Source of the DNA: Evansella cellulosilytica DSM 2522 | Lineage (GTDB): Bacteria > Bacillota > Bacilli > Bacillales > Salisediminibacteriaceae | Assembly: GCF_000177235.2 (NCBI RefSeq) | Contig: NC_014829.1 | Coordinates: 2,418,001-2,482,000 of the forward strand | Length of the DNA stretch: 64,000 nucleotides | Direction of reading: 5' to 3' | Part shown: in pieces, positions 1-64,000 of the stretch | How the letters are laid out: the number at the start of each line of letters is the position of its first letter | Numbering within the stretch: the first letter of the stretch is position 1 | The notes under the pieces: model-generated | The model's database searches: none | What the model was told of the DNA's origin: nothing | What the model saw: the letters and a program-made list of their open reading frames with translations, nothing else | Position numbers and translations under genes: made by a program

Positions 1-1993
1 TATCACTATTACTATACCCCTTAAGAACTAAATCTAAAACATCCAACTCACGTTTAGATAGCTTTAAATCCTCTGTTATTTTTGATTTAGGTGATCGTTC
101 CTCCATATTTATAGGAGATTTGTTTTCACTTGATATCATAATCTCGCTTTCAGTTATATTTACTTGACTAATAAATTGAATAAATGAACTTCTTTTACTT
201 TCCGATATATGAGTTAGGTTGCGGATACTTTCTATGTTTTCATTATGGAGTACATAGTGTGATATTAGAGCTAGAATATCAGATTTTTCATTCAATGCAA
301 CTTTTCTTTCTACTGCTTCCCAGTAGCCTTCTAATATTGATAATATGTTTTGGTCACTTATATACTCCTTTAGAAACTCTGGTCTATATGAAATCAGTTG
401 ACTTGCTTTATCCATCGCATCATCAAGTGGCCTATTTGTATAAACTAAATATTCGAGGAGAATTTTCCTCACTTTCTCATTTAAGTGGAATTGTTCAAGG
501 TTTGTATGCTGTAATGAGTAATAAAGCATTGTAATGGCTTTATTATCAGGCATATGACTTTTGTTGTTTAAACGGAGATGAATCGAGATACCACCTGCTA
601 CTGCTAGTGAAGCTAAAAAGGAACGATAGCTATCACTTTTAGTTTGATCAGAAATGCCAACACATAAAACACCGTAGAGCTTTTGATTAAAGAATAGGGG
701 AAACTCAAGTACTTCAGTTCCCCAACTAGTAGTACTACTAGTATAATTGAAATTTAATTTTTTTAATGCCTCTGCTGATAAAAACCTTGTAGCTACATGT
801 TGACAGTAATCGTTTATTTCAATTTGTGACATACCTCTAGAAACGATATCAACTTTATTATGATCTTCTTCATTTATAAATAAAATACATGAAAATGGAC
901 CTCTAACAATATTAATACTAATGTCTACAAGGATATACAGTACTCTCTTAATATCCTCTACTGATGTGATAACCTTGAATATTTCGTTAAATGTTGATAG
1001 CTTCATTAAGTGATTATGTTGATCTTCCTTTAATGTTTCCATTGTAGAAAGTGTACTTAATAGAGTAGCGTATATCTTGAAATTCTCGATATCATGTTCG
1101 TAAAGCATTTTGTCACTACTCAATCCAAATAAAACACCATAAACTTTGTTATTTACGTAAAATGGTGTACATATTAATGATTGAACCTCAATACCATTTC
1201 TAGTGAATAAGTTTACCCTAGGATCTGTACTAATATCTCTCCAAAACTGTGGTTTATTTGTTGCGAGCGCTTGACCTAAAAAGCCTTCTCCTATTTGAAA
1301 CGTATGTCCGTATAACTTATCACCATCTTTACCCGTCGTAGAAACAACAGAAAAAAGATCATTTTCTGTTTCTATTGCTGCACCAATGATATCAATATTC
1401 ATATTTGACACTTGAAGACTCTTAATAAATGAAGAAACGGTAACAGTTCCTTGTATAATACAATCTAAGCTCTCGTTAACTAATTTCAAATGCTCTTCCC
1501 CTTGCTTTTTTTCAAACAAGACTCTAGATTTATAAGTAACGATTTTTGAAAACTCATTTATTTGCTTGAACTTGTATTGAATTTCTTGTTGATCAAGGAT
1601 AGTGACATTATTCAAGGCTAATGTTAATTGCTCTGTTTCAGAAAAAAACTGTGAAACCCGTGTATAAAGATATTTTTTTGTAAATGCATCTACGATATAA
1701 CCAGCTATAATAAAATACCGATTACCACCACTTGGAATAATTGGAGAAACGATTACCTTCCCACCAAGTGGACTATCGACAAGGACAGTATGCTTAATAG
1801 CAAGAAGTGGTTGTAAAAACTGAGCAAAATACGACTTATGACCATATTTTTCATATACAAGCTCTGTAAATGAACAGTTTCCACTAACTGTAGTTAGTTC
1901 ATTACCAGTGCTATCGACAATAACGATATTTAAACCTGTTAAAGCTGAAAATGCATCTTGTACATGTTGATTAAATTTAAACATCTGATTCAT
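1..1993 (-). CDS. GAF-domain LuxR-type transcriptional regulator, 3'-truncated by window edge
   Basis: I translated this open frame by eye from the complement: it starts MNQMFKFNQH and stays open for 664 codons to base 1, so the C-terminus lies outside the window. Residues about 1-125 form a small-molecule-sensor-like region that vaguely resembles the PocR sensory domain. Two GAF-like modules follow (about 185-350 and 365-510; e.g. QIGEGFLGQALATNKP). After a helical stretch the last visible residues (KLSKRELDVLDLVLKGYSNSD, split here only by the edge) match the start of a LuxR/NarL helix-turn-helix. The ATG overlaps the stop of the upstream 80-codon gene (ATGA), which implies translational coupling in one operon with the KaiC-like ATPase. 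Role inferred: output transcription factor of that operon; the ligand is unknown. Confidence 0.85.
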   Translation of the reverse strand, partial: MNQMFKFNQHVQDAFSALTGLNIVIVDSTGNELTTVSGNCSFTELVYEKYGHKSYFAQFLQPLLAIKHTVLVDSPLGGKVIVSPIIPSGGNRYFIIAGYIVDAFTKKYLYTRVSQFFSETEQLTLALNNVTILDQQEIQYKFKQINEFSKIVTYKSRVLFEKKQGEEHLKLVNESLDCIIQGTVTVSSFIKSLQVSNMNIDIIGAAIETENDLFSVVSTTGKDGDKLYGHTFQIGEGFLGQALATNKPQFWRDISTDPRVNLFTRNGIEVQSLICTPFYVNNKVYGVLFGLSSDKMLYEHDIENFKIYATLLSTLSTMETLKEDQHNHLMKLSTFNEIFKVITSVEDIKRVLYILVDISINIVRGPFSCILFINEEDHNKVDIVSRGMSQIEINDYCQHVATRFLSAEALKKLNFNYTSSTTSWGTEVLEFPLFFNQKLYGVLCVGISDQTKSDSYRSFLASLAVAGGISIHLRLNNKSHMPDNKAITMLYYSLQHTNLEQFHLNEKVRKILLEYLVYTNRPLDDAMDKASQLISYRPEFLKEYISDQNILSILEGYWEAVERKVALNEKSDILALISHYVLHNENIESIRNLTHISESKRSSFIQFISQVNITESEIMISSENKSPINMEERSPKSKITEDLKLSKRELDVLDLVLKGYSNSD

Positions 1994-2232
1994 ATTAACA
2001 TCTCATCTATTTGGTTAATTTTTGGCTGGACGTATCGATAAATGGCTGAATCGCCTTCTCCGATCATCTCAAGTATAGTACTATGTACTAATTTTTCTAG
2101 TACAGGCTGTAAGTCTATTGGATTTCTACCTAGTCGTCTACCTAGTCCATGTAACGTCTCGTAGGAGTATGGGTTTTCTTGGAAAAATATCGTGCATTCC
2201 ACTTCTAAAGGATTAAAGTTTAATGGTTCCAT
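1990..2232 (-). CDS. Small winged-helix-like protein in KaiC-like operon
   Basis: This 80-residue protein has the helix/helix/strand pattern of a winged helix: SYETLHGLGRRLGRNPIDL then a helix LQPVLEKLVHSTILEMI and a wing-like strand AIYRYVQPKI. I do not recognise a named family. It lies between the KaiC-like ATPase gene and the GAF/LuxR gene, overlapping the latter by 4 bases (ATGA). Its ribosome site is a run of eight G residues that begins with the last base of the upstream TAG stop, so translation of all three genes looks coupled. It could bind DNA or act as a protein adaptor; that is inference. Confidence 0.75.
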   Translation of the reverse strand: MEPLNFNPLEVECTIFFQENPYSYETLHGLGRRLGRNPIDLQPVLEKLVHSTILEMIGEGDSAIYRYVQPKINQIDEMLI

Positions 2233-2243
2233 TGAACCCCCCC

Positions 2244-3674
2244 CTATATTAACCTTATAAAAGGCTTCGACTGTATATTTTGTACTAATAAAGGTTGTGA
2301 CATAATTCCTTGTGGGGATTTCCTTACTTGAAAATACTGGTAGTTACCATCTACCCATGTTTGTAATACACCATTACACGTTCTTTCTAAAAAGCTAGCA
2401 GTTTCACTCCCTATTTCTGTGAAGTTACATAATGCCAATAAAGTAATACCCGAAGAACTTGTTTTTGCCACCTCTGCAGGAAAATGCTTCTTTACGAAGT
2501 CCCTCCCTCTCTGAGAAACTACTGTATTTAAGTCATAATAGATAAACCATCTTTCATCCCTTTCTAAACTCTTTTCAACGACTGGCGTTAACGTTTCAAT
2601 AATCGCTTTGTTATATTGCTCATTGTCAAAATTGTGCACCTTTATAACAGATGATTTGTATGCATCTGGAATTGGCCTATCATAGTGCTCAATAAAATAA
2701 ATCTTTTTTTGTTTTGCGAGCGCTTCTATATCAACACCAAATAAACGATATAAATGCTCCATATCTAAAATCGTCATTAAACTAGACAATAGTATGACTA
2801 TATTTTCTCCGGCAAGTGCTCTTTTACTAATAATAGATCCGATGAAATATTTATAATTAGCTTTACTATTCGTATCTAATATTAAGGAAGTCCCCTTTTG
2901 GATACCTCCTAATAGTAATCTATCAAGAGCAGGAACTCCTGTACTAATAGTTGTATCTTCATGCAATGTAATTGCTTTATCCTCAACCATGGATAAGGAA
3001 GGGATTAAATCAATACCTGCATTATTGATACGGTAAATATGCTCCCCTTCTTTAATACAACAGCCACGCATTTTGAGAACCTCTAATGTTCTTTTTCTGT
3101 ATATGGTATGATGTCCCTGTAATGATAACCGAATAACCCCATCTAAAACGTAACTTACAAAAGGAATTTCTTCTTCCGATTTATTAGTTTGTTCATGAAT
3201 TAATATAGAAGATAAACGATGCTTCCTTAAAATATTTCTTATTGTATAAATATTGTCTCTCGCTTCTTTTTGATTTTCCATTCCAAAGCTAAAGAGGCTC
3301 AAGCTATCAATAACAATTCTTTTACAATTAATTTCTTTTATTACTTGATCAAAAATACCATTGGATTTTTTCATTTGCTCTAACAAAACATCTGGAGATA
3401 TACAAATAACCCTTAGCTTATTTTCCTTTTCAAGAGATTTTATATCCCACCCGAATGAATCCATATCGTTATATATTTGATCTGGAAACTCTTCAAATGT
3501 AATATAAATTCCGGATTCATTGTTGTTTAATGCGCCATCATATAGAAATTGCATTCCTAATATAGTTTTGCCTGTTCCTGGCGCTCCTTCTAGCAATATA
3601 GAAGAACCAGTAGGAAATCCCCCATTTAAAATATAGTCTAATCCTTCTATACCTGATGTCGTATATGTATACAT
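2244..3674 (-). CDS. KaiC-like double RecA-fold ATPase
   Basis: A 476-residue protein of the KaiC/RadA-like ATPase family with two tandem RecA folds, close to cyanobacterial KaiC in length (about 519). Domain 1 (about 1-235) is intact: Walker A GAPGTGKT at 30-37, the paired catalytic glutamates ITFEE at 61-62, Walker B RIVIDSLS around 119-126. Domain 2 (about 243-476) keeps the family opening STGVPALDRLLLGGI, but its P-loop position reads DTNSKANYK at 268-276, so nucleotide binding there is probably lost, and no paired glutamates are seen. A strong ribosome site (AAAGGGGG) precedes the ATG. It heads the operon with the winged-helix and GAF/LuxR genes. Function as a signalling ATPase is inferred; nothing shows clock activity. 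Confidence 0.85.
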   Translation of the reverse strand: MYTYTTSGIEGLDYILNGGFPTGSSILLEGAPGTGKTILGMQFLYDGALNNNESGIYITFEEFPDQIYNDMDSFGWDIKSLEKENKLRVICISPDVLLEQMKKSNGIFDQVIKEINCKRIVIDSLSLFSFGMENQKEARDNIYTIRNILRKHRLSSILIHEQTNKSEEEIPFVSYVLDGVIRLSLQGHHTIYRKRTLEVLKMRGCCIKEGEHIYRINNAGIDLIPSLSMVEDKAITLHEDTTISTGVPALDRLLLGGIQKGTSLILDTNSKANYKYFIGSIISKRALAGENIVILLSSLMTILDMEHLYRLFGVDIEALAKQKKIYFIEHYDRPIPDAYKSSVIKVHNFDNEQYNKAIIETLTPVVEKSLERDERWFIYYDLNTVVSQRGRDFVKKHFPAEVAKTSSSGITLLALCNFTEIGSETASFLERTCNGVLQTWVDGNYQYFQVRKSPQGIMSQPLLVQNIQSKPFIRLI

Positions 3675-3797
3675 TGATGGTCCCCCTTTTGCTTATACGA
3701 ATACCCCTTTCATTATACAGAAATATAAGAGACAAAAGGCTACATAAATAAAAAAATGTAAAAAACTACTATATAATAGAAATAAATAGATTGTACA

Positions 3798-4679
3798 TTA
3801 ATAAAAATTAGTAATAAAATTGTAAAATAATTGTTCAGTTGGTAAAAGTGAACGGTCTTTTGGAGTAATAATACCGACAGATCTTTTCAAATTTGGCTTT
3901 CTTAATGGTATCTTTACTGTTGATTTAGGAATACTATCCATTAATGTCATTTCTGGCATTAATGTAACCCCAAGACCAGCTGACACTAAACCTTTTAAGG
4001 CATCTACGTCATCACCTTCAAAAGCGATTTTTGGTTCAAAGCCAATCTCTTGGCATGCATCCAACACGATCTTTCTATAAGTAAACCCTTCTGGAAGAAG
4101 TACAAAGGGATCGTCAATAAGGTCTAATAAATCTATTGTTTTATAATATGCCATTGGATGGTTTGCTGGTAATAGTGCGACAACATTTTCGTGAAATAAT
4201 ACTTTAGTATCTATATTTCTTTCTTCTTTAACAATAGGTGCTATTAATGCCAAATTGAAATAACCTTTCCTAACACTGTCAACGAGTTCATTGTAGAGTG
4301 CTTGCTTCAGATGAAATTGTGCCTCAGGATATAGTTGGCGAAATGCGTAAATAGCTCTCGGCAGTGTGTATGCCGCAAGACTACTTGGAAATGCAATACG
4401 AACAGTACCCTTTTCTGGCTCTAAATAATCTAACACTTCTTTTTTTGCGTCCTCCATTAAGTTCATTGCATGCTTTACTCTTTCTAAAAATAACTTACCG
4501 ATTGGCGTTAATTTAACAGATCTACCATCTCGAATAAATAAATCGACACCTAATTCTTTCTCTAAATTAAAGATTTGTCTACTAACAGCCGATTGTGCAA
4601 CATGTAGCGCATAAGCTGCATCTGTAACATGCTCACGATCTGCAACTTCAATGAAATATTTGATCTGTCTAAATTCCAA
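3798..4679 (-). CDS. gltC: LysR-family regulator, GltC-like
   Basis: LysR regulator of 293 residues: N-terminal winged helix (FRQIKYFIEVADREHVTDAA, then HVAQSAVSRQIFNLEKELG) and a periplasmic-binding-like effector domain (LVSAGLGVTLMPE). It tracks B. subtilis GltC over its length, including KLTPIGKLFLE and PEGFTYRK. GltC activates glutamate synthase genes; here the gene is instead divergent from an NADP-type glutamate dehydrogenase, so control of gdhA is the likely job. The start is TTG at 4679, with AAGGAGGGAG eight bases upstream. The symbol rests on similarity, not on a gltAB neighbour. Confidence 0.8.
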   Translation of the reverse strand: MEFRQIKYFIEVADREHVTDAAYALHVAQSAVSRQIFNLEKELGVDLFIRDGRSVKLTPIGKLFLERVKHAMNLMEDAKKEVLDYLEPEKGTVRIAFPSSLAAYTLPRAIYAFRQLYPEAQFHLKQALYNELVDSVRKGYFNLALIAPIVKEERNIDTKVLFHENVVALLPANHPMAYYKTIDLLDLIDDPFVLLPEGFTYRKIVLDACQEIGFEPKIAFEGDDVDALKGLVSAGLGVTLMPEMTLMDSIPKSTVKIPLRKPNLKRSVGIITPKDRSLLPTEQLFYNFITNFY

Positions 4680-6215
<1,536 letters not shown>

Positions 6216-6252
6216 GTCCCCCACTCCTAACATTTGCATTACGAAAGTAAAT

Positions 6253-6281
6253 TTGTTAGAGTAAAATAAAGTTCATATTCT
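6253..6281 (+). promoter_or_regulatory. Sigma-A-type promoter of the dapA lysine leader
   Basis: TTGTTA at 6253-6258, a 17-base spacer and TATTCT at 6276-6281 lie just upstream of the riboswitch aptamer, so transcription would begin about 15-20 bases before stem P1. Prediction by eye only. Confidence 0.5.
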
Positions 6282-6302
6282 TAACTTCAATCCTAATTTG
6301 AA

Positions 6303-6490
6303 GTGAGTTTAGAGGTGCAAAAACCATTAGTACACTTTTAGAGGATGATGAGATCCTATGAAAAATGTGGAAAGGGGAATTTGCCGAAGCGGCATACTAC
6401 TCACAAGTATGTTGCTGGTTCTGTCATTGAATAAGTGCAGGACTGTCATATAGTTCATTTTTAATGACACTATATGGAGGGCTATCTCAC
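6303..6490 (+). ncRNA. Lysine riboswitch (L box) aptamer
   Basis: The leader matches the conserved lysine-aptamer core block by block: AGAGGTGC near 6311, AGTACA near 6330, AGAGGATGATGAGATCCT, AAAGGGGAAT then TGCCGAAGC, TTGCTGGTTCTGTCATTGAA, GGACTGTCA, and GGAGGGCTATCTCAC. P1 closes between GTGAG (6303-6307) and CTCAC (6486-6490). The same blocks are found in the B. subtilis lysC leader. It precedes dapA and a terminator, so lysine binding should stop transcription into dapA. Confidence 0.97.
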
Positions 6491-6521
6491 GCTAGAATAA
6501 TCATTTAGTAAACTGATATCT

Positions 6522-6553
6522 AGCAGCAACGATGTCCTCGTTGCTGCTTTTTT
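6522..6553 (+). terminator. Riboswitch-controlled intrinsic terminator
   Basis: AGCAGCAACGA pairs with TCGTTGCTGCT around a five-base loop and is followed by six T residues. A competing pairing GCTAGA (6491-6496) with TCTAGC (6519-6524) overlaps its 5' arm, as expected for an antiterminator. This is the expression platform of the lysine aptamer. Confidence 0.92.
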
Positions 6554-6647
6554 ATGTTTAAGTAATGATTGTTCACCTGATTTAGCTCTATTCACGAACT
6601 TTTTTCGACTAGTCGAAACTAAAATCTGTTGAATAGAGGTGCTTTAC

Positions 6648-7535
6648 ATGAATTTTGGAACATTAATAACTGCGATGATTACGCCATTCGATCATGATGA
6701 AGAAATTGATTATCCGGCAACTAAATCACTGATTCACTATTTAATTGACAATGGATCCGACAGCATTGTCATTGGAGGAACAACAGGTGAATCTCCTACA
6801 TTGACAATAGAAGAAAAAACTGATTTTTTTAAGTATGTAGTAAAAGAAGTAGACGGGAGGATTCCTGTAATAGCTGGTACAGGAACAAACAGCACAAAAT
6901 CATCTATACAGCTAACAAAAATTGCTGAAGAGAGCGGTGTTGATGCTGCGATGCTTGTTGCTCCTTATTATAATAAGCCAAGTCAGGAAGGGATATATCG
7001 ACACTTTGAAAAAATTGCTCATAGTACCTCCCTCCCAATCATGCTTTATAATATTCCTGGGCGTTGCTCTGTTAACATAGACCCAAATACTATTATTAAG
7101 CTCTCAAACATTGACAATATTGTGGCAGTGAAAGAAGCCAGTGGAGATATAAATGCTATTGCCGCAATTGCTGAAAAAACGTATGATTCGTTTTATGTAT
7201 ACTGTGGTGATGATAGTTTAACATTACCTACTCTTTCGGTTGGTGGTCATGGTGTTGTTTCAGTAGCATCACACATATTAGGGAGTGAAATGAAAGAAAT
7301 GATTGATGCCCATGAAACTGGAAATGCATTATTGGCAAAACAGTTACATCAAGAATTATTACCAATGATGCATGCTCTATTTATTGCTCCAAATCCAACA
7401 CCTGTTAAAGCAGCACTAGAAATGTTTGGAATAAATGCTGGCTCAGTAAGAATGCCATTAGTACCTTTAACTCAGGAAGAGTCAAAAGTATTATATGAAT
7501 GTTTACAACATAAGCTGCTGTCTAGAGCTGTTTAA
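6648..7535 (+). CDS. dapA: 4-hydroxy-tetrahydrodipicolinate synthase
   Basis: DapA condenses pyruvate with aspartate semialdehyde, the first step of the lysine and dipicolinate branch. Visible active-site signatures are GGTTGESPT, the tyrosine in MLYNIPGR and the Schiff-base lysine in AVKEASGD. The 295-residue length fits the family. I start it at ATG 6648 (MNFGTLITAM) because AGAGGTG lies 6-7 bases upstream; a GTG three codons earlier would sit inside that ribosome site. A lysine riboswitch and terminator precede it, so it is repressed by lysine. It stands alone rather than in the asd-dapG-dapA cluster known in B. subtilis. Confidence 0.95.
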   Translation: MNFGTLITAMITPFDHDEEIDYPATKSLIHYLIDNGSDSIVIGGTTGESPTLTIEEKTDFFKYVVKEVDGRIPVIAGTGTNSTKSSIQLTKIAEESGVDAAMLVAPYYNKPSQEGIYRHFEKIAHSTSLPIMLYNIPGRCSVNIDPNTIIKLSNIDNIVAVKEASGDINAIAAIAEKTYDSFYVYCGDDSLTLPTLSVGGHGVVSVASHILGSEMKEMIDAHETGNALLAKQLHQELLPMMHALFIAPNPTPVKAALEMFGINAGSVRMPLVPLTQEESKVLYECLQHKLLSRAV

Positions 7536-7606
7536 TTATATCCCCTCCCCTTCTATCGTTTAAAAATGTGTTAAAATACAAATGAATAAGAAGAGGAGGC
7601 TTCATT

Positions 7607-8269
7607 TTGATTGCAGTAGTATACGACTTAGAACTCGTGAAACGATTCAAAAAAGGACAGTTGAGTGAAATTATTGAGATTGGTGCATGTAAGGTAGACT
7701 TAACATCTCTTAAAATAATTGACGATATCCAAATTTATATGCTCCCGAAAAATGGATATATTCCGAAGAGCTCCAGAAAGTTTATCAATATGACTCAAGA
7801 TGATGTTAAAAGTGCGATACCCTTTTCAGATGGCATGAAGAAATTCATTTTTTGGCTACAAAAAGAAGAAGATTATTTTCTATGTTCTTGGGGAAAAGAC
7901 GATAAAGTACACTTCATCGATCAATGTCTTCGAAATAACATGAAGTTAAAGTGGTTTAAGAATTACAATGATATTCAGCCACAAATCGGAAAAGCATTAA
8001 AACAAAATACGAAAAATCAGTTAGGCTTAAAAAATGCGCTACATTTAGCAAATATTGAGCCCGTTGGTCAAGCGCATAGAGGTATTGATGACACGATTAA
8101 CACCGCATTGTTATTAATAAAATACTTTGATGAAGTTACATTACGTACTAACATGATTACTGAAAAAGAATTAAATCTTTTCGAATCGAAACGTAAAAAA
8201 AGGCGAAATCGCCCCCACTCTAAAAGTGAGAAACAAATAAAACATATACACTCCACTGATAAAATATAA
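7607..8269 (+). CDS. DEDDh 3'-5' exonuclease, KapD-like
   Basis: A 220-residue exonuclease-fold protein. The first DEDD motif is VVYDLE near the N-terminus, an internal WGKDDKVH block supplies the third acidic position, and the last motif is AHRGIDDTINTALLL with the catalytic histidine. The layout resembles B. subtilis KapD (inhibitor of the KinA sporulation pathway, about 205 residues), including FINMTQDDV. The lysine/arginine-rich tail (SKRKKRRNRPHSK) may bind nucleic acid. Start is TTG at 7607 with AGGAGG upstream. kapB lies 10 kb away rather than adjacent. The exact substrate is not evident. Confidence 0.75.
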   Translation: MIAVVYDLELVKRFKKGQLSEIIEIGACKVDLTSLKIIDDIQIYMLPKNGYIPKSSRKFINMTQDDVKSAIPFSDGMKKFIFWLQKEEDYFLCSWGKDDKVHFIDQCLRNNMKLKWFKNYNDIQPQIGKALKQNTKNQLGLKNALHLANIEPVGQAHRGIDDTINTALLLIKYFDEVTLRTNMITEKELNLFESKRKKRRNRPHSKSEKQIKHIHSTDKI

Positions 8270-8270
8270 A

Positions 8271-8301
8271 GGTTGGCCAAGAACTAAACTTCTGGTCAAC
8301 C
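8271..8301. terminator. Terminator-like hairpin after KapD-like gene
   Basis: GGTTGGCCAAGAA pairs with TTCTGGTCAACC and is followed by TTTATTT. It ends transcription of the exonuclease gene. The TGGTCAACC arm resembles the dispersed terminator family of this window. Confidence 0.75.
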
Positions 8302-8512
8302 TTTATTTCATTTTAATATTAATTATTGTGAAGTTGCTAACACGTTACAAATTAGTATAACCACTTGCTACTACCTATGGCATAAACGCTCCAAAACATT
8401 TTCAAAAAACAGGCGTCCTCCCTATTTCATTTAATTAGCTGGTACATACGCTAATCGTATAGAAGGAAATAAGAGTATAAATTTCCTGAATTAAATATAA
8501 AGGGTGTGGCTA

Positions 8513-8764
8513 ATGTCAGTAAACTATTACTACCAATTATGTCAAGATAACATCGGCCAGGATGTAGAAATTACAGATCATCACGGAAAGAAGTACTTTG
8601 GTAAAATTGAAAAAGTAGACCATGAAAATGTTTATTTACGTCAAGAACCAGCACCAAGTGAGCAAACTGGACCAGGATTATTCTTTTTTCCGTTAGCAGT
8701 CGGTGCACTCATTGCTATTCCATTAATCGGAATAGCAGGTTTTCGTCGTAGAGCGTACTATTAA
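8513..8764 (+). CDS. Small LSm-like membrane-anchored protein
   Basis: An 83-residue protein starting at ATG 8513 (MSVNYYYQLC), because AAAGGGTG lies just upstream; a GTG at 8504 would fall inside that site. Residues about 10-45 (DVEITDHHGKKYFGKIEKVDH) look like an LSm/SH3-type beta strand pair. A hydrophobic segment FFFPLAVGALIAIPLIGIAG follows, and the protein ends RRRAYY. I do not recognise a characterised family. It lies 24 bases upstream of the acetyltransferase, so the two may be co-transcribed. Confidence 0.7.
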   Translation: MSVNYYYQLCQDNIGQDVEITDHHGKKYFGKIEKVDHENVYLRQEPAPSEQTGPGLFFFPLAVGALIAIPLIGIAGFRRRAYY

Positions 8765-8788
8765 AATGACCAAAAAGGCAGTGGTTAA

Positions 8789-9346
8789 ATGCATTTAAAG
8801 ACCCTACCTTCAGGCGCATTTGAAACTGAAAACCTTCATTTTCGATCTATTGACTTTGATGACAAAATGGCTATTTACAACTTATACTCAGATCCAAAAG
8901 TATTGCAGTTAGAAAAAAGTAATCCAATTCATAGTTTGAAAGAAGCTGAAAATTTAATAAGATTAATGAAAGCGTCGCATCATGATCCTCATCAGCTATT
9001 CTGGGGAGTAACGCTCAAAGATAATCAAAGTTTAATTGGTACTTGCGGATTTAAAAACTGGGACCGAAGCTCTTCTCATGCTGAAATCGGGGGTCATTTA
9101 AATAGTAAATACTGGGGAAATGGCTATGCAACGGAATCTTTACGTGCTCTTATACACTATGGATTTACAATGATGTCTCTTAACAAAATTTATGCGATGA
9201 CAAACTGCCAAAATGATATTGTGATAAAAATCTTAAATAAATATCGGTTCAATTTGGAAGGTAGGTTAAGAGAACATCATTATGTGAACAAAACGTTCAC
9301 AGATGTTTTCGTTTATTCTATGTTAAAACGTGAATACTTGAATTAA
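8789..9346 (+). CDS. GNAT acetyltransferase, RimJ/RimL-like
   Basis: A 185-residue GNAT-fold protein. The family blocks are visible: LIGTCGFKNWD (strand 4), AEIGGHLNSKYWGNGYATESLRALI (motif A, acetyl-CoA pyrophosphate loop) and MTNCQNDIVIKILNKYRF followed by EGRLREHHYVNK, typical of RimJ/RimL N-acetyltransferases. The substrate cannot be told. No strong ribosome site is present before the ATG, which suggests coupling to the small gene just upstream. A terminator palindrome follows. Confidence 0.85.
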   Translation: MHLKTLPSGAFETENLHFRSIDFDDKMAIYNLYSDPKVLQLEKSNPIHSLKEAENLIRLMKASHHDPHQLFWGVTLKDNQSLIGTCGFKNWDRSSSHAEIGGHLNSKYWGNGYATESLRALIHYGFTMMSLNKIYAMTNCQNDIVIKILNKYRFNLEGRLREHHYVNKTFTDVFVYSMLKREYLN

Positions 9347-9361
9347 TACTTTTATAGTTGT

Positions 9362-9401
9362 GATTGACTCAAAAGGGTGCCTTTATCCTTTTGAGTCAAT
9401 C
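9362..9401. terminator. Dispersed palindromic terminator, copy 1
   Basis: Perfect 15-base arms GATTGACTCAAAAGG / CCTTTTGAGTCAATC with an 10-base loop. It carries the GACTCAAAAGG core shared by many intergenic hairpins in this window. Downstream bases 9413-9430 (GGGGAGTCGCGGCAATCAC) resemble the module that follows copies at 16.8 and 21.7 kb. Confidence 0.85.
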
Positions 9402-9596
9402 TTAAAGTATTTGGGGAGTCGCGGCAATCACTTTGAGAGCGATTAAATTCTCATTCACTCGTATTAATCTCATATAACGTGACACAATCTCTGATTATTT
9501 TAAAAAAGACATAAGACAAGCTTTGTTAAGCCTATTATAATCTTTAGAATATGTCTGTTATAATGAAAAAGTATCGTAATTAAGGAGGGTTATTTC

Positions 9597-10250
9597 ATGG
9601 GTAAATGGGCTTTTGTATCAGATTTTGATGGTACGATATCGAAACAAGACTTTTATTGGATGGTCATTGAAAAATACTTCCCTGAAGGTAATGATTTATA
9701 TAAAAAATGGAAAGCGGCAGTGTTGAAAGATATAGACTTTTTATCAGCTATATTTACTTCCATTCATCAAGAAGAGAAACAAATAGTCGAAGATATTTTA
9801 TCACTACCTATTGATGAGTACGTGCCAACTTTTATTGAAAATGTACAGAAAAACGGCGGAGATTTTTATATTTTAAGTGCTGGAACAGATTATTATATTA
9901 ATCATGTATTAAAAAAATACGATATAAAAAACGTTGAAGTGTTTTCAAATGAAGGCTACTTTAAAGATAATAATGTACATATGAACATCGACGAGAAAAA
10001 TTGGCATTATTCAGAGAGGTATGGAATAGATAAAGCAAAGGTAATTAAAAAACTTAAGGAAAAGTATGACACTATTTATTTTGCTGGTGACAGTGAACCT
10101 GATACTCATCCAGCAAAATTTGCAACGATGACTTTTGCTAAAGACGCACTAAAGGAGCTGTTACGTTCAAATGACGTACCTTTTGTTCCTTATGAAAACT
10201 TTACAGATATCGAGAATTATTTAATAAAACATGGAGAAATTTGCAAATGA
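9597..10250 (+). CDS. HAD-IB phosphatase, MtnX-like
   Basis: A 217-residue haloacid-dehalogenase phosphatase. Motif I is VSDFDGTIS, motif II ILSAGTDYYI and motif III/IV YFAGDSEPDTHPA, the pattern of the MtnX/phosphoserine-phosphatase-like HAD-IB group. A good AAGGAGGG site precedes the ATG. Its TGA overlaps the ATG of the glycerol-1-phosphate dehydrogenase (ATGA), so the two are translationally coupled and probably act in one pathway. No methionine-salvage genes surround it, so the MtnX reaction itself is unlikely. The substrate is open; a polyol or sugar phosphate is plausible. Confidence 0.8.
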   Translation: MGKWAFVSDFDGTISKQDFYWMVIEKYFPEGNDLYKKWKAAVLKDIDFLSAIFTSIHQEEKQIVEDILSLPIDEYVPTFIENVQKNGGDFYILSAGTDYYINHVLKKYDIKNVEVFSNEGYFKDNNVHMNIDEKNWHYSERYGIDKAKVIKKLKEKYDTIYFAGDSEPDTHPAKFATMTFAKDALKELLRSNDVPFVPYENFTDIENYLIKHGEICK

Positions 10251-11302
10251 CAGTAACGAACATACCTATTCCTGCTATTTTAAAAATAAATAACGGTGTT
10301 GCCTTTAAGCTTAATGATCTATTAGTGAAACATCAATTTTCAAATGCACTTATTTTATTCGATCAGATCATGTTTGATACATACGGTAAGGACATTCATC
10401 TTTCTTTTTCATCAATCGAGATAGATACACACGTACTTCCTCCCCACCTAGACATTCAGGAACTGATTGTTAAGGCTTTTGAAATGAAGCGTTATGATGT
10501 TGTTATAGCGATGGGTGGAGGCGAAGTAATAGATTACGGGAAATACATTTCATTTTCTAGAAGGTGCCCGTTCATCAGTATTCCTACCTCCGCTTCTAAT
10601 GATGGGTTTGCTAGTAGTAACTGTTCTCTTTACGTAAATGGTAAAAAAACGACAGTGCCAGCTAAAGTACCATTTGGTATCATTGCAGATTTAGACATTA
10701 TTAGTACAGCTCCTAAAAAATTTATTTTAGCTGGAGTTGGGGATTTATTATCTAATATCACTGCTTTATACGACTGGGAATATGAAGAAACTAAGGGAGT
10801 AAGTGATGTTAACGCGTTTTCATTAGTATTAAGTAAAAAAGGAGTCAATAGCTTTATTCGAACACCAATGGATGATATTAAAAGTCCTATTTTTTTGAAG
10901 GAATTAGTCAGTTCCTTAACAATGGGTGGGATTGCAACAGTTATCAGTGGTAATAGTGCACCGATAAGTGGGTCTGAGCATATGATTTCTCACGCTTTAG
11001 ATAAAATAGCAAAAAATCCACAGATGCATGGCATTCAAGTAGGCATTGCTACTTACATAATGGCTCATGTTCAAAAACACCGTGCAGAAAGAATATATAA
11101 AGTACTACATCGAACTGGTTTTTTTGAATATGTGAAGCAATTACCACTAATTAAAGAAGAATACATCGAGGCAATAGATTTAGCTCCTACTATGAAACCA
11201 GACCGACATACATACTTACATGAAGAAAAGTATCGTAATGCGGCAAAGGAATTTATAAATATCGATCCAATGTTACAGGGAATTTTTAAATATGAGAAAT
11301 AA
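10247..11302 (+). CDS. sn-glycerol-1-phosphate dehydrogenase family protein (AraM/EgsA-like)
   Basis: A 351-residue protein of the metal-dependent alcohol dehydrogenase fold. The block order matches glycerol-1-phosphate dehydrogenase: VIAMGGGEVIDYGKYISF, then FISIPTSASNDGFAS, KVPFGIIADLDII, and AGVGDLLSNITALYDWE. Metal ligands are the aspartate in GVGDLLSN and histidines in GSEHMISHALD and QMHGIQVG. Such enzymes reduce dihydroxyacetone phosphate to G1P, the archaeal-type lipid precursor, and are known in Bacillus as AraM. Start is ATG 10247, overlapping the HAD phosphatase stop; a TTG two codons earlier has no better ribosome site. Substrate remains to be shown. Confidence 0.82.
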   Translation: MTVTNIPIPAILKINNGVAFKLNDLLVKHQFSNALILFDQIMFDTYGKDIHLSFSSIEIDTHVLPPHLDIQELIVKAFEMKRYDVVIAMGGGEVIDYGKYISFSRRCPFISIPTSASNDGFASSNCSLYVNGKKTTVPAKVPFGIIADLDIISTAPKKFILAGVGDLLSNITALYDWEYEETKGVSDVNAFSLVLSKKGVNSFIRTPMDDIKSPIFLKELVSSLTMGGIATVISGNSAPISGSEHMISHALDKIAKNPQMHGIQVGIATYIMAHVQKHRAERIYKVLHRTGFFEYVKQLPLIKEEYIEAIDLAPTMKPDRHTYLHEEKYRNAAKEFINIDPMLQGIFKYEK

Positions 11303-11306
11303 AAAA

Positions 11307-11343
11307 AGATGATCCCTTGCTCCACAAAGCTAAGGGTCATCTT
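11307..11343. terminator. Terminator after the HAD/G1PDH operon
   Basis: AAGATGATCCCTT pairs with AAGGGTCATCTT. An A-rich stretch precedes and TACTTAATT follows, so it can work in either direction. Its GATGA..TCATC arms recall the dispersed terminator family. Confidence 0.8.
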
Positions 11344-11466
11344 ACTTAATTAAAGAATTTAAGGATTTATAAATTTTTCCACTTGTCTACACCCTGGTGC
11401 AATCACCCCTTATAACCTGATCAATTAAAAGTAAAAATGCTAGTTATAGATGAAATTCCACCGCTT

Positions 11467-11512
11467 AAAAAAACGTTATAACAGCTTTGTGACGCTGTTA
11501 TAACGTTTTTTT
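11467..11512. terminator. Perfect bidirectional terminator
   Basis: Nineteen-base perfect arms AAAAAAACGTTATAACAGC / GCTGTTATAACGTTTTTTT around an 8-base loop. The 3' arm reaches the stop codon of the DUF2294 gene on the minus strand. It can stop transcription from both sides. Confidence 0.93.
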
Positions 11513-11876
11513 ATTTTGTTAACTTTATTTCAAGGTTACTTTTTAATTTAAAAATCATCACTCTTTCTCCAGTAGATGTACTAATGTCAGTATGGAAACT
11601 TTTCACTTCTTCACTAGTAATCGTTCCAATCATTTCTTTCAACGTATCAACACCAGTTTCAATTAAATCAGAACGTGTCTTTTTTATTGTTGTCATCCCT
11701 TCCATCGTTTGACAAAGTGCATATTCAGCTGGAGTTAAAATACCGTGTAATGTAACGATGATCATGTCCCTAAGTATATCGGTTTTGACGGATACAGATC
11801 CTCTACCTAGAAAATCCTTTTCCCATTGTGTCAATGCTTTGCTAATTTCGGATTCAATCGTTCCTTTCGTACTCAT
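11511..11876 (-). CDS. DUF2294 domain-containing protein
   Basis: A 121-residue soluble protein with the DUF2294 pattern: MSTKGTIESEISKALTQWEKDFLGRGS at the start, MIIVTLHGILTPAEYAL in the middle and FHTDISTSTGERVMIFKL near the end. The family is widespread in Bacillaceae, and its function is not established. The gene is monocistronic, with a perfect 19-base terminator hairpin abutting its stop codon and an AAGGGGAGT site before the ATG. Confidence 0.85.
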   Translation of the reverse strand: MSTKGTIESEISKALTQWEKDFLGRGSVSVKTDILRDMIIVTLHGILTPAEYALCQTMEGMTTIKKTRSDLIETGVDTLKEMIGTITSEEVKSFHTDISTSTGERVMIFKLKSNLEIKLTK

Positions 11877-11990
11877 ATTACTCCCCTTCTCCTAAAGAAA
11901 CTAACTATCAAATGAAATAGAAAATGAATATAAGAAAAGCTTATCTATTAATGTTGGTAATGTCAATTTCATTTAAATAAGAGAATCATT

Positions 11991-13211
11991 TTATTTTTCA
12001 TACGCTTCTTCTGTTACAATACGTTGACTTTTAGTATGCTCAGGCAATTTGATCACTTTAGCCATTAATATAGATAGTACACAAAAGAGGCTAGCAATAA
12101 TAAATGCTTGTGTAAAAGATATAGCATTTAAGACAAATGGGCCCACAAAAGCAGAAATACCATAAGCTTGATACATTAATCCATAATTACTTCCTATATT
12201 TTTCGTTCCATAAAAATCAGCTGTCACAGAAGGGAATAACGATAGGAACCCCCCGAATCCAAATCCGATTATCGATACACTGACTAAAAATAATGTATAA
12301 TTCATTGTTCCGAAGCTCATGAAAAGCAAAACGAGTGTAGTTAATATATAAATGAAAATTAAAGTATTAATACGACCGAATCGATCAGAAATGTTACCAA
12401 GAATAATTCTTCCTGCTGCATTAAAAATGGCAATAACCATAACTGCATTTGCTGCCTTTTCAATGTTTACACCTGCAACTTCAACTCCGATATCTACTGC
12501 AAAACTAATGACCATTAGTCCTGTCATCGTTCCGAATAAAAACATAAACCATAATAAATAAAATTGATGTGTACGAAGCATTTCTTTAGGTGAAAATTGT
12601 CTTGTAGGCTTTATCAACTTTACGCTATTAGCATGTTTAGTTTCGTTCGTTAATAATGCTGATGGTGGATTTTTTAATAATTGTGCTCCAGCAACGACAA
12701 AAAATAAATAAATGAAGCCTAAGTATAGAAAAGTATTGGAAACGCCTGTCATATTGATAAGTCCAGTAATAACAGGTTGGTATACTAAACCACCTAAACC
12801 AAAGCCTGCTACTGCTAGTCCACTTATTAAACCTCTCTTATCGGGAAACCATTTTACACATGCAGATAGTGGACAAACATAAGTCATACCGATACCAGCA
12901 CCACCGATAACACCATAAAATAAATATAATTGGAAAAGAGTTGTTGCTTGGCTAGATAAAATGAGACCGATACCGAGCAATATACCACCTATTGTAGCTA
13001 CCCACCTTGGTCCTATCTTGTCTTGTAACCTTCCAGCAAAAATTGTAAAAAAAGCAAAAACTGCAATAGTGATCGAAAATGTGAAAACAACATCTTCTCT
13101 AGCCCAGCCAAATTTGTTGATTAAAGGCTGATTAAATAAGCTCCATGCGTATACCGCACCTAGGTTAATTTGTATAATAATCGCACCTAATACTACAAAC
13201 CATCGATTCAA
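11991..13211 (-). CDS. OFA-family MFS transporter (oxalate/formate antiporter type)
   Basis: A 406-residue, 12-helix major facilitator. N-terminal INLGAVYAWSLFNQPL and GIGMTYVCPLSACVKWFPDKRGLISGLAV are signatures of the oxalate/formate antiporter (OFA) branch, which includes E. coli YhjX. The substrate may be a small carboxylate such as formate, oxalate or pyruvate. Upstream lies a near-consensus promoter, a five-codon reading frame and a strong terminator hairpin 52 bases before the start, so expression looks to be attenuated in the leader. Confidence 0.85.
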   Translation of the reverse strand: MNRWFVVLGAIIIQINLGAVYAWSLFNQPLINKFGWAREDVVFTFSITIAVFAFFTIFAGRLQDKIGPRWVATIGGILLGIGLILSSQATTLFQLYLFYGVIGGAGIGMTYVCPLSACVKWFPDKRGLISGLAVAGFGLGGLVYQPVITGLINMTGVSNTFLYLGFIYLFFVVAGAQLLKNPPSALLTNETKHANSVKLIKPTRQFSPKEMLRTHQFYLLWFMFLFGTMTGLMVISFAVDIGVEVAGVNIEKAANAVMVIAIFNAAGRIILGNISDRFGRINTLIFIYILTTLVLLFMSFGTMNYTLFLVSVSIIGFGFGGFLSLFPSVTADFYGTKNIGSNYGLMYQAYGISAFVGPFVLNAISFTQAFIIASLFCVLSILMAKVIKLPEHTKSQRIVTEEAYEK

Positions 13212-13262
13212 AATAAAGCCTCCTTTAACGTCATACCCTCTTTTTGTAAGCGTTTCAATATA

Positions 13263-13299
13263 AAAAAGACCAACGTTGATGAATTACCAACGTTGGTCT
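13263..13299 (-). terminator. Leader terminator (putative attenuator) of the OFA transporter
   Basis: Read on the minus strand, AGACCAACGTTG pairs with CAACGTTGGTCT around a 9-base loop and is followed by TTTTTT. It lies between the promoter and the start of the transporter gene, facing the gene. There is no T-run in the other direction, so it is not a terminator for genes to the right. Confidence 0.85.
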
Positions 13300-13347
13300 C
13301 TATTGTACTCACTTGTGTGTTTACTTAAGCTACCAATGATAAAATTT

Positions 13348-13365
13348 TTAGTTGTCTTTTACCAT
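13348..13365 (-). CDS. Possible five-residue leader peptide (MVKDN)
   Basis: ATG GTA AAA GAC AAC TAA, preceded by AAGGGAGAAAGAAATC, lies about 50 bases after the predicted transcription start of the OFA transporter and before its leader terminator. A ribosome site of this quality in front of so short a frame suggests translation-coupled attenuation or leader control. There is no comparative evidence for it. Confidence 0.4.
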   Translation of the reverse strand: MVKDN

Positions 13366-13421
13366 GATTTCTTTCTCCCTTGTATTCACACTGAAGAAAG
13401 CTATCAACTCTAATTGAAAGT

Positions 13422-13451
13422 ATTATATGCCATTTATGTGATTGTTGTCAA
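13422..13451 (-). promoter_or_regulatory. Sigma-A promoter of the OFA transporter leader
   Basis: On the minus strand, TTGACA (13446-13451), an 18-base spacer and TATAAT (13422-13427): both hexamers are perfect. It places the start of transcription about 200 bases before the transporter start codon. Confidence 0.8.
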
Positions 13452-13520
13452 TAAGAAAAACAACACCTGATTTTCAATCTGGACTAACAAAGATCGAATT
13501 AAAATATATTAAATGAAACG

Positions 13521-13661
13521 TTAAAAGAACGTTTTTATGATATCTTCATTTTTGTTACATACTTGGCATACATATTCGATTTCAAGTGCATCTTCCCTTA
13601 TAATGTGTAACGTATCTTTTTTACAGTTTTTGCAGTAGCGCTCTTCTTGAACCTCTTTCAA
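13521..13661 (-). CDS. Small zinc-ribbon protein
   Basis: A 46-residue protein, MKEVQEERYCKNCKKDTLHI and onward, with two CxxC knuckles (YCKNCKKD and YVCQVCNKN) that make a zinc ribbon. I start it at TTG 13661 because GGTGAT lies just upstream; a GTG at 13670 would add three residues. It ends with KTFF and TAA. It is below the usual length cut-off and easily missed. The function is unknown; it is divergent from uvsE. Confidence 0.75.
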   Translation of the reverse strand: MKEVQEERYCKNCKKDTLHIIREDALEIEYVCQVCNKNEDIIKTFF

Positions 13662-13779
13662 TGTAATCACCACGATTTTATGTTATATTTTCTATTAGCA
13701 TTTTATAAAAAGCTATTCAATATACGCTTTCGAAGGATAAGTATCATCCCCCATGTAAAAAATAAGAAATGAGGTGATA

Positions 13780-14667
13780 ATGTTGCGCATAGGATATGCT
13801 TGTATTAACACGACGATTCCTACAAAGTTTAGAACTTGTCGCTTACATACTTATGAAATGAAGGGTGAAGAAATAATAAAAGAACTAACTCTTCATAATT
13901 TAGAGCAAATATTAATGACTTTAAAATGGAATGTGAAACATGATATATTTTTTTACCGGATAAGTACAGAGACAATCCCTCTAGGTAGTCATGAAAAAAT
14001 GACTTGGAAATGGTGGATTGACGAGGATATTTTATCTCTTACAAACAAAATAAAAGTGTTTAAAGATCGCTATAATATCCGACTTTCTATGCATCCAGGT
14101 CAATATACAGTTTTAAGTACTCCTAGAGAGAACGTATTAAGTAGATCTTTAGCTGACCTTGAGTACCATGATCGTTTGTTACAACTCGTTGGAGGCACAG
14201 ATATGATCATTCATGGTGGAGGTCAGTATGGAAATATGCCTGAAGCAAAGGATCGATTTATAAAAAATTATTCCAATCTTTCTTCATCAATAAAAAGCAA
14301 GCTTCGATTAGAAAATGATGATCGTACTTACCAATTAAAGGATGTCCTAGATATTTCAACAATGTGCAATATTCCAGTCTGCTTTGATATTCACCATCAC
14401 CGTTGTAACAACGATAATCAACCACTTAAACCAATGCTAAAAGAAGTTTTTTCTTCTTGGATGAATGTTGACATTCCTAAAGTTCATATAAGCTCAGGAA
14501 AAACAAGTGTTACAGATAGAAGTCATCATGATTATGTTTTTAAAGAGGATTTTCTACATTTATTAACAATTATAGAAGGAATTGATGTTGATATAATGGT
14601 TGAGGCAAAAATGAAGGAAAAAGCAGTACTCCGTATTTATGATGAATGTTTCAGTCAAAGTAAATGA
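13780..14667 (+). CDS. uvsE: UV damage endonuclease UvsE
   Basis: A 295-residue UVDE-type TIM-barrel endonuclease that nicks DNA 5' to UV photoproducts. Visible family features are MLRIGYACINTTIP at the N-terminus, RLSMHPGQYTVLSTP, MIIHGGGQYGNMPEAKDRF, LRLENDDRTYQLKDVL, PVCFDIHHHRCN and VHISSG; the histidines, aspartates and glutamates supply the metal site. I start at ATG 13780 because GAGGTG lies just upstream; a GTG two codons earlier overlaps that site. UvsE is typical of Bacillus spores and gives light-independent repair. Confidence 0.93.
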   Translation: MLRIGYACINTTIPTKFRTCRLHTYEMKGEEIIKELTLHNLEQILMTLKWNVKHDIFFYRISTETIPLGSHEKMTWKWWIDEDILSLTNKIKVFKDRYNIRLSMHPGQYTVLSTPRENVLSRSLADLEYHDRLLQLVGGTDMIIHGGGQYGNMPEAKDRFIKNYSNLSSSIKSKLRLENDDRTYQLKDVLDISTMCNIPVCFDIHHHRCNNDNQPLKPMLKEVFSSWMNVDIPKVHISSGKTSVTDRSHHDYVFKEDFLHLLTIIEGIDVDIMVEAKMKEKAVLRIYDECFSQSK

Positions 14668-14672
14668 AAAAA

Positions 14673-14711
14673 GATGACTCAAATGGTGCCATTTTTACCA
14701 AATGAGTCATC
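14673..14711. terminator. Dispersed palindromic terminator, copy 2 (after uvsE)
   Basis: Arms GATGACTCAAATGGT and ACCAAATGAGTCATC share the GACTCA core but have a three-base internal mismatch. Bases to about 14760 (GTGAGACCGCCATAATCATT) look like a decayed copy of the downstream module seen after copies at 16.8 and 21.7 kb. Confidence 0.8.
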
Positions 14712-14785
14712 CTTTACGTATTGTCTGTGAGACCGCCATAATCATTAAGGATTTGCGCGCGAAGTATGATAATATAGCTTTCACC

Positions 14786-15043
14786 TCAGACGATATGTTC
14801 TTGTTCATGCTTCATTTGTTCTATTTCCTTTATTCTATCTTCATTGATCACTTTACTAAGTGAATTCCCTTTAAGTAAAAACTTCAAATGATCTATTGGC
14901 ATTGCACCTCTACCTTTATTATTACTCAAAGTAAATTTAACAGTTTTTTCCCCAACATAAGTAATCTCTAACATATCAGAACCAAAATAAATATCTTTTA
15001 TTAATGAGGCAATCTCAAATTTTGTCCCTATATCTATCTTCAT
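14786..15043 (-). CDS. Uncharacterised 85-residue protein
   Basis: A small soluble protein, MKIDIGTKFEIASLIKDIYF, with alternating strands in the middle (LEITYVGEKTVKFTL) and a charged helical tail rich in E, K and H. I recognise no family. AGGAGTTACC precedes the ATG. It stands between the uvsE terminator and a membrane-protein gene on the same strand, 84 bases apart. Confidence 0.6.
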   Translation of the reverse strand: MKIDIGTKFEIASLIKDIYFGSDMLEITYVGEKTVKFTLSNNKGRGAMPIDHLKFLLKGNSLSKVINEDRIKEIEQMKHEQEHIV

Positions 15044-15127
15044 ACGTGGTAACTCCTTTGTTTAACGTTTCTAATTAGTATGTCGATACGAATATTATTC
15101 ATACATCTTTTAACCAGTTTTACTGAA

Positions 15128-15571
15128 TTAATCATCTGATCGCAACGAAGTGTTCTGACTTTTTGAATTTTCATTAATGACTTCCTCAATCATTTGCATA
15201 TGAACAGTTGCCCAAGCTTTTTCACGAAAGTGTACAGCTACACTAAAGGTAACACCTAATATATATATCCCAACAAAGAGTAACCACATATAGCTATCAT
15301 CATTTTCGAAAAATGATTGAACTTGATTACTAAAGATAAACAGTATCCAAGGAATAGTTGATACAAGAATCGGAATTAATCCGGAACCAGTTTTTTCTTT
15401 AGTCATACGAAAGTGGATATTTTTTAATGTTAACGTATCAAGTGGACTATAAAATTTATATATTTCCTTTAGTTCTTGAATTTCTTTTAAATTTGAAATC
15501 TTTCTCCCTTTTCTAACTTCCTTCTTTAGTTTTAAGTAAAACTTATGTGCATCGCCTCGTAATGAAAACAT
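15128..15571 (-). CDS. Uncharacterised two-helix membrane protein
   Basis: A 147-residue protein that I start at ATG 15571 (MFSLRGDAHKFYL), because AAAGGAGGAG lies directly upstream; the same frame extends 40 codons further up but has no ribosome site there. A basic, helical N-terminus (KLKKEVRKGRK) is followed by two hydrophobic segments, ILVSTIPWILFIF and MWLLFVGIYILGVTFSVAV, separated by an acidic loop. The C-terminus is cytoplasmic and polar. I do not recognise a family. Confidence 0.65.
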   Translation of the reverse strand: MFSLRGDAHKFYLKLKKEVRKGRKISNLKEIQELKEIYKFYSPLDTLTLKNIHFRMTKEKTGSGLIPILVSTIPWILFIFSNQVQSFFENDDSYMWLLFVGIYILGVTFSVAVHFREKAWATVHMQMIEEVINENSKSQNTSLRSDD

Positions 15572-15775
15572 ATTCTCCTCCTTTGCGACAATGTTGCAAA
15601 CCGAAAGAGTGCATGTATCGTATCTCTCACCTGTGTAATTATAGGATGCCATTTTTTCGATATAATATGTTAAAAGGTATACAAAGCACAAAAGTGCATA
15701 TTTTTTTTATTTATCGATTGTAATTGTTAAACTATATATATTGTAAACAGACTAAACAGAAGGAAGGCAAACACG

Positions 15776-16804
15776 ATGACACCCTATCGAGAACAGCAAA
15801 AATTAAATCATATATCGTTTTCAGTCCTTGATTTGGCACCTATTTTAGATGGTAGTGACGCAAGAACATCATTTAAAAATACGCTGGATTTAGCACAGCA
15901 TGCTGAAAAGTGGAATTATAAAAGGTATTGGCTAGCCGAGCATCATAATATGCCTGGAATTGCAAGCTCAGCAACCTCAATAGTAATTGGTCATGTTGCA
16001 TCCGGTACTAATAAGATTCGAGTTGGGGCTGGAGGTATTATGTTACCTAATCATGCTCCATTAGTGATTGCAGAGCAATTTGGTACATTAGAATCTCTTT
16101 TTCCAGGACGTATTGACCTAGGCTTAGGCAGAGCCCCTGGTACAGACCAAAGAACGGCTCACTCATTAAGGCGGGGACAGTTTTCTGATGGTCAAGATTT
16201 TCCAGAACAACTAGAAGAATTGAGAGCTTATTTTGACCCAAATTTACTGGATGATCCTCTCGCTGTTCGAGCCATACCAGGAGAAGGATTAACTATTCCA
16301 ATATGGCTATTAGGATCTAGTGGTTTCAGTGCCCGTCTAGCTGCAAAATTAGGATTGCCATTTTCTTTTGCAAGCCATTTTTCACCGGAAAACACATTAC
16401 CTGCTCTTGAGTTATATTTTGATCAGTTTCAGCCTTCGCATATTCTCAGTGAGCCTTATGCAATGGCTGGTGTCAATATAATAGCTGCTGATAGTACGGA
16501 TGAAGCACATTACTTGGCCTCGTCCATGAAGATGCAATTCTTGAATCTAATAAGAAATAATCCAGGCCAATTACAAAAGCCAGTTCATGACGTAAAAGAA
16601 TTCTGTTCTCCGTATGAGAATGCCATTTTAGAAAAGCAGCTAGGGTCGTCTTTCATAGGTGATAAAGATACGGTGAAAAAAGAATTAGAAGCTTTTGTAA
16701 AGGATACAGGTGTTAATGAAATAATCATTAATAGTCAAATTTATGACCACCAGGCTAGATTACGTTCATATGAGATAATAAGTGAACTAATGAATGAAGT
16801 TTAA
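15776..16804 (+). CDS. LLM-class flavin-dependent oxidoreductase (luciferase-like)
   Basis: A 342-residue bacterial-luciferase-like TIM barrel. Signatures are [68 protein letters not shown] and [20 protein letters not shown]. This matches the short-chain MsnO8/YwcH-type group that uses FMN with an unknown substrate. The start has AAGGAAGG upstream. It is monocistronic, ending directly at a copy of the dispersed terminator palindrome. Confidence 0.88.
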
Positions 16805-16806
16805 AA

Positions 16807-16851
16807 GAGGTTGACTCAAAAGGTAGATCTTTTACCTTTTGAGTCAACCTC
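16807..16851. terminator. Dispersed palindromic terminator, copy 3
   Basis: Perfect 19-base arms GAGGTTGACTCAAAAGGTA / TACCTTTTGAGTCAACCTC, starting two bases after the oxidoreductase stop. It is one of the best-preserved members of the family. A second small hairpin AACCA-CTATAAA-TGGTT with a T-run follows at about 16887-16906. Confidence 0.92.
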
Positions 16852-16928
16852 CAAGCAATGTGCGTAGTCACCGCAATCCCTTAAAAACCACTATAAATGG
16901 TTTTTTAAAAGATAAATATAAATTTGGC

Positions 16929-17003
16929 AGTGGAATTTTACCGCCGTGCGTACTAGCGAGAAGAGAACCCCTAGTACTTTAAGAGCTACGGCGAAATTCC
17001 ACT
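16929..17003. terminator. Two-tier inverted repeat next to the SleB-like gene
   Basis: Outer arms AGTGGAATTTTACCGCCGT (16929-16947) and ACGGCGAAATTCCACT (16988-17003) enclose a second hairpin GTACTAG / CTAGTAC (16950-16956 / 16971-16977). It lies 15 bases after the stop of the minus-strand hydrolase gene and could serve as its terminator, though it lacks a strong T-run. Confidence 0.6.
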
Positions 17004-17017
17004 ACTTCTAAGAAAAA

Positions 17018-18397
17018 CTAAAATGCGAAAACATGATTACCAATCGTTGTAGAAACTGTGCGACTCCTTACCCACTGGTCATTTGTTTTAGAGGGGTTAT
17101 AAAAGTAAAGAGATCCGTTTGTAGGGTCTTCCCCGTTTAGTGCACGTCTAGCCGCTTCCATATTAGTATTATTAGGGTTTGCTGTAGATAAAGTACCATT
17201 ACCAGCAGGGCTAAACTGGAAATGACCGTGACTTCGTTCAAATAATACTTCTTGAATAGTGTTAGGAAATAAGTTACTTTTCACTCTATTCATAATGACA
17301 GCTCCTACAGCTATTTGACCTTGTAGAGACTCTCCTCTCGCTTCTGCGAAAATCATCTTTGCTAACCATAATAAATCTTCTTGGTTTACTTGTTCGCTAA
17401 CTTGTGTAGGTGTAGAGTGGGGTGTGGATGCCCCTGGAATTGTTAACGTTTGACCTACTCGAATGAGGTCAGAAGTTAGTTGATTGGCATTTCGAATTGC
17501 TGCAACGGTCGTTCCATTACGGGCAGCAATAGTAGATAAAGAGTCCCCAGCAACAACGGTATACGTAAATGTTTCTTGTGGAGCATTAGACTGCGTTCCT
17601 GTGCTAGCCCCTGGAATTGTTAACGTTTGACCTACTCGAATCAGGTCGGAAGTTAGCTGATTGGCATTTCGAATTGCCGCAACGGTCGTTCCATTACGGG
17701 CAGCAATAGTAGATAGAGAGTCCCCTGCAACAACGGTATACGTAAATGTTTCTTGTGGAGCATTAGACTGCGTTCCTGTGCTAGCCCCTGGAATTGTTAA
17801 CGTTTGACCTACTCGAACTAGGTCAGAAGTTAGTTGATTGGCATTTCGAATTGCTGCAACGGTCGTTCCATTACGGGCAGCAATAGTAGATAAAGAATCT
17901 CCTGCAACAACGGTATACGTAGACGTTTGTTGAGGAGCATTTGTTTGTACTCCGGTATGAGAGCCCGGAATCGTTAACGTTTGACCTACTCGGATCAGGT
18001 CGGAAGTCAGTTGATTAGCGCTTCTAATTGCATCGACTGTTGTATTTGTTTCAGCAGCAATCTTTGATAGCGAATCTCCTGCCTTCACCGTATATGTAGC
18101 TTGTACACTGAAGCTACTTAATTGATTTGAGGCTTCTGCTACAGTTGGCTTAATAGGTGCGAACGCCATTGTAGCAACTAAAATGGCACCACTCATTACT
18201 TTGATAGCGGTAATTTTTAGATTAGGAAGTTTTTCTTTTACATAATGATTTGCTTCAGATTTTAATGTATTTGTTTCATTACTTTCTATACTACCTAGTT
18301 CTTTTGAAAATTCCTCAAGCTGATTATTTAAGTAAAGAATAACTTCAGCACCATGTATCGTCTGATTAATTTTATAATGTGTGAATATATTCATCAT
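17018..18397 (-). CDS. LysM-repeat cell-wall hydrolase with SleB-type catalytic domain
   Basis: A 459-residue secreted wall enzyme. I start it at the first of two ATGs after AGAGGTGAGAG (18397); an in-frame ATG ten codons earlier has no ribosome site. A polar leader of about 60 residues precedes a hydrophobic export segment (VMSGAILVATMAFAP). Four LysM repeats follow (YTVKAGDSLSKIA and YTVVAGDSLSTIA forms), then a hydrolase_2/SleB domain from about 340 (LLWLAKMIFAEARGES, where E is the likely catalytic acid; FQFSPAGNGTL; LYFYNP). LysM binds peptidoglycan; SleB/CwlJ domains cleave spore cortex. A role in spores or growing cells cannot be decided. The long leader before the membrane segment is unusual. 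Confidence 0.85.
   Translation of the reverse strand: MMNIFTHYKINQTIHGAEVILYLNNQLEEFSKELGSIESNETNTLKSEANHYVKEKLPNLKITAIKVMSGAILVATMAFAPIKPTVAEASNQLSSFSVQATYTVKAGDSLSKIAAETNTTVDAIRSANQLTSDLIRVGQTLTIPGSHTGVQTNAPQQTSTYTVVAGDSLSTIAARNGTTVAAIRNANQLTSDLVRVGQTLTIPGASTGTQSNAPQETFTYTVVAGDSLSTIAARNGTTVAAIRNANQLTSDLIRVGQTLTIPGASTGTQSNAPQETFTYTVVAGDSLSTIAARNGTTVAAIRNANQLTSDLIRVGQTLTIPGASTPHSTPTQVSEQVNQEDLLWLAKMIFAEARGESLQGQIAVGAVIMNRVKSNLFPNTIQEVLFERSHGHFQFSPAGNGTLSTANPNNTNMEAARRALNGEDPTNGSLYFYNPSKTNDQWVRSRTVSTTIGNHVFAF
17433..17963 (-). repeat. Three near-identical 177-bp LysM-coding tandem repeats
   Basis: The CCTGGAATTGTTAACG block recurs at 17433, 17610 and 17787, giving an exact 177-base (59-codon) period. 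The three copies differ at only a few bases, while a fourth copy beyond 17964 is clearly diverged. This points to recent duplication or ongoing recombination between copies inside the gene. Confidence 0.9.
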
Positions 18398-18509
18398 TCT
18401 CTCACCTCTTACTGTTACTATTTCCATAAATTCGTTTTATAATGAAATGAATTTATAGTAAAAATAGTCAGGTCAGAGTAAGGATTATATAAATCAAGGA
18501 GGAAAAGAA

Positions 18510-18884
18510 ATGTCTAGTTATGGAGAAATAGTTACAGGGATTTATAAGACAGGGAAATACGTGGGGAAAATAACAGAAGAAAAAGGGGATCGCTCTGTGG
18601 TACAAGTATTAGCAGTTTTAAAACATCCACAACAAGGCGATCTACATCAAGGGAAAAGCGCGCAAGTACCATATTTTCACGAAAGAAGAGCTTTAAGCTA
18701 CCTAGAAAAAACAAATATTCCTAATGTTTACATCAAGGCATTCGAAGGTGAAGTACCTAATTATGAAGAATCTTTAAAATTATCTTTATTAAAGGCGAAG
18801 GAAGAACTTCAAAGAGAATCGAGTGATTATGCAAATAAAGCATTATTACTACTTAACAAACTAGAAACAGAATATTTTAAATAA
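18510..18884 (+). CDS. kapB: Kinase-associated protein KapB
   Basis: A 124-residue KapB-family protein. The family pattern is visible as VTGIYKTGKYVGKITE, VQVLAVLKHPQQGDLHQGK, VPYFHERRALSYLEKTNIP and YEESLKLSL. In B. subtilis KapB supports the KinB branch of the sporulation phosphorelay. The protein here begins with a short polar sequence and no lipobox, so it is probably cytoplasmic despite the family name lipoprotein B. AAGGAGG precedes the ATG. Its usual partner kapD is not adjacent; a KapD-like gene lies at 7.6 kb. Confidence 0.85.
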   Translation: MSSYGEIVTGIYKTGKYVGKITEEKGDRSVVQVLAVLKHPQQGDLHQGKSAQVPYFHERRALSYLEKTNIPNVYIKAFEGEVPNYEESLKLSLLKAKEELQRESSDYANKALLLLNKLETEYFK

Positions 18885-18947
18885 ACATCATATATTGAGG
18901 AAAAGAGATTGCTAAACATCCCCTTTACATAAATCAAAATAAGTAAA

Positions 18948-18993
18948 GAGGATGACTCAAAAGGTAAAAAAATCGACCTTATGAGTCATCCTC
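18948..18993. terminator. Dispersed palindromic terminator, copy 4 (after kapB)
   Basis: Arms GAGGATGACTCAAAAGGT and ACCTTATGAGTCATCCTC pair with one mismatch. It shows the family core GACTCAAAAGGT. Confidence 0.88.
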
Positions 18994-19066
18994 CTTGTTT
19001 CTATATACCTCTCGCAAAAAAATTAAACAGTTGTTTAAGTAAGGGGTATCTATTAAAAACTTTTAT

Positions 19067-19162
19067 TTAAACTGCCTGTGCAATATTTCCGAAATTAATA
19101 AAAAACAACAGCAGCATAAGTAATATCGAGATGACAATCCTCCAGGGCAGGAATGTTTGCAT
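19067..19162 (-). CDS. Possible 31-residue single-span membrane peptide
   Basis: ATG at 19162 preceded by ATGGGGGTCGAGTCA. The product, MQTFLPWRIVISILLMLLLF and so on, is one hydrophobic helix with a basic N-terminal flank and ends NIAQAV. Size, topology and ribosome site resemble small bacterial membrane regulators. I recognise no family, and at 31 codons the call rests mainly on the ribosome site and hydrophobicity. Confidence 0.5.
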   Translation of the reverse strand: MQTFLPWRIVISILLMLLLFFINFGNIAQAV

Positions 19163-19265
19163 TGACTCGACCCCCATCCACTTTTATATGTAATTTAAGA
19201 CTACCATAAAATAATCGTTTAAATGTTAAAAAAGTGTAGAGAGTATGTAAATTTTACAAAAACAG

Positions 19266-20042
19266 CTACTTGATTACAGAAAATAATTCTTCTAAATGCT
19301 TGATTTCATACGTTGGAATTACTTCATTTCTCGTTTTGTCTTCACGATTTATCCATACTGATTTTATGCCTACTCTATTAGCGCCTAAAATATCCGTCAT
19401 TAAGTTATCTCCGACCATCACGACTTCATCCTTATTGTACGGTACTAATGAAAGTGCATATTCAAAAATACTTGGATCAGGTTTCCCTTTTCCGAAACCA
19501 CCAGAAATGACAATATGATCAAAATAAGGAACGAGCTCTGGAGTAATATTGAGCTTTGTATTTTGCAAATCAGGAGATCCATTAGTAATTAATACTAAAC
19601 AATAATCATCTTTAAGTTGGTCTAATACGTTAAATGTTTCTTCATAAACAAACGGTTTTTTCTTTCTTTCTTCAGGAAAACGTTCTGCTAGCTCTTCACC
19701 AAAAGTAGGGTCATCAATACCTAAAGCATTTAATCCTCTTGTCCATGCCTCTTTTCTATAAGTAGGAACAATATCTTTCATTTTTCTAAAATTGTCATCA
19801 TCATCTAAAAAGTTGCCCCATAACCCTTCAAAAGGATTAATACCAATCATTTTCGTGAAATCATACGTTTCATAAGAAGCATATAGTGTTGTCGCTTCTT
19901 CTCGAACAGCTGCTTCCAATTGTTCTGGCTGTAAATCATATTTTGTATTTGCATATTCACAAGTCGCTCTAAAGGCTTCTTTTACACTCCTTTTGTCCCA
20001 TAATAGCGTGTCATCTAAATCAAAAAATATCGACTTAATCAT
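19266..20042 (-). CDS. HAD-family hydrolase, YsaA-like
   Basis: A 258-residue HAD phosphatase with a C1 helical cap. Motif I is [11 protein letters not shown], motif [13 protein letters not shown], motif III lysine in [12 protein letters not shown] and motif [21 protein letters not shown]. Size and layout resemble B. subtilis YsaA, a HAD protein sometimes listed as a phosphoserine- or nucleotide-type phosphatase. The substrate cannot be told. AAAGGGGAGA precedes the ATG; the gene stands alone. Confidence 0.85.
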
Positions 20043-20386
20043 GTGGTCTTGTCTCCCCTTTTACTCTAAAATACTGAATATTTGTGTATTTATATAAAAG
20101 AGTACCTTTAATTTAAGGACAAGTAAATAAAAAATTTTATTAATAATATCAAAATCCCACAGTCTAATAACTGTGGGTAATCTATGTGAACAGCTACGTA
20201 AGAGCTGAGTTTTTATTTTTTGTTTGCTTCTCCCTCTCGCTTCATAGAACATATTCCACCCTCAAACCCCTAATAAACCACAGACAAGCTAATTTTTGTA
20301 AAAAAAATCAATTGTGTAAACCCATTAAACATGAAAAATTGCAGATTGGAAATGATAACGCTAAAAGCTGTAAGGAGTTTTTCATC
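20043..20386. other. 344-base divergent intergenic region with a hairpin
   Basis: This gap holds the ribosome sites of the two divergent genes and one clear hairpin, CCCACAGT (20156-20163) with ACTGTGGG (20170-20177). There is no strong T-run after it. I see no gene here: the in-frame extension of the downstream plus-strand gene through this region has no ribosome site and unconvincing composition. Confidence 0.5.
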
Positions 20387-21112
20387 ATGTCTATTGATGC
20401 AATAATTATGGGGATTGCATTTATATGTATACATTTGTTCGCTAATGACCTTCTCCCTTCTGGTCGAATTCAACGTTTAAAATGGTTTTCATTTTCCGGA
20501 GGTTTAGCGGTTTCCTATGTTTTTGTATACGTTCTCCCTACCCTACATAAAGAACAAATCACAGTGAAGAAGTATAGTGATTATTTAACAATGGAATCAG
20601 AATTATATTTTGTTGGGTTAATTGGTTTACTAATATTTTACGGAATTCAAAAGGTGGTTAGAAAGGCACAAAAGGAAGGAGAAAATAAGAAGGCACGAAC
20701 ATTATTTTGGATGCAAATATTGTTTTTTGGCTTATATAATGCACTTGTATCCTATACCGTCATCTCACACGAAGTTTTAGGGATTCAAGCAGTGTTTTAT
20801 GGGTTAGCTGTTGGAATGCATTTTACTGCCGTAGCCCATGATTTATGGAGGGAATACGAAGATATATATAATCGAGTAGGAAGATATGTTCTTGCTGCAG
20901 GAATTCTTATGGGATGGATCTTTGGTGTTAACGTTTCCCTTCCACCAGTAACAGAAACAATCATTTTTGCTTTTATATCAGGTGCTATGATCTTAAACGT
21001 TTTAAAATATGAGCTACCTCCAGATGAGGAAGCCCATTTTCCGACATTCGCCATTGGTGTTATCTCCTATACCTCGATTACGATGTCTTTAAAATTCTTC
21101 TTTCAATGGTAA
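20387..21112 (+). CDS. Uncharacterised polytopic membrane protein
   Basis: A 241-residue protein with about seven hydrophobic helices. I start it at ATG 20387 (MSIDAIIMGIAFIC), because AAGGAG lies nine bases upstream; the open frame continues 67 codons further 5' without a plausible start. Histidines fall in or near helices (VLPTLHKEQ, TVISHEVLG, VGMHFTAVAHDLW), which recalls ZIP-type metal carriers, but I cannot confirm that family. The gene is followed 64 bases later by a soluble protein gene on the same strand. Confidence 0.7.
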   Translation: MSIDAIIMGIAFICIHLFANDLLPSGRIQRLKWFSFSGGLAVSYVFVYVLPTLHKEQITVKKYSDYLTMESELYFVGLIGLLIFYGIQKVVRKAQKEGENKKARTLFWMQILFFGLYNALVSYTVISHEVLGIQAVFYGLAVGMHFTAVAHDLWREYEDIYNRVGRYVLAAGILMGWIFGVNVSLPPVTETIIFAFISGAMILNVLKYELPPDEEAHFPTFAIGVISYTSITMSLKFFFQW

Positions 21113-21176
21113 AATGAGTTTTTACTAATAACGATAACTGCTATACTAATGAAAAAGGATTTTTAAGGAGTAACGT

Positions 21177-21707
21177 ATGTTCGATCCAACAATATACGAT
21201 AATTTAAAAGTTGTATTAGAAGGTAAAATATATGAGCATGATTTTTCGGGTGATATTATAATTACAAATCGTGAAGATATTGTAGATCTAGCTACGATGT
21301 CACGTATGTTTTCCATAAAATTTACCCTTGCTTCTTCTCAGTTCAAACACCAACATTGTGAATTGGTGCTTTCCAGTACAATGGAGGACTTTGCAACAGA
21401 AATGCTTGACGAAAATGAGCACGATGCGGGTTGTAGCTTGTACGTCTATTTCCATTCGAAAATACGAGATGTCGAAAAAGATTGCTCGACCATTCAACGA
21501 CACTTAAATATGATCTGGAACGGAAGACCAATGATCACCCAAAAAGTATCTTTTCTATATGGGAATGATGATACGCTTCTAAATGAAACGAAATTACATT
21601 TCAACCGTAAAATTAATGAAGAACAAATACAAGATGTTCCCTCACTCCTCGATTATTGTATACAATCTCTAACGTTCTTTCATAAACATTATAAGAGATC
21701 CAATTAG
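21177..21707 (+). CDS. Uncharacterised 176-residue protein
   Basis: A soluble protein, MFDPTIYDNLKVVLEGKIYEH, with no membrane segment and mixed strand/helix pattern (CELVLSSTMEDFATEML; LYVYFHSKIRDVEKDC). Composition and the AAGGAGTAACGT site before the ATG make it a genuine gene. I recognise no named family. It may share a transcript with the membrane-protein gene 64 bases upstream and ends at a repeat-type terminator. Confidence 0.65.
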   Translation: MFDPTIYDNLKVVLEGKIYEHDFSGDIIITNREDIVDLATMSRMFSIKFTLASSQFKHQHCELVLSSTMEDFATEMLDENEHDAGCSLYVYFHSKIRDVEKDCSTIQRHLNMIWNGRPMITQKVSFLYGNDDTLLNETKLHFNRKINEEQIQDVPSLLDYCIQSLTFFHKHYKRSN

Positions 21708-21712
21708 TTAAG

Positions 21713-21812
21713 GGTAATACAAAAGATTGCTTTTTACTTTATGAATCAACCTCTATGCAATGAGTAGAGACGCTGCATTCCCTTAAAGACCACTATAAGT
21801 GGTTTTTTTATA
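21713..21812. repeat. Composite terminator repeat (decayed hairpin plus conserved module)
   Basis: The first part is a degenerate member of the GACTCAAAAGGT family (ATACAAAAGATTG ... CTTTATGAATCAACCTC). It is followed by a module that aligns with 16852-16906: GCAATG.GTAGAGACG.. then TTCCCTTAAAGACCACTATAA and GTGGTTTTTTT. The module ends in its own hairpin CCACT-ATA-AGTGG with a T-run, which can terminate the upstream gene. Confidence 0.75.
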
Positions 21813-21911
21813 TAGCTTTTGGGACACCCTCTGCTTGATAGTGGTGTTATTGCCGGAATTTTCTCCATAAAAATTAGATTTATGTTAAAATATGGTTAAT
21901 ATATTCATAGA

Positions 21912-22712
21912 TTGAAGGTGGTTTATATTAGTTTTAATAGTGATGTTATTTTAGAAATTAGAGGGCTCTCTAAAAGTTTTGGCTCAAAGAAAGTTTTAAG
22001 CAATATTGATTTAACTATTAAGAAAGGAGAAATTATTGGCTATATTGGACCGAATGGTGCTGGTAAAAGTACAACAGTGAAAATAATGCTCGGTTTAATC
22101 GATCAGTATCAGGGTGCTATTCATATTTTTGGTCAAAGTATTGCTAACAACCACACATATAAAGCTCGTATAGGTTATGTACCTGAAACTGCTGATATAT
22201 ATGAAAATTTAACTGCTTATGAATATTTAATGTTTATTGGTGGTTTATATGGATTAGACCAGAAAGACATTGAAAGAAAAGCAGAAAGACTGGTTGAATT
22301 ATTAGGGATTAAGGAAGCATACAATACGCGTATTACATCCTTTTCAAAAGGAATGAAACAAAAGGTTCTTATTATTGCTAGTCTTTTACATAACCCAGAT
22401 TTGTTATTTTTAGATGAACCATTAAGTGGACTAGATGCTAATAGCGTTATGATTGTAAAAGAGATCCTTGCACAACTAGCATCTGAAGGAAAAACAATTT
22501 TTTACTCATCTCATATTATGGATGTCGTTGAAAAGATAAGTCATCGTATCGTACTCCTACAAGATGGTAAGCTCGTTGCTGATGGTAGCTTTGAAGAACT
22601 AAAAGGTCATAATATGGAAGGAACGCTGGAGGAAATATTTAATCAACTAACTGGTTTTAATGAGCATAAACAAATAGCAGAGAATTTTGTCTCCATCGTC
22701 AAAGAGGGATAA
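21912..22712 (+). CDS. ABC transporter ATP-binding protein (exporter type)
   Basis: An ABC ATPase of about 266 residues: Walker A IGPNGAGKSTTVK, Q-loop IGYVPETADIYENLT, signature SFSKGMKQKV, Walker B LLFLDEPLSGLD and switch histidine YSSHIMD. It pairs with the large permease gene four bases downstream. The start is unclear: TTG at 21912 has no ribosome site before it, whereas AAGGTGG at 21914-21920 is well placed for an in-frame ATT at 21927. The substrate is unknown; the pair resembles the B. subtilis YthP/YthQ exporter type. Confidence 0.9.
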   Translation: MKVVYISFNSDVILEIRGLSKSFGSKKVLSNIDLTIKKGEIIGYIGPNGAGKSTTVKIMLGLIDQYQGAIHIFGQSIANNHTYKARIGYVPETADIYENLTAYEYLMFIGGLYGLDQKDIERKAERLVELLGIKEAYNTRITSFSKGMKQKVLIIASLLHNPDLLFLDEPLSGLDANSVMIVKEILAQLASEGKTIFYSSHIMDVVEKISHRIVLLQDGKLVADGSFEELKGHNMEGTLEEIFNQLTGFNEHKQIAENFVSIVKEG

Positions 22713-22715
22713 CGT

Positions 22716-24335
22716 ATGAGAGAGTTTCCTACATTAAAATTTATAGATAAATTCAAATGGCTTTTTATAAAAATAGGCGTTGATTACACTACGATGAGAC
22801 TAATCCTTCAAGCTAAACTTCTCATGGACCGCCGCAGAGTTCCAACTGTTTTTAGTAATAATGCAGCCAACAAAAAGCAAACTGACTCTAATCAATTTAT
22901 CAAGTCTCTCTGGATTTATGCGCTTTTAGGGCTTATACTCATTCCATTTATATTAATGGATGAAAGCTACATTTTTTCAATGAGTATTGTTTTTGCAATA
23001 TTAATGTTTTTTCTGATGACATCAATGATCTCTGATTTCTCACAAGTTTTACTAGACTTACGTGATAAAAGCATTATTAGTACGAAGCCTGTAGATAAAC
23101 GAACGATTAATGCAGTTAAAATTGTTCATATTTCTATTTATATGTTCTTTCTATGCGGAACGATTACGGGCATCCCACTTCTCGTGAGTATATTTGCACA
23201 AGGGTTTGGCTTCTTCTTCGTTTTTATTACATCGATTATATTAATCAACCTGCTCATTGTTGTCGTGACCGCTTTACTTTATATCCTTATCTTAAAAATG
23301 TTTGATGGGGAAAAACTAAAGGATATTATCAATTATGTACAAATAATATTATCAGCTACCATCATTATCGGTTATCAATTAGTGATCCGTTCATTTGAGT
23401 TAATCCATTTAGATCTTAGTTTCGATCCTCAGCTGTGGCATGTGCTCCTCCCACCGGTTTGGTACGGTGCTGTATTTGAAATTATTTTCATGAGTAATCA
23501 ACACATTTATTTTATTATTTTTTCTCTTATTGCTATTCTAATGCCGTTTATTTCGATTTTCATTTATATAAAGAGCATCCCTTCTTTTGAGAGAAATCTA
23601 GAAAAATTAATGAGCGCTGGCTCTGAAAGAAAACAGAGACTTCCATATATTGTCCATACAATCGGGAGTTTGATATGTCGAAATAAAGAAGAAAAAACCT
23701 TTTATGATTTTACGAGAATCATGCTAAAAAACGAACGGCAATTTAAATTAAAAATATATCCATTGATTGGCTTTTCGTTTTTATTTCCGTTCATCATGAT
23801 ATTTAGCCAAATGAGAATGACATCATTAGAGGAAATTGCGAATAGTCAACAATATTTTTCTATTTATTTTTCGGGATTAATGATTCCTACAGTCGTTTTA
23901 ATGCTAAGGTATTCTGAACATTATAAAGGAGCATGGATATTTCGAGCGTTACCTATTAAAAGCATTGCATCCTTAAATAAAGGAGCACTAAAGGCTTTTC
24001 TCGTACACTTGTATTTACCGGTTTTTCTTTTACTAAGCGCCGCTTTCCTTTATGTTTTCTCAACAAGAATTTTATTGGATTTACTCATCTTTTTCTTAAG
24101 TGTACTAATTTACATCGTGATATGCTTTAAAGCCCTTAATACGAATAGGTTATTATTTTCCGAAACCTTTGAAGTTTCACAACAGCAAGGTACAGGTATG
24201 GTGCTCCTCCTCTTTGTTCTCGCTTTTTTCTTTTTTATCGTTCACTTCATTGTGTCATTCATACCATTCGGGATATATGTGTATGGAGGAATTTTATTAA
24301 TATTGAATATTATATTTTGGAAAAAATTATTGTAG
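22716..24335 (+). CDS. ABC transporter permease, 539 residues
   Basis: A large polytopic membrane protein with about ten hydrophobic segments in two groups around a cytoplasmic loop near residues 285-335 (FERNLEKLMSAGSERKQRL). A long amphipathic N-terminus (about 60 residues) precedes the first helix. It follows the ABC ATPase gene by four bases with GAGGGATAACGT as ribosome site, so the two form one exporter. It lacks known permease motifs, and the substrate is not evident. Confidence 0.8.
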   Translation: MREFPTLKFIDKFKWLFIKIGVDYTTMRLILQAKLLMDRRRVPTVFSNNAANKKQTDSNQFIKSLWIYALLGLILIPFILMDESYIFSMSIVFAILMFFLMTSMISDFSQVLLDLRDKSIISTKPVDKRTINAVKIVHISIYMFFLCGTITGIPLLVSIFAQGFGFFFVFITSIILINLLIVVVTALLYILILKMFDGEKLKDIINYVQIILSATIIIGYQLVIRSFELIHLDLSFDPQLWHVLLPPVWYGAVFEIIFMSNQHIYFIIFSLIAILMPFISIFIYIKSIPSFERNLEKLMSAGSERKQRLPYIVHTIGSLICRNKEEKTFYDFTRIMLKNERQFKLKIYPLIGFSFLFPFIMIFSQMRMTSLEEIANSQQYFSIYFSGLMIPTVVLMLRYSEHYKGAWIFRALPIKSIASLNKGALKAFLVHLYLPVFLLLSAAFLYVFSTRILLDLLIFFLSVLIYIVICFKALNTNRLLFSETFEVSQQQGTGMVLLLFVLAFFFFIVHFIVSFIPFGIYVYGGILLILNIIFWKKLL

Positions 24336-24341
24336 AAGAGG

Positions 24342-24674
24342 GATTGAAAAAGGTGAATATGACGAGGGCACTGAAAAAGTACTTATTCATTAAATATCAG
24401 TTATTATTATAAGTTGCACTGTATATAGTGAATTGATGATCCCTGCACAAGCTCGCTTTCCGTGGGCGGCTGGTGAGCCTCCTCAACCTGCGGTCTTTGG
24501 GGTCTCACCCCTGCCTTTGATCCCACAGGAGTCTCGCTTGCTCCAGGCTCATCAATTCGTTCTTAAATTATGGATTATGCATATTAATACACGATACAAT
24601 CATAATTTTCAGTTTTTCAATGGCCTCAAAGAACACCACTTTTTCAGTGCCCTCGAATATGACCTTTTTCAATC
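24342..24674. repeat. Nested inverted-repeat element between convergent genes
   Basis: Outer inverted ends of about 38 bases: GATTGAAAAAGGT...CGAGGGCACTGAAAAAGT at 24342-24380 and its complement at 24638-24674. They enclose a 129-base palindromic element (24430-24558) that has perfect 10-base ends GAATTGATGA / TCATCAATTC. Inside are GGTGAGCCTCC, GGGTCTCACC and CCCACAGGAGTCTCGC, a composition I recognise as a widespread Bacillaceae intergenic repeat. It carries no gene. Confidence 0.8.
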
Positions 24675-24683
24675 TCATAAATT

Positions 24684-26111
24684 TTACTGTGGATTTTTTT
24701 CGATGCTAATTGTTATTTCTGTATCTTCTTCATGATGATCATGTGCTGGATTTGTAACAAAGCAAGCAATGATTAGCCCAATTAAAGAAGTAATAGTTAT
24801 TACCATAAATGCAACGTTGACACCATGGATATCAGGATTACTGACATTTGTCGCTACATGTGATGTTGTCGTCATTACAGTGACTAAAATAGCAGTGCCA
24901 ATGGAAGCGGCTACTTGGCGCATCGTATTTGTCATCGCAGTTCCATGTGGGATTAAATGATTTGGCAATTCATTTAAACCAGCAGTTGTTGTAGGCATCA
25001 TCACCATTGATAGCCCAAACATACGGATAGCGAAAAATATTGTTATGTAAGCAAAAGATGTTACTTCATTCAAGAATGAAAATGGAATTGTTGTAACCAT
25101 GATAATCGCTAATCCTATAATAGATAACCACCTTGCTCCAACCTTATCAAAAATTTTGCCTGTAATTGGTGACATAAAGCCAGAAACTAACGCCCCAGGC
25201 AAAATGGCTAAACCTGCTTCGAAAGGCGTAAAGCTCCTCATATCTTGCATATACAGTGGAATCAATGTCTCTGAACCTATTAGTCCCATAAAAACAATCA
25301 TACCTAGAATAGTAGTGAGGGTAAATATTTTGTATTTAAAGACACGGAATTCTAGCATTGGATTTTCAAGTACGAATTGTCTAAAGATAAATAAACAAAG
25401 AGTAATAATACCAATAGATAATGACATAATTGTTAGCCAATTAGACCATCCATAGTTTCCAACTGCTGTAAACCCGTATAATAAACCTCCAAAGCCGAAG
25501 GATGAAAAGATAACGGATAAAATATCTACTTTTGGATTCTTTAAGTCTGTCACATTTTGAAGCTTAAAAATTGAAATAACAATGGACAGTAATGCTATCG
25601 GTAATATAATGTAAAACAAAACTCTCCATGAAAAATGAATCATAATAAATCCAGATAAAGCAGGACCAATTGCAGGGGCAAAAGAAATAACTAGCCCTAC
25701 AAGCCCCATAGCCGCTCCCCTTTTGTTTCTAGGATATACTAACAGGAATACTGTTTGCATTAGTGGCAGCATGACACCCGCACCTGCAGACTGAATAATT
25801 CTGCCAGCAATTAAAGTCCCGAAGTTAGGTGCTAATGCACAAACAATTGTTCCAACTGAAAAAATCCCCATTGCCGCTATAAATAACTGTCTCGTCGTAA
25901 ATTTTTCAATAAAAAAAGCACTGATTGGTATCATAATACCTGAAACGAGCATAAAGACAGTCGTTAGCCATTGTGCTGAATTTGGTGAAATGTTCATTTC
26001 ATTCATAATTGGTGGGATTGCAGTAATCATTAATGTCTGATTTAGAATCGCTATAAATGAGCCTGCTAATAATAATGTGGTAATCAACTTCTTATTATAG
26101 GTTGATGACAT
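24684..26111 (-). CDS. DHA2-family MFS multidrug transporter, LmrB-like
   Basis: A 475-residue, 14-helix drug:proton antiporter-type MFS protein. It shows FIAILNQTLMITAIPPIM (DHA2 helix 1), QWLTTVFMLVSGIMIP, motif A-like EKFTTRQLFIAA, AGRIIQSAGAGVMLPLMQT (motif B) and ISFAPAIGPALSGFI (antiporter motif C). This matches the LmrB/EmrB group. The histidine- and acid-rich C-terminus (HDHHEEDTE) is unusual and might bind metal. It is monocistronic and convergent with the ABC permease across a repeat element. Confidence 0.87.
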   Translation of the reverse strand: MSSTYNKKLITTLLLAGSFIAILNQTLMITAIPPIMNEMNISPNSAQWLTTVFMLVSGIMIPISAFFIEKFTTRQLFIAAMGIFSVGTIVCALAPNFGTLIAGRIIQSAGAGVMLPLMQTVFLLVYPRNKRGAAMGLVGLVISFAPAIGPALSGFIMIHFSWRVLFYIILPIALLSIVISIFKLQNVTDLKNPKVDILSVIFSSFGFGGLLYGFTAVGNYGWSNWLTIMSLSIGIITLCLFIFRQFVLENPMLEFRVFKYKIFTLTTILGMIVFMGLIGSETLIPLYMQDMRSFTPFEAGLAILPGALVSGFMSPITGKIFDKVGARWLSIIGLAIIMVTTIPFSFLNEVTSFAYITIFFAIRMFGLSMVMMPTTTAGLNELPNHLIPHGTAMTNTMRQVAASIGTAILVTVMTTTSHVATNVSNPDIHGVNVAFMVITITSLIGLIIACFVTNPAHDHHEEDTEITISIEKNPQ

Positions 26112-26567
26112 ATGTATTACACCGTCCTAGCTGATAAATGTATACAGTTACAAGTCGAGAATATTATCATATTAAACTATTTCGAGTTTAGAAACAACTA
26201 ATTCAAACCGCTTTGAATCTTGTCTTATTGATTTTTCTATCTATATTATTTTTACCTTTAACTTTTAGCCTATTAGAGTGCTGTAACCATTATCTATAAA
26301 GATTCAAAACTAATTTTACGAAGCAATTTTTAAGTTTTCTATTACACACAAAAAAGAAGAAGGTGTGCCATAATAATAGATCCTTCAAGGCTACACCCGC
26401 CACTCGACCGATAAGAAACAAATTATAGTAGGCTTAGCAGCTTCTCAAATTGCAGTGGGACTGGAATAGGTTAATCCTTCTCCATGCATTGAGGGAGACC
26501 CAACAGGTAAAAAATACACTATTGAGTCTCCCTCTTTTTACAATTTATACTTATTAAGTGAAATTCA
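26112..26567. other. 456-base intergenic region
   Basis: AT-rich DNA between the MFS gene and a small minus-strand gene. It holds one terminator-type hairpin at 26491-26534 and a degenerate hairpin near 26360-26400 (GGTGTGCC ... GGCTACACC). I see no further convincing gene. Confidence 0.5.
26491..26534. terminator. Dispersed palindromic terminator, degenerate copy
   Basis: GAGGGAGACCCAACAGGTA with ATTGAGTCTCCCTC and a following TTTTT. The arms keep the GGGAGAC/GTCTCCC end of the family, but the inner part has decayed. Confidence 0.7.
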
Positions 26568-26699
26568 TTAATATGGTCTTACAATTACAGCTCCGATTAT
26601 GACAAGCAAAATGAAAAATACTACAATCGATGCAAATGTTAATCCTCTTGCTGGTGTCTCTTGACCTGGAGGGCATGCTTCCTTTCCTACGTGACTCAT
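26568..26699 (-). CDS. Small YjcZ-like single-span protein
   Basis: A 43-residue protein, MSHVGKEACPPGQETPARGL followed by the hydrophobic span TFASIVVFFILLVIIGAVIV and ending RPY. The span resembles the FALIVVLFILLIIVG helix of YjcZ-family sporulation peptides. AAAGGAGCTGAAATAA precedes the ATG. It is too short for a 60-codon cut-off. Assignment to YjcZ is by resemblance of the helix only. Confidence 0.7.
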   Translation of the reverse strand: MSHVGKEACPPGQETPARGLTFASIVVFFILLVIIGAVIVRPY

Positions 26700-26911
26700 T
26701 TATTTCAGCTCCTTTATTCTTGTTTTCAATGTAGCATATGCGGAATTCCCAAAATGTGTTTGGACGTTTAAGTGATTAGGCTTAATAATTGCCTCCTTCC
26801 CCGCTACGCTTATAAATAAAGGGATTTTGTTATAAGTGTTGAATAAATAATTAAGCATAAATTCCTTGTATAAGGGTATATCACATTTACAGAATTATTC
26901 AAAGGGGGAAT

Positions 26912-27607
26912 ATGATGCAAGATTTAAAAGATACGATTAAGGAAGTTATATATGCTGTATTACCATTAACGATTGTCGTAATTATTCTTCAATTTACAAT
27001 AATTTGGCTTCCACTAGAGGCATTTTTGCAGTTTCTAATAGGTGTTGTTTTAGTCAGTGTTGGATTAGTGCTATTTTTACTAGGGGTACATGTCGGCCTA
27101 TTACCTGTTGGGGAAATGATAGGTTCTACACTACCGAAAACAAAAAAGTTATCCATTATACTTTTTTTCGGTTTCTTATTAGGTTTTGTTGTGACAGTAG
27201 CCGAGCCAGACGTAAGAGTACTAGCATTACAAGTTGATCAAGTATCTGGTGGTGAAATATCAAGAAATATTTTAGTATACTCTGTTGCACTAGGAGTAGG
27301 TATTTTTGTCATGTTAGCGATGCTCAGAATTGTGTTTAATATTAGTATTACATATTTACTTGTAGCTGGTTATGGAATTGTATTTCTACTAGCAGCCTTC
27401 ACTCCTGCAAGCTTTATACCAATATCATTTGATGCTGGTGGTGTGACGACTGGTCCAATGACGGTGCCATTTATTTTAGCATTAGGGGTCGGAGTCGCAT
27501 CAGTTATTAGAGGGAAAACTTCATCAAGCGATAGTTTTGGCTTAGTCGCATTAGCATCTATTGGACCAATAATTGCTGTTCTTATATTAGGGGTGATTTA
27601 CGGATGA
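26912..27607 (+). CDS. DUF1538 membrane protein, subunit A
   Basis: A 231-residue membrane protein with about seven helices. DUF1538 signatures are FLLGVHVGLLPVGEMIG, VVTVAEPDVRVLALQVDQVSGG and SFDAGGVTTGPMTVPFILALGVG. DUF1538 gene pairs have been described in Halomonas as a two-component Na+(Li+,K+)/H+ antiporter (UmpAB; recalled, not checked). Two adjacent ATGs follow AAAGGGGGAAT; the second (26915) has the better spacing. It overlaps the next gene by 4 bases (ATGA), so the subunits are made together. Confidence 0.85.
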   Translation: MMQDLKDTIKEVIYAVLPLTIVVIILQFTIIWLPLEAFLQFLIGVVLVSVGLVLFLLGVHVGLLPVGEMIGSTLPKTKKLSIILFFGFLLGFVVTVAEPDVRVLALQVDQVSGGEISRNILVYSVALGVGIFVMLAMLRIVFNISITYLLVAGYGIVFLLAAFTPASFIPISFDAGGVTTGPMTVPFILALGVGVASVIRGKTSSSDSFGLVALASIGPIIAVLILGVIYG

Positions 27608-28356
27608 CCATTCACGTTTTCAAAGGTTTTGGAGATGTTTTGTTTGAGGTTACATTTGCATTAGTTCCATTAATTATTTTCTTTCTATTTTTTCAGTTTT
27701 TCTTTTTAAAATTAGAAAAACAAAAATTAATCAATATAGGTAAAGGTATGATTCTGGCATTTCTAGGACTAGCTTTCTTTTTACAAGGTGTACATGTAGG
27801 CTTTTTCCCTGTCGGTGAATTAATAGGAGAAAAAATTGGAAGCTTAAGTTATAGTTGGATACTCATTCCAATCGGCTTTGTTTTTGGTTTTGTGGCAACA
27901 TTTGCAGAGCCTGCAGTTCGGATTTTAAATCACGAAGTAGAAAAAGTTTCTGGTGGGTATATTTCACAGAAAGTGATGCTCTACACGCTATCAATCGGAG
28001 TAGCCATTTCCATTGCTGTATCTATGGTTCGAATATTAGCTGGTATTCCATTATGGTATTTTATCATCCCTGGCTATTTAATCGCTTTAATAATGATTCG
28101 ATTTTCTTCGAAAACATTCACAGCAATTGCATTTGATTCTGGTGGTGTTGCAACCGGCCCTATGACAGTGACATTTATTTTAGCAATTGCAGTTGGTTTT
28201 GCAACAGTAATTGAAGGTCGTGATCCTCTTATTGATGGTTTTGGAATGATTGCATTAGTTGCGCTATCCCCTATTCTATCTGTTTTAAGCTTAGGGTTAT
28301 TATATGAAGGAAAGGGGCGTAAATCGGATAATGAAAAAAGTAATTCAGAAGCATAA
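27604..28356 (+). CDS. DUF1538 membrane protein, subunit B
   Basis: A 250-residue paralogue of the preceding gene: FLQGVHVGFFPVGELIG, FVATFAEPAVRILNHEVEKVSGG and AFDSGGVATGPMTVTFILAIAVG repeat the same blocks. The two proteins probably assemble as a heteromer in the membrane. The acidic residues in AEP(D/A)VR and FD(A/S)GGV are candidates for ion binding, by inference. The start overlaps the upstream stop; the 3' end overlaps the PII-like gene. Confidence 0.85.
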   Translation: MTIHVFKGFGDVLFEVTFALVPLIIFFLFFQFFFLKLEKQKLINIGKGMILAFLGLAFFLQGVHVGFFPVGELIGEKIGSLSYSWILIPIGFVFGFVATFAEPAVRILNHEVEKVSGGYISQKVMLYTLSIGVAISIAVSMVRILAGIPLWYFIIPGYLIALIMIRFSSKTFTAIAFDSGGVATGPMTVTFILAIAVGFATVIEGRDPLIDGFGMIALVALSPILSVLSLGLLYEGKGRKSDNEKSNSEA

Positions 28357-29065
28357 ACTAATTATTACTATAGTAAAAAAGGGCTTTGCAAAAAAAGTAG
28401 TAGGTGCTTCGAAACAAGCTGGTGCTGAGGGGGGTACGATATTACTTGGACGAGGTACTGGTGTACATGAAAACAAATCATTTTTAGGTATTCCCATCAT
28501 TCCCGAAAAAGAAATAGTGCTTTCATTAGTACGGAATAATGTAGAAGAAAAAGTGATTGAAGCAATAACAAAAGAGGCAAAGCTTCATCAACCTGGAACA
28601 GGATTAGGTATTGTAATTCATACTAAAGCAGTGATCGGAATATGCCATTTGTTAGGTTTGGAAACATCTTTGGATGAAGTGATGGAAGGAGATTCGAACG
28701 TCATGGATACACAAAAAATAAATTACGATTTGATCGTTACAATAGTAAACAAAGGTAACTCTGATAAAGTTGTTCTTGCTTCAAAAAAGGCTGGTGCGGA
28801 AGGTGGAACTATTATTTCAGGACGAGGTACAGGCATTCACGAACAAGCGAAGCTACTAAATATAATGATAGAGCCTGAAAAGGAAGCTATCCTTACACTA
28901 ATTGAACGTAACAAAACAGAAGCGGTGTTAGAGAAAATTAATGACGAGGCTGGATTAAATAAGCCTGGAAACGGAATTGCCTTTGTGTTGGATGTTCAAA
29001 AAACTATCGGAATAAATCATATTTTAAATAGACAAGTTAATGAACATTTAAGTGATAATAAATAG
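28331..29065 (+). CDS. Tandem PII-like protein linked to DUF1538 transporter
   Basis: A 244-residue protein made of two PII-type domains, about 9-110 and 132-232. Each carries the ligand block GAEGGTI..GRGTG, then a T-loop-like stretch, a second block PEKE(I/A), and PG.G(L/I) before the last strand. The canonical uridylylated tyrosine context is not evident. I start at ATG 28331 (MKKVIQKHKL); an in-frame ATG at 28304 is possible and would overlap the upstream gene by 53 bases. PII proteins gate transporters in response to adenine nucleotides, so regulation of the DUF1538 pair is the natural inference. Confidence 0.82.
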   Translation: MKKVIQKHKLIITIVKKGFAKKVVGASKQAGAEGGTILLGRGTGVHENKSFLGIPIIPEKEIVLSLVRNNVEEKVIEAITKEAKLHQPGTGLGIVIHTKAVIGICHLLGLETSLDEVMEGDSNVMDTQKINYDLIVTIVNKGNSDKVVLASKKAGAEGGTIISGRGTGIHEQAKLLNIMIEPEKEAILTLIERNKTEAVLEKINDEAGLNKPGNGIAFVLDVQKTIGINHILNRQVNEHLSDNK

Positions 29066-29160
29066 TGAGGGTTTAATTATAGTTGAAACCTCTTCGTTTA
29101 GAAGTGTCTCCCCTAACTATGGATGAATAAGGCATTACCTTCACTCGCTGCCGTTACTTA

Positions 29161-29199
29161 GAGGTTGACTTAAAAGATAAAATCTTTTGAGTCAACCTC
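29161..29199. terminator. Dispersed palindromic terminator after DUF1538/PII operon
   Basis: GAGGTTGACTTAAAAGA pairs with TCTTTTGAGTCAACCTC with one mismatch, and TCTTTTT follows. The bases before it (29130-29160) contain CTCGCTGCCGTTACTTA, similar to the module found beside other copies. Confidence 0.87.
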
Positions 29200-29234
29200 T
29201 TCTTTTTGAAAATATTACAAAATAACTTGAACTG

Positions 29235-29263
29235 TTACAGAAGTGTGTGTTACTGTTTATATA
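29235..29263 (+). promoter_or_regulatory. Promoter of the six-gene ABC/GntR operon
   Basis: TTACAG (29235-29240), 17 bases, TATATA (29258-29263). The -10 lies inside the inverted repeat at 29252-29283, as expected for a repressed promoter. Prediction by eye. Confidence 0.5.
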
Positions 29264-29283
29264 GATATAAACACATAAACAGT
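29252..29283. promoter_or_regulatory. Putative YtrA/GntR operator
   Basis: Two overlapping inverted repeats: TGTTTATA-TAGA-TATAAACA at 29254-29273 (perfect 8-base arms) and ACTGTTTAT-N14-ATAAACAGT spanning 29252-29283 (perfect 9-base arms). They sit between promoter and first ribosome site of an operon that encodes its own GntR-type regulator, which is the usual arrangement for autorepression. Confidence 0.65.
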
Positions 29284-29294
29284 GGGTGATCATT

Positions 29295-30014
29295 TTGAAT
29301 TGGAATCATTGTACACAATTAATCAAGTTTGAATTAAGAAATACCCCGTTTTATAAGTACTTATTAAATATAGGTGTTGCAATTATCTTCGGCTGGCTTT
29401 TTGCTGATATACTATCTAACTATTTCACCGAATCACGATCAACGCCCGTCATTGATATGCTTCTAATCATTGGTATTTCAGCTAATAGCTATATGTTTCG
29501 TGGCTATCCCTTTTTTCTTAGGGAAGTTAATAATAATCTCTATATTGCACCAATACAAATACATTTAAGACAGCTACCCTTTTCTGAGAAAACGCTAATA
29601 GTGTCTAGATTATTATCAGGATTTATATTTTCTATCATGTCCAGTATTTCTTTTATTGTAATATTACATATTTTTCTAACTACGCATCATTTGGCACAGA
29701 TAGTATCTTTTTCTATTTGCTGGTTGATGCTCGTGTTATCTTCTTCATCATTTGTTACAGCTGCTGAACCAGGTTCTGCAATGACGAAATTCTATGCGAC
29801 ATTTTGGACATTTTTTATCGTGTTCTTATTCTTTGGAGCGAGTACGTTAATACAACGAATAACAGGTCATTATTTTTTTGAGTGGTATCTCATTGGGACG
29901 AAGGAAGCCCCTCTCCTGTTGACTATTATCATTCTCGTACTGTCGCTTCTACTATTTAGGCTATCGTTATATTACATGAATAAATATTTAAGTGAGACAG
30001 ACTACCATATATAG
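29295..30014 (+). CDS. ABC transporter permease subunit (first gene of GntR operon)
   Basis: A 239-residue polytopic protein with six hydrophobic segments, beginning MNWNHCTQLIKFELRNTPFY. I start it at TTG 29295 because GGGTGATC lies five or six bases upstream; a GTG three codons earlier overlaps that site. It resembles the ABC-2 type permeases of YtrC/YtrD-like systems. Together with the next gene it probably forms the membrane part served by the ATPase at 31.1 kb. Confidence 0.75.
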   Translation: MNWNHCTQLIKFELRNTPFYKYLLNIGVAIIFGWLFADILSNYFTESRSTPVIDMLLIIGISANSYMFRGYPFFLREVNNNLYIAPIQIHLRQLPFSEKTLIVSRLLSGFIFSIMSSISFIVILHIFLTTHHLAQIVSFSICWLMLVLSSSSFVTAAEPGSAMTKFYATFWTFFIVFLFFGASTLIQRITGHYFFEWYLIGTKEAPLLLTIIILVLSLLLFRLSLYYMNKYLSETDYHI

Positions 30015-30032
30015 AGAGGAGAATGTTCCACA

Positions 30033-30734
30033 ATGGTACTAAAGCTAACATTATTCGAATGGAAACAAACCTCTATTTGGAATTACATATTAATCACCGT
30101 AACAACAGCCGTTTTTGCTACTTTTGCTTTATTTATTATTGGTGATGGTAACGTTAGTAGAAGATGGATAGCTCTAGATACGTTATATATCGTGCTTGGT
30201 ATTGCTATTCAAATTTGCCGGCACCCTTCCTTTGTTCAACCAACTAGTCAAAAAGGTAGTGACATTCACATTTTAATGAGAAAATTACCTTTAAAGAATA
30301 AAGATATTTTGTACAGTCGATATCTAAATAGTACAGTACTACATTTATGTGTCTATACTGTCTTTTTCTTAATTATACTTCTATTTAGCACTTCATTTTT
30401 TGATTTGGTCGAGACAAATTATCTACAAGTGCTTCTCTTACTCGTATGTGCTGGCGTATTCATAAGTAGTTTGTATGCAGCAATGGAGTCTGGTGTTAAC
30501 ATAAAACCAACTGCTTTAGCGGCTATTGGAGGTCTTCTTTCCATACCAATCTTGATACTATTAAACATATTATACGCTATAACGGATGGTGGGGTAATTG
30601 TCGGTTTAATAAGGCTTACACACTACTCCCCACTCTTTGCAATTGTTTTGGCAATGGTTGTATTATTACTTAGTCTCCTTTTTTGGCAATCGCGCACAAA
30701 AAAGAGTATGAAAAGAGTAGATTTCCATGTCTAA
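30033..30734 (+). CDS. ABC transporter permease subunit (second)
   Basis: A 233-residue protein with six hydrophobic segments and a polar central loop (MRKLPLKNKDILYSRYLNS), a feature common in ABC-2 exporters. AGAGGAGAATG precedes the ATG. It overlaps the GntR regulator gene by 8 bases. Substrate unknown. Confidence 0.75.
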   Translation: MVLKLTLFEWKQTSIWNYILITVTTAVFATFALFIIGDGNVSRRWIALDTLYIVLGIAIQICRHPSFVQPTSQKGSDIHILMRKLPLKNKDILYSRYLNSTVLHLCVYTVFFLIILLFSTSFFDLVETNYLQVLLLLVCAGVFISSLYAAMESGVNIKPTALAAIGGLLSIPILILLNILYAITDGGVIVGLIRLTHYSPLFAIVLAMVVLLLSLLFWQSRTKKSMKRVDFHV

Positions 30735-31122
30735 TAATTTACCAATCCATATAAATGAAACAAGCCGAATTCCAATTTACGATCAAATCGAGTCACAATT
30801 GAAGACATTAATTATTAGTGGTTCACTACCATCTGGTACAGCACTTCCATCGATTAGGAAGCTTGCATCCTCCCTTTCATGTAGTGTCATTACGACTAGA
30901 CGTGCGTATCAAAATTTAGAACATGCTGGTTATATAAAAACAATTCAAGGAAAAGGTACATTTGTTTCATTAATCAATTCCGATGAACAACACACGCAAA
31001 AACAGCTTGCTGTTACAAATGCGATAAAAGAAGTAATATCAATTGGGAAAAGCTATCAATACTCAAAAAAAGAATTACTTAGCTTGTTCCATAAACTATT
31101 GGAGGAGGAACTAGATGATTAA
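30727..31122 (+). CDS. GntR-family regulator, YtrA subfamily
   Basis: A 131-residue regulator: GntR winged helix (RIPIYDQIESQLKTLIISGSL, PSIRKLASSLSCSVITTRRAYQNLEHAGYI, GKGTFV) followed by a short helical dimer tail. The short C-terminus is diagnostic of the YtrA group, which represses ABC-transporter operons and responds to cell-wall antibiotics in B. subtilis. The gene is embedded in the operon and overlaps both neighbours by 8 bases. The inverted repeats at 29252-29283 are its probable target. Confidence 0.88.
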   Translation: MSNNLPIHINETSRIPIYDQIESQLKTLIISGSLPSGTALPSIRKLASSLSCSVITTRRAYQNLEHAGYIKTIQGKGTFVSLINSDEQHTQKQLAVTNAIKEVISIGKSYQYSKKELLSLFHKLLEEELDD

Positions 31123-31987
31123 ATTAAATGAAGTGAAGAAGCAAATAGATAAAAATATTCAAATAGGTCCACTTACCTTTACGATAAATCCAGGAACAGT
31201 AACAGCATTAATTGGCAATAATGGAGCTGGTAAAAGTACGCTTATACGTATGATTACTGGAATGGTATATACAGATAGCGGGAATATTAGTAGGTTTAAT
31301 AATAGCTATGATGGAGAAACATGGAAAGAATTTATAGGATATGTCCCACAAACAATTATTGGATATGAAAGATTTTCATTAAAACAAGTGTCAGAACTTC
31401 ATGCCATTTCCTTTAAGAGCTGGGATAAGAATACATTTAGTAGATTGGTAGAAAAGTTCGACATCCCTATAACAAAACGTTTTGATGCCTTATCTGTCGG
31501 TATGCAAAAAAAGGCACTATTTATATTAGCACTCTCTCATCATTCAAAATTACTTATTATGGATGAACCATTATCTGGTGTAGATATTGAAGGACAAGAA
31601 CAGATGAGGCAAGAATGGATAACTTATTTAGAGGAAGATCCAAATAGGTCGATTTTATTTGCAACACATGTTCCAGATGAAGTGAAAGAATTTGCAGATT
31701 ATATTGTTTGTATGAAGGATGGTACAATCTCAAACAGTTATGAGAAGGATGACCTTCTACAAAAGTTTAGAAAGTATTGGGTTAATACAAAAAATGATAA
31801 AATTCGAAACTTTCCTGGGGTAATACACGTAGTATGTAATGGAACCAATTATGAAGTATTTTCAGATAATATCGAGAAAACAGAGGAGTCCTTTAAAAAC
31901 GAAAATATTGAAGTGATATCTGAACAAAATGTTCATTTCTCAGATACTTTACGCTTACTTTTAAAGATGAAAGGAGAATTTAAATGA
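31115..31987 (+). CDS. ABC transporter ATP-binding protein, YtrB-like
   Basis: A 290-residue ATPase: Walker A LIGNNGAGKSTLIR, signature ALSVGMQKKALF (degenerate relative to LSGGQ), Walker B LLIMDEPLSGVD and switch histidine FATHVPDE. A C-terminal extension of about 80 residues follows the ATPase core, as in YtrB. It overlaps the regulator upstream and the next ATPase downstream (ATGA). It likely energises the two small permeases at the head of the operon. Confidence 0.88.
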   Translation: MIKLNEVKKQIDKNIQIGPLTFTINPGTVTALIGNNGAGKSTLIRMITGMVYTDSGNISRFNNSYDGETWKEFIGYVPQTIIGYERFSLKQVSELHAISFKSWDKNTFSRLVEKFDIPITKRFDALSVGMQKKALFILALSHHSKLLIMDEPLSGVDIEGQEQMRQEWITYLEEDPNRSILFATHVPDEVKEFADYIVCMKDGTISNSYEKDDLLQKFRKYWVNTKNDKIRNFPGVIHVVCNGTNYEVFSDNIEKTEESFKNENIEVISEQNVHFSDTLRLLLKMKGEFK

Positions 31988-32886
31988 GTTTAGTAATCAA
32001 AAACTTACAAAAGAATTTCGACAAGCATACTGCTGTTGACAACATATCTCTCCATGTTGATAAAGGAGAAATGTTTGGGATGCTTGGTGCGAACGGTGCT
32101 GGTAAAACAACTACCTTTCGAATGATATTAGGTTTACTTGATCCATCGGCAGGAACAGTTACTTGGAATGGTTCCCCAGTAACATATAAAAGAACTAGTT
32201 TAATAGGTTACTTGCCAGAAGAAAGAGGTTTATTCCCAAAATTAACTGTAAAAGAACAACTCCTTTATTTAATGAAACTTAAGGGGATGCACAAGCAAAA
32301 CATTATAAGGGAAATGAAGCATTGGTTAGAACGGTTCCAAGTTGAAGAATATGAAAATAAGAAAATTGAAGAGCTGTCAAAAGGAAACCAACAAAAGATT
32401 CAATTTATGGCTGCTGTATTACATAAACCAGAATTGCTCATTCTTGATGAGCCATTTAGCGGATTAGATCCAGTAAACTCTGACATGTTAAAGGCAGCTG
32501 TGTTAGATTTACAAAATGCAGGTACTACAATTGTATTTTCTAGTCATCAAATGAGAAATGTAGAAGAACTCTGTGAGGACCTTATCATGCTAAAAAAAGG
32601 AAAAGCAGTTTTACAAGGAAATTTACGAGAAATTAAACGCTCTTATGGAATGAAAAGTATTAGCATTCGCGCAGATTATAATCTCGATTTTCTCTCTTCT
32701 GTCCCTGGAGTGTTATCTTTACAAAAAACAAAAGACGGTGCTACTGTTAAAGTGGAGAATGTAAGCATCGCTGAAGACCTATTTCGATCAATAGCAGAAA
32801 AAGGCTTTGTAAGAAAGTTTGAGGTCGAAGAACCGTCTTTGCATGACATTTTTATAGATAAGGCTGGTGGTGATCAAGATGAATAA
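31984..32886 (+). CDS. ABC transporter ATP-binding protein, YhaQ/NatA-like
   Basis: A 300-residue ATPase: Walker A LGANGAGKTTTFR, Q-loop YLPEERGLFPKLTV, signature ELSKGNQQKIQF, Walker B LLILDEPFSGLDP, switch FSSHQMRNVEE. The PEERGL block and the C-terminal domain match the B. subtilis YhaQ/NatA type. It overlaps the preceding ATPase by 4 bases and the YhaP-like permease by 8 bases. NatA-type systems export Na+ or peptides; here the substrate is inferred only from family. Confidence 0.88.
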   Translation: MSLVIKNLQKNFDKHTAVDNISLHVDKGEMFGMLGANGAGKTTTFRMILGLLDPSAGTVTWNGSPVTYKRTSLIGYLPEERGLFPKLTVKEQLLYLMKLKGMHKQNIIREMKHWLERFQVEEYENKKIEELSKGNQQKIQFMAAVLHKPELLILDEPFSGLDPVNSDMLKAAVLDLQNAGTTIVFSSHQMRNVEELCEDLIMLKKGKAVLQGNLREIKRSYGMKSISIRADYNLDFLSSVPGVLSLQKTKDGATVKVENVSIAEDLFRSIAEKGFVRKFEVEEPSLHDIFIDKAGGDQDE

Positions 32887-34129
32887 TTTTTGGACGACAG
32901 TAGCCCATACAGCGGGAAGACGTATAAAATCAAAAGCGTTTGTTTTTAGTAGTCTTTCAATGGCCATTTTAATTATCGCATTAACAAATATTAATTCTAT
33001 CATTGATACATTTTCTAGTGATAGTGAACAACAAATTGAAACGATCGCAGTAGTTGATAATACGGATAATGAACAATTCTCTACAATGCTGGCTTCTTTT
33101 GAGGAAGGTAACTTTCAATACATTGAGTACGAGAATGATGACGTAACAGCTGCGGTAGAAGATGCAAGAAATGATGAATTTACATATGTGCTTTCTTTAT
33201 CAGGAAAAGCAAATAGTCTAGACGCTGAGTTTTTCGGAAATGGTACTGATTTTTCTGTCGGTAATCACGTAAATCAAGATGTTCAACGTGTAAAGGAAGC
33301 GATTGTAACGAATGAGTTAGGATTAAATGAACAGGAGCTAGCGTTGATCTATTCCCCAATTTCCTTTACTGAATCACCGTTAAATGAAGGTGGAGAAGTT
33401 CAGACTGTAGAATCACATATGCAAGCGTACTGGATGGTTTATGCTCTTGTTTTTGCGATTTATTTAATTGTTATCACTTTCGGTACGATGATTGCTACTG
33501 AAGTAGCTACAGAGAAATCATCACGAGTCATGGAGCTTATTGTCTCAAGTATTAATCCTGTAACTCAAATGCTCGGGAAAATTATTGGTATTGGTTTTGC
33601 AGGTTTAGCGAATTTACTCATCATCATTGCTGCTGCTATCATTGGCTCACAAATGAGTGGTGATGATTTGATTTCGATTTTATTTAGTGAGACTATTGAC
33701 TTTACACTAATCGCTTATGCTTTGTTATTAATTGTTTTAGGGTACTTTGTATACGGTGGTGTAGCAGCGATGCTAGGGGCATTGGTTAGTCGAGCTGAAG
33801 AAGTTAACCAAGCGCTTCAACCACTTATTTTCGTTGCAATGATCGCATTCTTTATTGCTATTTTTGGTCTTAATACACCTGATACGACGTTCATTCAAGT
33901 GTTATCTTATGTACCATTCTTCACACCACAGCTACTTTTCTTAAGAATTGGAATGGGAACTATTCCAGTTTGGGAAATAGCACTCATTATCTCAATCTTA
34001 GCGATAAGTGCTATCCTTTTGAACATATTAGCTGCGAGGATTTACAAAGGTGGCGTACTGATGTATGGTAAGTTTTCGTTTAAAGCTGGTATTAAGCAAG
34101 CTTTTAGTATGAGTAAAAAAGAGAAATAA
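32879..34129 (+). CDS. ABC transporter permease, YhaP/NatB-like
   Basis: A 416-residue ABC-2 permease: one N-terminal helix, a large extracytoplasmic domain (about 45-180) and five or six C-terminal helices. The motif TEVATEKSSRVMELIVSSINPVTQMLGKIIGIG is typical of the NatB/YhaP group. I start at ATG 32879 (MNNFWTTVAH) because GGTGGTGATC precedes it. It is the last gene of the six-gene operon; a terminator follows. Confidence 0.88.
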   Translation: MNNFWTTVAHTAGRRIKSKAFVFSSLSMAILIIALTNINSIIDTFSSDSEQQIETIAVVDNTDNEQFSTMLASFEEGNFQYIEYENDDVTAAVEDARNDEFTYVLSLSGKANSLDAEFFGNGTDFSVGNHVNQDVQRVKEAIVTNELGLNEQELALIYSPISFTESPLNEGGEVQTVESHMQAYWMVYALVFAIYLIVITFGTMIATEVATEKSSRVMELIVSSINPVTQMLGKIIGIGFAGLANLLIIIAAAIIGSQMSGDDLISILFSETIDFTLIAYALLLIVLGYFVYGGVAAMLGALVSRAEEVNQALQPLIFVAMIAFFIAIFGLNTPDTTFIQVLSYVPFFTPQLLFLRIGMGTIPVWEIALIISILAISAILLNILAARIYKGGVLMYGKFSFKAGIKQAFSMSKKEK

Positions 34130-34145
34130 TATGTTATCAAAAGAA

Positions 34146-34181
34146 GCTGATTCGAAGGTTTACTACCTTTGGAATCAGCCT
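34146..34181. terminator. Terminator between convergent yhaP-like and desR genes
   Basis: AGCTGATTCGAAGGT and ACCTTTGGAATCAGCC form a hairpin with one bulge, followed by TCTTTT. The GATTC-AAGGT core makes it a diverged relative of the dispersed family. Confidence 0.8.
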
Positions 34182-34221
34182 CTTTTAAATCTTAACAAAG
34201 TTGTAGTTTTAGTAGAAGATA

Positions 34222-34821
34222 TTATGAATACCACCCTTTTTCTTTTACTTTTGTTATGGCTTCTATGCGGTTTCCAACCTCTAATTTATCTAAAATAGTA
34301 GAGATATAGTTACGTACTGTTCCGTTTGTCAAATGAAGAATATTGGCGATCTCTTTCGTACTTTTTCCATCTGCCATATGAACCAATACTTCACGTTCTC
34401 TTTCGGTTAGTGGATTACTCTCACTATAAACTTCGTCGACGAGTTCTGATGCATAAATTCTTCTACCAGCCATGACACTTCGAATAGCATTAGCTAATTC
34501 GTCACTTGGACTATCTTTTAGCATATAGCCGTTTACGCCTGCTTTTACTGCTCGTTGAAAGTAACCAGATCGTGCAAAAGTAGTTAAAATAATTACTTTA
34601 CAATCTAAGTCCTTAATGTTTTCAGCTGCATCAAGGCCACTCATAATTGGCATTTCAATATCCATAATACAAACATCCGGTTGATGTTTTTTTACTAATT
34701 GAACCGCTTCTTCTCCATTACTCGCACTACCAACGATTGACATATCTTCTTCTAAATCTAATAATGATGAAAGTGCTCCTAAAAGCATTTGTTGATCCTC
34801 AGCGATGACTATTGTAATCAT
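34222..34821 (-). CDS. desR: Cold-response regulator DesR
   Basis: A 199-residue NarL/LuxR-type response regulator. The receiver has AEDQQMLLGALSSLL, the phosphoacceptor Asp54 in CIMDIEMP and TTFARSGYFQRAVKAGVNGYMLKDSPS; the output helix-turn-helix is NPLTEREREVLVHMADGKSTKEIA. The sequence follows B. subtilis DesR closely. It overlaps desK by 4 bases. In B. subtilis phosphorylated DesR activates the desaturase gene when membranes stiffen in the cold; the same gene order here supports the same role. Confidence 0.93.
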   Translation of the reverse strand: MITIVIAEDQQMLLGALSSLLDLEEDMSIVGSASNGEEAVQLVKKHQPDVCIMDIEMPIMSGLDAAENIKDLDCKVIILTTFARSGYFQRAVKAGVNGYMLKDSPSDELANAIRSVMAGRRIYASELVDEVYSESNPLTEREREVLVHMADGKSTKEIANILHLTNGTVRNYISTILDKLEVGNRIEAITKVKEKGWYS

Positions 34822-35960
34822 TGTATCCCCCCCTCCTCTACTTGAAGATAATTTGTGTTTGGAACGAACATTTTAATTGTTGTTCCTTTATTTTTTTCTG
34901 ATAAGATACTTAAATTCCCGTTTATGAACTCTAACCGTTCCCTCATTCCTTGTAAGCCACTACCTCTAGATTTACGTTGTTTATCCCCAATTCCTTTCCC
35001 ATCATCCTTCACTTCAACGATTAGATCGGTTTTAGTCGGTGTTATGGAAAGTTCACACGTATTAGCATCACTATGTTTAATGACGTTTGTAATCGCTTCT
35101 TTTAAGCACATACTAACGACATTTTCTGCTATTAACGATGTGTTATTTAATTGGCTAGTTCCATCAAAATGGAACTGAATATTAGCGGCTTTTAGAATTT
35201 CCTTCACTCTCAAAATCTCATCTTCCAATTTTGTCCCACGCATATCAATAACTAATTCCCGAACTTCCTGTAAAGCAATTCTAGCTGTTTGCTGTACATC
35301 TTTAATTTCTCGATGCGCTTGAATGGGGTCTTTGTTAATTAGCTTTGCTGCAAGATCACTTTTTAAGCCGATGAGTGATAGCTTTTGTCCGAGAGTATCG
35401 TGTAAATCTCTAGAGATACGTTGTCTCTCTTCTAATTTTACTAACTCCGCTATCCTTTTGTTCGCATATTCTAACTGTCCTTGCAGAATCTCTTCTTTAT
35501 TTTTGTTATACGTACTAACAGGAAGAAGGATGACGGCAATAATACATAAAAAAACAAATGGCAATTGAATAATAAATTCACTATGTGTGACGAGTCCATA
35601 ATAACTTGTACTAAACGTTGTAATAAGTAAAATAATATAAAGTGTTATAAATGCACTTTTCCTTTTTATGTTTCCGATAAAAAAAGCTAGAAACAAAAAG
35701 AAGTAAATATAACCAAAAAAGATACTCATCGCTGTAGAGATAGCAATTTGAACACTTGCCCCTAAATAAACAAGCCATCCTTTTGAAGCAAAGGACAGCA
35801 CGTAGCAGATAAAATATCCGCTAATCATGAGTATGCCGATAACAATTTGAGGAGTCGAAGAATCTTGAACAATAAAATAGAAGGGTAGAATATAAAACAC
35901 TATCCAAACATATGGACTTAAACCTGTGTTTTTACGAAACTTCCCTGCCCATTTTTTCAA
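34818..35960 (-). CDS. desK: Membrane thermosensor histidine kinase DesK
   Basis: A 380-residue HisKA_3 kinase. Four or five hydrophobic helices occupy residues 15-148, followed by a coiled linker (NKRIAELVKLEERQRISRDLHDTLGQ) with the phosphorylated His187, and an HATPase domain (AITNVIKHSDANTCEL; VKDDGKGIG; GLQGMRERLEFINGNLSI). The N-terminus PYVWIVFYILPFYFI matches B. subtilis DesK. Start is TTG 35960 with GAGGAGA upstream. It lies 38 bases after the desaturase gene. Confidence 0.93.
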   Translation of the reverse strand: MKKWAGKFRKNTGLSPYVWIVFYILPFYFIVQDSSTPQIVIGILMISGYFICYVLSFASKGWLVYLGASVQIAISTAMSIFFGYIYFFLFLAFFIGNIKRKSAFITLYIILLITTFSTSYYGLVTHSEFIIQLPFVFLCIIAVILLPVSTYNKNKEEILQGQLEYANKRIAELVKLEERQRISRDLHDTLGQKLSLIGLKSDLAAKLINKDPIQAHREIKDVQQTARIALQEVRELVIDMRGTKLEDEILRVKEILKAANIQFHFDGTSQLNNTSLIAENVVSMCLKEAITNVIKHSDANTCELSITPTKTDLIVEVKDDGKGIGDKQRKSRGSGLQGMRERLEFINGNLSILSEKNKGTTIKMFVPNTNYLQVEEGGIQ

Positions 35961-35998
35961 GACAATCTCCTCCTCTCCTATTTCCTCTATTATCTCAT

Positions 35999-37063
35999 TT
36001 AATTAACCTTTTTTAAACGCTCAATTTCGGTATTTTTTAATTTGATCACATTTGTTTTTTCTAATCTTTTTATATATTGTTTTAATTGTTTAAAGCTAAT
36101 GAACGATTTCGCTTCTTCATCCCAAAGACGATAACTCAATGATTTGAAGCTTTCTTTTATTGTAATAGTTGTAGCCTTTTGCAAAGGTGGTGTTGCATGA
36201 TGCGCTTTCTCCAAGTTGTAGTTAGGAACTCTTGGACTTAAATGATGAACATGATGATAACCTATGTTACCAGTAATCCACTGTAAGATTTTAGGTAGTT
36301 TATAAAAAGAGCTTCCCTCTACAGCTGCCTTCACATAGCTCCATTCATGATCATTTTCAAAATATGTTTCCTCAAATTGATGCTGTACATAAAATAACCA
36401 AATACCTAGCATGCCTGAAATTAGTAAAATTGGTCCTTGAATGAGTAGGAATGCCTGCCAACCAATAAGTGCAATTAGTCCAGCATAGAGTGCAATAATG
36501 GACAAATTAGTAATATACGTATTCATTCTTTCTTTTAATTTAGCTTTTCTCGCATTAAATCGATAATCTATTAAGAAAACTGCAATTGGACCGACCACTA
36601 GCATGACGAAAGGATTTCGATATACTCTGTAAGCGATTTTCTTCCAAATAGGAGCAGCTAAATACTCCTCTACTGTTAAAATCCACATATCGCCAATGCC
36701 GCGCTTATCGAGGTTACCGCTCGATGCATGGTGTGTATTATGACTATTTTTCCATTGTTCATAAGGAACAAGTGTCAAAATTCCAGTAATAGTACCTAAG
36801 ATAGCATTCGCTTTTCTATTGTTAAAAAACGATTGGTGACAGCAATCATGACAAATTATAAATGTTCGTACTACAAATCCAGCAGTAACTATTAATATTG
36901 GAATTGTTAGAAAGTATGATACGGATAGGCTCAAATAAGCTACGTACCATAGTAAAAATAGTGGTAATAATGTATTAATCGTCTGAATGATGCTTGCTCT
37001 AGTATTAGTCTTAGCATATGGTGCGACGTCTTTTTTTAACTTCGCAATGTTATCTCTACTCAT
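35999..37063 (-). CDS. des: Membrane fatty acid desaturase Des
   Basis: A 354-residue acyl-lipid desaturase with the three histidine boxes: HDCCHQSF, HNTHHASS and HHVHH. Hydrophobic segments surround them (about 30-75, 180-225). In B. subtilis the enzyme introduces a Delta5 double bond into membrane phospholipids to restore fluidity. It is first in des-desK-desR. TTAGGAGG precedes the ATG, and a perfect palindrome about 100 bases upstream is a likely DesR site. Confidence 0.93.
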   Translation of the reverse strand: MSRDNIAKLKKDVAPYAKTNTRASIIQTINTLLPLFLLWYVAYLSLSVSYFLTIPILIVTAGFVVRTFIICHDCCHQSFFNNRKANAILGTITGILTLVPYEQWKNSHNTHHASSGNLDKRGIGDMWILTVEEYLAAPIWKKIAYRVYRNPFVMLVVGPIAVFLIDYRFNARKAKLKERMNTYITNLSIIALYAGLIALIGWQAFLLIQGPILLISGMLGIWLFYVQHQFEETYFENDHEWSYVKAAVEGSSFYKLPKILQWITGNIGYHHVHHLSPRVPNYNLEKAHHATPPLQKATTITIKESFKSLSYRLWDEEAKSFISFKQLKQYIKRLEKTNVIKLKNTEIERLKKVN

Positions 37064-37163
37064 AGTTTCCTCCTAATAATCAAAACTTTACATCAATAAC
37101 TGAATAACTACAGTATAGATAACATTAACACGTTGTTTAAGTAACAAACGTCAGTGAGAGAAC

Positions 37164-37177
37164 ATGACAAATGTCAT
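37164..37177. promoter_or_regulatory. Putative DesR operator upstream of des
   Basis: Perfect palindrome ATGACAAATGTCAT. On the minus strand it lies about 45 bases upstream of a possible -10 TATACT (37112-37117) with a weak -35, as expected for a promoter that needs an activator. Assignment to DesR is by context. Confidence 0.6.
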
Positions 37178-37324
37178 ATGGTAAAATAATGTAAGGGGGA
37201 AGTAATAATTTGCTACTTTTTTCAATCGAGCGCTCCATACCTGAATGAAGATTCATCATCTTATCTACCTTCATGAGGGGATCTGTCTTCGAAAATGAAC
37301 TATAAATCATGTTTTATCTCGCTT

Positions 37325-37540
37325 CAGCGGCTCGGGTTCTTTTTTTCGGGCAGCATAGGCTTTGTATGATGACCTTTAGCAGCTCGGGTTTGTTTTGTCG
37401 GGTAGCATAGACTTTGTATGATGACCTTCAGCAGCTCGGGTTTGTTTTGTCGGGTAGCATAGGCTCCGTATGATGACCTTCAGCGGTTCGGGTTCTTTTT
37501 TCGGGTAGCATAGACTTTGTATGATGACCTTCAGCGGCTT
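37325..37540. repeat. 52-bp tandem repeat (four copies plus partial)
   Basis: The unit CAGCGGCTCGGG ... TCGGGTAGCATAG ... TTTGTATGATGACCTT recurs with starts at 37325, 37377, 37429, 37481 and a final partial copy at about 37532, giving a period of 52. Copies differ at a few positions (TTCTTTTTTT versus TTGTTTTG; GCGG versus GCAG). The period is not a multiple of three, so it is not a coding repeat. CATGTTTTATCT flanks the array on both sides (37310 and 37570). Confidence 0.92.
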
Positions 37541-37679
37541 ATGCCTTTTGCGAATGGACTTTAAAACATGTTTTATCTACTTTGATTAAAGCGATGCTTT
37601 TAATACTTATATTACAAAGTCATTTTCTCACAACAGTGGCAACATTATCACTCCCCATTCCCGTTCCCAAAACAAAAAA

Positions 37680-37718
37680 GGTGAATCAAAAGGTAAAAAA
37701 TCTACCTTTTGATTCACC
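37680..37718. terminator. Dispersed palindromic terminator (end of sugar-isomerase operon)
   Basis: GGTGAATCAAAAGGTA / TACCTTTTGATTCACC, perfect 16-base arms. On the minus strand it lies just after the isomerase stop at 37733, with an A/T-rich flank (CTTTTTTG). Confidence 0.9.
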
Positions 37719-37732
37719 CTCTTGCGTATTAA

Positions 37733-38701
37733 TTATGCCCACCACATTTCGCCAGCAGCTTCACGGATTAATACATCATTTAAATTTTTCACTGCTCGTG
37801 CAAATCCTTCGTCAACAGACATAAGCGGATCCTCGTGTTCAATACTAACTACATAGTCGTAATTATATGTTCTTAAAGCACTAATCATATCAGACCATTC
37901 TTGAATGCTATGACCACAGCCTACACTTCGGAACGACCATGCGCGTGTTTGAACATTTCCGTATGGTTGCATATCCACTAATCCATACATATTGACATTA
38001 TCTTGGTCAATGTAAGTATCTTTTGCATGGAAGTGATGAATAGCCCCAGCTTTTCCTAAAATTTTAATAGCAGCTACTGGATCAATTCCTTGCCACCACA
38101 TATGACTCGGATCAAGGTTAGCACCTATTGCATCGTTAGTTGCCTCACGAAGCTTTAACATCGTATACGGTGTATGAACTAGGAAACCTCCGTGTAATTC
38201 TAGTCCTATTTTTACATTATGTTGCTCTGCTAATTCGCCAATTTCCTTCCAGTACGGAATAAGTTTATTCTCCCATTGCCATTCGAGAATATCACTATAT
38301 TCTGGAGGCCATGGTGCTACTGGCCAGTTAGGTTGTTTTGCATCATCGCTATCACCTGCGGTACCAGAAAAAGCGTTAACTACTGGTACATTTAAAAGTG
38401 ATGCAAGTTTTATTGTTTTACGAAGCGCTGTGTCGGATTCCTCAGCAAATGCTTTGTCTGGTGTGATTGGGTTTCCGTGACAACTAAATGCACTAATTGT
38501 TAAACCTCGAGAGGTAACAGCTTCTAAATATTCTGTTCGTTTTTCCTCAGATTCTAAAAGTTCATCAATTGGACAGTGATTGTTACCAGGATATCCCCCC
38601 GTACCAATTTCGACTGCATCTAGACCTGATGCTTTCACATGGTCTAGCATTTCCTCAAATGATTTTTCAGCAAAAAGAACAGTAAATACACCTAATTTCA
38701 T
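37733..38701 (-). CDS. Sugar phosphate isomerase/epimerase-family TIM barrel
   Basis: A 322-residue xylose-isomerase-like TIM barrel (IolE/IolH/YcjR-like). Metal-site segments are ISAFSCHGNP, KIGLELHGGFLVH, GANLDPSHMWWQG and IHHFHAKDTY, with the last acid in SIEHEDP. It is the last gene of a four-gene operon with two Gfo/Idh/MocA oxidoreductases and a second isomerase. The AGGAGGGG site precedes the ATG. The cluster suggests conversion of a sugar or sugar derivative through a keto intermediate; substrate unknown. Confidence 0.87.
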   Translation of the reverse strand: MKLGVFTVLFAEKSFEEMLDHVKASGLDAVEIGTGGYPGNNHCPIDELLESEEKRTEYLEAVTSRGLTISAFSCHGNPITPDKAFAEESDTALRKTIKLASLLNVPVVNAFSGTAGDSDDAKQPNWPVAPWPPEYSDILEWQWENKLIPYWKEIGELAEQHNVKIGLELHGGFLVHTPYTMLKLREATNDAIGANLDPSHMWWQGIDPVAAIKILGKAGAIHHFHAKDTYIDQDNVNMYGLVDMQPYGNVQTRAWSFRSVGCGHSIQEWSDMISALRTYNYDYVVSIEHEDPLMSVDEGFARAVKNLNDVLIREAAGEMWWA

Positions 38702-38715
38702 TTAATAGTCCCCTC

Positions 38716-39741
38716 CTACTTTAATGAGATAATTTGTTTCGTTTCTTGAGACTTAATTGCACCTAAAATAATCTGTAAAGACTTCATACCTTCTTCACCA
38801 TCAATAAGTGGCTGCTTGTTTTCTAAAACACTTTCAACAAAATGATCGATGACATGTGTATTTGTTCTAGCACCATCTTCATTTGACTGGATTTTAGAAA
38901 GCTTGTGCTTAATTACGTGTCCATTCTTATATTCTTCAATTAATGAATGTTCTGGATCATCTTCCAAGCGAAGTGTTCCTTCTTGGCCGTAAATGATAGT
39001 ACCATTATAGCTTCCAGTTACGTAAGCCCAGCTAGCAGCTAGTGTACCAATAACGCCATTTTCTGTTCTTAATACACAAACAGCATTATCGTCAACATCT
39101 GTATTTTCTTTTGCGTTTGTTTCAATAAATGAACCAACTTCACTAAAGTCTCCAAGTAAATAACGCATTAGGTCGGCTTTGTGTACACCTAAGTCACCCA
39201 TAGCTCCCATATATGCTTCTTCTTTTTTAAAGAACCAGCTGCTAGCACCGTCGATACTCCAATCTTCAGGTCCAGGATGTCCAAAAGTTGTTTTAAAGCT
39301 AAAAATCTTACCCAACTTTCCACTATCAATAATTTCTTTTGCTTTTCTGTGTGAATCAACGAAGCGTTGGTTATGTGCGATCATAAGCTTTTTGTCATTT
39401 TTCTTTGCTGCAGCAATCATCTCGTCCGCTTCTTCTTGTGAAGTTGCCATTGGTTTTTCACAAAGGACATGCTTCCCTGCATTTAACGCATCGATAGAAA
39501 CAGGTGCATGTAGATAGTTAGGCAAGCAAACACTAACCGCATCAACTTCAGAAAGCTTTAATACTTCTTTATAATCTGTATACGCTTTTGTATCATATAA
39601 TTCAGCCATTTTTTCTGCTCGTTCCGAAACGATGTCACATACTGCTACAATTTCTACATTTTTATTATCATGAAATTCCGGAATGTGACGATTTATTGCA
39701 ATACTACCACAACCGATAATTGATACTTTTAATTTACTCAT
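38716..39741 (-). CDS. Gfo/Idh/MocA-family oxidoreductase
   Basis: A 341-residue NAD(P)-dependent sugar dehydrogenase. The Rossmann start is VSIIGCGSIAINRHIPEF, the conserved catalytic stretch is HVLCEKPMATS, and the substrate motif GDLGVHKADLMRYL contains the family histidine. I start at ATG 39741 (MSKLKVSIIG), which has GGGGGA upstream; the same frame continues 34 codons further but would overlap the upstream gene and lacks a ribosome site. It probably oxidises or reduces a sugar ring hydroxyl. Confidence 0.9.
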   Translation of the reverse strand: MSKLKVSIIGCGSIAINRHIPEFHDNKNVEIVAVCDIVSERAEKMAELYDTKAYTDYKEVLKLSEVDAVSVCLPNYLHAPVSIDALNAGKHVLCEKPMATSQEEADEMIAAAKKNDKKLMIAHNQRFVDSHRKAKEIIDSGKLGKIFSFKTTFGHPGPEDWSIDGASSWFFKKEEAYMGAMGDLGVHKADLMRYLLGDFSEVGSFIETNAKENTDVDDNAVCVLRTENGVIGTLAASWAYVTGSYNGTIIYGQEGTLRLEDDPEHSLIEEYKNGHVIKHKLSKIQSNEDGARTNTHVIDHFVESVLENKQPLIDGEEGMKSLQIILGAIKSQETKQIISLK

Positions 39742-39766
39742 TATTAATTGTCCCCCTATAGTTTTG

Positions 39767-40834
39767 TTAAAGTAATGTTGGCTTTTTACAGCTGCTTTCC
39801 ATTTTGTAATGTTTATTTGAGTTTGATGATTCATGAATACCATGCATTACCTCAAGAACGTGCAATGCCAAATCCCCACTTGCCCTTGGGGTATACCCTT
39901 CGATAATTGCCCTTGCCGTATCTTCAAGGCCAATGCCACGTAAATTATCACTAGGATTTCCCTCTGGTTGTATTTCTTCCCACTCTTTATCACCAAGCTT
40001 TTTAATTAAGAGGGGCTGATTAAAATAATTTGGATCAGGTAAACTGATCGTACCTTTTTCACCATAAATTTCGATAAAAGGTGTTCGTGATCCGCATACA
40101 TCAAAGCTCGTTGTTATTGTCGCTGTTGCCCCAATGGAAAAGTCTAGAATACCACTGACATGCGTAGGGATTTCCACTTTTATTTTTTCACCATAACGTG
40201 CTTCACTCGTAATTGTACGTTGTTGAAACGGTGTCAATACAGACCCAGCAATCCGATTAATAGGTCCAAAGATACTAATGAGAGCAGAAATGTAATATGG
40301 TCCCATATCATACATTGGTCCTCCGCCAGATTCATAAAAGAATTGAGGATTTGGATGCCATGATTCTGGTCCATTGGACATCATAAAGGCCGATGCACCG
40401 ATAGGCTCTCCAATGATACCTTGTGAGATATAATTACCTGCAAGCTGTATACTCCCACCTAAAAATGTATCCGGTGCGGAAGCGACTATTAGTTGTTTTT
40501 CCTTCGCTTCTTTCAAAATACGTTTTGCATCCTCTAATTTAACAGCTATTGGCTTTTCTGAATATACGTGTTTATTATTATTGAGTGCCTCTAAAGTCAC
40601 TTTTGCGTGTACATGAGGTATTGTTAAATTCAATATAATATCTATATCATGTGACGCCATCATTTCATCGACAGTATACACATGTTTGATCCCGTACTTT
40701 GTGGCTGCTTCTTTTGCTTTTTCCATGTCAATATCAGCACAAGCAATAATATTAAAAGATGAATAGCGGCTATTGTTTTCTAAATAAATGCCACTTATAT
40801 TACCACAGCCAATAAGTCCGACCTTCAACGTCAT
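39767..40834 (-). CDS. Gfo/Idh/MocA-family oxidoreductase (second)
   Basis: A 355-residue paralogue-type dehydrogenase: VGLIGCGNISGIYLENN, HVYSEKPIAVKLEDAKR, and GGGPMYDMGPYYISALI in place of the usual DxGxH motif, so the last active-site residue differs (Tyr for His). The C-terminal alpha/beta domain is complete. Two such dehydrogenases in one operon suggest sequential or reciprocal redox steps on the same sugar. It lies 25 bases upstream of the other dehydrogenase. Confidence 0.88.
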   Translation of the reverse strand: MTLKVGLIGCGNISGIYLENNSRYSSFNIIACADIDMEKAKEAATKYGIKHVYTVDEMMASHDIDIILNLTIPHVHAKVTLEALNNNKHVYSEKPIAVKLEDAKRILKEAKEKQLIVASAPDTFLGGSIQLAGNYISQGIIGEPIGASAFMMSNGPESWHPNPQFFYESGGGPMYDMGPYYISALISIFGPINRIAGSVLTPFQQRTITSEARYGEKIKVEIPTHVSGILDFSIGATATITTSFDVCGSRTPFIEIYGEKGTISLPDPNYFNQPLLIKKLGDKEWEEIQPEGNPSDNLRGIGLEDTARAIIEGYTPRASGDLALHVLEVMHGIHESSNSNKHYKMESSCKKPTLL

Positions 40835-40850
40835 GTTTACAATCTCCTTT

Positions 40851-41615
40851 TTATGAATACTGAGGAAGTTTATTCTTTAAATAGTTCATACTGATTTCAA
40901 TACTCTCGAAAGGAGTTTTACGAGTTTGGTCTTGCTCAACTATCCACCACTGAACCCCAGCTTCAACCCCGTTGTCTAAAACAGTATCAAGATCCACTCC
41001 ACCAGTACCTAGCTCTGCAAAAAATTGTTCACCATCAGTAGTCATATCCTTGATGTGTACAAGTGGTGTTCTACCCTCATACTTTTTAATCCAGTCAAGC
41101 GGAGTTTCTCCAGCTTTCGTTAACCAGTAAATATCAAACTCAGTAGATACGTTATCTGGATTTGTATCATCAAAGATGGATTCAAGTGCAGTTCTACCAT
41201 CACTTAAGCGCTCTAATTCAAACGCGTGGTTATGATAACAAAGAGTAATACCTTCACGTCTACATACTTCACCAGCTTTGTCTAAAAATGAAATTAATGC
41301 TTTGTAATGCTCTTCTGTTCTTTCATCAGGTAATAAGAATGGACAAACAACATACTTACTTCCAATTATTTTTTGGTCTTCAATAACTTTGTCTAAATTG
41401 TTTTGTAACTCTTCTAACGAAACATGGCTTGAAGCAGCCTTTAAACCTAACTCATCTAATAAGCTTTTCACTTCTTGTGCTGTTAGATCACCAAAACCTG
41501 CAAATTCAACACCGTCGAAACCTAACTCTGCTACTCTTTTTAAAGTACCTGCAAAATCTTTTTGCGCTTCTTCTCGTAAAGTAAACATTTGTAATGCTAC
41601 TGGAATTGTTCTCAT
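40851..41615 (-). CDS. Sugar phosphate isomerase/epimerase-family TIM barrel (first operon gene)
   Basis: A 254-residue TIM barrel: VALQMFTLREEAQKDFAGTL, FDGVEFAGFGDLTAQEV, LCYHNHAFELERL, VSTEFDIYWLTKAG, PLVHIKDMT and ELGTGGVDLDTVL. These are typical of YcjR/ThuA-type sugar isomerases. It heads the four-gene operon; AAAGAGGCG precedes the ATG. A perfect cre site lies 28 bases upstream, so the operon is probably repressed by CcpA. Confidence 0.88.
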   Translation of the reverse strand: MRTIPVALQMFTLREEAQKDFAGTLKRVAELGFDGVEFAGFGDLTAQEVKSLLDELGLKAASSHVSLEELQNNLDKVIEDQKIIGSKYVVCPFLLPDERTEEHYKALISFLDKAGEVCRREGITLCYHNHAFELERLSDGRTALESIFDDTNPDNVSTEFDIYWLTKAGETPLDWIKKYEGRTPLVHIKDMTTDGEQFFAELGTGGVDLDTVLDNGVEAGVQWWIVEQDQTRKTPFESIEISMNYLKNKLPQYS

Positions 41616-41642
41616 AATAAAACGCCTCTTTTCTATTAGTTA

Positions 41643-41658
41643 TTGTAAACGATTACAA
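41643..41658. promoter_or_regulatory. Catabolite-responsive element (cre) before the sugar operon
   Basis: TTGTAAACGATTACAA matches the Bacillus cre consensus WTGNAANCGNWNNCWW at every position and is nearly palindromic. Its place 28 bases from the start codon suggests repression or roadblock by CcpA. A LacI-type operator could look similar, but no LacI gene is nearby. Confidence 0.82.
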
Positions 41659-41861
41659 TATCAGTTGATAATGTAATTTGTTTATATACTTTTTGATTGT
41701 GGCTTCAGATTAGTCAATGACGGAATATGTACATCACTCCTTAATCTTGCTTATCTTTCATCATTTATTCTACTTTATGATAAATTACTTATAATCTTTT
41801 GTATATAAATGATATAATTAAAACATCTACTATTTTACTATTATATAAACAGGAGTTAAAA

Positions 41862-42632
41862 ATGATAAATATTGGACTATGCAGTTATTCTTTTCATGCA
41901 AGAGCATTTTACTCAGAACATAAAACAGGACTTAGTGATTACCTTATTCGATTACAAACGGAAGGGACTTGTGAAATAATTGTAAAAGGAAAACGATATC
42001 ACATTGAAAAAGGTCATCTCTTACTCATAAAGCCTGGAGACCATTATGAAATTTTGGTAAAAGATGGCCAAAATAGTGGCGACTATTTTTTAATGTGTAA
42101 AGGTGATTGGATTGACAGATGGTGGGATCGTTCTGTTAAGCACACTGTCTCTCGTATCGAATTAGATGACAAACTATTAAACATATGGAGACATATTATT
42201 ATAGAACAAAGGCGACCTTCCTCTGAGTTAAATAGTGAGCTTACAAATTACTTAACTCGTGCATTATGTATTTCTATTGAAAGATCAATTAACGAAACTT
42301 CTTCATCGTATACACGACCATATGTAGTGACTAGAATGATGCGTTATATTGAAGAACATGCGTTTACGCCATTCAAAATAAATGATGTCGCTGCTCACGT
42401 TGGACTGAGTGTTTCTAGAGCTGTCCACCTTTTCAAACTTAGTTTAGATAAAACAATGATTGAATATGCGCAGGAAATTAGACTATCAGCAGCGATCGAT
42501 CAAATGAAGTATACGATGTTTACGTTAGATCAAATTGCAGAAAACTGTGGATTTGGTAGTTATCCATACTTTCATAAAGTATTTCGAAAAAAATATGGTA
42601 TTTCTCCTGGAGTTTATCGACGTCAAGAATAA
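41862..42632 (+). CDS. AraC-family transcriptional regulator
   Basis: A 256-residue AraC regulator. An N-terminal cupin-like sensor (YLIRLQTEGTCEIIVKGKRYHIEKG, LLIKPGDHYEI) precedes the paired helix-turn-helix (INDVAAHVGLSVSRAVHLFK; LDQIAENCGFGSYPYFHKVFRKKYGISPGVYR). I start at ATG 41862 because CAGGAG lies just upstream; the frame continues 21 codons further without a ribosome site. It is divergent from the four-gene sugar operon, which it probably activates. Confidence 0.9.
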   Translation: MINIGLCSYSFHARAFYSEHKTGLSDYLIRLQTEGTCEIIVKGKRYHIEKGHLLLIKPGDHYEILVKDGQNSGDYFLMCKGDWIDRWWDRSVKHTVSRIELDDKLLNIWRHIIIEQRRPSSELNSELTNYLTRALCISIERSINETSSSYTRPYVVTRMMRYIEEHAFTPFKINDVAAHVGLSVSRAVHLFKLSLDKTMIEYAQEIRLSAAIDQMKYTMFTLDQIAENCGFGSYPYFHKVFRKKYGISPGVYRRQE

Positions 42633-42685
42633 ATAAGTAAGACAATATAATAATACGTATTATAAAAACAAAAAAGAGGGTTTAT

Positions 42686-44134
42686 ATGAATAAAACGCAA
42701 TTTACCGAATTAGGACTTAGTGATGTAATTAACAAGGCAATTCATGCATTAAATTACTATGAACTCACAGATGTACAAAAAGAAGTCCTTCCTTTATCTT
42801 TAGAAAATAAAGATTTAATTGTTAAATCTCCAACCGGTTCAGGGAAAACAGCGGCCTTTGCTATCCCAATTTGTGAACAAGTTACATGGGATGAAAATAG
42901 TCCTCAAGCATTAGTACTAACCCCCACTAGAGAACTCGCAGCGCAAGTAAAAGAGGAGTTTATGAATATTGGGAGATTGAAGAGAATTAAAGCACTGGCT
43001 ATTTATGGTAAACAACCATTTGATCGCCAAAAATTAGAACTAAAACAAAAAACTCACGTTGTTGTTGGTACTCCTGGAAGATTATTAGATCATTTACAAA
43101 AAGGGACATTAAAAATGAATAAAATAAAGTATCTTGTTATTGATGAAGCTGATGAAATGTTTAACAGAGGTTTCTTTGATCAAGTTGATTCAATTCTAAA
43201 ACACTTAGCCAACTACGATAAAGTTACTTCCATTTATTCTGCAACCATTTCAGAGGCTGTGGAACATATATCAACTAGATTTATGATAAATCCAATTAAA
43301 ATTAACATAGAACGTAAACAAATAAACGCTCACCCTATATCGCAAAGTTATGTACTCGTTAATAAAAATGCTAAGTTTAGCGCTATTCAAGATGTGACTA
43401 TTGTCGAAAACCCAGATAGTTGTATCGTTTTTTGTGAAACACAAGTGAATGTAGATAAGCTATACAAACAGTTAAGAGATGCAAACTATTCTTGCGGAAA
43501 AATACACGGAGGCTTACCGCAGAAGGAGCGTTTTTCTGTAATGAATGAATTTAAAGAAGGGAAATTTAGGTATTTAGTAACGACCAACTTGGCCGCAAGA
43601 GGAATAGATATAGAATCGATATCTCTCGTTATTAATTATGACATGCCATTAGATAAAGAAGTATATGTTCATAGAACTGGTAGAACAGGCCGTGCTGGAA
43701 ATAAAGGAAAAGCGATCACCTTTATCACTCCTGATGAGAGAATTTTATTTCGAGAAATTGAAGATTATATTGGTTATGCCATTCCTCCAATGAATATACC
43801 GTCCGAACGAGAAGTAGAAAGGCTAAAACCTGCTTTTGAGGATAAGATGAGGAACAGACCATTAACAAAGAGAAATAAAGCTAGTCAACTGAATACGAAT
43901 ATTATGCAGCTTTATTTTAATGGTGGTAAGAAAAAGAAGCTTAGAGCTGCCGATTTTGTTGGCACCATTACTAGTATTCCTACAATCACATCTGATGACA
44001 TTGGCGTCATTACTATTCAAGAGAGAGAAACATATGTTGATATCTTAAATAATAAGGGCCCCATTGTTTTACAAGAAATGAAACAAAGAACAATTAAAGG
44101 TAAAACATTAAAGGTTCATCCAGCAAAAAAATAG
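42686..44134 (+). CDS. dbpA: DEAD-box RNA helicase DbpA/YxiN
   Basis: A 482-residue DEAD-box helicase: Q motif LTDVQKEVLPL, motif I SPTGSGKT, Ia PTRELA, II VIDEADEM, III SAT, V TTNLAARGIDI and VI HRTGRTGRAG. A C-terminal RNA-binding domain (about 405-480) fits DbpA/YxiN, which binds hairpin 92 of 23S rRNA during large-subunit assembly. Two features set it apart: the motif II extension EMFNRGFFDQ and the KKKKLRAADFVGTI start of the tail, both seen in YxiN. AGAGGG precedes the ATG. Confidence 0.92.
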   Translation: MNKTQFTELGLSDVINKAIHALNYYELTDVQKEVLPLSLENKDLIVKSPTGSGKTAAFAIPICEQVTWDENSPQALVLTPTRELAAQVKEEFMNIGRLKRIKALAIYGKQPFDRQKLELKQKTHVVVGTPGRLLDHLQKGTLKMNKIKYLVIDEADEMFNRGFFDQVDSILKHLANYDKVTSIYSATISEAVEHISTRFMINPIKINIERKQINAHPISQSYVLVNKNAKFSAIQDVTIVENPDSCIVFCETQVNVDKLYKQLRDANYSCGKIHGGLPQKERFSVMNEFKEGKFRYLVTTNLAARGIDIESISLVINYDMPLDKEVYVHRTGRTGRAGNKGKAITFITPDERILFREIEDYIGYAIPPMNIPSEREVERLKPAFEDKMRNRPLTKRNKASQLNTNIMQLYFNGGKKKKLRAADFVGTITSIPTITSDDIGVITIQERETYVDILNNKGPIVLQEMKQRTIKGKTLKVHPAKK

Positions 44135-44179
44135 TTAGCTTATAAGCAAGGTGAAAAAAATAAATAGTTACAAATAAGG

Positions 44180-44509
44180 CTAGTTAAACAATACTCTTAA
44201 TATACCTACGATTAGTGCAACACTACTAATCGTAGTTCCTACAATCCATTTCAAAATATTTAGGTATATGTCTTTTGTAAAAGTTTTCACATCATTTTCA
44301 GTCATATACCTTTTATCATTCAATACTTGATCCATTAATACTAGAGCTTCCTCTTTTGTAACTACCTTTTTCAACTTGGCATATTCATCTAACATCACCT
44401 TGACGTCATTTTTATATGTTTTTAAATCAACTTGTGCATTTATTTGATCTATTTCATGACGAATTTCCTCAAGTCGCACCTCAATTTCCTTGATCTTTTC
44501 ATCGCCCAT
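44180..44509 (-). CDS. Coiled-coil protein with C-terminal membrane anchor
   Basis: A 109-residue protein: heptad-rich helices (MGDEKIKEIEVRLEEIRHEI; KVMLDEYAKLKKVV) and one C-terminal hydrophobic helix (IVGTTISSVALIVGILRVLF). I start at ATG 44509 because GGAGGAGAG lies eight bases upstream; a TTG six codons earlier overlaps that site. Tail-anchored coiled coils of this size occur in phage holin-like (XhlA/BhlA) proteins, but there are no phage genes around it. Function unknown. Confidence 0.7.
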   Translation of the reverse strand: MGDEKIKEIEVRLEEIRHEIDQINAQVDLKTYKNDVKVMLDEYAKLKKVVTKEEALVLMDQVLNDKRYMTENDVKTFTKDIYLNILKWIVGTTISSVALIVGILRVLFN

Positions 44510-44619
44510 TTTAAAACTCTCCTCCAATCACACCTTTTTTATTTTATTGCCTTTTAAAAAAGGTGTGTGGATGAGAGCCACGATATCCGCATTTTTCCAT
44601 TCATAAATTTGGTTTTTAT

Positions 44620-45477
44620 TTACTGCTTTTCCTCATGCCAAATCATTGCCAATGTCCCTTCACCTGCATGAACGGCAAGTGAAGAGCTAATTTCACCAAC
44701 AATAACCTCAAGGTTAGGTATAGTTTCATTGATTTTAGCCTTTAATTCATTGGCCTTATTTAAAACATTTCCATGCATTATCTGTACCTGCTTTATTGTA
44801 TGATTATCAGATGATTGCTTGAGTAAATCTATTATTCTATTTGTTGCTTTTTTCTCAGAACGAACACGTTCTAATAGCTTTAGCTCCCCCTCTTCGTTAA
44901 TAGACAAGATAGGTTTTATTTGGAGTACATTCCCTAATAAAAACTGGGCTCCTGACATTCTGCCACCTTTGTATAATTGGTCCAGGTTGCCGAGCAATAT
45001 AAGATTCCTTGAACGCTTCGCTTCTTCTCTAAGTTCATTAGCTATATTTTTCACATTGTCCATTTTTTCAGTTAATTGTAGTCCCTTATATATAAGTGTT
45101 GTTATTGCATGTGAAAGTGAATAAGAATCAACAATTTCAACCTCAAATTCAGCTTGTTCCTTCCCTGCAAGCGAACTTGAAATAGTACCACTCAATTTAT
45201 TAGAAATGTGAACGGCTATCGCAGAATCATATTTCTGCTTAAGGTGCTCGTATAATTCTTCAAACTTACTAACATTCGGCTGGGAAGTTTTAGGTACTTG
45301 CTTGTTTGTTCGTATTATCTCATATAATTGTTCAGACGATAAATCTACTCCATCTTCATATTCTACACCCTCTGAAATTACGACAATTGGAACAACATAA
45401 ACATCTGGATGCTGTTGCAGTTCTTTAGATAAATATGCAGTACTATCCGTTACAAATGCTATTTTACCTTTACTCAT
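44620..45477 (-). CDS. DegV-family fatty-acid-binding protein
   Basis: A 285-residue DegV protein. Signatures are IAFVTDSTAYLSKEL, KTSQPNVSKFEELYE, HISNKLSGTISSS, and LYKGGRMSGAQFLLGNVLQIKPIL. DegV (FakB-type) proteins hold a fatty acid for phosphorylation by a FakA kinase or transport it; no fakA lies nearby, as is usual for extra DegV copies in Bacillus. AGGAGG precedes the ATG. Monocistronic. Confidence 0.92.
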   Translation of the reverse strand: MSKGKIAFVTDSTAYLSKELQQHPDVYVVPIVVISEGVEYEDGVDLSSEQLYEIIRTNKQVPKTSQPNVSKFEELYEHLKQKYDSAIAVHISNKLSGTISSSLAGKEQAEFEVEIVDSYSLSHAITTLIYKGLQLTEKMDNVKNIANELREEAKRSRNLILLGNLDQLYKGGRMSGAQFLLGNVLQIKPILSINEEGELKLLERVRSEKKATNRIIDLLKQSSDNHTIKQVQIMHGNVLNKANELKAKINETIPNLEVIVGEISSSLAVHAGEGTLAMIWHEEKQ

Positions 45478-45659
45478 AAATTTATCCTCCTCTTAATAAA
45501 CATTTTCTTTTATTATACTTTGAATCTAAAATAATACCAAGTATTATTATCAGGTGCTAAAAAATAGACAATCCAGCCTATCTTTCCCCAAACTATTTCA
45601 CTTTCATGTTATAGTTAGGGGAAATAGTAATTGTCATTATAATATAAGGAGTTTTAACT

Positions 45660-45842
45660 ATGGATACAGAAATCATATTTGTGTTTATTGGAATAGGATT
45701 ATTTGTACTGGCAGCCATTTTTGGAGGGCTAGGTATAACATTTTTACTAAAAAATAACAGGAAGCAAGCCATTATTTTTTTAGGCATAGGAATCACAATT
45801 ATACTCATATATATCATTTCGTTTTTTGTTTTCCTCGACTAA
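45660..45842 (+). CDS. Small two-span membrane protein
   Basis: A 60-residue protein of two hydrophobic helices (IIFVFIGIGLFVLAAIFGGL; AIIFLGIGITIILIYIISFF) joined by the basic turn KNNRKQ. TAAGGAG precedes the ATG. Upstream (45592-45632) the transcript could fold CCCCAAACTAT with ATAGTTAGGGG. I recognise no family. Confidence 0.65.
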   Translation: MDTEIIFVFIGIGLFVLAAIFGGLGITFLLKNNRKQAIIFLGIGITIILIYIISFFVFLD

Positions 45843-45936
45843 CAAAGTGTAACCCGAAGCGCAAAAAGTTGGTAGCCCATAAGCTAGTAAAAGTACCGCA
45901 ATGGCTACACTACCCACGTTCCCACTATAAAATCCC

Positions 45937-45958
45937 CCACTTATTGTGGGTTTTTATG
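45937..45958 (+). terminator. Small terminator hairpin
   Basis: CCCAC-TTATT-GTGGG followed by TTTTTAT. It lies about 95 bases after the small membrane-protein gene and can end its transcript. Confidence 0.7.
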
Positions 45959-45985
45959 TGACTATGGAGGTACCATATAGTATAA

Positions 45986-46026
45986 GGGAGACTCAAAAGG
46001 TATAAAATCAACCTTTTGAGTCTCCC
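45986..46026. terminator. Dispersed palindromic terminator, first of a tandem pair
   Basis: GGGAGACTCAAAAGGT / ACCTTTTGAGTCTCCC, perfect 16-base arms, then TCTTT. Confidence 0.92.
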
Positions 46027-46064
46027 TCTTTGAAATGATCTCAGCAGCTCCATCGCAATATTTA

Positions 46065-46108
46065 GAGGTTGACACAATAGGCAATAATCAACCTTTTGTG
46101 TCTGCCTC
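46065..46108. terminator. Dispersed palindromic terminator overlapping an MFS gene end
   Basis: GAGGTTGACACAATAGG with CCTTTTGTGTCTGCCTC. One arm (46088-46108) encodes the last residues EADTKG and the stop of the minus-strand MFS gene, so the repeat forms part of the coding end. Confidence 0.85.
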
Positions 46109-47521
46109 TTTTCTTTCATTGCTATCATTTTCTGTAAAATCTGGTTGCTCCTTAGGGAGTAAACATGTAACAACTACACATATGAGAGCGATGACTGCTA
46201 AAATGATAAAGATGTTATGAAGACCAGCTGCTAGAAGTGCTGGAGCAACATCTGTCCCATTATTCGTTTGACCACCAATATGTTGATTCAGTACTACTCC
46301 TAAAATAGTAATACCTAAAGTCTGACCTAATGTGCGTAAAAAAGCATTAGATGATGCAGCAGTTCCTCTATTATTCCACGAGACAGAAGATTGGACAATT
46401 ACTGTAAAGACTGTCATCGACAAGCCAAATCCGAGTCCAATAAAGAACATAATGATAATTAAAATGATATTCGGTGTTCCGCTATGAATGAAAGTAAGTC
46501 CAAAGGTCCCTAAGGATATGACAATAACCCCAGTTAGTGAAATTAATTTTGTTCCAAGCTTTACAAGAAAACGTCCGCTTAAAAAAGAACCTAACGGCCA
46601 GCCGATAGACATTGGTATTAGTGTTAACCCTGAAGAAGTAGCAGCAAGTAATAATACACCTTGTACCCAAAGAGGTAAATAAGCAGTTAAACCTATTAAA
46701 ATCATTCCGAGCAGGAAGCCGCTAACGTTCGCAATAAGTAAATACCTGTTTTTGAATAAACGAAATGGTAGCATCGGTTCACTAACTTTTATCTGAATCC
46801 ATACGAAAATGAATAAAAATAAGCATGCAATTATGATTAAAGCAATCATTGCACTATCATTCCAAGCAATTTCATTTCCGCCAGATAAAAGGGCGTATAA
46901 AAGTGCTCCCATTCCAATAATGAAGGTTACTGCACCACCATAATCTATTTTCCGTTTTCGTTTTTCAATTTTCTCCTCTAAATATTTTCCGATCAAGTAC
47001 ATAGATATAATTCCAAATGGAATGTTAATATAAAAAATCCAATGCCATGTAAAATAGTCAACGAAAAACCCACCGACAAGTGGACCACATATACCTGCAA
47101 TCCCCCAAATTGAACCTAAAATGGCTTGCACCTTTCCACGTTGTTCATACTTAAAAACATCACCAACGATCGTAAACGACATTGGCATTAATGCTCCAGC
47201 CCCTATTCCTTGAATAGCTCTAAAGAAAATTAATTGTTCCATTGATTGTGAAAGACCACATAATCCAGATCCAATTAAAAATAGCGTAGCACCAATAATA
47301 AATATTTTTTTTCTACCGAATAAGTCCGCTAATTTACCAAAAATAGGTGTCATTACGGCATATGTTAGTAAATATATAGCAAAAACCCAGCTAATTAAAT
47401 CTAATCCACCTAAATCCCTTGTAATGACAGGCATAGCTGTACTTATCACAGTTACTTCTATAGCAGCTAAAAAAGTAGCAATAAGTAATGCAATAATGAT
47501 ATTGCGTTGATAACGATCCAT
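46088..47521 (-). CDS. DHA2-family MFS multidrug transporter
   Basis: A 477-residue, 14-helix MFS exporter. Motifs are IEVTVISTAMPVITRDL (DHA2 helix 1), motif A GKLADLFGRKKIF, motif B FRAIQGIGAGALMPM, motif C GIAGICGPLVGGFFVD and WHWIFYINIPFGI. This matches EmrB/QacA-type drug exporters such as B. subtilis YusP or Bmr3. AGGAAAGGA precedes the ATG. Its 3' end is embedded in a copy of the terminator repeat. Confidence 0.88.
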   Translation of the reverse strand: MDRYQRNIIIALLIATFLAAIEVTVISTAMPVITRDLGGLDLISWVFAIYLLTYAVMTPIFGKLADLFGRKKIFIIGATLFLIGSGLCGLSQSMEQLIFFRAIQGIGAGALMPMSFTIVGDVFKYEQRGKVQAILGSIWGIAGICGPLVGGFFVDYFTWHWIFYINIPFGIISMYLIGKYLEEKIEKRKRKIDYGGAVTFIIGMGALLYALLSGGNEIAWNDSAMIALIIIACLFLFIFVWIQIKVSEPMLPFRLFKNRYLLIANVSGFLLGMILIGLTAYLPLWVQGVLLLAATSSGLTLIPMSIGWPLGSFLSGRFLVKLGTKLISLTGVIVISLGTFGLTFIHSGTPNIILIIIMFFIGLGFGLSMTVFTVIVQSSVSWNNRGTAASSNAFLRTLGQTLGITILGVVLNQHIGGQTNNGTDVAPALLAAGLHNIFIILAVIALICVVVTCLLPKEQPDFTENDSNERKEADTKG

Positions 47522-47663
47522 TTAATATGTCCTTTCCTATTAAAATACAAAATAGCATAACACTAGTATAGTGATATCGCATCCAATTTGAAAAGAATTA
47601 TATTCATTTATTTATATTTCTAAAGGAATTAGTTGAAAAATATTGGATTTAAATTTTGAAATA

Positions 47664-47833
47664 ATGTACAAGGGGAAGTACGTGATGCCAATTCAATTTA
47701 TAGTATTCGTTGTTTTATTAAATATCACGAATGTATTAACGGTATATGGAAGCATAAAGGTGATTGGGAAGAAGATAAGTTTCATATACTGATGAACGAC
47801 AGTATTGAAAGGATCAACGAAAAAATAAACTGA
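47664..47833 (+). pseudogene. Possible frameshifted small gene
   Basis: ATG 47664 opens MYKGKYVMPIQFI and stays open to 47792 (42 residues). From about 47696 a second frame (+2) reads RCFIKYHECINGIWKHKGDW and on to NDSIERINEKIN, stopping at 47833. The second frame has the more protein-like composition. The simplest reading is a protein of about 55 residues broken by an indel near 47690; a sequencing error or chance overlap is also possible. Confidence 0.35.
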
Positions 47834-47850
47834 AAGAATGAAGATGTCAC

Positions 47851-47894
47851 GAGGGTGACACAAAAGGTCAATTGCAACCTTTTGCGTCACCCTC
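47851..47894. terminator. Dispersed palindromic terminator overlapping a small gene end
   Basis: GAGGGTGACACAAAAGGT / ACCTTTTGCGTCACCCTC, 18-base arms with one mismatch. The right arm contains the final glycine codons and TGA stop of the minus-strand lysine-rich protein gene. Confidence 0.9.
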
Positions 47895-48063
47895 CCATTT
47901 TTCTCCTCGTATTCATTGTCTTTTTAGATTGTTGACTTTTCAATTGCTTAGTTTGGTTAGTATTATTAGCACCTTTTAGTTCATTTCCTGCTTTTTTCTT
48001 CTTATTAGCTAACTGCTGCTTGATTGCATCTTGCAAACTAATTTTTTTAGGTGTATCAGACAT
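47887..48063 (-). CDS. Small lysine/glutamine-rich protein
   Basis: A 58-residue basic protein: MSDTPKKISLQDAIKQQLAN, a polar middle rich in N, Q and K, and the end NTRRKMGG. AAAGAGGAGGAATC lies upstream; an earlier ATG opens only a three-codon frame. Similar short basic proteins of unknown function are common in Bacillaceae. Its stop codon lies in the stem of a dispersed terminator repeat. Confidence 0.75.
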   Translation of the reverse strand: MSDTPKKISLQDAIKQQLANKKKKAGNELKGANNTNQTKQLKSQQSKKTMNTRRKMGG

Positions 48064-48265
48064 TCATGATTCCTCCTCTTTTTACATAAAATTAGTATAA
48101 TCTATTTTTAACTACTTTTGTACAAAATAAACGATGACTTTTAAGAAAAACTTTTTATTACGTAAGAATATCAATTATGAATAAAAAAATAGAATAAATA
48201 TAGTAATCAAAGTATATAAATGTATAAATGCTAGAATCAAATGATATTCTAAAGGAGAATTGCGT

Positions 48266-48817
48266 ATGAGTGCTAAAAAACAGCTCAACTATATTCAATA
48301 TATTATGAGGTTATTGAAACATCCTGACGATATTATAACAGAAGAATATAAAGGGTTTCGTAAGTTTGGTATGGTCAACATTGTTATCATGGCAATTTTA
48401 CTTTTTCTACACTCCATTATTCAGGAATTTTCTATTAATAACATTGAAACGATATATGATGTTCATCTATACCAAAGTGTTGTTTTTGCAATTTCTTATA
48501 TTATTCCACTCATTACCATATTGTTATTTATGAATTGGGTAGCAACAAAAATGATTGACAAACAAAGTATTGCCTATTATGTAGAAAAAATGGGGGCAGT
48601 GACATTCTTTCCATCTCTTTTATTGTCTATATCTATTATTTTTTACTTTTATCATGATACTATTTTTTCATTAATGAGTTCTCTTGCATTCACGTTTATT
48701 TATATAGGCGTTTTCGTTGTCTCCTACTTATTTTCTGCTAGATTTCACTTTAAAATTTCTATGATTTTTGTCGTTCTATTTTATTTATTCTCAAAGTTCA
48801 TTTACTACATATTATAA
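48266..48817 (+). CDS. Uncharacterised five-helix membrane protein (Yip1-like)
   Basis: A 183-residue protein: a polar N-terminus (KQLNYIQYIMRLLKHPDDII) and five hydrophobic helices. I start it at ATG 48266 since AAAGGAG lies upstream; a TTG two codons earlier is too close. The pattern 'N-terminal LLKHPD then five helices' resembles Yip1-type proteins and the membrane part of the zinc-ribbon protein at 59.6 kb. Function unknown. It is convergent with lrgB, overlapping it by 6 bases. Confidence 0.65.
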   Translation: MSAKKQLNYIQYIMRLLKHPDDIITEEYKGFRKFGMVNIVIMAILLFLHSIIQEFSINNIETIYDVHLYQSVVFAISYIIPLITILLFMNWVATKMIDKQSIAYYVEKMGAVTFFPSLLLSISIIFYFYHDTIFSLMSSLAFTFIYIGVFVVSYLFSARFHFKISMIFVVLFYLFSKFIYYIL

Positions 48818-49501
48818 TAGTAGAACTACAAGTAACGGTGCAATTATTGATACTATAATTGCACTGACAGTCATAGCAATAGAACTGGCCGCTCCCTCTT
48901 TTTCACTGCTTTCTAATGCTTTAGAAGTTCCGATTGCATGAGAAGCACTCCCTAACCCAATTCCTTTACCTAAATAATGTTCGATCCTAAATGCTTTATA
49001 AATAAATGGAGAAAAAACTGCCCCTCCAATTCCAGCTACCATTACAAAAACTGCAGCTAATGGTGCTGCACCCCCTAACGATTGCGTGATCTCCATCGCT
49101 ACTGGAGTCGTGACGGACTTTGGTATTAAAGCATAAATCAACTCTTCCTCAACTTGTAGCCACTTTGCCAAATAAATACCACTAGTCAACCCAACTATGG
49201 CGCTAACGAAAATACTAGTGACAATCGGTATAAAATATTTTTTTAAAATGTCTCTTTGTTTATATAATGGAAAAGCGAGAGAGACAACCGCAGGACCTAG
49301 GAAAAATTCTATCCAGCTCCCTCCTATCATGTATGTATCATATGAAATATCAAAAATGAAAAGGAGAATGACAATAATAGTAGTTCCTAGTAAAATCGGG
49401 ATAGTAAATGGTTTAGGAAATTTTTGATAAAATAACTTGCATAAAAAATAGATTGCTAGAGTAAAAAGAATGGCAATAGTCATGATATAAAATCTATTCA
49501 T
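48812..49501 (-). CDS. LrgB/CidB-family membrane protein
   Basis: A 229-residue LrgB protein: FFLGPAVVSLAFPLYKQ, LIPKSVTTPVAMEITQSLGG, and GIGLGSASHAIGTSKALE are family signatures. LrgA/LrgB pairs act in control of murein hydrolases and, in B. subtilis (PftAB/YsbAB), in pyruvate transport. It overlaps the LrgA-type gene by 8 bases. No LytST sensor pair is nearby. Confidence 0.92.
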   Translation of the reverse strand: MNRFYIMTIAILFTLAIYFLCKLFYQKFPKPFTIPILLGTTIIVILLFIFDISYDTYMIGGSWIEFFLGPAVVSLAFPLYKQRDILKKYFIPIVTSIFVSAIVGLTSGIYLAKWLQVEEELIYALIPKSVTTPVAMEITQSLGGAAPLAAVFVMVAGIGGAVFSPFIYKAFRIEHYLGKGIGLGSASHAIGTSKALESSEKEGAASSIAMTVSAIIVSIIAPLLVVLLL

Positions 49502-49865
49502 ATTCTTTTTCCACCTTCTCCATTTTTCGTACTAGTAACTGTGTCATGATGCCCGATATAACCATCACCAAAAAGGTACTAATCAATGCAATAAATATTA
49601 ATAGGAATCCTCTTCCAGCAAAAAATCCAAGATAGTTTAAAATACCGACTGTTACGGGCAAAAATAGAAGAGGCATATTTCTTAAAAGAAGAGAAGCCCC
49701 GTCTTCTAACCATTGCGGCTTTATGACTTTTGTAGTAAACAATAAAAATAATAACAACATACCAATAATACTCCCAGGAATACGAAGTTGAAATGTATGT
49801 TGAATAAAGCTTCCTAACCAAAAAAAACTATATAATATTCCAATATGTACTATAATTCGAAACAA
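49494..49865 (-). CDS. LrgA/CidA-family holin-like protein
   Basis: A protein of about 123 residues with four helices: LRIPGSIIGMLLLFLLF, MPLLFLPVTVGILNY and FLVMVISGIMTQLLVRK. I start it at TTG 49865 because GAAGGTG lies six bases upstream; an in-frame ATG three codons earlier (49874) is only one or two bases from that site. It forms the LrgA-LrgB pair with the next gene. Confidence 0.88.
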   Translation of the reverse strand: MFRIIVHIGILYSFFWLGSFIQHTFQLRIPGSIIGMLLLFLLFTTKVIKPQWLEDGASLLLRNMPLLFLPVTVGILNYLGFFAGRGFLLIFIALISTFLVMVISGIMTQLLVRKMEKVEKEYE

Positions 49866-50032
49866 TCCATACACCTTCTCACGTTCGATAAACTCACTTA
49901 TGTTAATATACGTTACTTCTAATGAACTTACAATCCAAAATCTAAAAAGAGAATGACAGTATTATGTGAAAAACAAATTTATCATTTAAACCGACGTTAA
50001 ATAAAGTGACTACAGAGTAATTAAAACAAAGA

Positions 50033-50069
50033 GGGTGAGGAAAGTGATCATAGCCATCTTTCCCCACCC
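50033..50069. terminator. Terminator after dicarboxylate/amino-acid symporter gene
   Basis: GGGTGAGGAAAG pairs with CTTTCCCCACCC with one mismatch, flanked by an A-rich stretch. It lies 44 bases past the stop of the minus-strand symporter gene. Confidence 0.75.
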
Positions 50070-50112
50070 TTAAATTAGCTCTCATTGAAACATCTTCTTC
50101 TATTTTATTTGC

Positions 50113-51318
50113 TTACGAAGCACTAGCTATATCGTCCTTCTCTTCACTAGCATCGACCACAACTGATGCAGATGCATCTCCTACTACATTTACCGATGTA
50201 CGCATCATATCTAATATTCTATCAATACCTGCAACTAACGCAATACCTTCTAGCGGTAAGTTAATGGCTGTTAATACCATTGTTAACATAACAAGGCCAG
50301 CACCCGGGACACCAGCAGTGCCGATTGAAGCGAGTGTAGCAATTAATACAACTGTTAATATTTGGGCAAATGTAAGTTCTATTCCAAAGTATTGGGCGAC
50401 AAACATAACCGCAATCCCTTGATAAATAGCAGTACCATCCATATTAATCGTTGCACCAAGTGGTAGAACAAAACTACTCGTTGATTTCGAAACCCCTAAA
50501 TTTTCTTGTGTGTTTTTCATTGTAACAGGTAGTGTACCCGCACTGCTACAAGTGGTAAAGGCAACAGACGCTGCTGGAATAATTCCTTTAAAAAACTTTA
50601 GGGGATTCATTTTCCCTAACGTTTTTACAGTAAATGAGTAAGTAAGGATAATATGGACGAGACACGCAACAGCCATGGCAACTATAACTTTAATTAATGG
50701 CATTAAAACAGAAGCGCCATACTCGCCGACTACTGGTGCAAGTAAACCAAATACACCAAAAGGTACGAGAACCATAATCATACCAGTAATTTTGTACATT
50801 ACTTCTGCAAAGCCCTCAAAAAAGCGTTGTACTGGATCTGCCTTTTCACCAGCTACAATAATACCTATGCCAACAAAAATTGCAAAGAAAATCACTTGTA
50901 ATATAGCCCCACTAGTAAGTGCAGCAAATGGATTTGTAGGTACAATATTCAATAATGTAGATATAAATCCTTCCGTTTCAGCAGGGTCAACGGTATCTCC
51001 ATTTAATGCTACATCTAAACCTGATCCTGGAGAGAATAAAAATCCTGCTGTAAGTCCGAACGTAATTGCAATTAATGTAGTAAATAAATAATAACCAATC
51101 GTTTTTCCACCAAGTCGTCCAAGCACTTTTACATTTCCGGCACTAGTAACACCTACAATAATAGTCGACAAAATTAACGGGATGATAATAAATTGAATAA
51201 GCCGTAAAAACAAATCTCCTAACGGCTGTACAACTGACGCTCGTTCACCAAAAATAAGACCGACAATCACAGCTAATATAAAAGCAATTAATATTTGCCA
51301 AACGATACTCTTCTTCAC
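50113..51318 (-). CDS. Dicarboxylate/amino acid:cation symporter (DAACS)
   Basis: A 401-residue secondary carrier of the GltP/DctA/GltT family. The substrate-site motifs are TCSSAGTLPVTMKN (serine-rich hairpin 1), NMDGTAIYQGIAVMFVAQ and GTAGVPGAGLVMLTMVL (hairpin 2), then DRILDMMRTSVNVVGDA. It imports glutamate, aspartate or C4-dicarboxylates with protons or Na+. The acidic tail is short. A cre-like site lies 81 bases upstream. Confidence 0.92.
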   Translation of the reverse strand: MKKSIVWQILIAFILAVIVGLIFGERASVVQPLGDLFLRLIQFIIIPLILSTIIVGVTSAGNVKVLGRLGGKTIGYYLFTTLIAITFGLTAGFLFSPGSGLDVALNGDTVDPAETEGFISTLLNIVPTNPFAALTSGAILQVIFFAIFVGIGIIVAGEKADPVQRFFEGFAEVMYKITGMIMVLVPFGVFGLLAPVVGEYGASVLMPLIKVIVAMAVACLVHIILTYSFTVKTLGKMNPLKFFKGIIPAASVAFTTCSSAGTLPVTMKNTQENLGVSKSTSSFVLPLGATINMDGTAIYQGIAVMFVAQYFGIELTFAQILTVVLIATLASIGTAGVPGAGLVMLTMVLTAINLPLEGIALVAGIDRILDMMRTSVNVVGDASASVVVDASEEKDDIASAS

Positions 51319-51397
51319 TTTACCGCCCCTTTCTTAATTTAGCGCAAAACGATCAATCTACTCTCTTACACTATCCTCCCTTCATAGAACACATAAA

Positions 51398-51413
51398 ATG
51401 TAAGCGCTTTAAT
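51398..51413. promoter_or_regulatory. cre-like site upstream of the symporter gene
   Basis: ATGTAAGCGCTTTAAT fits the cre consensus except for one conserved C near its 3' end. It lies upstream of the dicarboxylate/amino-acid symporter gene, a usual CcpA target class. Confidence 0.55.
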
Positions 51414-51509
51414 ATATATTTATAAAAACAAATTAGCTTTTATACTAATTTGTTTAAAAAGAAAGTTCATTAGATTTATATTACTTCTATATTATTAATG
51501 GTTTACCTG

Positions 51510-52709
51510 TTACACTTTTTTAACATTCACTAATTGTTCACTTTTAATGGCTTCCTTCTCTTCTGTAAGCCAGTTTTTTGAAAAGTATATAACAATTGCA
51601 GCAACCATTGAAATACACGCCATAATGGTATACATGACGTTTCCACCAACTGCATCAAAAATAGCTCCCCCACCAAATGAACCAATGATTGCAGCTAAGC
51701 CACCGAAAGCAACACCTACTAAAGCTTGTCCTGTACTTCTTAGATGATCAGGAACCATTTTAACAATAGTTTGGACTGCAATAATCCAAAAAGCACCAAA
51801 CGTAATGGAATGGCTTAATTGCAGGAAAGAAGTGATGACTGGAGATTCTACTAACGAATATGATAGCCATCTAAGTGAGTAAAAAAAGGATACCCACCCT
51901 AATATTTTTATAGGGTTAAAACGATCTATATGTTTAGATAAATAATAAAAGACTGGTATTTCACTTAATGCTCCTAGCATCCAAGCTAAGCCGACAATGG
52001 TTTCTATTGCTCCTAAGTTTTGCAAATGCATGCCGAGCATAGCATCATTCATTTTATTAGGAATACCAATTAATAAAATAACTCCTAGGAACATCAGCAA
52101 TCTTCTTTGCTTTAAAAGCCCTGATAGAGAGCTTAGTTTTACAGTATTAGCTTTTTCTTTACGGTCCTTTAATAAAAACAAAAAAGGATAAATGCATAAA
52201 AGCGTTAACCAAAATAAAATGTACAGTTTTTCTATACCTACATAAACAATAATTGGTCCAGCAATAAGAGCAGTGAATGCAAATCCTAATGACCCCCATA
52301 ACCTAATGGATCCATAATTACCTTTCCCATTTTGTTTGATGGTTGAAAAAATATAACTATCTATTAAAGGGGTACACGCTGAAAAGAAGAAGAACATAAA
52401 AATTGTAGAGAGAAACACTAAAATAAATGAACCTGTGAAAAATAGTCCAATACTTGCAATAAATACCATAAAATACAAGAAATATAATAAGTATTTTATA
52501 CTTTGGAATTTATCACTAATAAATCCCCACATTGGCTGTGCAAAAATACCAACAAATGGGCCTACTCCGATTATAAGTCCAATCTCCACCCCTTTAAATC
52601 CTTGTGCAGATAAATAAAGTGGTAAATAAGGCATTAAAATTGCACCACTAGCAAACTGGAACACAACAACTGCTTTTAAAAAGTATAATTGCTTGGTTTG
52701 ATCAATCAC
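51510..52709 (-). CDS. MFS transporter (MFS_1-like, LacY-type fold)
   Basis: A 399-residue, 12-helix MFS protein. MPYLPLYLSAQGFKGVEIGLIIG, PMWGFISDKFQSIKYLLY, YGSIRLWGSLGFAFTALIAGPI and DHLRSTGQALVGVAFGGLAAIIGSFGGG are features of the MFS_1-like group (nucleoside, phenylpropionate or sugar carriers, e.g. YwbF). The substrate is not evident. The start is GTG 52709 with GGAGGA six bases upstream. Monocistronic. Confidence 0.82.
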   Translation of the reverse strand: MIDQTKQLYFLKAVVVFQFASGAILMPYLPLYLSAQGFKGVEIGLIIGVGPFVGIFAQPMWGFISDKFQSIKYLLYFLYFMVFIASIGLFFTGSFILVFLSTIFMFFFFSACTPLIDSYIFSTIKQNGKGNYGSIRLWGSLGFAFTALIAGPIIVYVGIEKLYILFWLTLLCIYPFLFLLKDRKEKANTVKLSSLSGLLKQRRLLMFLGVILLIGIPNKMNDAMLGMHLQNLGAIETIVGLAWMLGALSEIPVFYYLSKHIDRFNPIKILGWVSFFYSLRWLSYSLVESPVITSFLQLSHSITFGAFWIIAVQTIVKMVPDHLRSTGQALVGVAFGGLAAIIGSFGGGAIFDAVGGNVMYTIMACISMVAAIVIYFSKNWLTEEKEAIKSEQLVNVKKV

Positions 52710-52959
52710 CCATATCCTCCATCTAACATCGAATCTATCGTTGATGTCATAGTTGTTAAAATAACGATTATTTATGATATCATTAAATTTATAAATGGAA
52801 ATATTAATTTTTTTAAAACGATTTCAAAGTTTGATATCGTGTTTTAAAACCATCATAGTTTATATGATAATTGTTACATTGCCTATTTTATTTTGATATA
52901 ATAAAAGACAGTGAAACATTTCTGTATAGTTGTAGCATGAAGAAAAGAGGTGCAGTTTT

Positions 52960-53826
52960 TTGGATTTAAAAAGAGCTTATGAGATATTAGGAGTTACCTA
53001 TAAAGCACCAATTGAAGAAGTGGAAGAACAATTTTTCATATTGATAAAAAGTCATAAAACACAGCTAGAAACAAATGTAGACAGTCAAAATCTCATTAAT
53101 ATTGATGAGGTAAATGAGGCATACGGTACAATAAAAGAATATTTTGAAAAGCTAGAAAAAGAAAAGCGGCAACAAGACGCTCCACAGAAAAGTGCATTTC
53201 GGAAAAAACTAGAGCACATTTTGTATTACTATAAATTCCACATAATAGCTGGGATTTTTATTCTTGTTGTTACAGTAGTTATTACCTTATCAACAATTGA
53301 ACAGCGACAGCAGCAGGCAATTATTGATAGTCTCCCTCCTGCTGATTTAACGATTAACATTTATGGACAATTTAGAAACATTGAAAAAGATACGCTCGAA
53401 GATAACATCCTAACAATGTTTCCGGAATGGGAGCGAGTAGAAATAAAGGTAACTACATCTCCAATAGAAATAAACAGTCAATTTGATGTAGGAGAACAGC
53501 AAATCAGTGTTATCGAATTGATGCACGATGAGTCAGATGTTTTCATTGTTGACGCATTTCATTTTTCAACTTTGATTGAAAGAGATATATTCCTACCATT
53601 AACATTCCTAAATGAGAATATCATTAACGATACGGACAATGAAGAACTTTTTTACGCTTCTATTGATAACGAAATTGGTGAAGCGCTATATGGACTTGAC
53701 ATAACGAATCACCCTATATTCATAGACAGTAATATGGATCCAACTAATAGAAATGTGGTAACATTTCATGCTCGTGGAAATGAACAAGAAAATGCAAAGA
53801 AATTTATTGAAACACTCATGAATTAA
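52960..53826 (+). CDS. J-like membrane protein, paralogue 1
   Basis: A 288-residue protein in three parts. Residues 1-65 look like a DnaJ J-domain (LKRAYEILGVTYKAPIEEVEEQF, then INIDEVNEAYGTIKEYF) but lack the HPD tripeptide, so it should not stimulate DnaK. A linker with LEHILYYYK leads to a membrane helix at 94-113. The outer part (about 120-288) is soluble and includes SPIEINSQFDVGEQQ and DVFIVDAFHFSTL, which recall solute-binding-protein folds. Start is TTG 52960 with AGAGGTG upstream. A paralogue with the same layout lies at 58.7 kb; a sugar importer operon lies between them. Confidence 0.8.
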   Translation: MDLKRAYEILGVTYKAPIEEVEEQFFILIKSHKTQLETNVDSQNLINIDEVNEAYGTIKEYFEKLEKEKRQQDAPQKSAFRKKLEHILYYYKFHIIAGIFILVVTVVITLSTIEQRQQQAIIDSLPPADLTINIYGQFRNIEKDTLEDNILTMFPEWERVEIKVTTSPIEINSQFDVGEQQISVIELMHDESDVFIVDAFHFSTLIERDIFLPLTFLNENIINDTDNEELFYASIDNEIGEALYGLDITNHPIFIDSNMDPTNRNVVTFHARGNEQENAKKFIETLMN

Positions 53827-53838
53827 TTTTAAAAATTT

Positions 53839-53865
53839 AACCTAGCTTCGTATAGCTAGGTTTTT
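53839..53865 (+). terminator. Terminator of J-like gene 1
   Basis: AACCTAGC-TTCGTATA-GCTAGGTT followed by TTTGTTTT; perfect 8-base stem. Confidence 0.85.
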
Positions 53866-54019
53866 GTTTTCCTAAGATCTTATCAACTATTACAGTTGCT
53901 ACTAGGTGGAAACCTCTATAAAACAAGCATTTTGTGCAATGATTTTTTGGGAGTGGCTTTCTTTATTGATACGCCAATTTCTTTTAATCCTGTAACCTAT
54001 TATTTTTTTTAATCCGAAA

Positions 54020-54043
54020 AAGACTACCATAAACGGTAGTCTT
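54020..54043 (-). terminator. Terminator of the yesL/sugar ABC operon
   Basis: AAGACTACC / GGTAGTCTT with a short loop; on the minus strand it runs into TTTTTCGGATT. The right arm touches the stop codon of the YesL gene. Confidence 0.8.
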
Positions 54044-54647
54044 AAACGCTTTTACTATCTATTTTGTTTACGATGTTATTACTAATTGCGACTTGCGTTA
54101 AAGCAAAAGGAATAATTCCAAATAAGATTATCAGAGGTGGAAGGTGATAAATCAGCATCGAATAGATGCCGAGCAACATAAGTTGCATAATGATTGCTAA
54201 TGGGGAAGAAATGCCTACTTGAATGATGGCAGCAAAGTAATCTCTTATAGGTAGGCGATAATGAATGATTACTGGGAATAAATATAACCAAAAAATAGTG
54301 AGAATGATAATGAAAAAAATAATGACTGTATACATTGTAATTTTAACTACATCTTCTGAGTAAAGAGGTATATAGAGAAAATTTAATATAATAATTCCAG
54401 AGATAGCGGTAAAAATCCACCCGTATATATTAGCAACTTTAAAGTTTTCCTTATATAACCTTTTAAATAGTTGGAGTTGATCCTCGTAATCTGATTCCCT
54501 AATCCAATGTCTAATTACCCCATATAAAGCAGCGGTTGCCGGAAATAGTCCAAGTATAATTGCACCTCTTAAAATAAACACGATCCAATAAAAATGTAGT
54601 TTTAATAATTCTAAAAGCCACTCTGCAAAAGCAAATATTTTCTTCAT
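54042..54647 (-). CDS. YesL/DUF624-family membrane protein
   Basis: A 201-residue membrane protein with five helices. The DUF624 signature LFPATAALYGVIRHWIR follows the first helix, and FKRLYKENFKVANIYGW comes next. YesL-type genes accompany carbohydrate ABC importers in Bacillus, as here, where it follows the two sugar permeases by 93 bases. Its molecular role is not established. Confidence 0.87.
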   Translation of the reverse strand: MKKIFAFAEWLLELLKLHFYWIVFILRGAIILGLFPATAALYGVIRHWIRESDYEDQLQLFKRLYKENFKVANIYGWIFTAISGIIILNFLYIPLYSEDVVKITMYTVIIFFIIILTIFWLYLFPVIIHYRLPIRDYFAAIIQVGISSPLAIIMQLMLLGIYSMLIYHLPPLIILFGIIPFALTQVAISNNIVNKIDSKSV

Positions 54648-54740
54648 TCGTAAACTCCTTTTTAAGCTATCGTATGCGCATCTTTTTTTACGAGGTTTTT
54701 GGGAGTCTCCAAGTATAAGATTGGAGACTGCCCTTGTTGT

Positions 54741-55574
54741 TTATTTTATAGCTCCATCGGTTACACCTGCAATAAATTGTCTATTAAGTATTAAGAAAAT
54801 GATAATAATAGGAATTGTTGCCATGAAAGTCCCAGATAAAATCATAGAATAATCGGTGTAATATACATCATTTAAAGTTCGTAATGCAATCTGAATGGTA
54901 TGAACACTTCTATCCTTTAATACAACTAACGGCCATAAGAAATCGTTCCATGTTCCCATAAATGTGAAAATCCCAAGTGTCGCAAGACCAGGGCGAACTG
55001 CTGGAATAACAATATTCCAAAATGTTCTAAAGTTGCTACATCCATCTATTCGTGCAGCTTCAATTAACTCGAAAGGAACAGATGATTGGACGTATTGTCT
55101 CATCCAGAATACTCCAAATGCTGTTACCATAGCAGGAACGATGACAGCTCGAAGATCGTCAATCCACCCTAACCAACTAATGACCATGAAATTCGGTATT
55201 AATCCGAGTTGTGGTGGTATCATCATCGTTGCTAATAAGAATATAAATAACCCATCTCTACCTTTAAATTGCAGTTTCGAAAATGCGAAACCAGCTAAAG
55301 TACAGAAAAATAATACTGACAAGGTTACGGCTGTAGATATAACGAAGGAGTTAAATAATGCTTGAAAAAAATTAATCCTCTCAAATACCTTTGCTGCATT
55401 TTCAGCAAAAAACGGACCTGGTACAACAGCAGGCGGAAACGCATTAACTGAATTCGTTGCATTTGAACCTATAACAAACATCCAATAAAATGGGAAAATG
55501 GAAATTAACGCACTTATAGTTAAGAATACATACAATATTATTTTTGGTGTTTTCTTTTGTCCAACTTCCTTCAC
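54741..55574 (-). CDS. Carbohydrate ABC transporter permease, MalG type
   Basis: A 277-residue CUT1 permease with six helices. The EAA loop that docks on the ATPase reads LIEAARIDGCSNFRTFWNIVIPAVRPGL, and the N-terminus FPFYWMFVIGSNATN is typical of the MalG/YesQ type. Start is GTG 55574 with GGGGGAG upstream. It pairs with the MalF-type permease 14 bases upstream. No ATPase gene is in the operon, so a shared MsmX-type ATPase must serve it. Confidence 0.93.
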   Translation of the reverse strand: MKEVGQKKTPKIILYVFLTISALISIFPFYWMFVIGSNATNSVNAFPPAVVPGPFFAENAAKVFERINFFQALFNSFVISTAVTLSVLFFCTLAGFAFSKLQFKGRDGLFIFLLATMMIPPQLGLIPNFMVISWLGWIDDLRAVIVPAMVTAFGVFWMRQYVQSSVPFELIEAARIDGCSNFRTFWNIVIPAVRPGLATLGIFTFMGTWNDFLWPLVVLKDRSVHTIQIALRTLNDVYYTDYSMILSGTFMATIPIIIIFLILNRQFIAGVTDGAIK

Positions 55575-55588
55575 GAGTAACTCCCCCC

Positions 55589-56524
55589 TTATGTTGATTC
55601 GATTTTTTTCGTTAAGTAAAGGTTAAATAAAGAGAATAATATAATAATGAAGAATAGCATCCACGCAATTGCTGCAGCATACCCAAATGCAAATCTATTA
55701 AAAGCCTCTTGATATAAATAGAGAGCAACTGTTAACCCTTGGTAGTTACCACCTTCACCGAATAATAATGGCTCTGCAAAAAGCTGCATACCTCCAATAG
55801 TCGATTGAAGTACTGTAAAAATAATGATTGGTTTTAGCATTGGGACGGTAATATAAAATAACTGTTGAAGCTTATTTGCCCCATCAATCGTTGCAGCTTC
55901 ATAAATTTCTTTTGAAATGCTTTGTAGTCCTGCAAGGTAGAGAATGGCATTATAACCAACCCATCTCCACATGACCATCACGGAAATTGCAAAATGCGTC
56001 CCAAAATAAGAGCCACGCCAATGAATTGGATCAACACCAAATAATGACAAAACATAGTTAATAATCCCATAGTGAGTACCAAACATTGCAGAGAAAACAA
56101 TTGCAACGGCAACAACAGATGTAACATTAGGCATGAAAATACCTAGTCTAAAGATGGCTTTTCCTTTTAAAAACGCTTGGTTTAATAAGAATGCAATTAT
56201 TAAAGCTGCAATTAGCTGTGGTACTGTTGATAAAAACCAAATACTAAATGTATTCCCTATTGATTTCCAAAATAAAGGGTCATCCGTAAATAATAGACTA
56301 TAGTTTCTAAACCCTACGAATTCTCTAGTACCTAATATATCCCACCTATGAAATGATAGAAAAGCGGTAAAAAGTATTGGGAATACACCAAAAATACCAA
56401 AAAGAATAAAGAAAGGTGAAACAAATAAATATCCAGAACGTCTATCAGTCGCTTTTTGACTATAGTTTTTCTTTAATTTTCTTTTTGGCTTCTTCGGATC
56501 TGTTTGCATAGTAAAATCTGCCAC
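55589..56524 (-). CDS. Carbohydrate ABC transporter permease, MalF type
   Basis: A 311-residue CUT1 permease with six helices. A basic N-terminus (KKPKRKLKKNYSQK) precedes YLFVSPFFILFGIFGVFPILF; the EAA loop reads IYEAATIDGANKLQQLFYITVPMLKPI. Start is GTG 56524 with AGGAGGGG upstream. It imports a sugar or oligosaccharide with the MalG-type partner and the lipoprotein encoded before it. Confidence 0.93.
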   Translation of the reverse strand: MADFTMQTDPKKPKRKLKKNYSQKATDRRSGYLFVSPFFILFGIFGVFPILFTAFLSFHRWDILGTREFVGFRNYSLLFTDDPLFWKSIGNTFSIWFLSTVPQLIAALIIAFLLNQAFLKGKAIFRLGIFMPNVTSVVAVAIVFSAMFGTHYGIINYVLSLFGVDPIHWRGSYFGTHFAISVMVMWRWVGYNAILYLAGLQSISKEIYEAATIDGANKLQQLFYITVPMLKPIIIFTVLQSTIGGMQLFAEPLLFGEGGNYQGLTVALYLYQEAFNRFAFGYAAAIAWMLFFIIILFSLFNLYLTKKIEST

Positions 56525-56679
56525 TCTATACCCCTCCTTACGATATGTGTTCTCATTTAATAGAACGATCGTGTCGTTTTACGTGATGAAAAAGATTGGT
56601 AGTTTTCCGAATATTGGTAGTAATTTCGGAAACAACGTAAATAAAAGACATTCTATATATTTTATTTCATATAGAACAA

Positions 56680-56725
56680 AAAAGAGGCTGAAAGGATAAA
56701 GCTAAGTCGCTTTACAGCCTCTTTT
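56680..56725. terminator. Hairpin between binding-protein and permease genes
   Basis: AAAAGAGGCTG / CAGCCTCTTTT, perfect 11-base arms. It lies between the solute-binding-protein stop and the first permease start on the minus strand. Such a hairpin usually keeps the binding protein more abundant than the permeases, by partial termination or by stabilising the upstream transcript. Confidence 0.82.
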
Positions 56726-56736
56726 GCTCCAACTAT

Positions 56737-58071
56737 TTATCTACTAATTTGTCTTCTAACTTCCTCGTTTACATTCTCCCAAGCAGTTTCAGGATCCGTA
56801 CCATCTTCAACTGTCCCTAAAGCATCTTGCTTTAACTCATTGACAGTACCGTGGTGAGGTCCCTTAATACCGGCTATAATTTGTTGCGCAGCTTCTGCAT
56901 AAATTTGGCCTAATTCAGGATTCGTAAAAAATTCATCTTGTAATTCCTGAATAGAAGGATCATCATAAACGCTAGGTGTTGAAGGGAAAGGTCCACTATT
57001 TTGGAAAATACGTAATTGATTTTCAGGTGACATAACCCACGTAATAAAGTCATATGCTTCTTCCGGGTGATCGCCTTGTTGCGGTAATGCTAAGAAAGAT
57101 CCTCCGAAGTTACCTGAACCTTCAGGCATAAACGTGATATTCCATAGTCCTTCAGTATCCGGAGCGTCATTTTTTATATTTTGTAGCATCCAAGGTGGTA
57201 AGAAAACAGTAGCAAAATCTCCTGCAGCTAATGCAGCCCCCCACTCAGGTGTATGACGATTAATGTTCATTGATAAGTCAGTAGCACTAACTGCTAAATC
57301 CCAAGCACGAGTGTTTTGTTCACTTTGATCACCAACATATTCAAAGTTTTCATCAAAGTATTGTATATCTCCTTGCTCACGAACAGCGATATAGAAATCA
57401 GAAATTGTATTAAACATCTTCACACCAGTTGCATCATTTAACTGATGACCCGCCTCAATGTATTCTTCCCAAGTACTCATTTGAGCTGCAACTTCTTCTG
57501 GGTCTGTAGGTAAACCTGCTTCTTCAAATAAATCCATCCGGTACGCCATTACCATCGGACCAACATCCGTAGGAACACCAATCATAAAGTCATCCTCTAC
57601 GTTTGTAGCTTGGTCCCATTTAAATTCTAAGTACTCGTCTCTTAAATCACCAATTCCAAAGTCATATAGGTTGTAAAAGTGTTGAGAATTTTCGTGCATT
57701 CTGTCAAGGTAACCCTCGTCGATCGCCGTAATGTCTGGTGCTCCTGATCCAGCAGCTAAAGCCGTGATTAAGTTTTGGTGAACATCATTATAGTCACCTT
57801 CTTGAAGTTCAATATGAACGCCATCTGTATTTTCATTATACTCAGCAATCAAATCTTCAAGCCCAAAACCTGGCCAAGCCCAGAATGTTAAAACAATGTC
57901 GTCACCATCAGGCTCTGGACCAGCTTGCTCAGAAGTACTGTCATCAGTGGTATCATCATCTCCATTTGTTCCACCTGTGTCGTCATCCCCACCACCACAA
58001 GCTACCAAACTAGCAGTGAGACCAAGACTAGCAATCAAAAAACCTAGTTTTTTACAAAAGCTCTTTTCCAT
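56737..58071 (-). CDS. Sugar ABC transporter solute-binding lipoprotein
   Basis: A 444-residue CUT1 binding protein. The signal peptide ends in the lipobox LVACGGG (Cys25), followed by an acidic, Thr-rich linker. The mature part has the family features ITAIDEGYLDRM, VPTDVGPMVMAYRMDLFEEAG, FLPPWMLQNI and GGSFLALPQQGDHPEEAYDFITWVMSPENQ. It is lipid-anchored outside the membrane and delivers sugar to the two permeases downstream. The strongly acidic linker suggests adaptation to salt or high pH, by inference. Confidence 0.93.
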   Translation of the reverse strand: MEKSFCKKLGFLIASLGLTASLVACGGGDDDTGGTNGDDDTTDDSTSEQAGPEPDGDDIVLTFWAWPGFGLEDLIAEYNENTDGVHIELQEGDYNDVHQNLITALAAGSGAPDITAIDEGYLDRMHENSQHFYNLYDFGIGDLRDEYLEFKWDQATNVEDDFMIGVPTDVGPMVMAYRMDLFEEAGLPTDPEEVAAQMSTWEEYIEAGHQLNDATGVKMFNTISDFYIAVREQGDIQYFDENFEYVGDQSEQNTRAWDLAVSATDLSMNINRHTPEWGAALAAGDFATVFLPPWMLQNIKNDAPDTEGLWNITFMPEGSGNFGGSFLALPQQGDHPEEAYDFITWVMSPENQLRIFQNSGPFPSTPSVYDDPSIQELQDEFFTNPELGQIYAEAAQQIIAGIKGPHHGTVNELKQDALGTVEDGTDPETAWENVNEEVRRQISR

Positions 58072-58129
58072 TACTTCTTCAACCCCTCTTTTTTAATTTG
58101 TTAAAGTAAATTTATCATTAACAATTAAT

Positions 58130-58158
58130 ATATTAACATTAAAGTTAAGTAATGTAAA
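58130..58158 (-). promoter_or_regulatory. Promoter of the sugar importer operon
   Basis: Minus strand: TTTACA (58153-58158), 17-base spacer, TAATAT (58130-58135). The -35 lies inside the cre site, so CcpA binding would block polymerase. Confidence 0.6.
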
Positions 58159-58167
58159 CGCTTACTG
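58152..58167. promoter_or_regulatory. Catabolite-responsive element (cre) of the sugar importer operon
   Basis: ATGTAAACGCTTACTG matches the cre consensus at all but the last position. It overlaps the -35 of the predicted promoter 81 bases upstream of the binding-protein start. Catabolite repression by CcpA is expected. Confidence 0.8.
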
Positions 58168-58678
58168 TTATTAATTTAATTAATTTTTTACTATAATATT
58201 TAATACCAATTACTTAAAACAGTTAAGGTGATTAACAAATGATAACTTAATGTTAGGTTACAGCATTGAATTAAGTATAATGTTATTAATAGCTACCAGT
58301 TTTTTAATCTAATATATGAGTCGAATCGATGATAATATTATTTAAATATAGTAAATATCGCAATCGTATACTTAAAATGAGGAAAATGTCGAAAAATATT
58401 TATATGAAAATCTTCATTTTCACAACATCAATTAAGTAACTTTTACTTTATAGAAACATCATATTATTAACACTAATCTAAATTTAGTGCATTTTACATT
58501 AAAATACTTCCCATTAATTTATAAGTAAATTAATTAATGAGAGGTGATTTATAATAGAAAAAACAATAAATATTATAGCTAAAAATTATTTGTTATATTA
58601 TAATAAAAGTTAGTTAAACGATTAAGTAAATAAATTTTTGTAACCGTGTTCACGTTTGTCGGTTAAGGGGTGTATTAT

Positions 58679-59545
58679 ATGGATTTAGATGAGGCTTATA
58701 AAGAATTAAAGCTAGATAAAGAAGCTTCAGAGGAAAAATTAGAAGAAGTGTATATGTTATGGATTAAAAGACAAAAGAGTGAGATAGACCGTAATATTTC
58801 TAAGAATGATCAAGCGGATATTGAGGTTATAACTAAAGCTTATACAATAATAAAGAATCATTTTCTTCAAAATAGAATGGCTAGTGTTCCAGTTAAAGGG
58901 AAGTTTAAAAAGTCTTTAGAGCACATTCTTTACTATTATAAGCAACACATACTAGCTTTCGGAGTTATTACTGTTTTAGTAGTTTATGTTACGAGTACGA
59001 TTATAGAGTCACGTCAAGAACAAGCATATTTAGCAAGTTTACCTAATCCTGACCTATCAATTGCTTTTTATGGAGAGTTTCGTAATATTGATACGGCTGC
59101 CTTAGAAAAAAACATCTTGAGTATCTTTCCTGATTGGGAACGGGTTGAATTTACAATTATTACATCCCCTATTGAAATGAATACTCATTTTGAAATTGGA
59201 GAACAACAAACGAGTATTATATCGCTTATGCAAGATACATCTGATATATATATCGTTGACAAATATCATTATGAAATTTTACTTAATGAAGGTGGATTTC
59301 ATTCAATGGACTATATCGAACCTTTTATTGTAGAAAACTGGCAAGAAGAAAGACTGCTTTATGAAGAAGTAAACAGTAATGGTCAAAAAGAATTATTTGG
59401 GATAAATATTACATCACATTCCATTTTTAATAGAACTGGCGTTGTTCCTTACAACGAGAACATTATTACTATCCATTCGCGATCTGAAAATGAAATCTTC
59501 GTTATGGAAGATTTTATTCGTCAGTTAATTTCGGTTTCCCCCTAA
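58679..59545 (+). CDS. J-like membrane protein, paralogue 2
   Basis: A 288-residue protein with the same layout as the gene at 52.96 kb: a J-like N-terminus (LDEAYKELKLDKEASEEKLEE) without HPD, LEHILYYYK, one membrane helix (LAFGVITVLVVYVTSTII) and an outer domain with SPIEMNTHFEIGEQQ and DIYIVDKYHYEIL. I start it at ATG 58679 because AAGGGGTG lies just upstream; a GTG three codons earlier overlaps that site. Identity between the two is highest in the LEHILYYYK segment and the outer domain. Function unknown. Confidence 0.8.
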   Translation: MDLDEAYKELKLDKEASEEKLEEVYMLWIKRQKSEIDRNISKNDQADIEVITKAYTIIKNHFLQNRMASVPVKGKFKKSLEHILYYYKQHILAFGVITVLVVYVTSTIIESRQEQAYLASLPNPDLSIAFYGEFRNIDTAALEKNILSIFPDWERVEFTIITSPIEMNTHFEIGEQQTSIISLMQDTSDIYIVDKYHYEILLNEGGFHSMDYIEPFIVENWQEERLLYEEVNSNGQKELFGINITSHSIFNRTGVVPYNENIITIHSRSENEIFVMEDFIRQLISVSP

Positions 59546-59560
59546 AAAATATATATAAAG

Positions 59561-59592
59561 AAAGGACACAAGGTAACTGCCTTGTGTCCTTT
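59561..59592. terminator. Bidirectional terminator after J-like gene 2
   Basis: AAAGGACACAAGG / CCTTGTGTCCTTT, perfect 13-base arms around a 6-base loop. It serves the convergent J-like and zinc-ribbon genes. Confidence 0.87.
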
Positions 59593-59631
59593 CCCTATTT
59601 ATAATAAGCATAAGTTGTAAGCTCAACTTTA

Positions 59632-60429
59632 TTAAAATGGAGAAATACCACTGATAATTGAACTTAACACTAACTCATAAGTCACACCAATAAAGATCGT
59701 GTAAATGGCAAAGATGGAAAAAAGTGCAAAAATCGGATCAAAAGAAGATGTTGCATCCTCTTTGTGAGATAATAAAGTAAAAACGATAGCCAATTGGATA
59801 CCAAGAAATGCAACTAGTAAAACAAAGTTTGATAAAGCGTGTACACCAGGTATCGCGAACAGAAAGTATAGTATCGATAAAGCGAGAGGAATGGTCATAA
59901 GTGAACCAAACCTACCAACTATATCATGAAATGATACTTTTACCTTCATCAAGAATAATAGTACTACGAAAATAAGTCCAACTCCTAGCATGACTAATGC
60001 AGCAGTAAAAATAAACATAATTGGAAATGTTTCAAGAAAACTGACAGGAATTGAAAACAAACCTCCAAAAGATAGCATAGCTCTTAATTGGAAGTATGTA
60101 CCAAGACCAATAAGTAACGCAAATAAACCAACATTTATATATCCGAAAATAAAGTCTTTTTCTGTATTGTTCATACTTCTCTTTGAAGGTGTAATAATAT
60201 TTCCTACAAGAAACTCCCAATAATTTTTTGCAAGGTCAACTGACTTCTCTACAAATTCATTCGTTGCTTGATTCGTATTTCCTCCGTTTTCTGTCTGAAC
60301 TACACTATTCTCTGAAGCTAATGCAGCAGCGGTTTCATCTTTTGTAACAGGTGCACCGCAGTTTAAACAAAATTTTGCCTCTTCTGTTAGCTCGTGATTA
60401 CATTTTTCACATTTCACCTTTTTCAACAT
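59632..60429 (-). CDS. Zinc-ribbon membrane protein
   Basis: A protein of about 265 residues. The N-terminal zinc ribbon has CEKCNHELTEEAKFCLNCG (two CxxC). A polar linker of about 60 residues leads to five or six membrane helices from about 95 (FIFGYINVGLFALLIGLGTYF). The membrane part resembles Yip1-type proteins and contains the segment NYWEFLVGNIITPSKRS. The start is uncertain: GGAAAGG directly abuts ATG 60429, and a following TTG (60426) or an upstream TTG (60438) is possible. Function unknown. Confidence 0.7.
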   Translation of the reverse strand: MLKKVKCEKCNHELTEEAKFCLNCGAPVTKDETAAALASENSVVQTENGGNTNQATNEFVEKSVDLAKNYWEFLVGNIITPSKRSMNNTEKDFIFGYINVGLFALLIGLGTYFQLRAMLSFGGLFSIPVSFLETFPIMFIFTAALVMLGVGLIFVVLLFLMKVKVSFHDIVGRFGSLMTIPLALSILYFLFAIPGVHALSNFVLLVAFLGIQLAIVFTLLSHKEDATSSFDPIFALFSIFAIYTIFIGVTYELVLSSIISGISPF

Positions 60430-60744
60430 CCTTTCCAATTGAAATTATTGTGATGAATACAATACTATTTTCTTTAATCACTCCATGATGACGTGTATGT
60501 ACTACTAAAGCTCCTCCTTTCACAGTATACTAGATTAGTTGATATAAATGGTAACCAATTGTAAAATTTAGGAATATTGACTCCTTTATCCCTTTTTAAA
60601 TTGCATATGCAGAATAATGTTAAGGACTTTTACCTATTAATATAGTTCTATACTATAACGTGTATTCCTTTAAAATATGTAGCGTTATTAAAAATATGAA
60701 CTTAATGTGCAATAGGAGAATAAACCTACTGCACATTATATAAT
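60430..60744. other. About 315-base intergenic region without a clear gene
   Basis: AT-rich. On the minus strand a TATACT -10-like hexamer near 60525 is followed by AAAGGAGGAGC, an excellent ribosome site that no ATG, GTG or TTG follows at normal distance. I assign no gene. Confidence 0.4.
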
Positions 60745-61404
60745 TTATAGCTCGCTTATTTCAAATGAAACAACACGATTTGTTCTAGGGTTTATGATGA
60801 AACTCCCCTCCACTACGATCCTTTCAACGTTAGATTGTAAAATAAACTGAATCGTTTCTTTTACATTCCCTGTATTCAATTCTGTTTGTTCCTTTTGTTC
60901 ATAACTAACAACATGATAATTTGGATAGGCTGATTGTATGAGTGGCAATAAATATTGCTCGCTCCCCACGCTCTCTATTTCAGGTGAAACTTCAACATGT
61001 ATAATTCCGGTTTCAAGATTCTCTCCTAATGCTTCAAATGCTTTTTTATGAAGCGTTATTTTACTTGTGTCATCTGATTGAAGATGATCAACAACGATAA
61101 CCACCAATTCTTTTTCATTGGATAGGTTCCTTACTTTAAGTCTTTGGCCGCATTGAAACGGGCTTCCATAACTAACAGCAACTGTCATATTATTATTTTG
61201 TGACCAGCTTAAACCACAACTAGTCACTTCACCACCATCTGTCCAAGTTGCTTGACTTCTCATTGGTTGCTGTCTCCAACCATAGTAAGGATAGGCATTT
61301 TCACCTCGATAGAAGTGATAGTATTGAGGGTGGTAAAAATGAAACATGCTTTCATATTCATTTCTTAAGTAATAATCATATGGATACAAGCTTTTCTCCT
61401 CCAA
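60745..61404 (-). CDS. Double-psi beta-barrel/DUF3889-type protein
   Basis: A 219-residue protein in three parts. The N-terminus (1-45) is rich in Tyr, His and Pro (YPYDYYLRNEYESMFHFYH), a coat-protein-like composition with no signal peptide. Residues 50-130 form an RlpA/expansin-like double-psi barrel: ATWTDGGEVTSCGLSWS, PFQCGQRLKVRNLSNEKELVVIVVDHL. The C-terminal 80 residues (YPNYHVVSYEQKEQ to RVVSFEI) resemble DUF3889. Location on the spore surface is suggested by composition only. Confidence 0.75.
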   Translation of the reverse strand: MEEKSLYPYDYYLRNEYESMFHFYHPQYYHFYRGENAYPYYGWRQQPMRSQATWTDGGEVTSCGLSWSQNNNMTVAVSYGSPFQCGQRLKVRNLSNEKELVVIVVDHLQSDDTSKITLHKKAFEALGENLETGIIHVEVSPEIESVGSEQYLLPLIQSAYPNYHVVSYEQKEQTELNTGNVKETIQFILQSNVERIVVEGSFIINPRTNRVVSFEISEL

Positions 61405-61549
61405 TCATATCGATCGCTTCATATTAAGTTATGCTTTTGCACGGTTGACCCGTTCCATATACTCCAACGCTTAAAATACGTTTAATCTAACAAAACGAGG
61501 CAAATAATAAACGAGCATACATTTATACATAAGGAAGGAAAAGATTACA

Positions 61550-62932
61550 ATGTCTTCAAATGAATATAGAACGGAAAGAGATCCATTAGGTAAAGTGAAA
61601 ATTCCAAAGAGAGCTTATTACGGATCGCAAACACAACGAGCAATCGAAAATTTTCAAATAAGTAATAAGCATTTACCTCGGTCGTTTATAAAAGCCCAAG
61701 GAATTATTAAGGTTGCTGCTGCTAAGGTAAATATTGATTTAGGTATGTTAACAAAAAACTTAGGAGAAGCCATTATCACCGCATCTGAAGAAGTAATAAA
61801 CGGAGAATGGGATGACCAATTTGTTGTCGATGTATATCAGGCAGGTGCTGGTACATCACAGAATATGAATGCAAATGAAGTAATTGCAAATCGTGCTAAT
61901 GAAATATTGAATAAAGGTACGCATGCAGAACGTATCCATCCAAATGATCATGTTAACATGTCTCAATCAACGAACGATACTTTTCCTACAGCATTAAACA
62001 TTGCGGCATTAGAAGGAATACATGAAAGCTTAATTCCGGCCATAGATCAATTACAACAAGCATTAAACAGAAAGTCTGAAGAATTAATGTCCGTATTAAA
62101 AAGTGGGAGAACTCATTTACACGATGCAGTACCGATGAAATTAGGGCAAGAATTTGCTGGATACGCTGAGACAATAAGAAGCTTGTATGAAGAAATAAAA
62201 CAAAATAGTGAGGAGCTTTACGAAATAGGTCTTGGAGGAAATGCTATTGGTACGAAAGTAAACTTGCATGAGTCTTATGCGAAGAAAGTAATTGCAGAAG
62301 TATCAAAAAGAACAAACTATCCATTTCGCGAGCCTACAAATATATTTAGTTTTATGCAAAATAGGAATGCACCACTGAGGGTGATGGGAAGTTTAAAAGA
62401 GTTATCTGTTCATCTAATTAAGATTACAAGTGATTTACGGCTACTAAGCTCAGGGCCAAGAACAGGTCTAGCGGAAATTACATTACCATCCGTACAACCA
62501 GGATCAACAATTATGCCTGGGAAAGTAAACCCAGCAATTTTAGAAATGACACACATGGTATGTTGTCAAGTAATTGGTTACGAATCGACATTATCTACTG
62601 CAGTAATGTCTGGTCAGCTTGAAATCAATGTAATGATGCCTATCATCGCATATACTTTGTTAGAATCGATTCATATTCTTGCGAATGCCATTACATCTTT
62701 AGTAGAAAAATGCATAACTGGTATTAAAGCAAATGAAGCTACATGTAGAAAATGGATGGAGGAAAGTCTATCTTTAGTTACAGGATTGAGTCCATCTATG
62801 GGCTATGATTTAGCTTCTGAAATTGGTCAGCAAGCTGAAGAAGAAAACAAAACCATTAAGCAAATTTTAATCGATAAAGGACTTAACACGAAAGAAAATA
62901 TATCGGCAATTGATCCATCAAATTTTATATAA
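61550..62932 (+). CDS. Aspartase/fumarase superfamily enzyme, probably aspartate ammonia-lyase
   Basis: A 460-residue lyase. Family signatures: YYGSQTQRAIENF, QAGAGTSQNMNANEVIANRA, HPNDHVNMSQSTNDTFPTAL, SGRTHLHDAVPMKLGQEF and the catalytic serine loop GSTIMPGKVNPAILE. The C-terminal half (LLESIHILANAITSLVEKCITGIKANEATCRKWM) follows aspartases such as AnsB/AspA more closely than FumC. It would convert aspartate to fumarate and ammonium. Monocistronic, with no asparaginase gene beside it as in ansAB. Fumarate hydratase cannot be fully excluded. Confidence 0.82.
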   Translation: MSSNEYRTERDPLGKVKIPKRAYYGSQTQRAIENFQISNKHLPRSFIKAQGIIKVAAAKVNIDLGMLTKNLGEAIITASEEVINGEWDDQFVVDVYQAGAGTSQNMNANEVIANRANEILNKGTHAERIHPNDHVNMSQSTNDTFPTALNIAALEGIHESLIPAIDQLQQALNRKSEELMSVLKSGRTHLHDAVPMKLGQEFAGYAETIRSLYEEIKQNSEELYEIGLGGNAIGTKVNLHESYAKKVIAEVSKRTNYPFREPTNIFSFMQNRNAPLRVMGSLKELSVHLIKITSDLRLLSSGPRTGLAEITLPSVQPGSTIMPGKVNPAILEMTHMVCCQVIGYESTLSTAVMSGQLEINVMMPIIAYTLLESIHILANAITSLVEKCITGIKANEATCRKWMEESLSLVTGLSPSMGYDLASEIGQQAEEENKTIKQILIDKGLNTKENISAIDPSNFI

Positions 62933-62967
62933 TGCTGTTGGACGAGTAATTTATTTCTCAAGTAAAA

Positions 62968-62999
62968 CCTGCGGAAATATTGACTACAATTTCCGCAGG
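62968..62999. terminator. Terminator between convergent lyase and protease genes
   Basis: CCTGCGGAAA / TTTCCGCAGG, perfect 10-base arms with a 12-base loop. T-run is weak on both sides. Confidence 0.75.
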
Positions 63000-63041
63000 C
63001 ATATCTTCATTCATAACAACACTAGTCTTATTTAAAAGGTT

Positions 63042-63872
63042 TTATAAAGAATCTATATATTCATTAAAATATTGTACAGGAACTACAAGTCCAACTCTGT
63101 TACGTACACCATCTATGTCAACACGGGTAGTTGCAAACACTACCCCAATTACTTTGCCATCTTCGTTAATAACTGGACTCCCGCTATTACCTCTATAAAT
63201 AGGTGCATCAATCATCAGCATTGGCAATTCACGGTTTTCTGTTAAACCAATAACTTGTCCTTTATTAGCAATAAAATTAAAAAATAACGGGTTTCCAATC
63301 ACAAAAATATCCTCATTCATTCTCCATGATTCCTCAAACTCTAAAACAGGATGGACTTCTGGTTCAGTCTCGATTTTTAATATAGCAATATCAATCTCTG
63401 CATCACTCTTAACAATTTGTGTAGAATATGTTGAGCCATTCTGAAATGTAACAGTAGGTTGTCCATTATCAATCACGTGAGCATTAGTAATTATGTAACC
63501 ATCGTCACTTATATAAAATCCAGTTCCTTTACTACTTGCATCGTTTACTACAACGATTGACTCTTTATATAATTGGACATCTTCATTATTGGAGAGCTCC
63601 TGTGAAATTGCTAAAAATTGTATTGAGTCTAAATTAAATAATCTTGGCCAAAGAGAAAGAACGTTACTCATCAATGCAAATGTTATGACGAGTGCAATTG
63701 TCACTTTCAAACCTTTTTTCCCTTTAGATTTGGAAGGTTTCTCCTCCTCCGGATTAAAAAACTCCTCTTTCGTATAATACCTTTCTCCGTCAAAAAATAA
63801 TTCTTCCTCTTTGTTAACATGCTCTTTAGGATTTTCTTCATTATCTGAATGGTTAATGAGATTCGCCCCCAT
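63042..63872 (-). CDS. Membrane-anchored trypsin-like serine protease (S1C, no PDZ)
   Basis: A 276-residue HtrA/DegP-type protease without the C-terminal PDZ domain. An acidic cytoplasmic N-terminus (about 50 residues) and the basic stretch KSKGKKGLK precede one membrane helix (VTIALVITFALMSNVL). The triad is His in YIITNAHVID, Asp in EIDIAILKIE and Ser in YRGNSGSPV; VGLVVPVQYF closes the fold. It acts outside the membrane. The ribosome site before the ATG is weak. Confidence 0.88.
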   Translation of the reverse strand: MGANLINHSDNEENPKEHVNKEEELFFDGERYYTKEEFFNPEEEKPSKSKGKKGLKVTIALVITFALMSNVLSLWPRLFNLDSIQFLAISQELSNNEDVQLYKESIVVVNDASSKGTGFYISDDGYIITNAHVIDNGQPTVTFQNGSTYSTQIVKSDAEIDIAILKIETEPEVHPVLEFEESWRMNEDIFVIGNPLFFNFIANKGQVIGLTENRELPMLMIDAPIYRGNSGSPVINEDGKVIGVVFATTRVDIDGVRNRVGLVVPVQYFNEYIDSL

Positions 63873-63950
63873 ACGTTTCCATGGTGATTAGTACGATGTA
63901 TTCTTTATTTTAGCAAATATATCATTGATTTTTCCAGAAATATAAAAGAA

Positions 63951-63999
63951 AGAGGATGAAATAAAAGGTTCTTTTAATACCTTTTGAATTCCATCCTCT
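63951..63999. terminator. Dispersed palindromic terminator at right edge
   Basis: AGAGGATGAAATAAAAGGT with ACCTTTTGAATTCCATCCTCT: the family pattern with a few mismatches. It ends at the window border and probably serves a gene beyond it. Confidence 0.8.
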
Positions 64000-64000
64000 A

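Follow-up and report, generated by a model that had tools for sequence, protein, structure and literature searches.

A KaiC-like ATPase, a small winged-helix-like protein and a LuxR-type regulator as a candidate switch for c-di-GMP genes in Evansella cellulosilytica

Three coupled genes on the minus strand of the analyzed window (64,000 nucleotides of the Evansella cellulosilytica DSM 2522 genome) were confirmed by a check of open reading frames to encode a KaiC-family ATPase, an 80-amino-acid winged-helix-like protein (wH) and a PocR-GAF-LuxR regulator (Table 1). Their domains, conserved order, co-occurrence and fusions, together with the position of a nearby palindrome and the identity of the neighboring genes, are all read from sequence, and they suggest a switch in which KaiC gates a LuxR-type factor, is coupled to it through wH, and controls c-di-GMP genes. 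We estimate the probability of this reading at roughly 0.55.

Table 1. Features of the three-gene locus, in window coordinates.
Feature	Position	Strand	Basis
KaiC-like ATPase, 476 aa, two RecA-type domains	2244..3674	-	Pfam KaiC PF06745, E 1.2e-62
Domain 1 Walker A GAPGTGKT, residues 30-37	3564..3587	-	P-loop in 21/21 rows
Paired glutamates E61-E62	3489..3494	-	EE in 19/21 rows
Walker B aspartate D123	3306..3308	-	21/21 rows
Domain 2 motif DTNSKANYKY replacing the P-loop, residues 267-276	2847..2876	-	conserved motif in alignment
wH, 80-aa winged-helix-like protein, constant partner	1990..2232	-	conserved beside KaiC; fold weakly supported
PocR-GAF-(GAF)-LuxR regulator, cut at base 1	2..1993	-	Pfam PocR, GAF and GerE above cut-off
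PocR sensory domain, residues 9-145	1559..1969	-	PF10114, 32.8 bits, cut-off 23.9
GAF domain, residues 228-313	1055..1312	-	PF13185, 43.7 bits, cut-off 28.6
Start of LuxR-type helix-turn-helix, cut by window edge	2..61	-	PF00196, 64.8 bits on full gene

The original prediction placed three minus-strand genes here, linked by a shared stop and ribosome site and by an ATGA overlap, and this layout is correct. Eleven nucleotides separate the KaiC stop codon, which lies inside a G-rich ribosome site, from the wH start codon, and the wH/regulator junction is an ATGA. The spacing is conserved: among the 10 of 16 three-gene loci in which distances were measured, the KaiC-wH gap is always 11-17 nt, and an overlap of 1-16 nt joins wH to the LuxR gene in all except one (L172, with a 30-nt gap). 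Extending the sequence to the left of base 1, as had been proposed, located the end of the regulator gene 133 nt beyond the window and also uncovered the palindrome and a c-di-GMP unit. The whole gene (L003:8868-10994) encodes 708 amino acids, and its C-terminal GerE helix-turn-helix scores far above the cut-off of 23.5 bits, which identifies a LuxR/GerE-type transcription factor. The predicted LuxR helix is therefore present, although truncated in the window; of the two predicted GAF modules Pfam recovers one clearly and the other weakly, and the N-terminal PocR domain had been missed.

The ATPase clearly belongs to the KaiC superfamily (211.7 bits for PF06745, cut-off 26.6). It matches KaiC of known structure in sequence (phmmer E 4e-56), and a Foldseek search with its model, whose domain 2 has low confidence, also retrieves KaiC (E 8e-36, TM about 0.7). 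An alignment of 21 rows (20 from the class and one from the phylum) upholds the proposal of an intact domain 1 and a degenerate domain 2. In domain 1 the catalytic and KxRG residues are retained, and the glutamate pair departs from EE in only two rows (QE in a paralog from the same genome and DV in L183). In domain 2 the GxxxxGK[ST] P-loop is absent from every row, so that the two intact P-loops of circadian KaiC are not found, and the motif in its place has S in 20/21 rows and Y[K/R] in 21/21. A weak match to the GvpD profile (E 2e-4, 21.5 bits) falls below the cut-off of 24. Homologues occur at a minimum of 80 loci on named genome contigs; among the matches listed, judged by titles, 70 are from Pseudomonadota, 10 from other groups and none from Bacillota. 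All 283 matching plasmid records show less than 60% identity (at most 31% among the 30 rows listed), and a search of phages for homologues found none.

KaiC is best known for its central place in the cyanobacterial clock. The protein described here resembles cyanobacterial KaiC in its tandem RecA-type domains, its fold, and the Walker and EE motifs of domain 1. These similarities, together with the retained catalytic and KxRG residues, would fit a timing device in which the ATPase acts as a slow hourglass or oscillator whose time is read by the LuxR factor. We consider this very improbable. The domain 2 P-loop has been lost, the score of 130.9 bits against the circadian KaiC model TIGR02655 is well under the equivalog cut-off of 546.25, and KaiB passes its cut-off in none of 15 genomes, with one sub-threshold match (G608), in a search whose controls matched in 6/14 cases, including Synechococcus elongatus. 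Because of this KaiB result a Kai clock appears unlikely, in line with the earlier view that the cell has none.

The unit is rare but conserved. Among 299 genomes of the order, 12 contain a KaiC relative, 15 wH, and 12 the PocR-GAF-LuxR regulator (E<1e-60). All 12 KaiC-positive genomes encode wH, compared with 3/287 of the others (Fisher 5e-19), and the 16 places where wH occurs are beside KaiC (13) or beside a PocR-GAF-LuxR gene (3). Across the class and phylum, wH is found in 26/54 KaiC-positive genomes versus 0/6 KaiC-negative ones, within 2.1 kb of KaiC in 24 of the 26 and on other contigs in two; the genome search found no wH in the remaining 28 of the 54. The KaiC-bearing Fibrobacteres loci L030, L032 and L034, which lie in a part of the tree shared with wH-bearing KaiC, have no detectable wH. 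A single clade of wH-bearing KaiC proteins is not supported, since the domain-1 tree (129 rows, with a long-branch warning and with the labels of L143-L158 taken from whole-genome matches) requires five label changes as compared with 33 in shuffles, indicating a clustered distribution.

Co-occurrence and conserved order thus argue for the functional link that had been proposed. The three families also partly occur independently, the outcome named at the outset as counting against such a link. The pair of wH and PocR-GAF-LuxR lacks a KaiC match at E 1e-10 in three genomes (G090, G212 and G213). KaiC and wH occur without PocR or GAF domains in the fused loci described below, and they are also paired among members of the phylum that fall outside the class and in two records of Anaerolineae/Chloroflexi, in which the PocR-GAF model matches nothing. 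The trio is therefore not obligatory, and wH is its constant part. KaiC itself is not always needed, because wH is retained at three of the four PocR-GAF-LuxR loci that lack KaiC. These loci would suit a scheme in which the true regulator, responsive to a ligand, is wH together with PocR-GAF-LuxR, and some lineages have gained KaiC as an optional modulator, for example as an energy-state gate or an anti-activator. Besides the KaiC-wH pairs outside the class, the eight fused loci weigh against this scheme, and we regard it as unlikely, although it is the strongest of the competitors. Behind KaiC in these loci (L004, the paralogous locus of E. cellulosilytica, L024-L027 and L183-L185), wH is fused to a LuxR helix-turn-helix, with no PocR, GAF or other sensor domain found, which leaves KaiC as the obvious input. 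The same fusions support the proposed role of the small protein as a go-between. In relatives from other classes (L190, L192 and L194), wH instead precedes a PAS histidine kinase.

In 13/16 three-gene loci a palindrome, AATAGGA-N6-TCCTATT (up to two mismatches), lies no more than 400 nt 3' of the LuxR gene, where 0.0084 per locus is expected from the remaining sequence of these loci; the count is 8/11 when the five discovery loci are set aside. At the same tolerance it is absent behind the LuxR gene in 5/6 fused loci tested (of eight), 3/4 KaiC-less loci and 3/16 three-gene loci. The 4.68-Mb E. cellulosilytica genome contains three sites (up to one mismatch), and each of its two LuxR genes is followed by one of them. 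The same promoters have a second conserved motif, ATAAGA-N6-GGTGATATAC (motif 2). Genome-wide counts are mostly like those of controls, with 3 versus 2 for the palindrome and its reversed pattern and 7 versus 8 for motif 2 in E. cellulosilytica, and so it is mainly their position that is special. G144 is an exception (8 versus 2 palindromes), and G305, which lacks KaiC, has four sites. A large palindrome regulon is unsupported by these counts. The palindrome is also less likely to be a terminator, as separate hairpins followed by T-runs can be read between it and the LuxR stop in L003, L019, L020 and L171 (the L003 hairpin was seen by reading and was not listed by the hairpin scan). It presumably resembles NreC and GerE sites. 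No clear shared motif was detected by eye or k-mer counts in 18 regions upstream of KaiC.

Motif 2 might alternatively be occupied by wH, acting as a DNA-binding co-regulator under the control of KaiC, and its presence in the same promoters is compatible with this. The protein is weakly classed as winged-helix-like: Pfam assigns the window copy to no family, and its best matches among solved structures are the nucleic-acid-binding winged helices of ADAR1 Z-alpha (E 0.001) and AdcR (E 0.004). Its AlphaFold model is poor (pLDDT 59), with five helices and no strand, and hence no wing. Phylum relatives (pI 6.9-10.5) and the fused E. cellulosilytica paralog (pI 9.7) are basic or neutral, as a DNA binder might be. 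In Haloferax volcanii, according to one report, the KaiC-like regulator CirA and the small winged-helix regulator CsmR have overlapping motility regulons, and CsmR binds DNA at TATCA-N4-TGATA (PMC13286277); here the likely DNA binder is the LuxR-type protein. The wH proteins of three-gene loci are acidic (pI 4.1-6.2, with a charge of about -6 for the window protein), and motif 2 reads equally well as a core promoter. DNA binding by wH therefore seems doubtful to us.

The unit next to the palindrome in E. cellulosilytica consists of a small open reading frame, a PAS-GGDEF-EAL-PAS-histidine-kinase protein and a PilZ protein, and GGDEF/EAL or PilZ genes often follow the palindrome in three-gene loci. 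In G312, the palindrome and motif 2 are also found in front of a GGDEF-EAL-kinase-PilZ unit that is unlinked and is a relative of the E. cellulosilytica unit (47% over 468 aa, and 41%). A GGDEF gene lies within 9 kb of KaiC in at least 9 of the 12 three-gene genomes tested, where about 0.7 would be expected for 10 of these 12. Among the matches listed, there are none within this distance in G304, G335 and G608, nor in three of four fused loci.

In the KaiC-gated switch that we favor, the ATPase, in which one P-loop works and the other is dead, would hydrolyze ATP, probably as a hexamer, and would bind wH depending on its nucleotide state. In turn, wH would contact the LuxR-type output protein, for which the PocR and GAF domains could provide a second input dependent on a presumed ligand. 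The LuxR helix-turn-helix may then bind the palindrome, which lies past the end of the LuxR gene and within the promoter region of the following unit, and would raise or lower that unit's expression. As that unit carries GGDEF-EAL-kinase and PilZ genes, the output in E. cellulosilytica would be a change in c-di-GMP signaling.

Comparable arrangements exist elsewhere. In gas-vesicle control, the KaiC-type P-loop protein GvpD controls the transcription factor GvpE, a system that differs from this one in partner and output. Archaeal KaiC-like ATPases have been described as signaling hubs (Makarova, Galperin and Koonin 2017, cited in PMC5847659 and PMC13286277). Such hubs are likewise reported to couple sensor and output modules to a KaiC ATPase that may or may not carry an inactivated KaiC domain, a linkage that gene order establishes here; the present case differs in its Bacilli-type host, its conserved small wH partner, and its LuxR or kinase output. 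BcsE, a c-di-GMP-sensing protein with a predicted RecA/KaiC-like fold, is a regulator of cellulose secretion with no tie to a LuxR factor in the portion of its description available (PMC7439463).

More broadly, we tentatively propose, at somewhat less than even odds, that these loci represent an old and previously undescribed class of KaiC signaling. In this class wH would be the standard coupler of a KaiC ATPase to interchangeable outputs (a LuxR factor, a sensor-LuxR factor or a histidine kinase) in Bacillota and two Chloroflexi records, and in Bacilli-type cells a dedicated palindromic operator would set the c-di-GMP output. To our knowledge, the role of many KaiC relatives without KaiA or KaiB is largely open. 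The wH partner, the LuxR output, the candidate operator and the likely c-di-GMP targets all lie within a few kilobases, which makes it directly testable by what route a KaiC outside a clock signals its state to transcription. If the proposed switch is correct, c-di-GMP control in Bacilli-type cells would also gain an input gated by an ATPase.

Three minus-strand genes occupy positions 1-3674 of the window (see table), and the tight junctions that the original prediction described are confirmed by the ORF calls: 11 nt separate the stop of the KaiC-like gene from the ATG of the small protein that follows, wH, and the junction of wH with the PocR-GAF-LuxR regulator gene (hereafter the LuxR gene) is ATGA. 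Read in the genome (4.68 Mb in one contig, of which the window is 2418001-2482000), the regulator has a full length of 708 aa. The GltC-type regulator gene on the other side of KaiC and its divergent neighbor, which we take to be glutamate dehydrogenase-like, together cover 3798-6215.

Features at the window edge, arrangements downstream of KaiC, and motif 2 (loci, L; genomes of relatives, G)
Feature	Position or loci	Strand	Basis or context
KaiC-like ATPase, 476 aa	2244-3674	-	ORF
80-aa winged-helix-like protein (wH)	1990-2232	-	ORF
Regulator (LuxR gene), start at 1993, runs off base 1	to 1993	-	ORF
GltC-type LysR gene	3798-4679		family search; upstream of KaiC
Type A: KaiC, wH, separate GAF-LuxR gene	L003 (own genome, overlaps the window), L017-L023, L171, L172, L177-L182		16 loci
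Type B: wH fused to LuxR HTH, no sensor	L004 (own genome), L024-L027, L183-L185		8 loci
Type C: single KaiC-like ATPase, V4R-like-domain protein, wH, histidine kinase	L190, L192, L194		three relatives outside the class
Motif 2, ATAAGA-N6-GGTGATATAC	L003:8588-8609; also G197, G204, G312, G042	-	upstream of the unit behind the palindrome

The 476-aa protein matches the Pfam KaiC family (E 1.2e-62) and KaiC chains in the PDB, and its predicted model, confident in domain 1 and not in domain 2, resembles KaiC structures (TM about 0.7). Across 21 aligned relatives, of which 20 belong to the class and 1 to the phylum, the Walker A motif and Walker B aspartate of domain 1 are kept in every row and the EE pair in 19. 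The P-loop of domain 2 is found in none of these 21 rows; its position holds a conserved motif, DTNSKANYKY in the own protein, with S in 20 rows and Y followed by K or R in all 21. Outside the class, both P-loops are intact in all five relatives aligned. The protein scores far below the circadian KaiC model, and KaiB exceeds the cut-off in 0 of 15 genomes, which makes a Kai clock unlikely here. KaiC has reportedly also been studied in Pseudomonas, to judge from a reference list.

Within the order (299 genomes), KaiC relatives occur in 12 genomes (E up to 1e-10, including a degraded one in G105), wH in 15 (E up to 1e-5) and PocR-GAF-LuxR proteins in 12 as counted, seven of the 19 genomes matching at E<1e-20 having been excluded at under 106 bits. 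All 12 KaiC genomes carry wH versus 3 of the 287 others (Fisher 5e-19); the wH alignment took rows from some of these genomes, whose own matches are consequently not independent, whereas absence elsewhere is. Thirteen of the 16 wH places in the order adjoin KaiC and three adjoin a PocR-GAF-LuxR gene (G090, G212, G213); G155 has the LuxR gene with neither wH nor KaiC. Across the class and phylum, wH is present in 26 of 54 KaiC-positive genomes (28 lack it) versus none of 6 KaiC-negative ones, lying within 2.1 kb of KaiC in 24 of the 26 and on another contig in 2. Among 120 selected sources (2.19 Mb, chiefly included for their KaiC, with the window and L003 overlapping), 37 carry one wH each, every one within 2.5 kb of KaiC or a LuxR gene. 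Two Anaerolineae/Chloroflexi records (L029, L031) have wH directly 5' of KaiC, and it was seen in none of the other 78 among the 80 KaiC loci listed, some of which are on short contigs. Judged from these sequences, wH is the constant part of the system.

Locus comparison distinguishes three arrangements behind KaiC. With KaiC as its only input domain, type B makes the strongest case that wH relays the action of KaiC to the LuxR protein. At L188, the genes for KaiC and wH accompany one for a separate LuxR protein, and the V4R-like domain of type C exceeds the Pfam cut-off in one of three cases. The acidity of type A wH (pI 4.1-6.2) speaks for a possible protein-binding role, although the fused (pI 5.3-9.7) and phylum forms (pI 6.9-10.5) are not uniformly acidic. 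Some members are damaged. KaiC is broken by many stops in the type B locus L027 (G105) and split into two frames in the type A locus L182 (G602), where the PocR-GAF match begins at model position 185; wH stays open in both. In the type A locus L021 of G071 (L021:3692-8728), a stop interrupts the LuxR gene, which adjoins two genes that by their look are presumably an IS21-type transposase pair.

An inverted repeat, AATAGGA-N6-TCCTATT, was noticed together with motif 2 by reading the gap 3' of the LuxR gene in five loci. Allowing up to 2 mismatches, 13 of the 16 type A loci have this palindrome within 400 nt 3' of the LuxR gene (8 of 11 with the five discovery loci left out), as do 1 of the 6 fused loci that were tested and 1 of 4 KaiC-less loci; the rest of the same loci gives a background expectation of 0.0084 per locus. 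The distance is 28-303 nt in the 12 type A loci for which it is given, and an earlier scan of 11 loci found 13 sites versus 0.6 in shuffles. The own genome has only three sites with up to 1 mismatch, two of them at its two LuxR genes. Genome-wide counts mostly do not exceed those of the reversed pattern (G144, with 8 versus 2, departs from this most clearly), so the evidence lies in where the sites are. By our reading, L003, L019, L020 and L171 have terminator-like hairpins after the LuxR stop and before the palindrome, which puts the palindrome in the next unit's promoter region. Of six KaiC genomes tested, five have motif 2 at the locus and G045 does not; the motif lies 24-27 nt from the palindrome in the own genome, G204 and G312, and farther away elsewhere. 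Its genome-wide counts in the own genome are not far from control, and it may be a core promoter or another site.

The own-genome unit behind the palindrome comprises a 73-aa ORF, a PAS-GGDEF-EAL-PAS-kinase and a PilZ protein. An ORF of 70-77 aa opens this unit in five loci (L003:8285-8506, minus strand, L017, L019, L020 and L171), and the L019 copy weakly resembles wH (E 0.004). Three genes convergent with the PilZ gene (L003:669-4437, plus strand) look like, and are presumably, a spore germinant receptor operon. Both the palindrome and motif 2 are also found in G312 upstream of an unlinked unit, a homolog of the own one, with GGDEF-EAL-kinase and PilZ genes, so that the site accompanies the target unit and not only the 3' end of the LuxR gene. 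Two further perfect palindromes in G144, L235 (G144:C11:382313) and L236 (G144:C37:282964), count against its accompanying c-di-GMP target units, as no c-di-GMP gene was recognized in their ORF lists, read by eye without family search. The unlinked G312 unit (L237:2415-7861) has a gene that we assume to be MCP-like before it and a GGDEF gene after it. At least 9 of 12 type A and at least 1 of 4 fused genomes tested carry a GGDEF gene no more than 9 kb from KaiC; the chance expectation is about 0.7 for 10 of the 12 type A genomes, leaving out G335 and G608, both without a GGDEF gene among the matches listed, and the loci share descent and are thus not independent. A FapA-type protein is among the next genes in L022.

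In the literature, KaiC-like ATPases are described as archaeal signal hubs, together with inactivated KaiC domains (MEDS, DUF835) and PocR (PMC5847659); in Haloferax, one motility regulon is common to a KaiC-like protein and a small winged-helix regulator (PMC13286277); BcsE of a c-di-GMP system has a predicted KaiC-like fold (PMC7439463); and kaiC is absent from Bacillus subtilis (PMC8874327). Among titles and abstract openings of mainly open-access papers, we found no description of the KaiC-wH-LuxR arrangement.

The original prediction, that the ATPase state passes through the small protein to the GAF/LuxR factor, is partly right: linkage of the three genes stands on strong sequence evidence, and the type B fusion supports wH as the probable go-between. 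The most likely reading is a LuxR switch coupled to KaiC by wH: KaiC would gate the LuxR-type regulator through wH, and the c-di-GMP genes behind the palindrome would be the local output.
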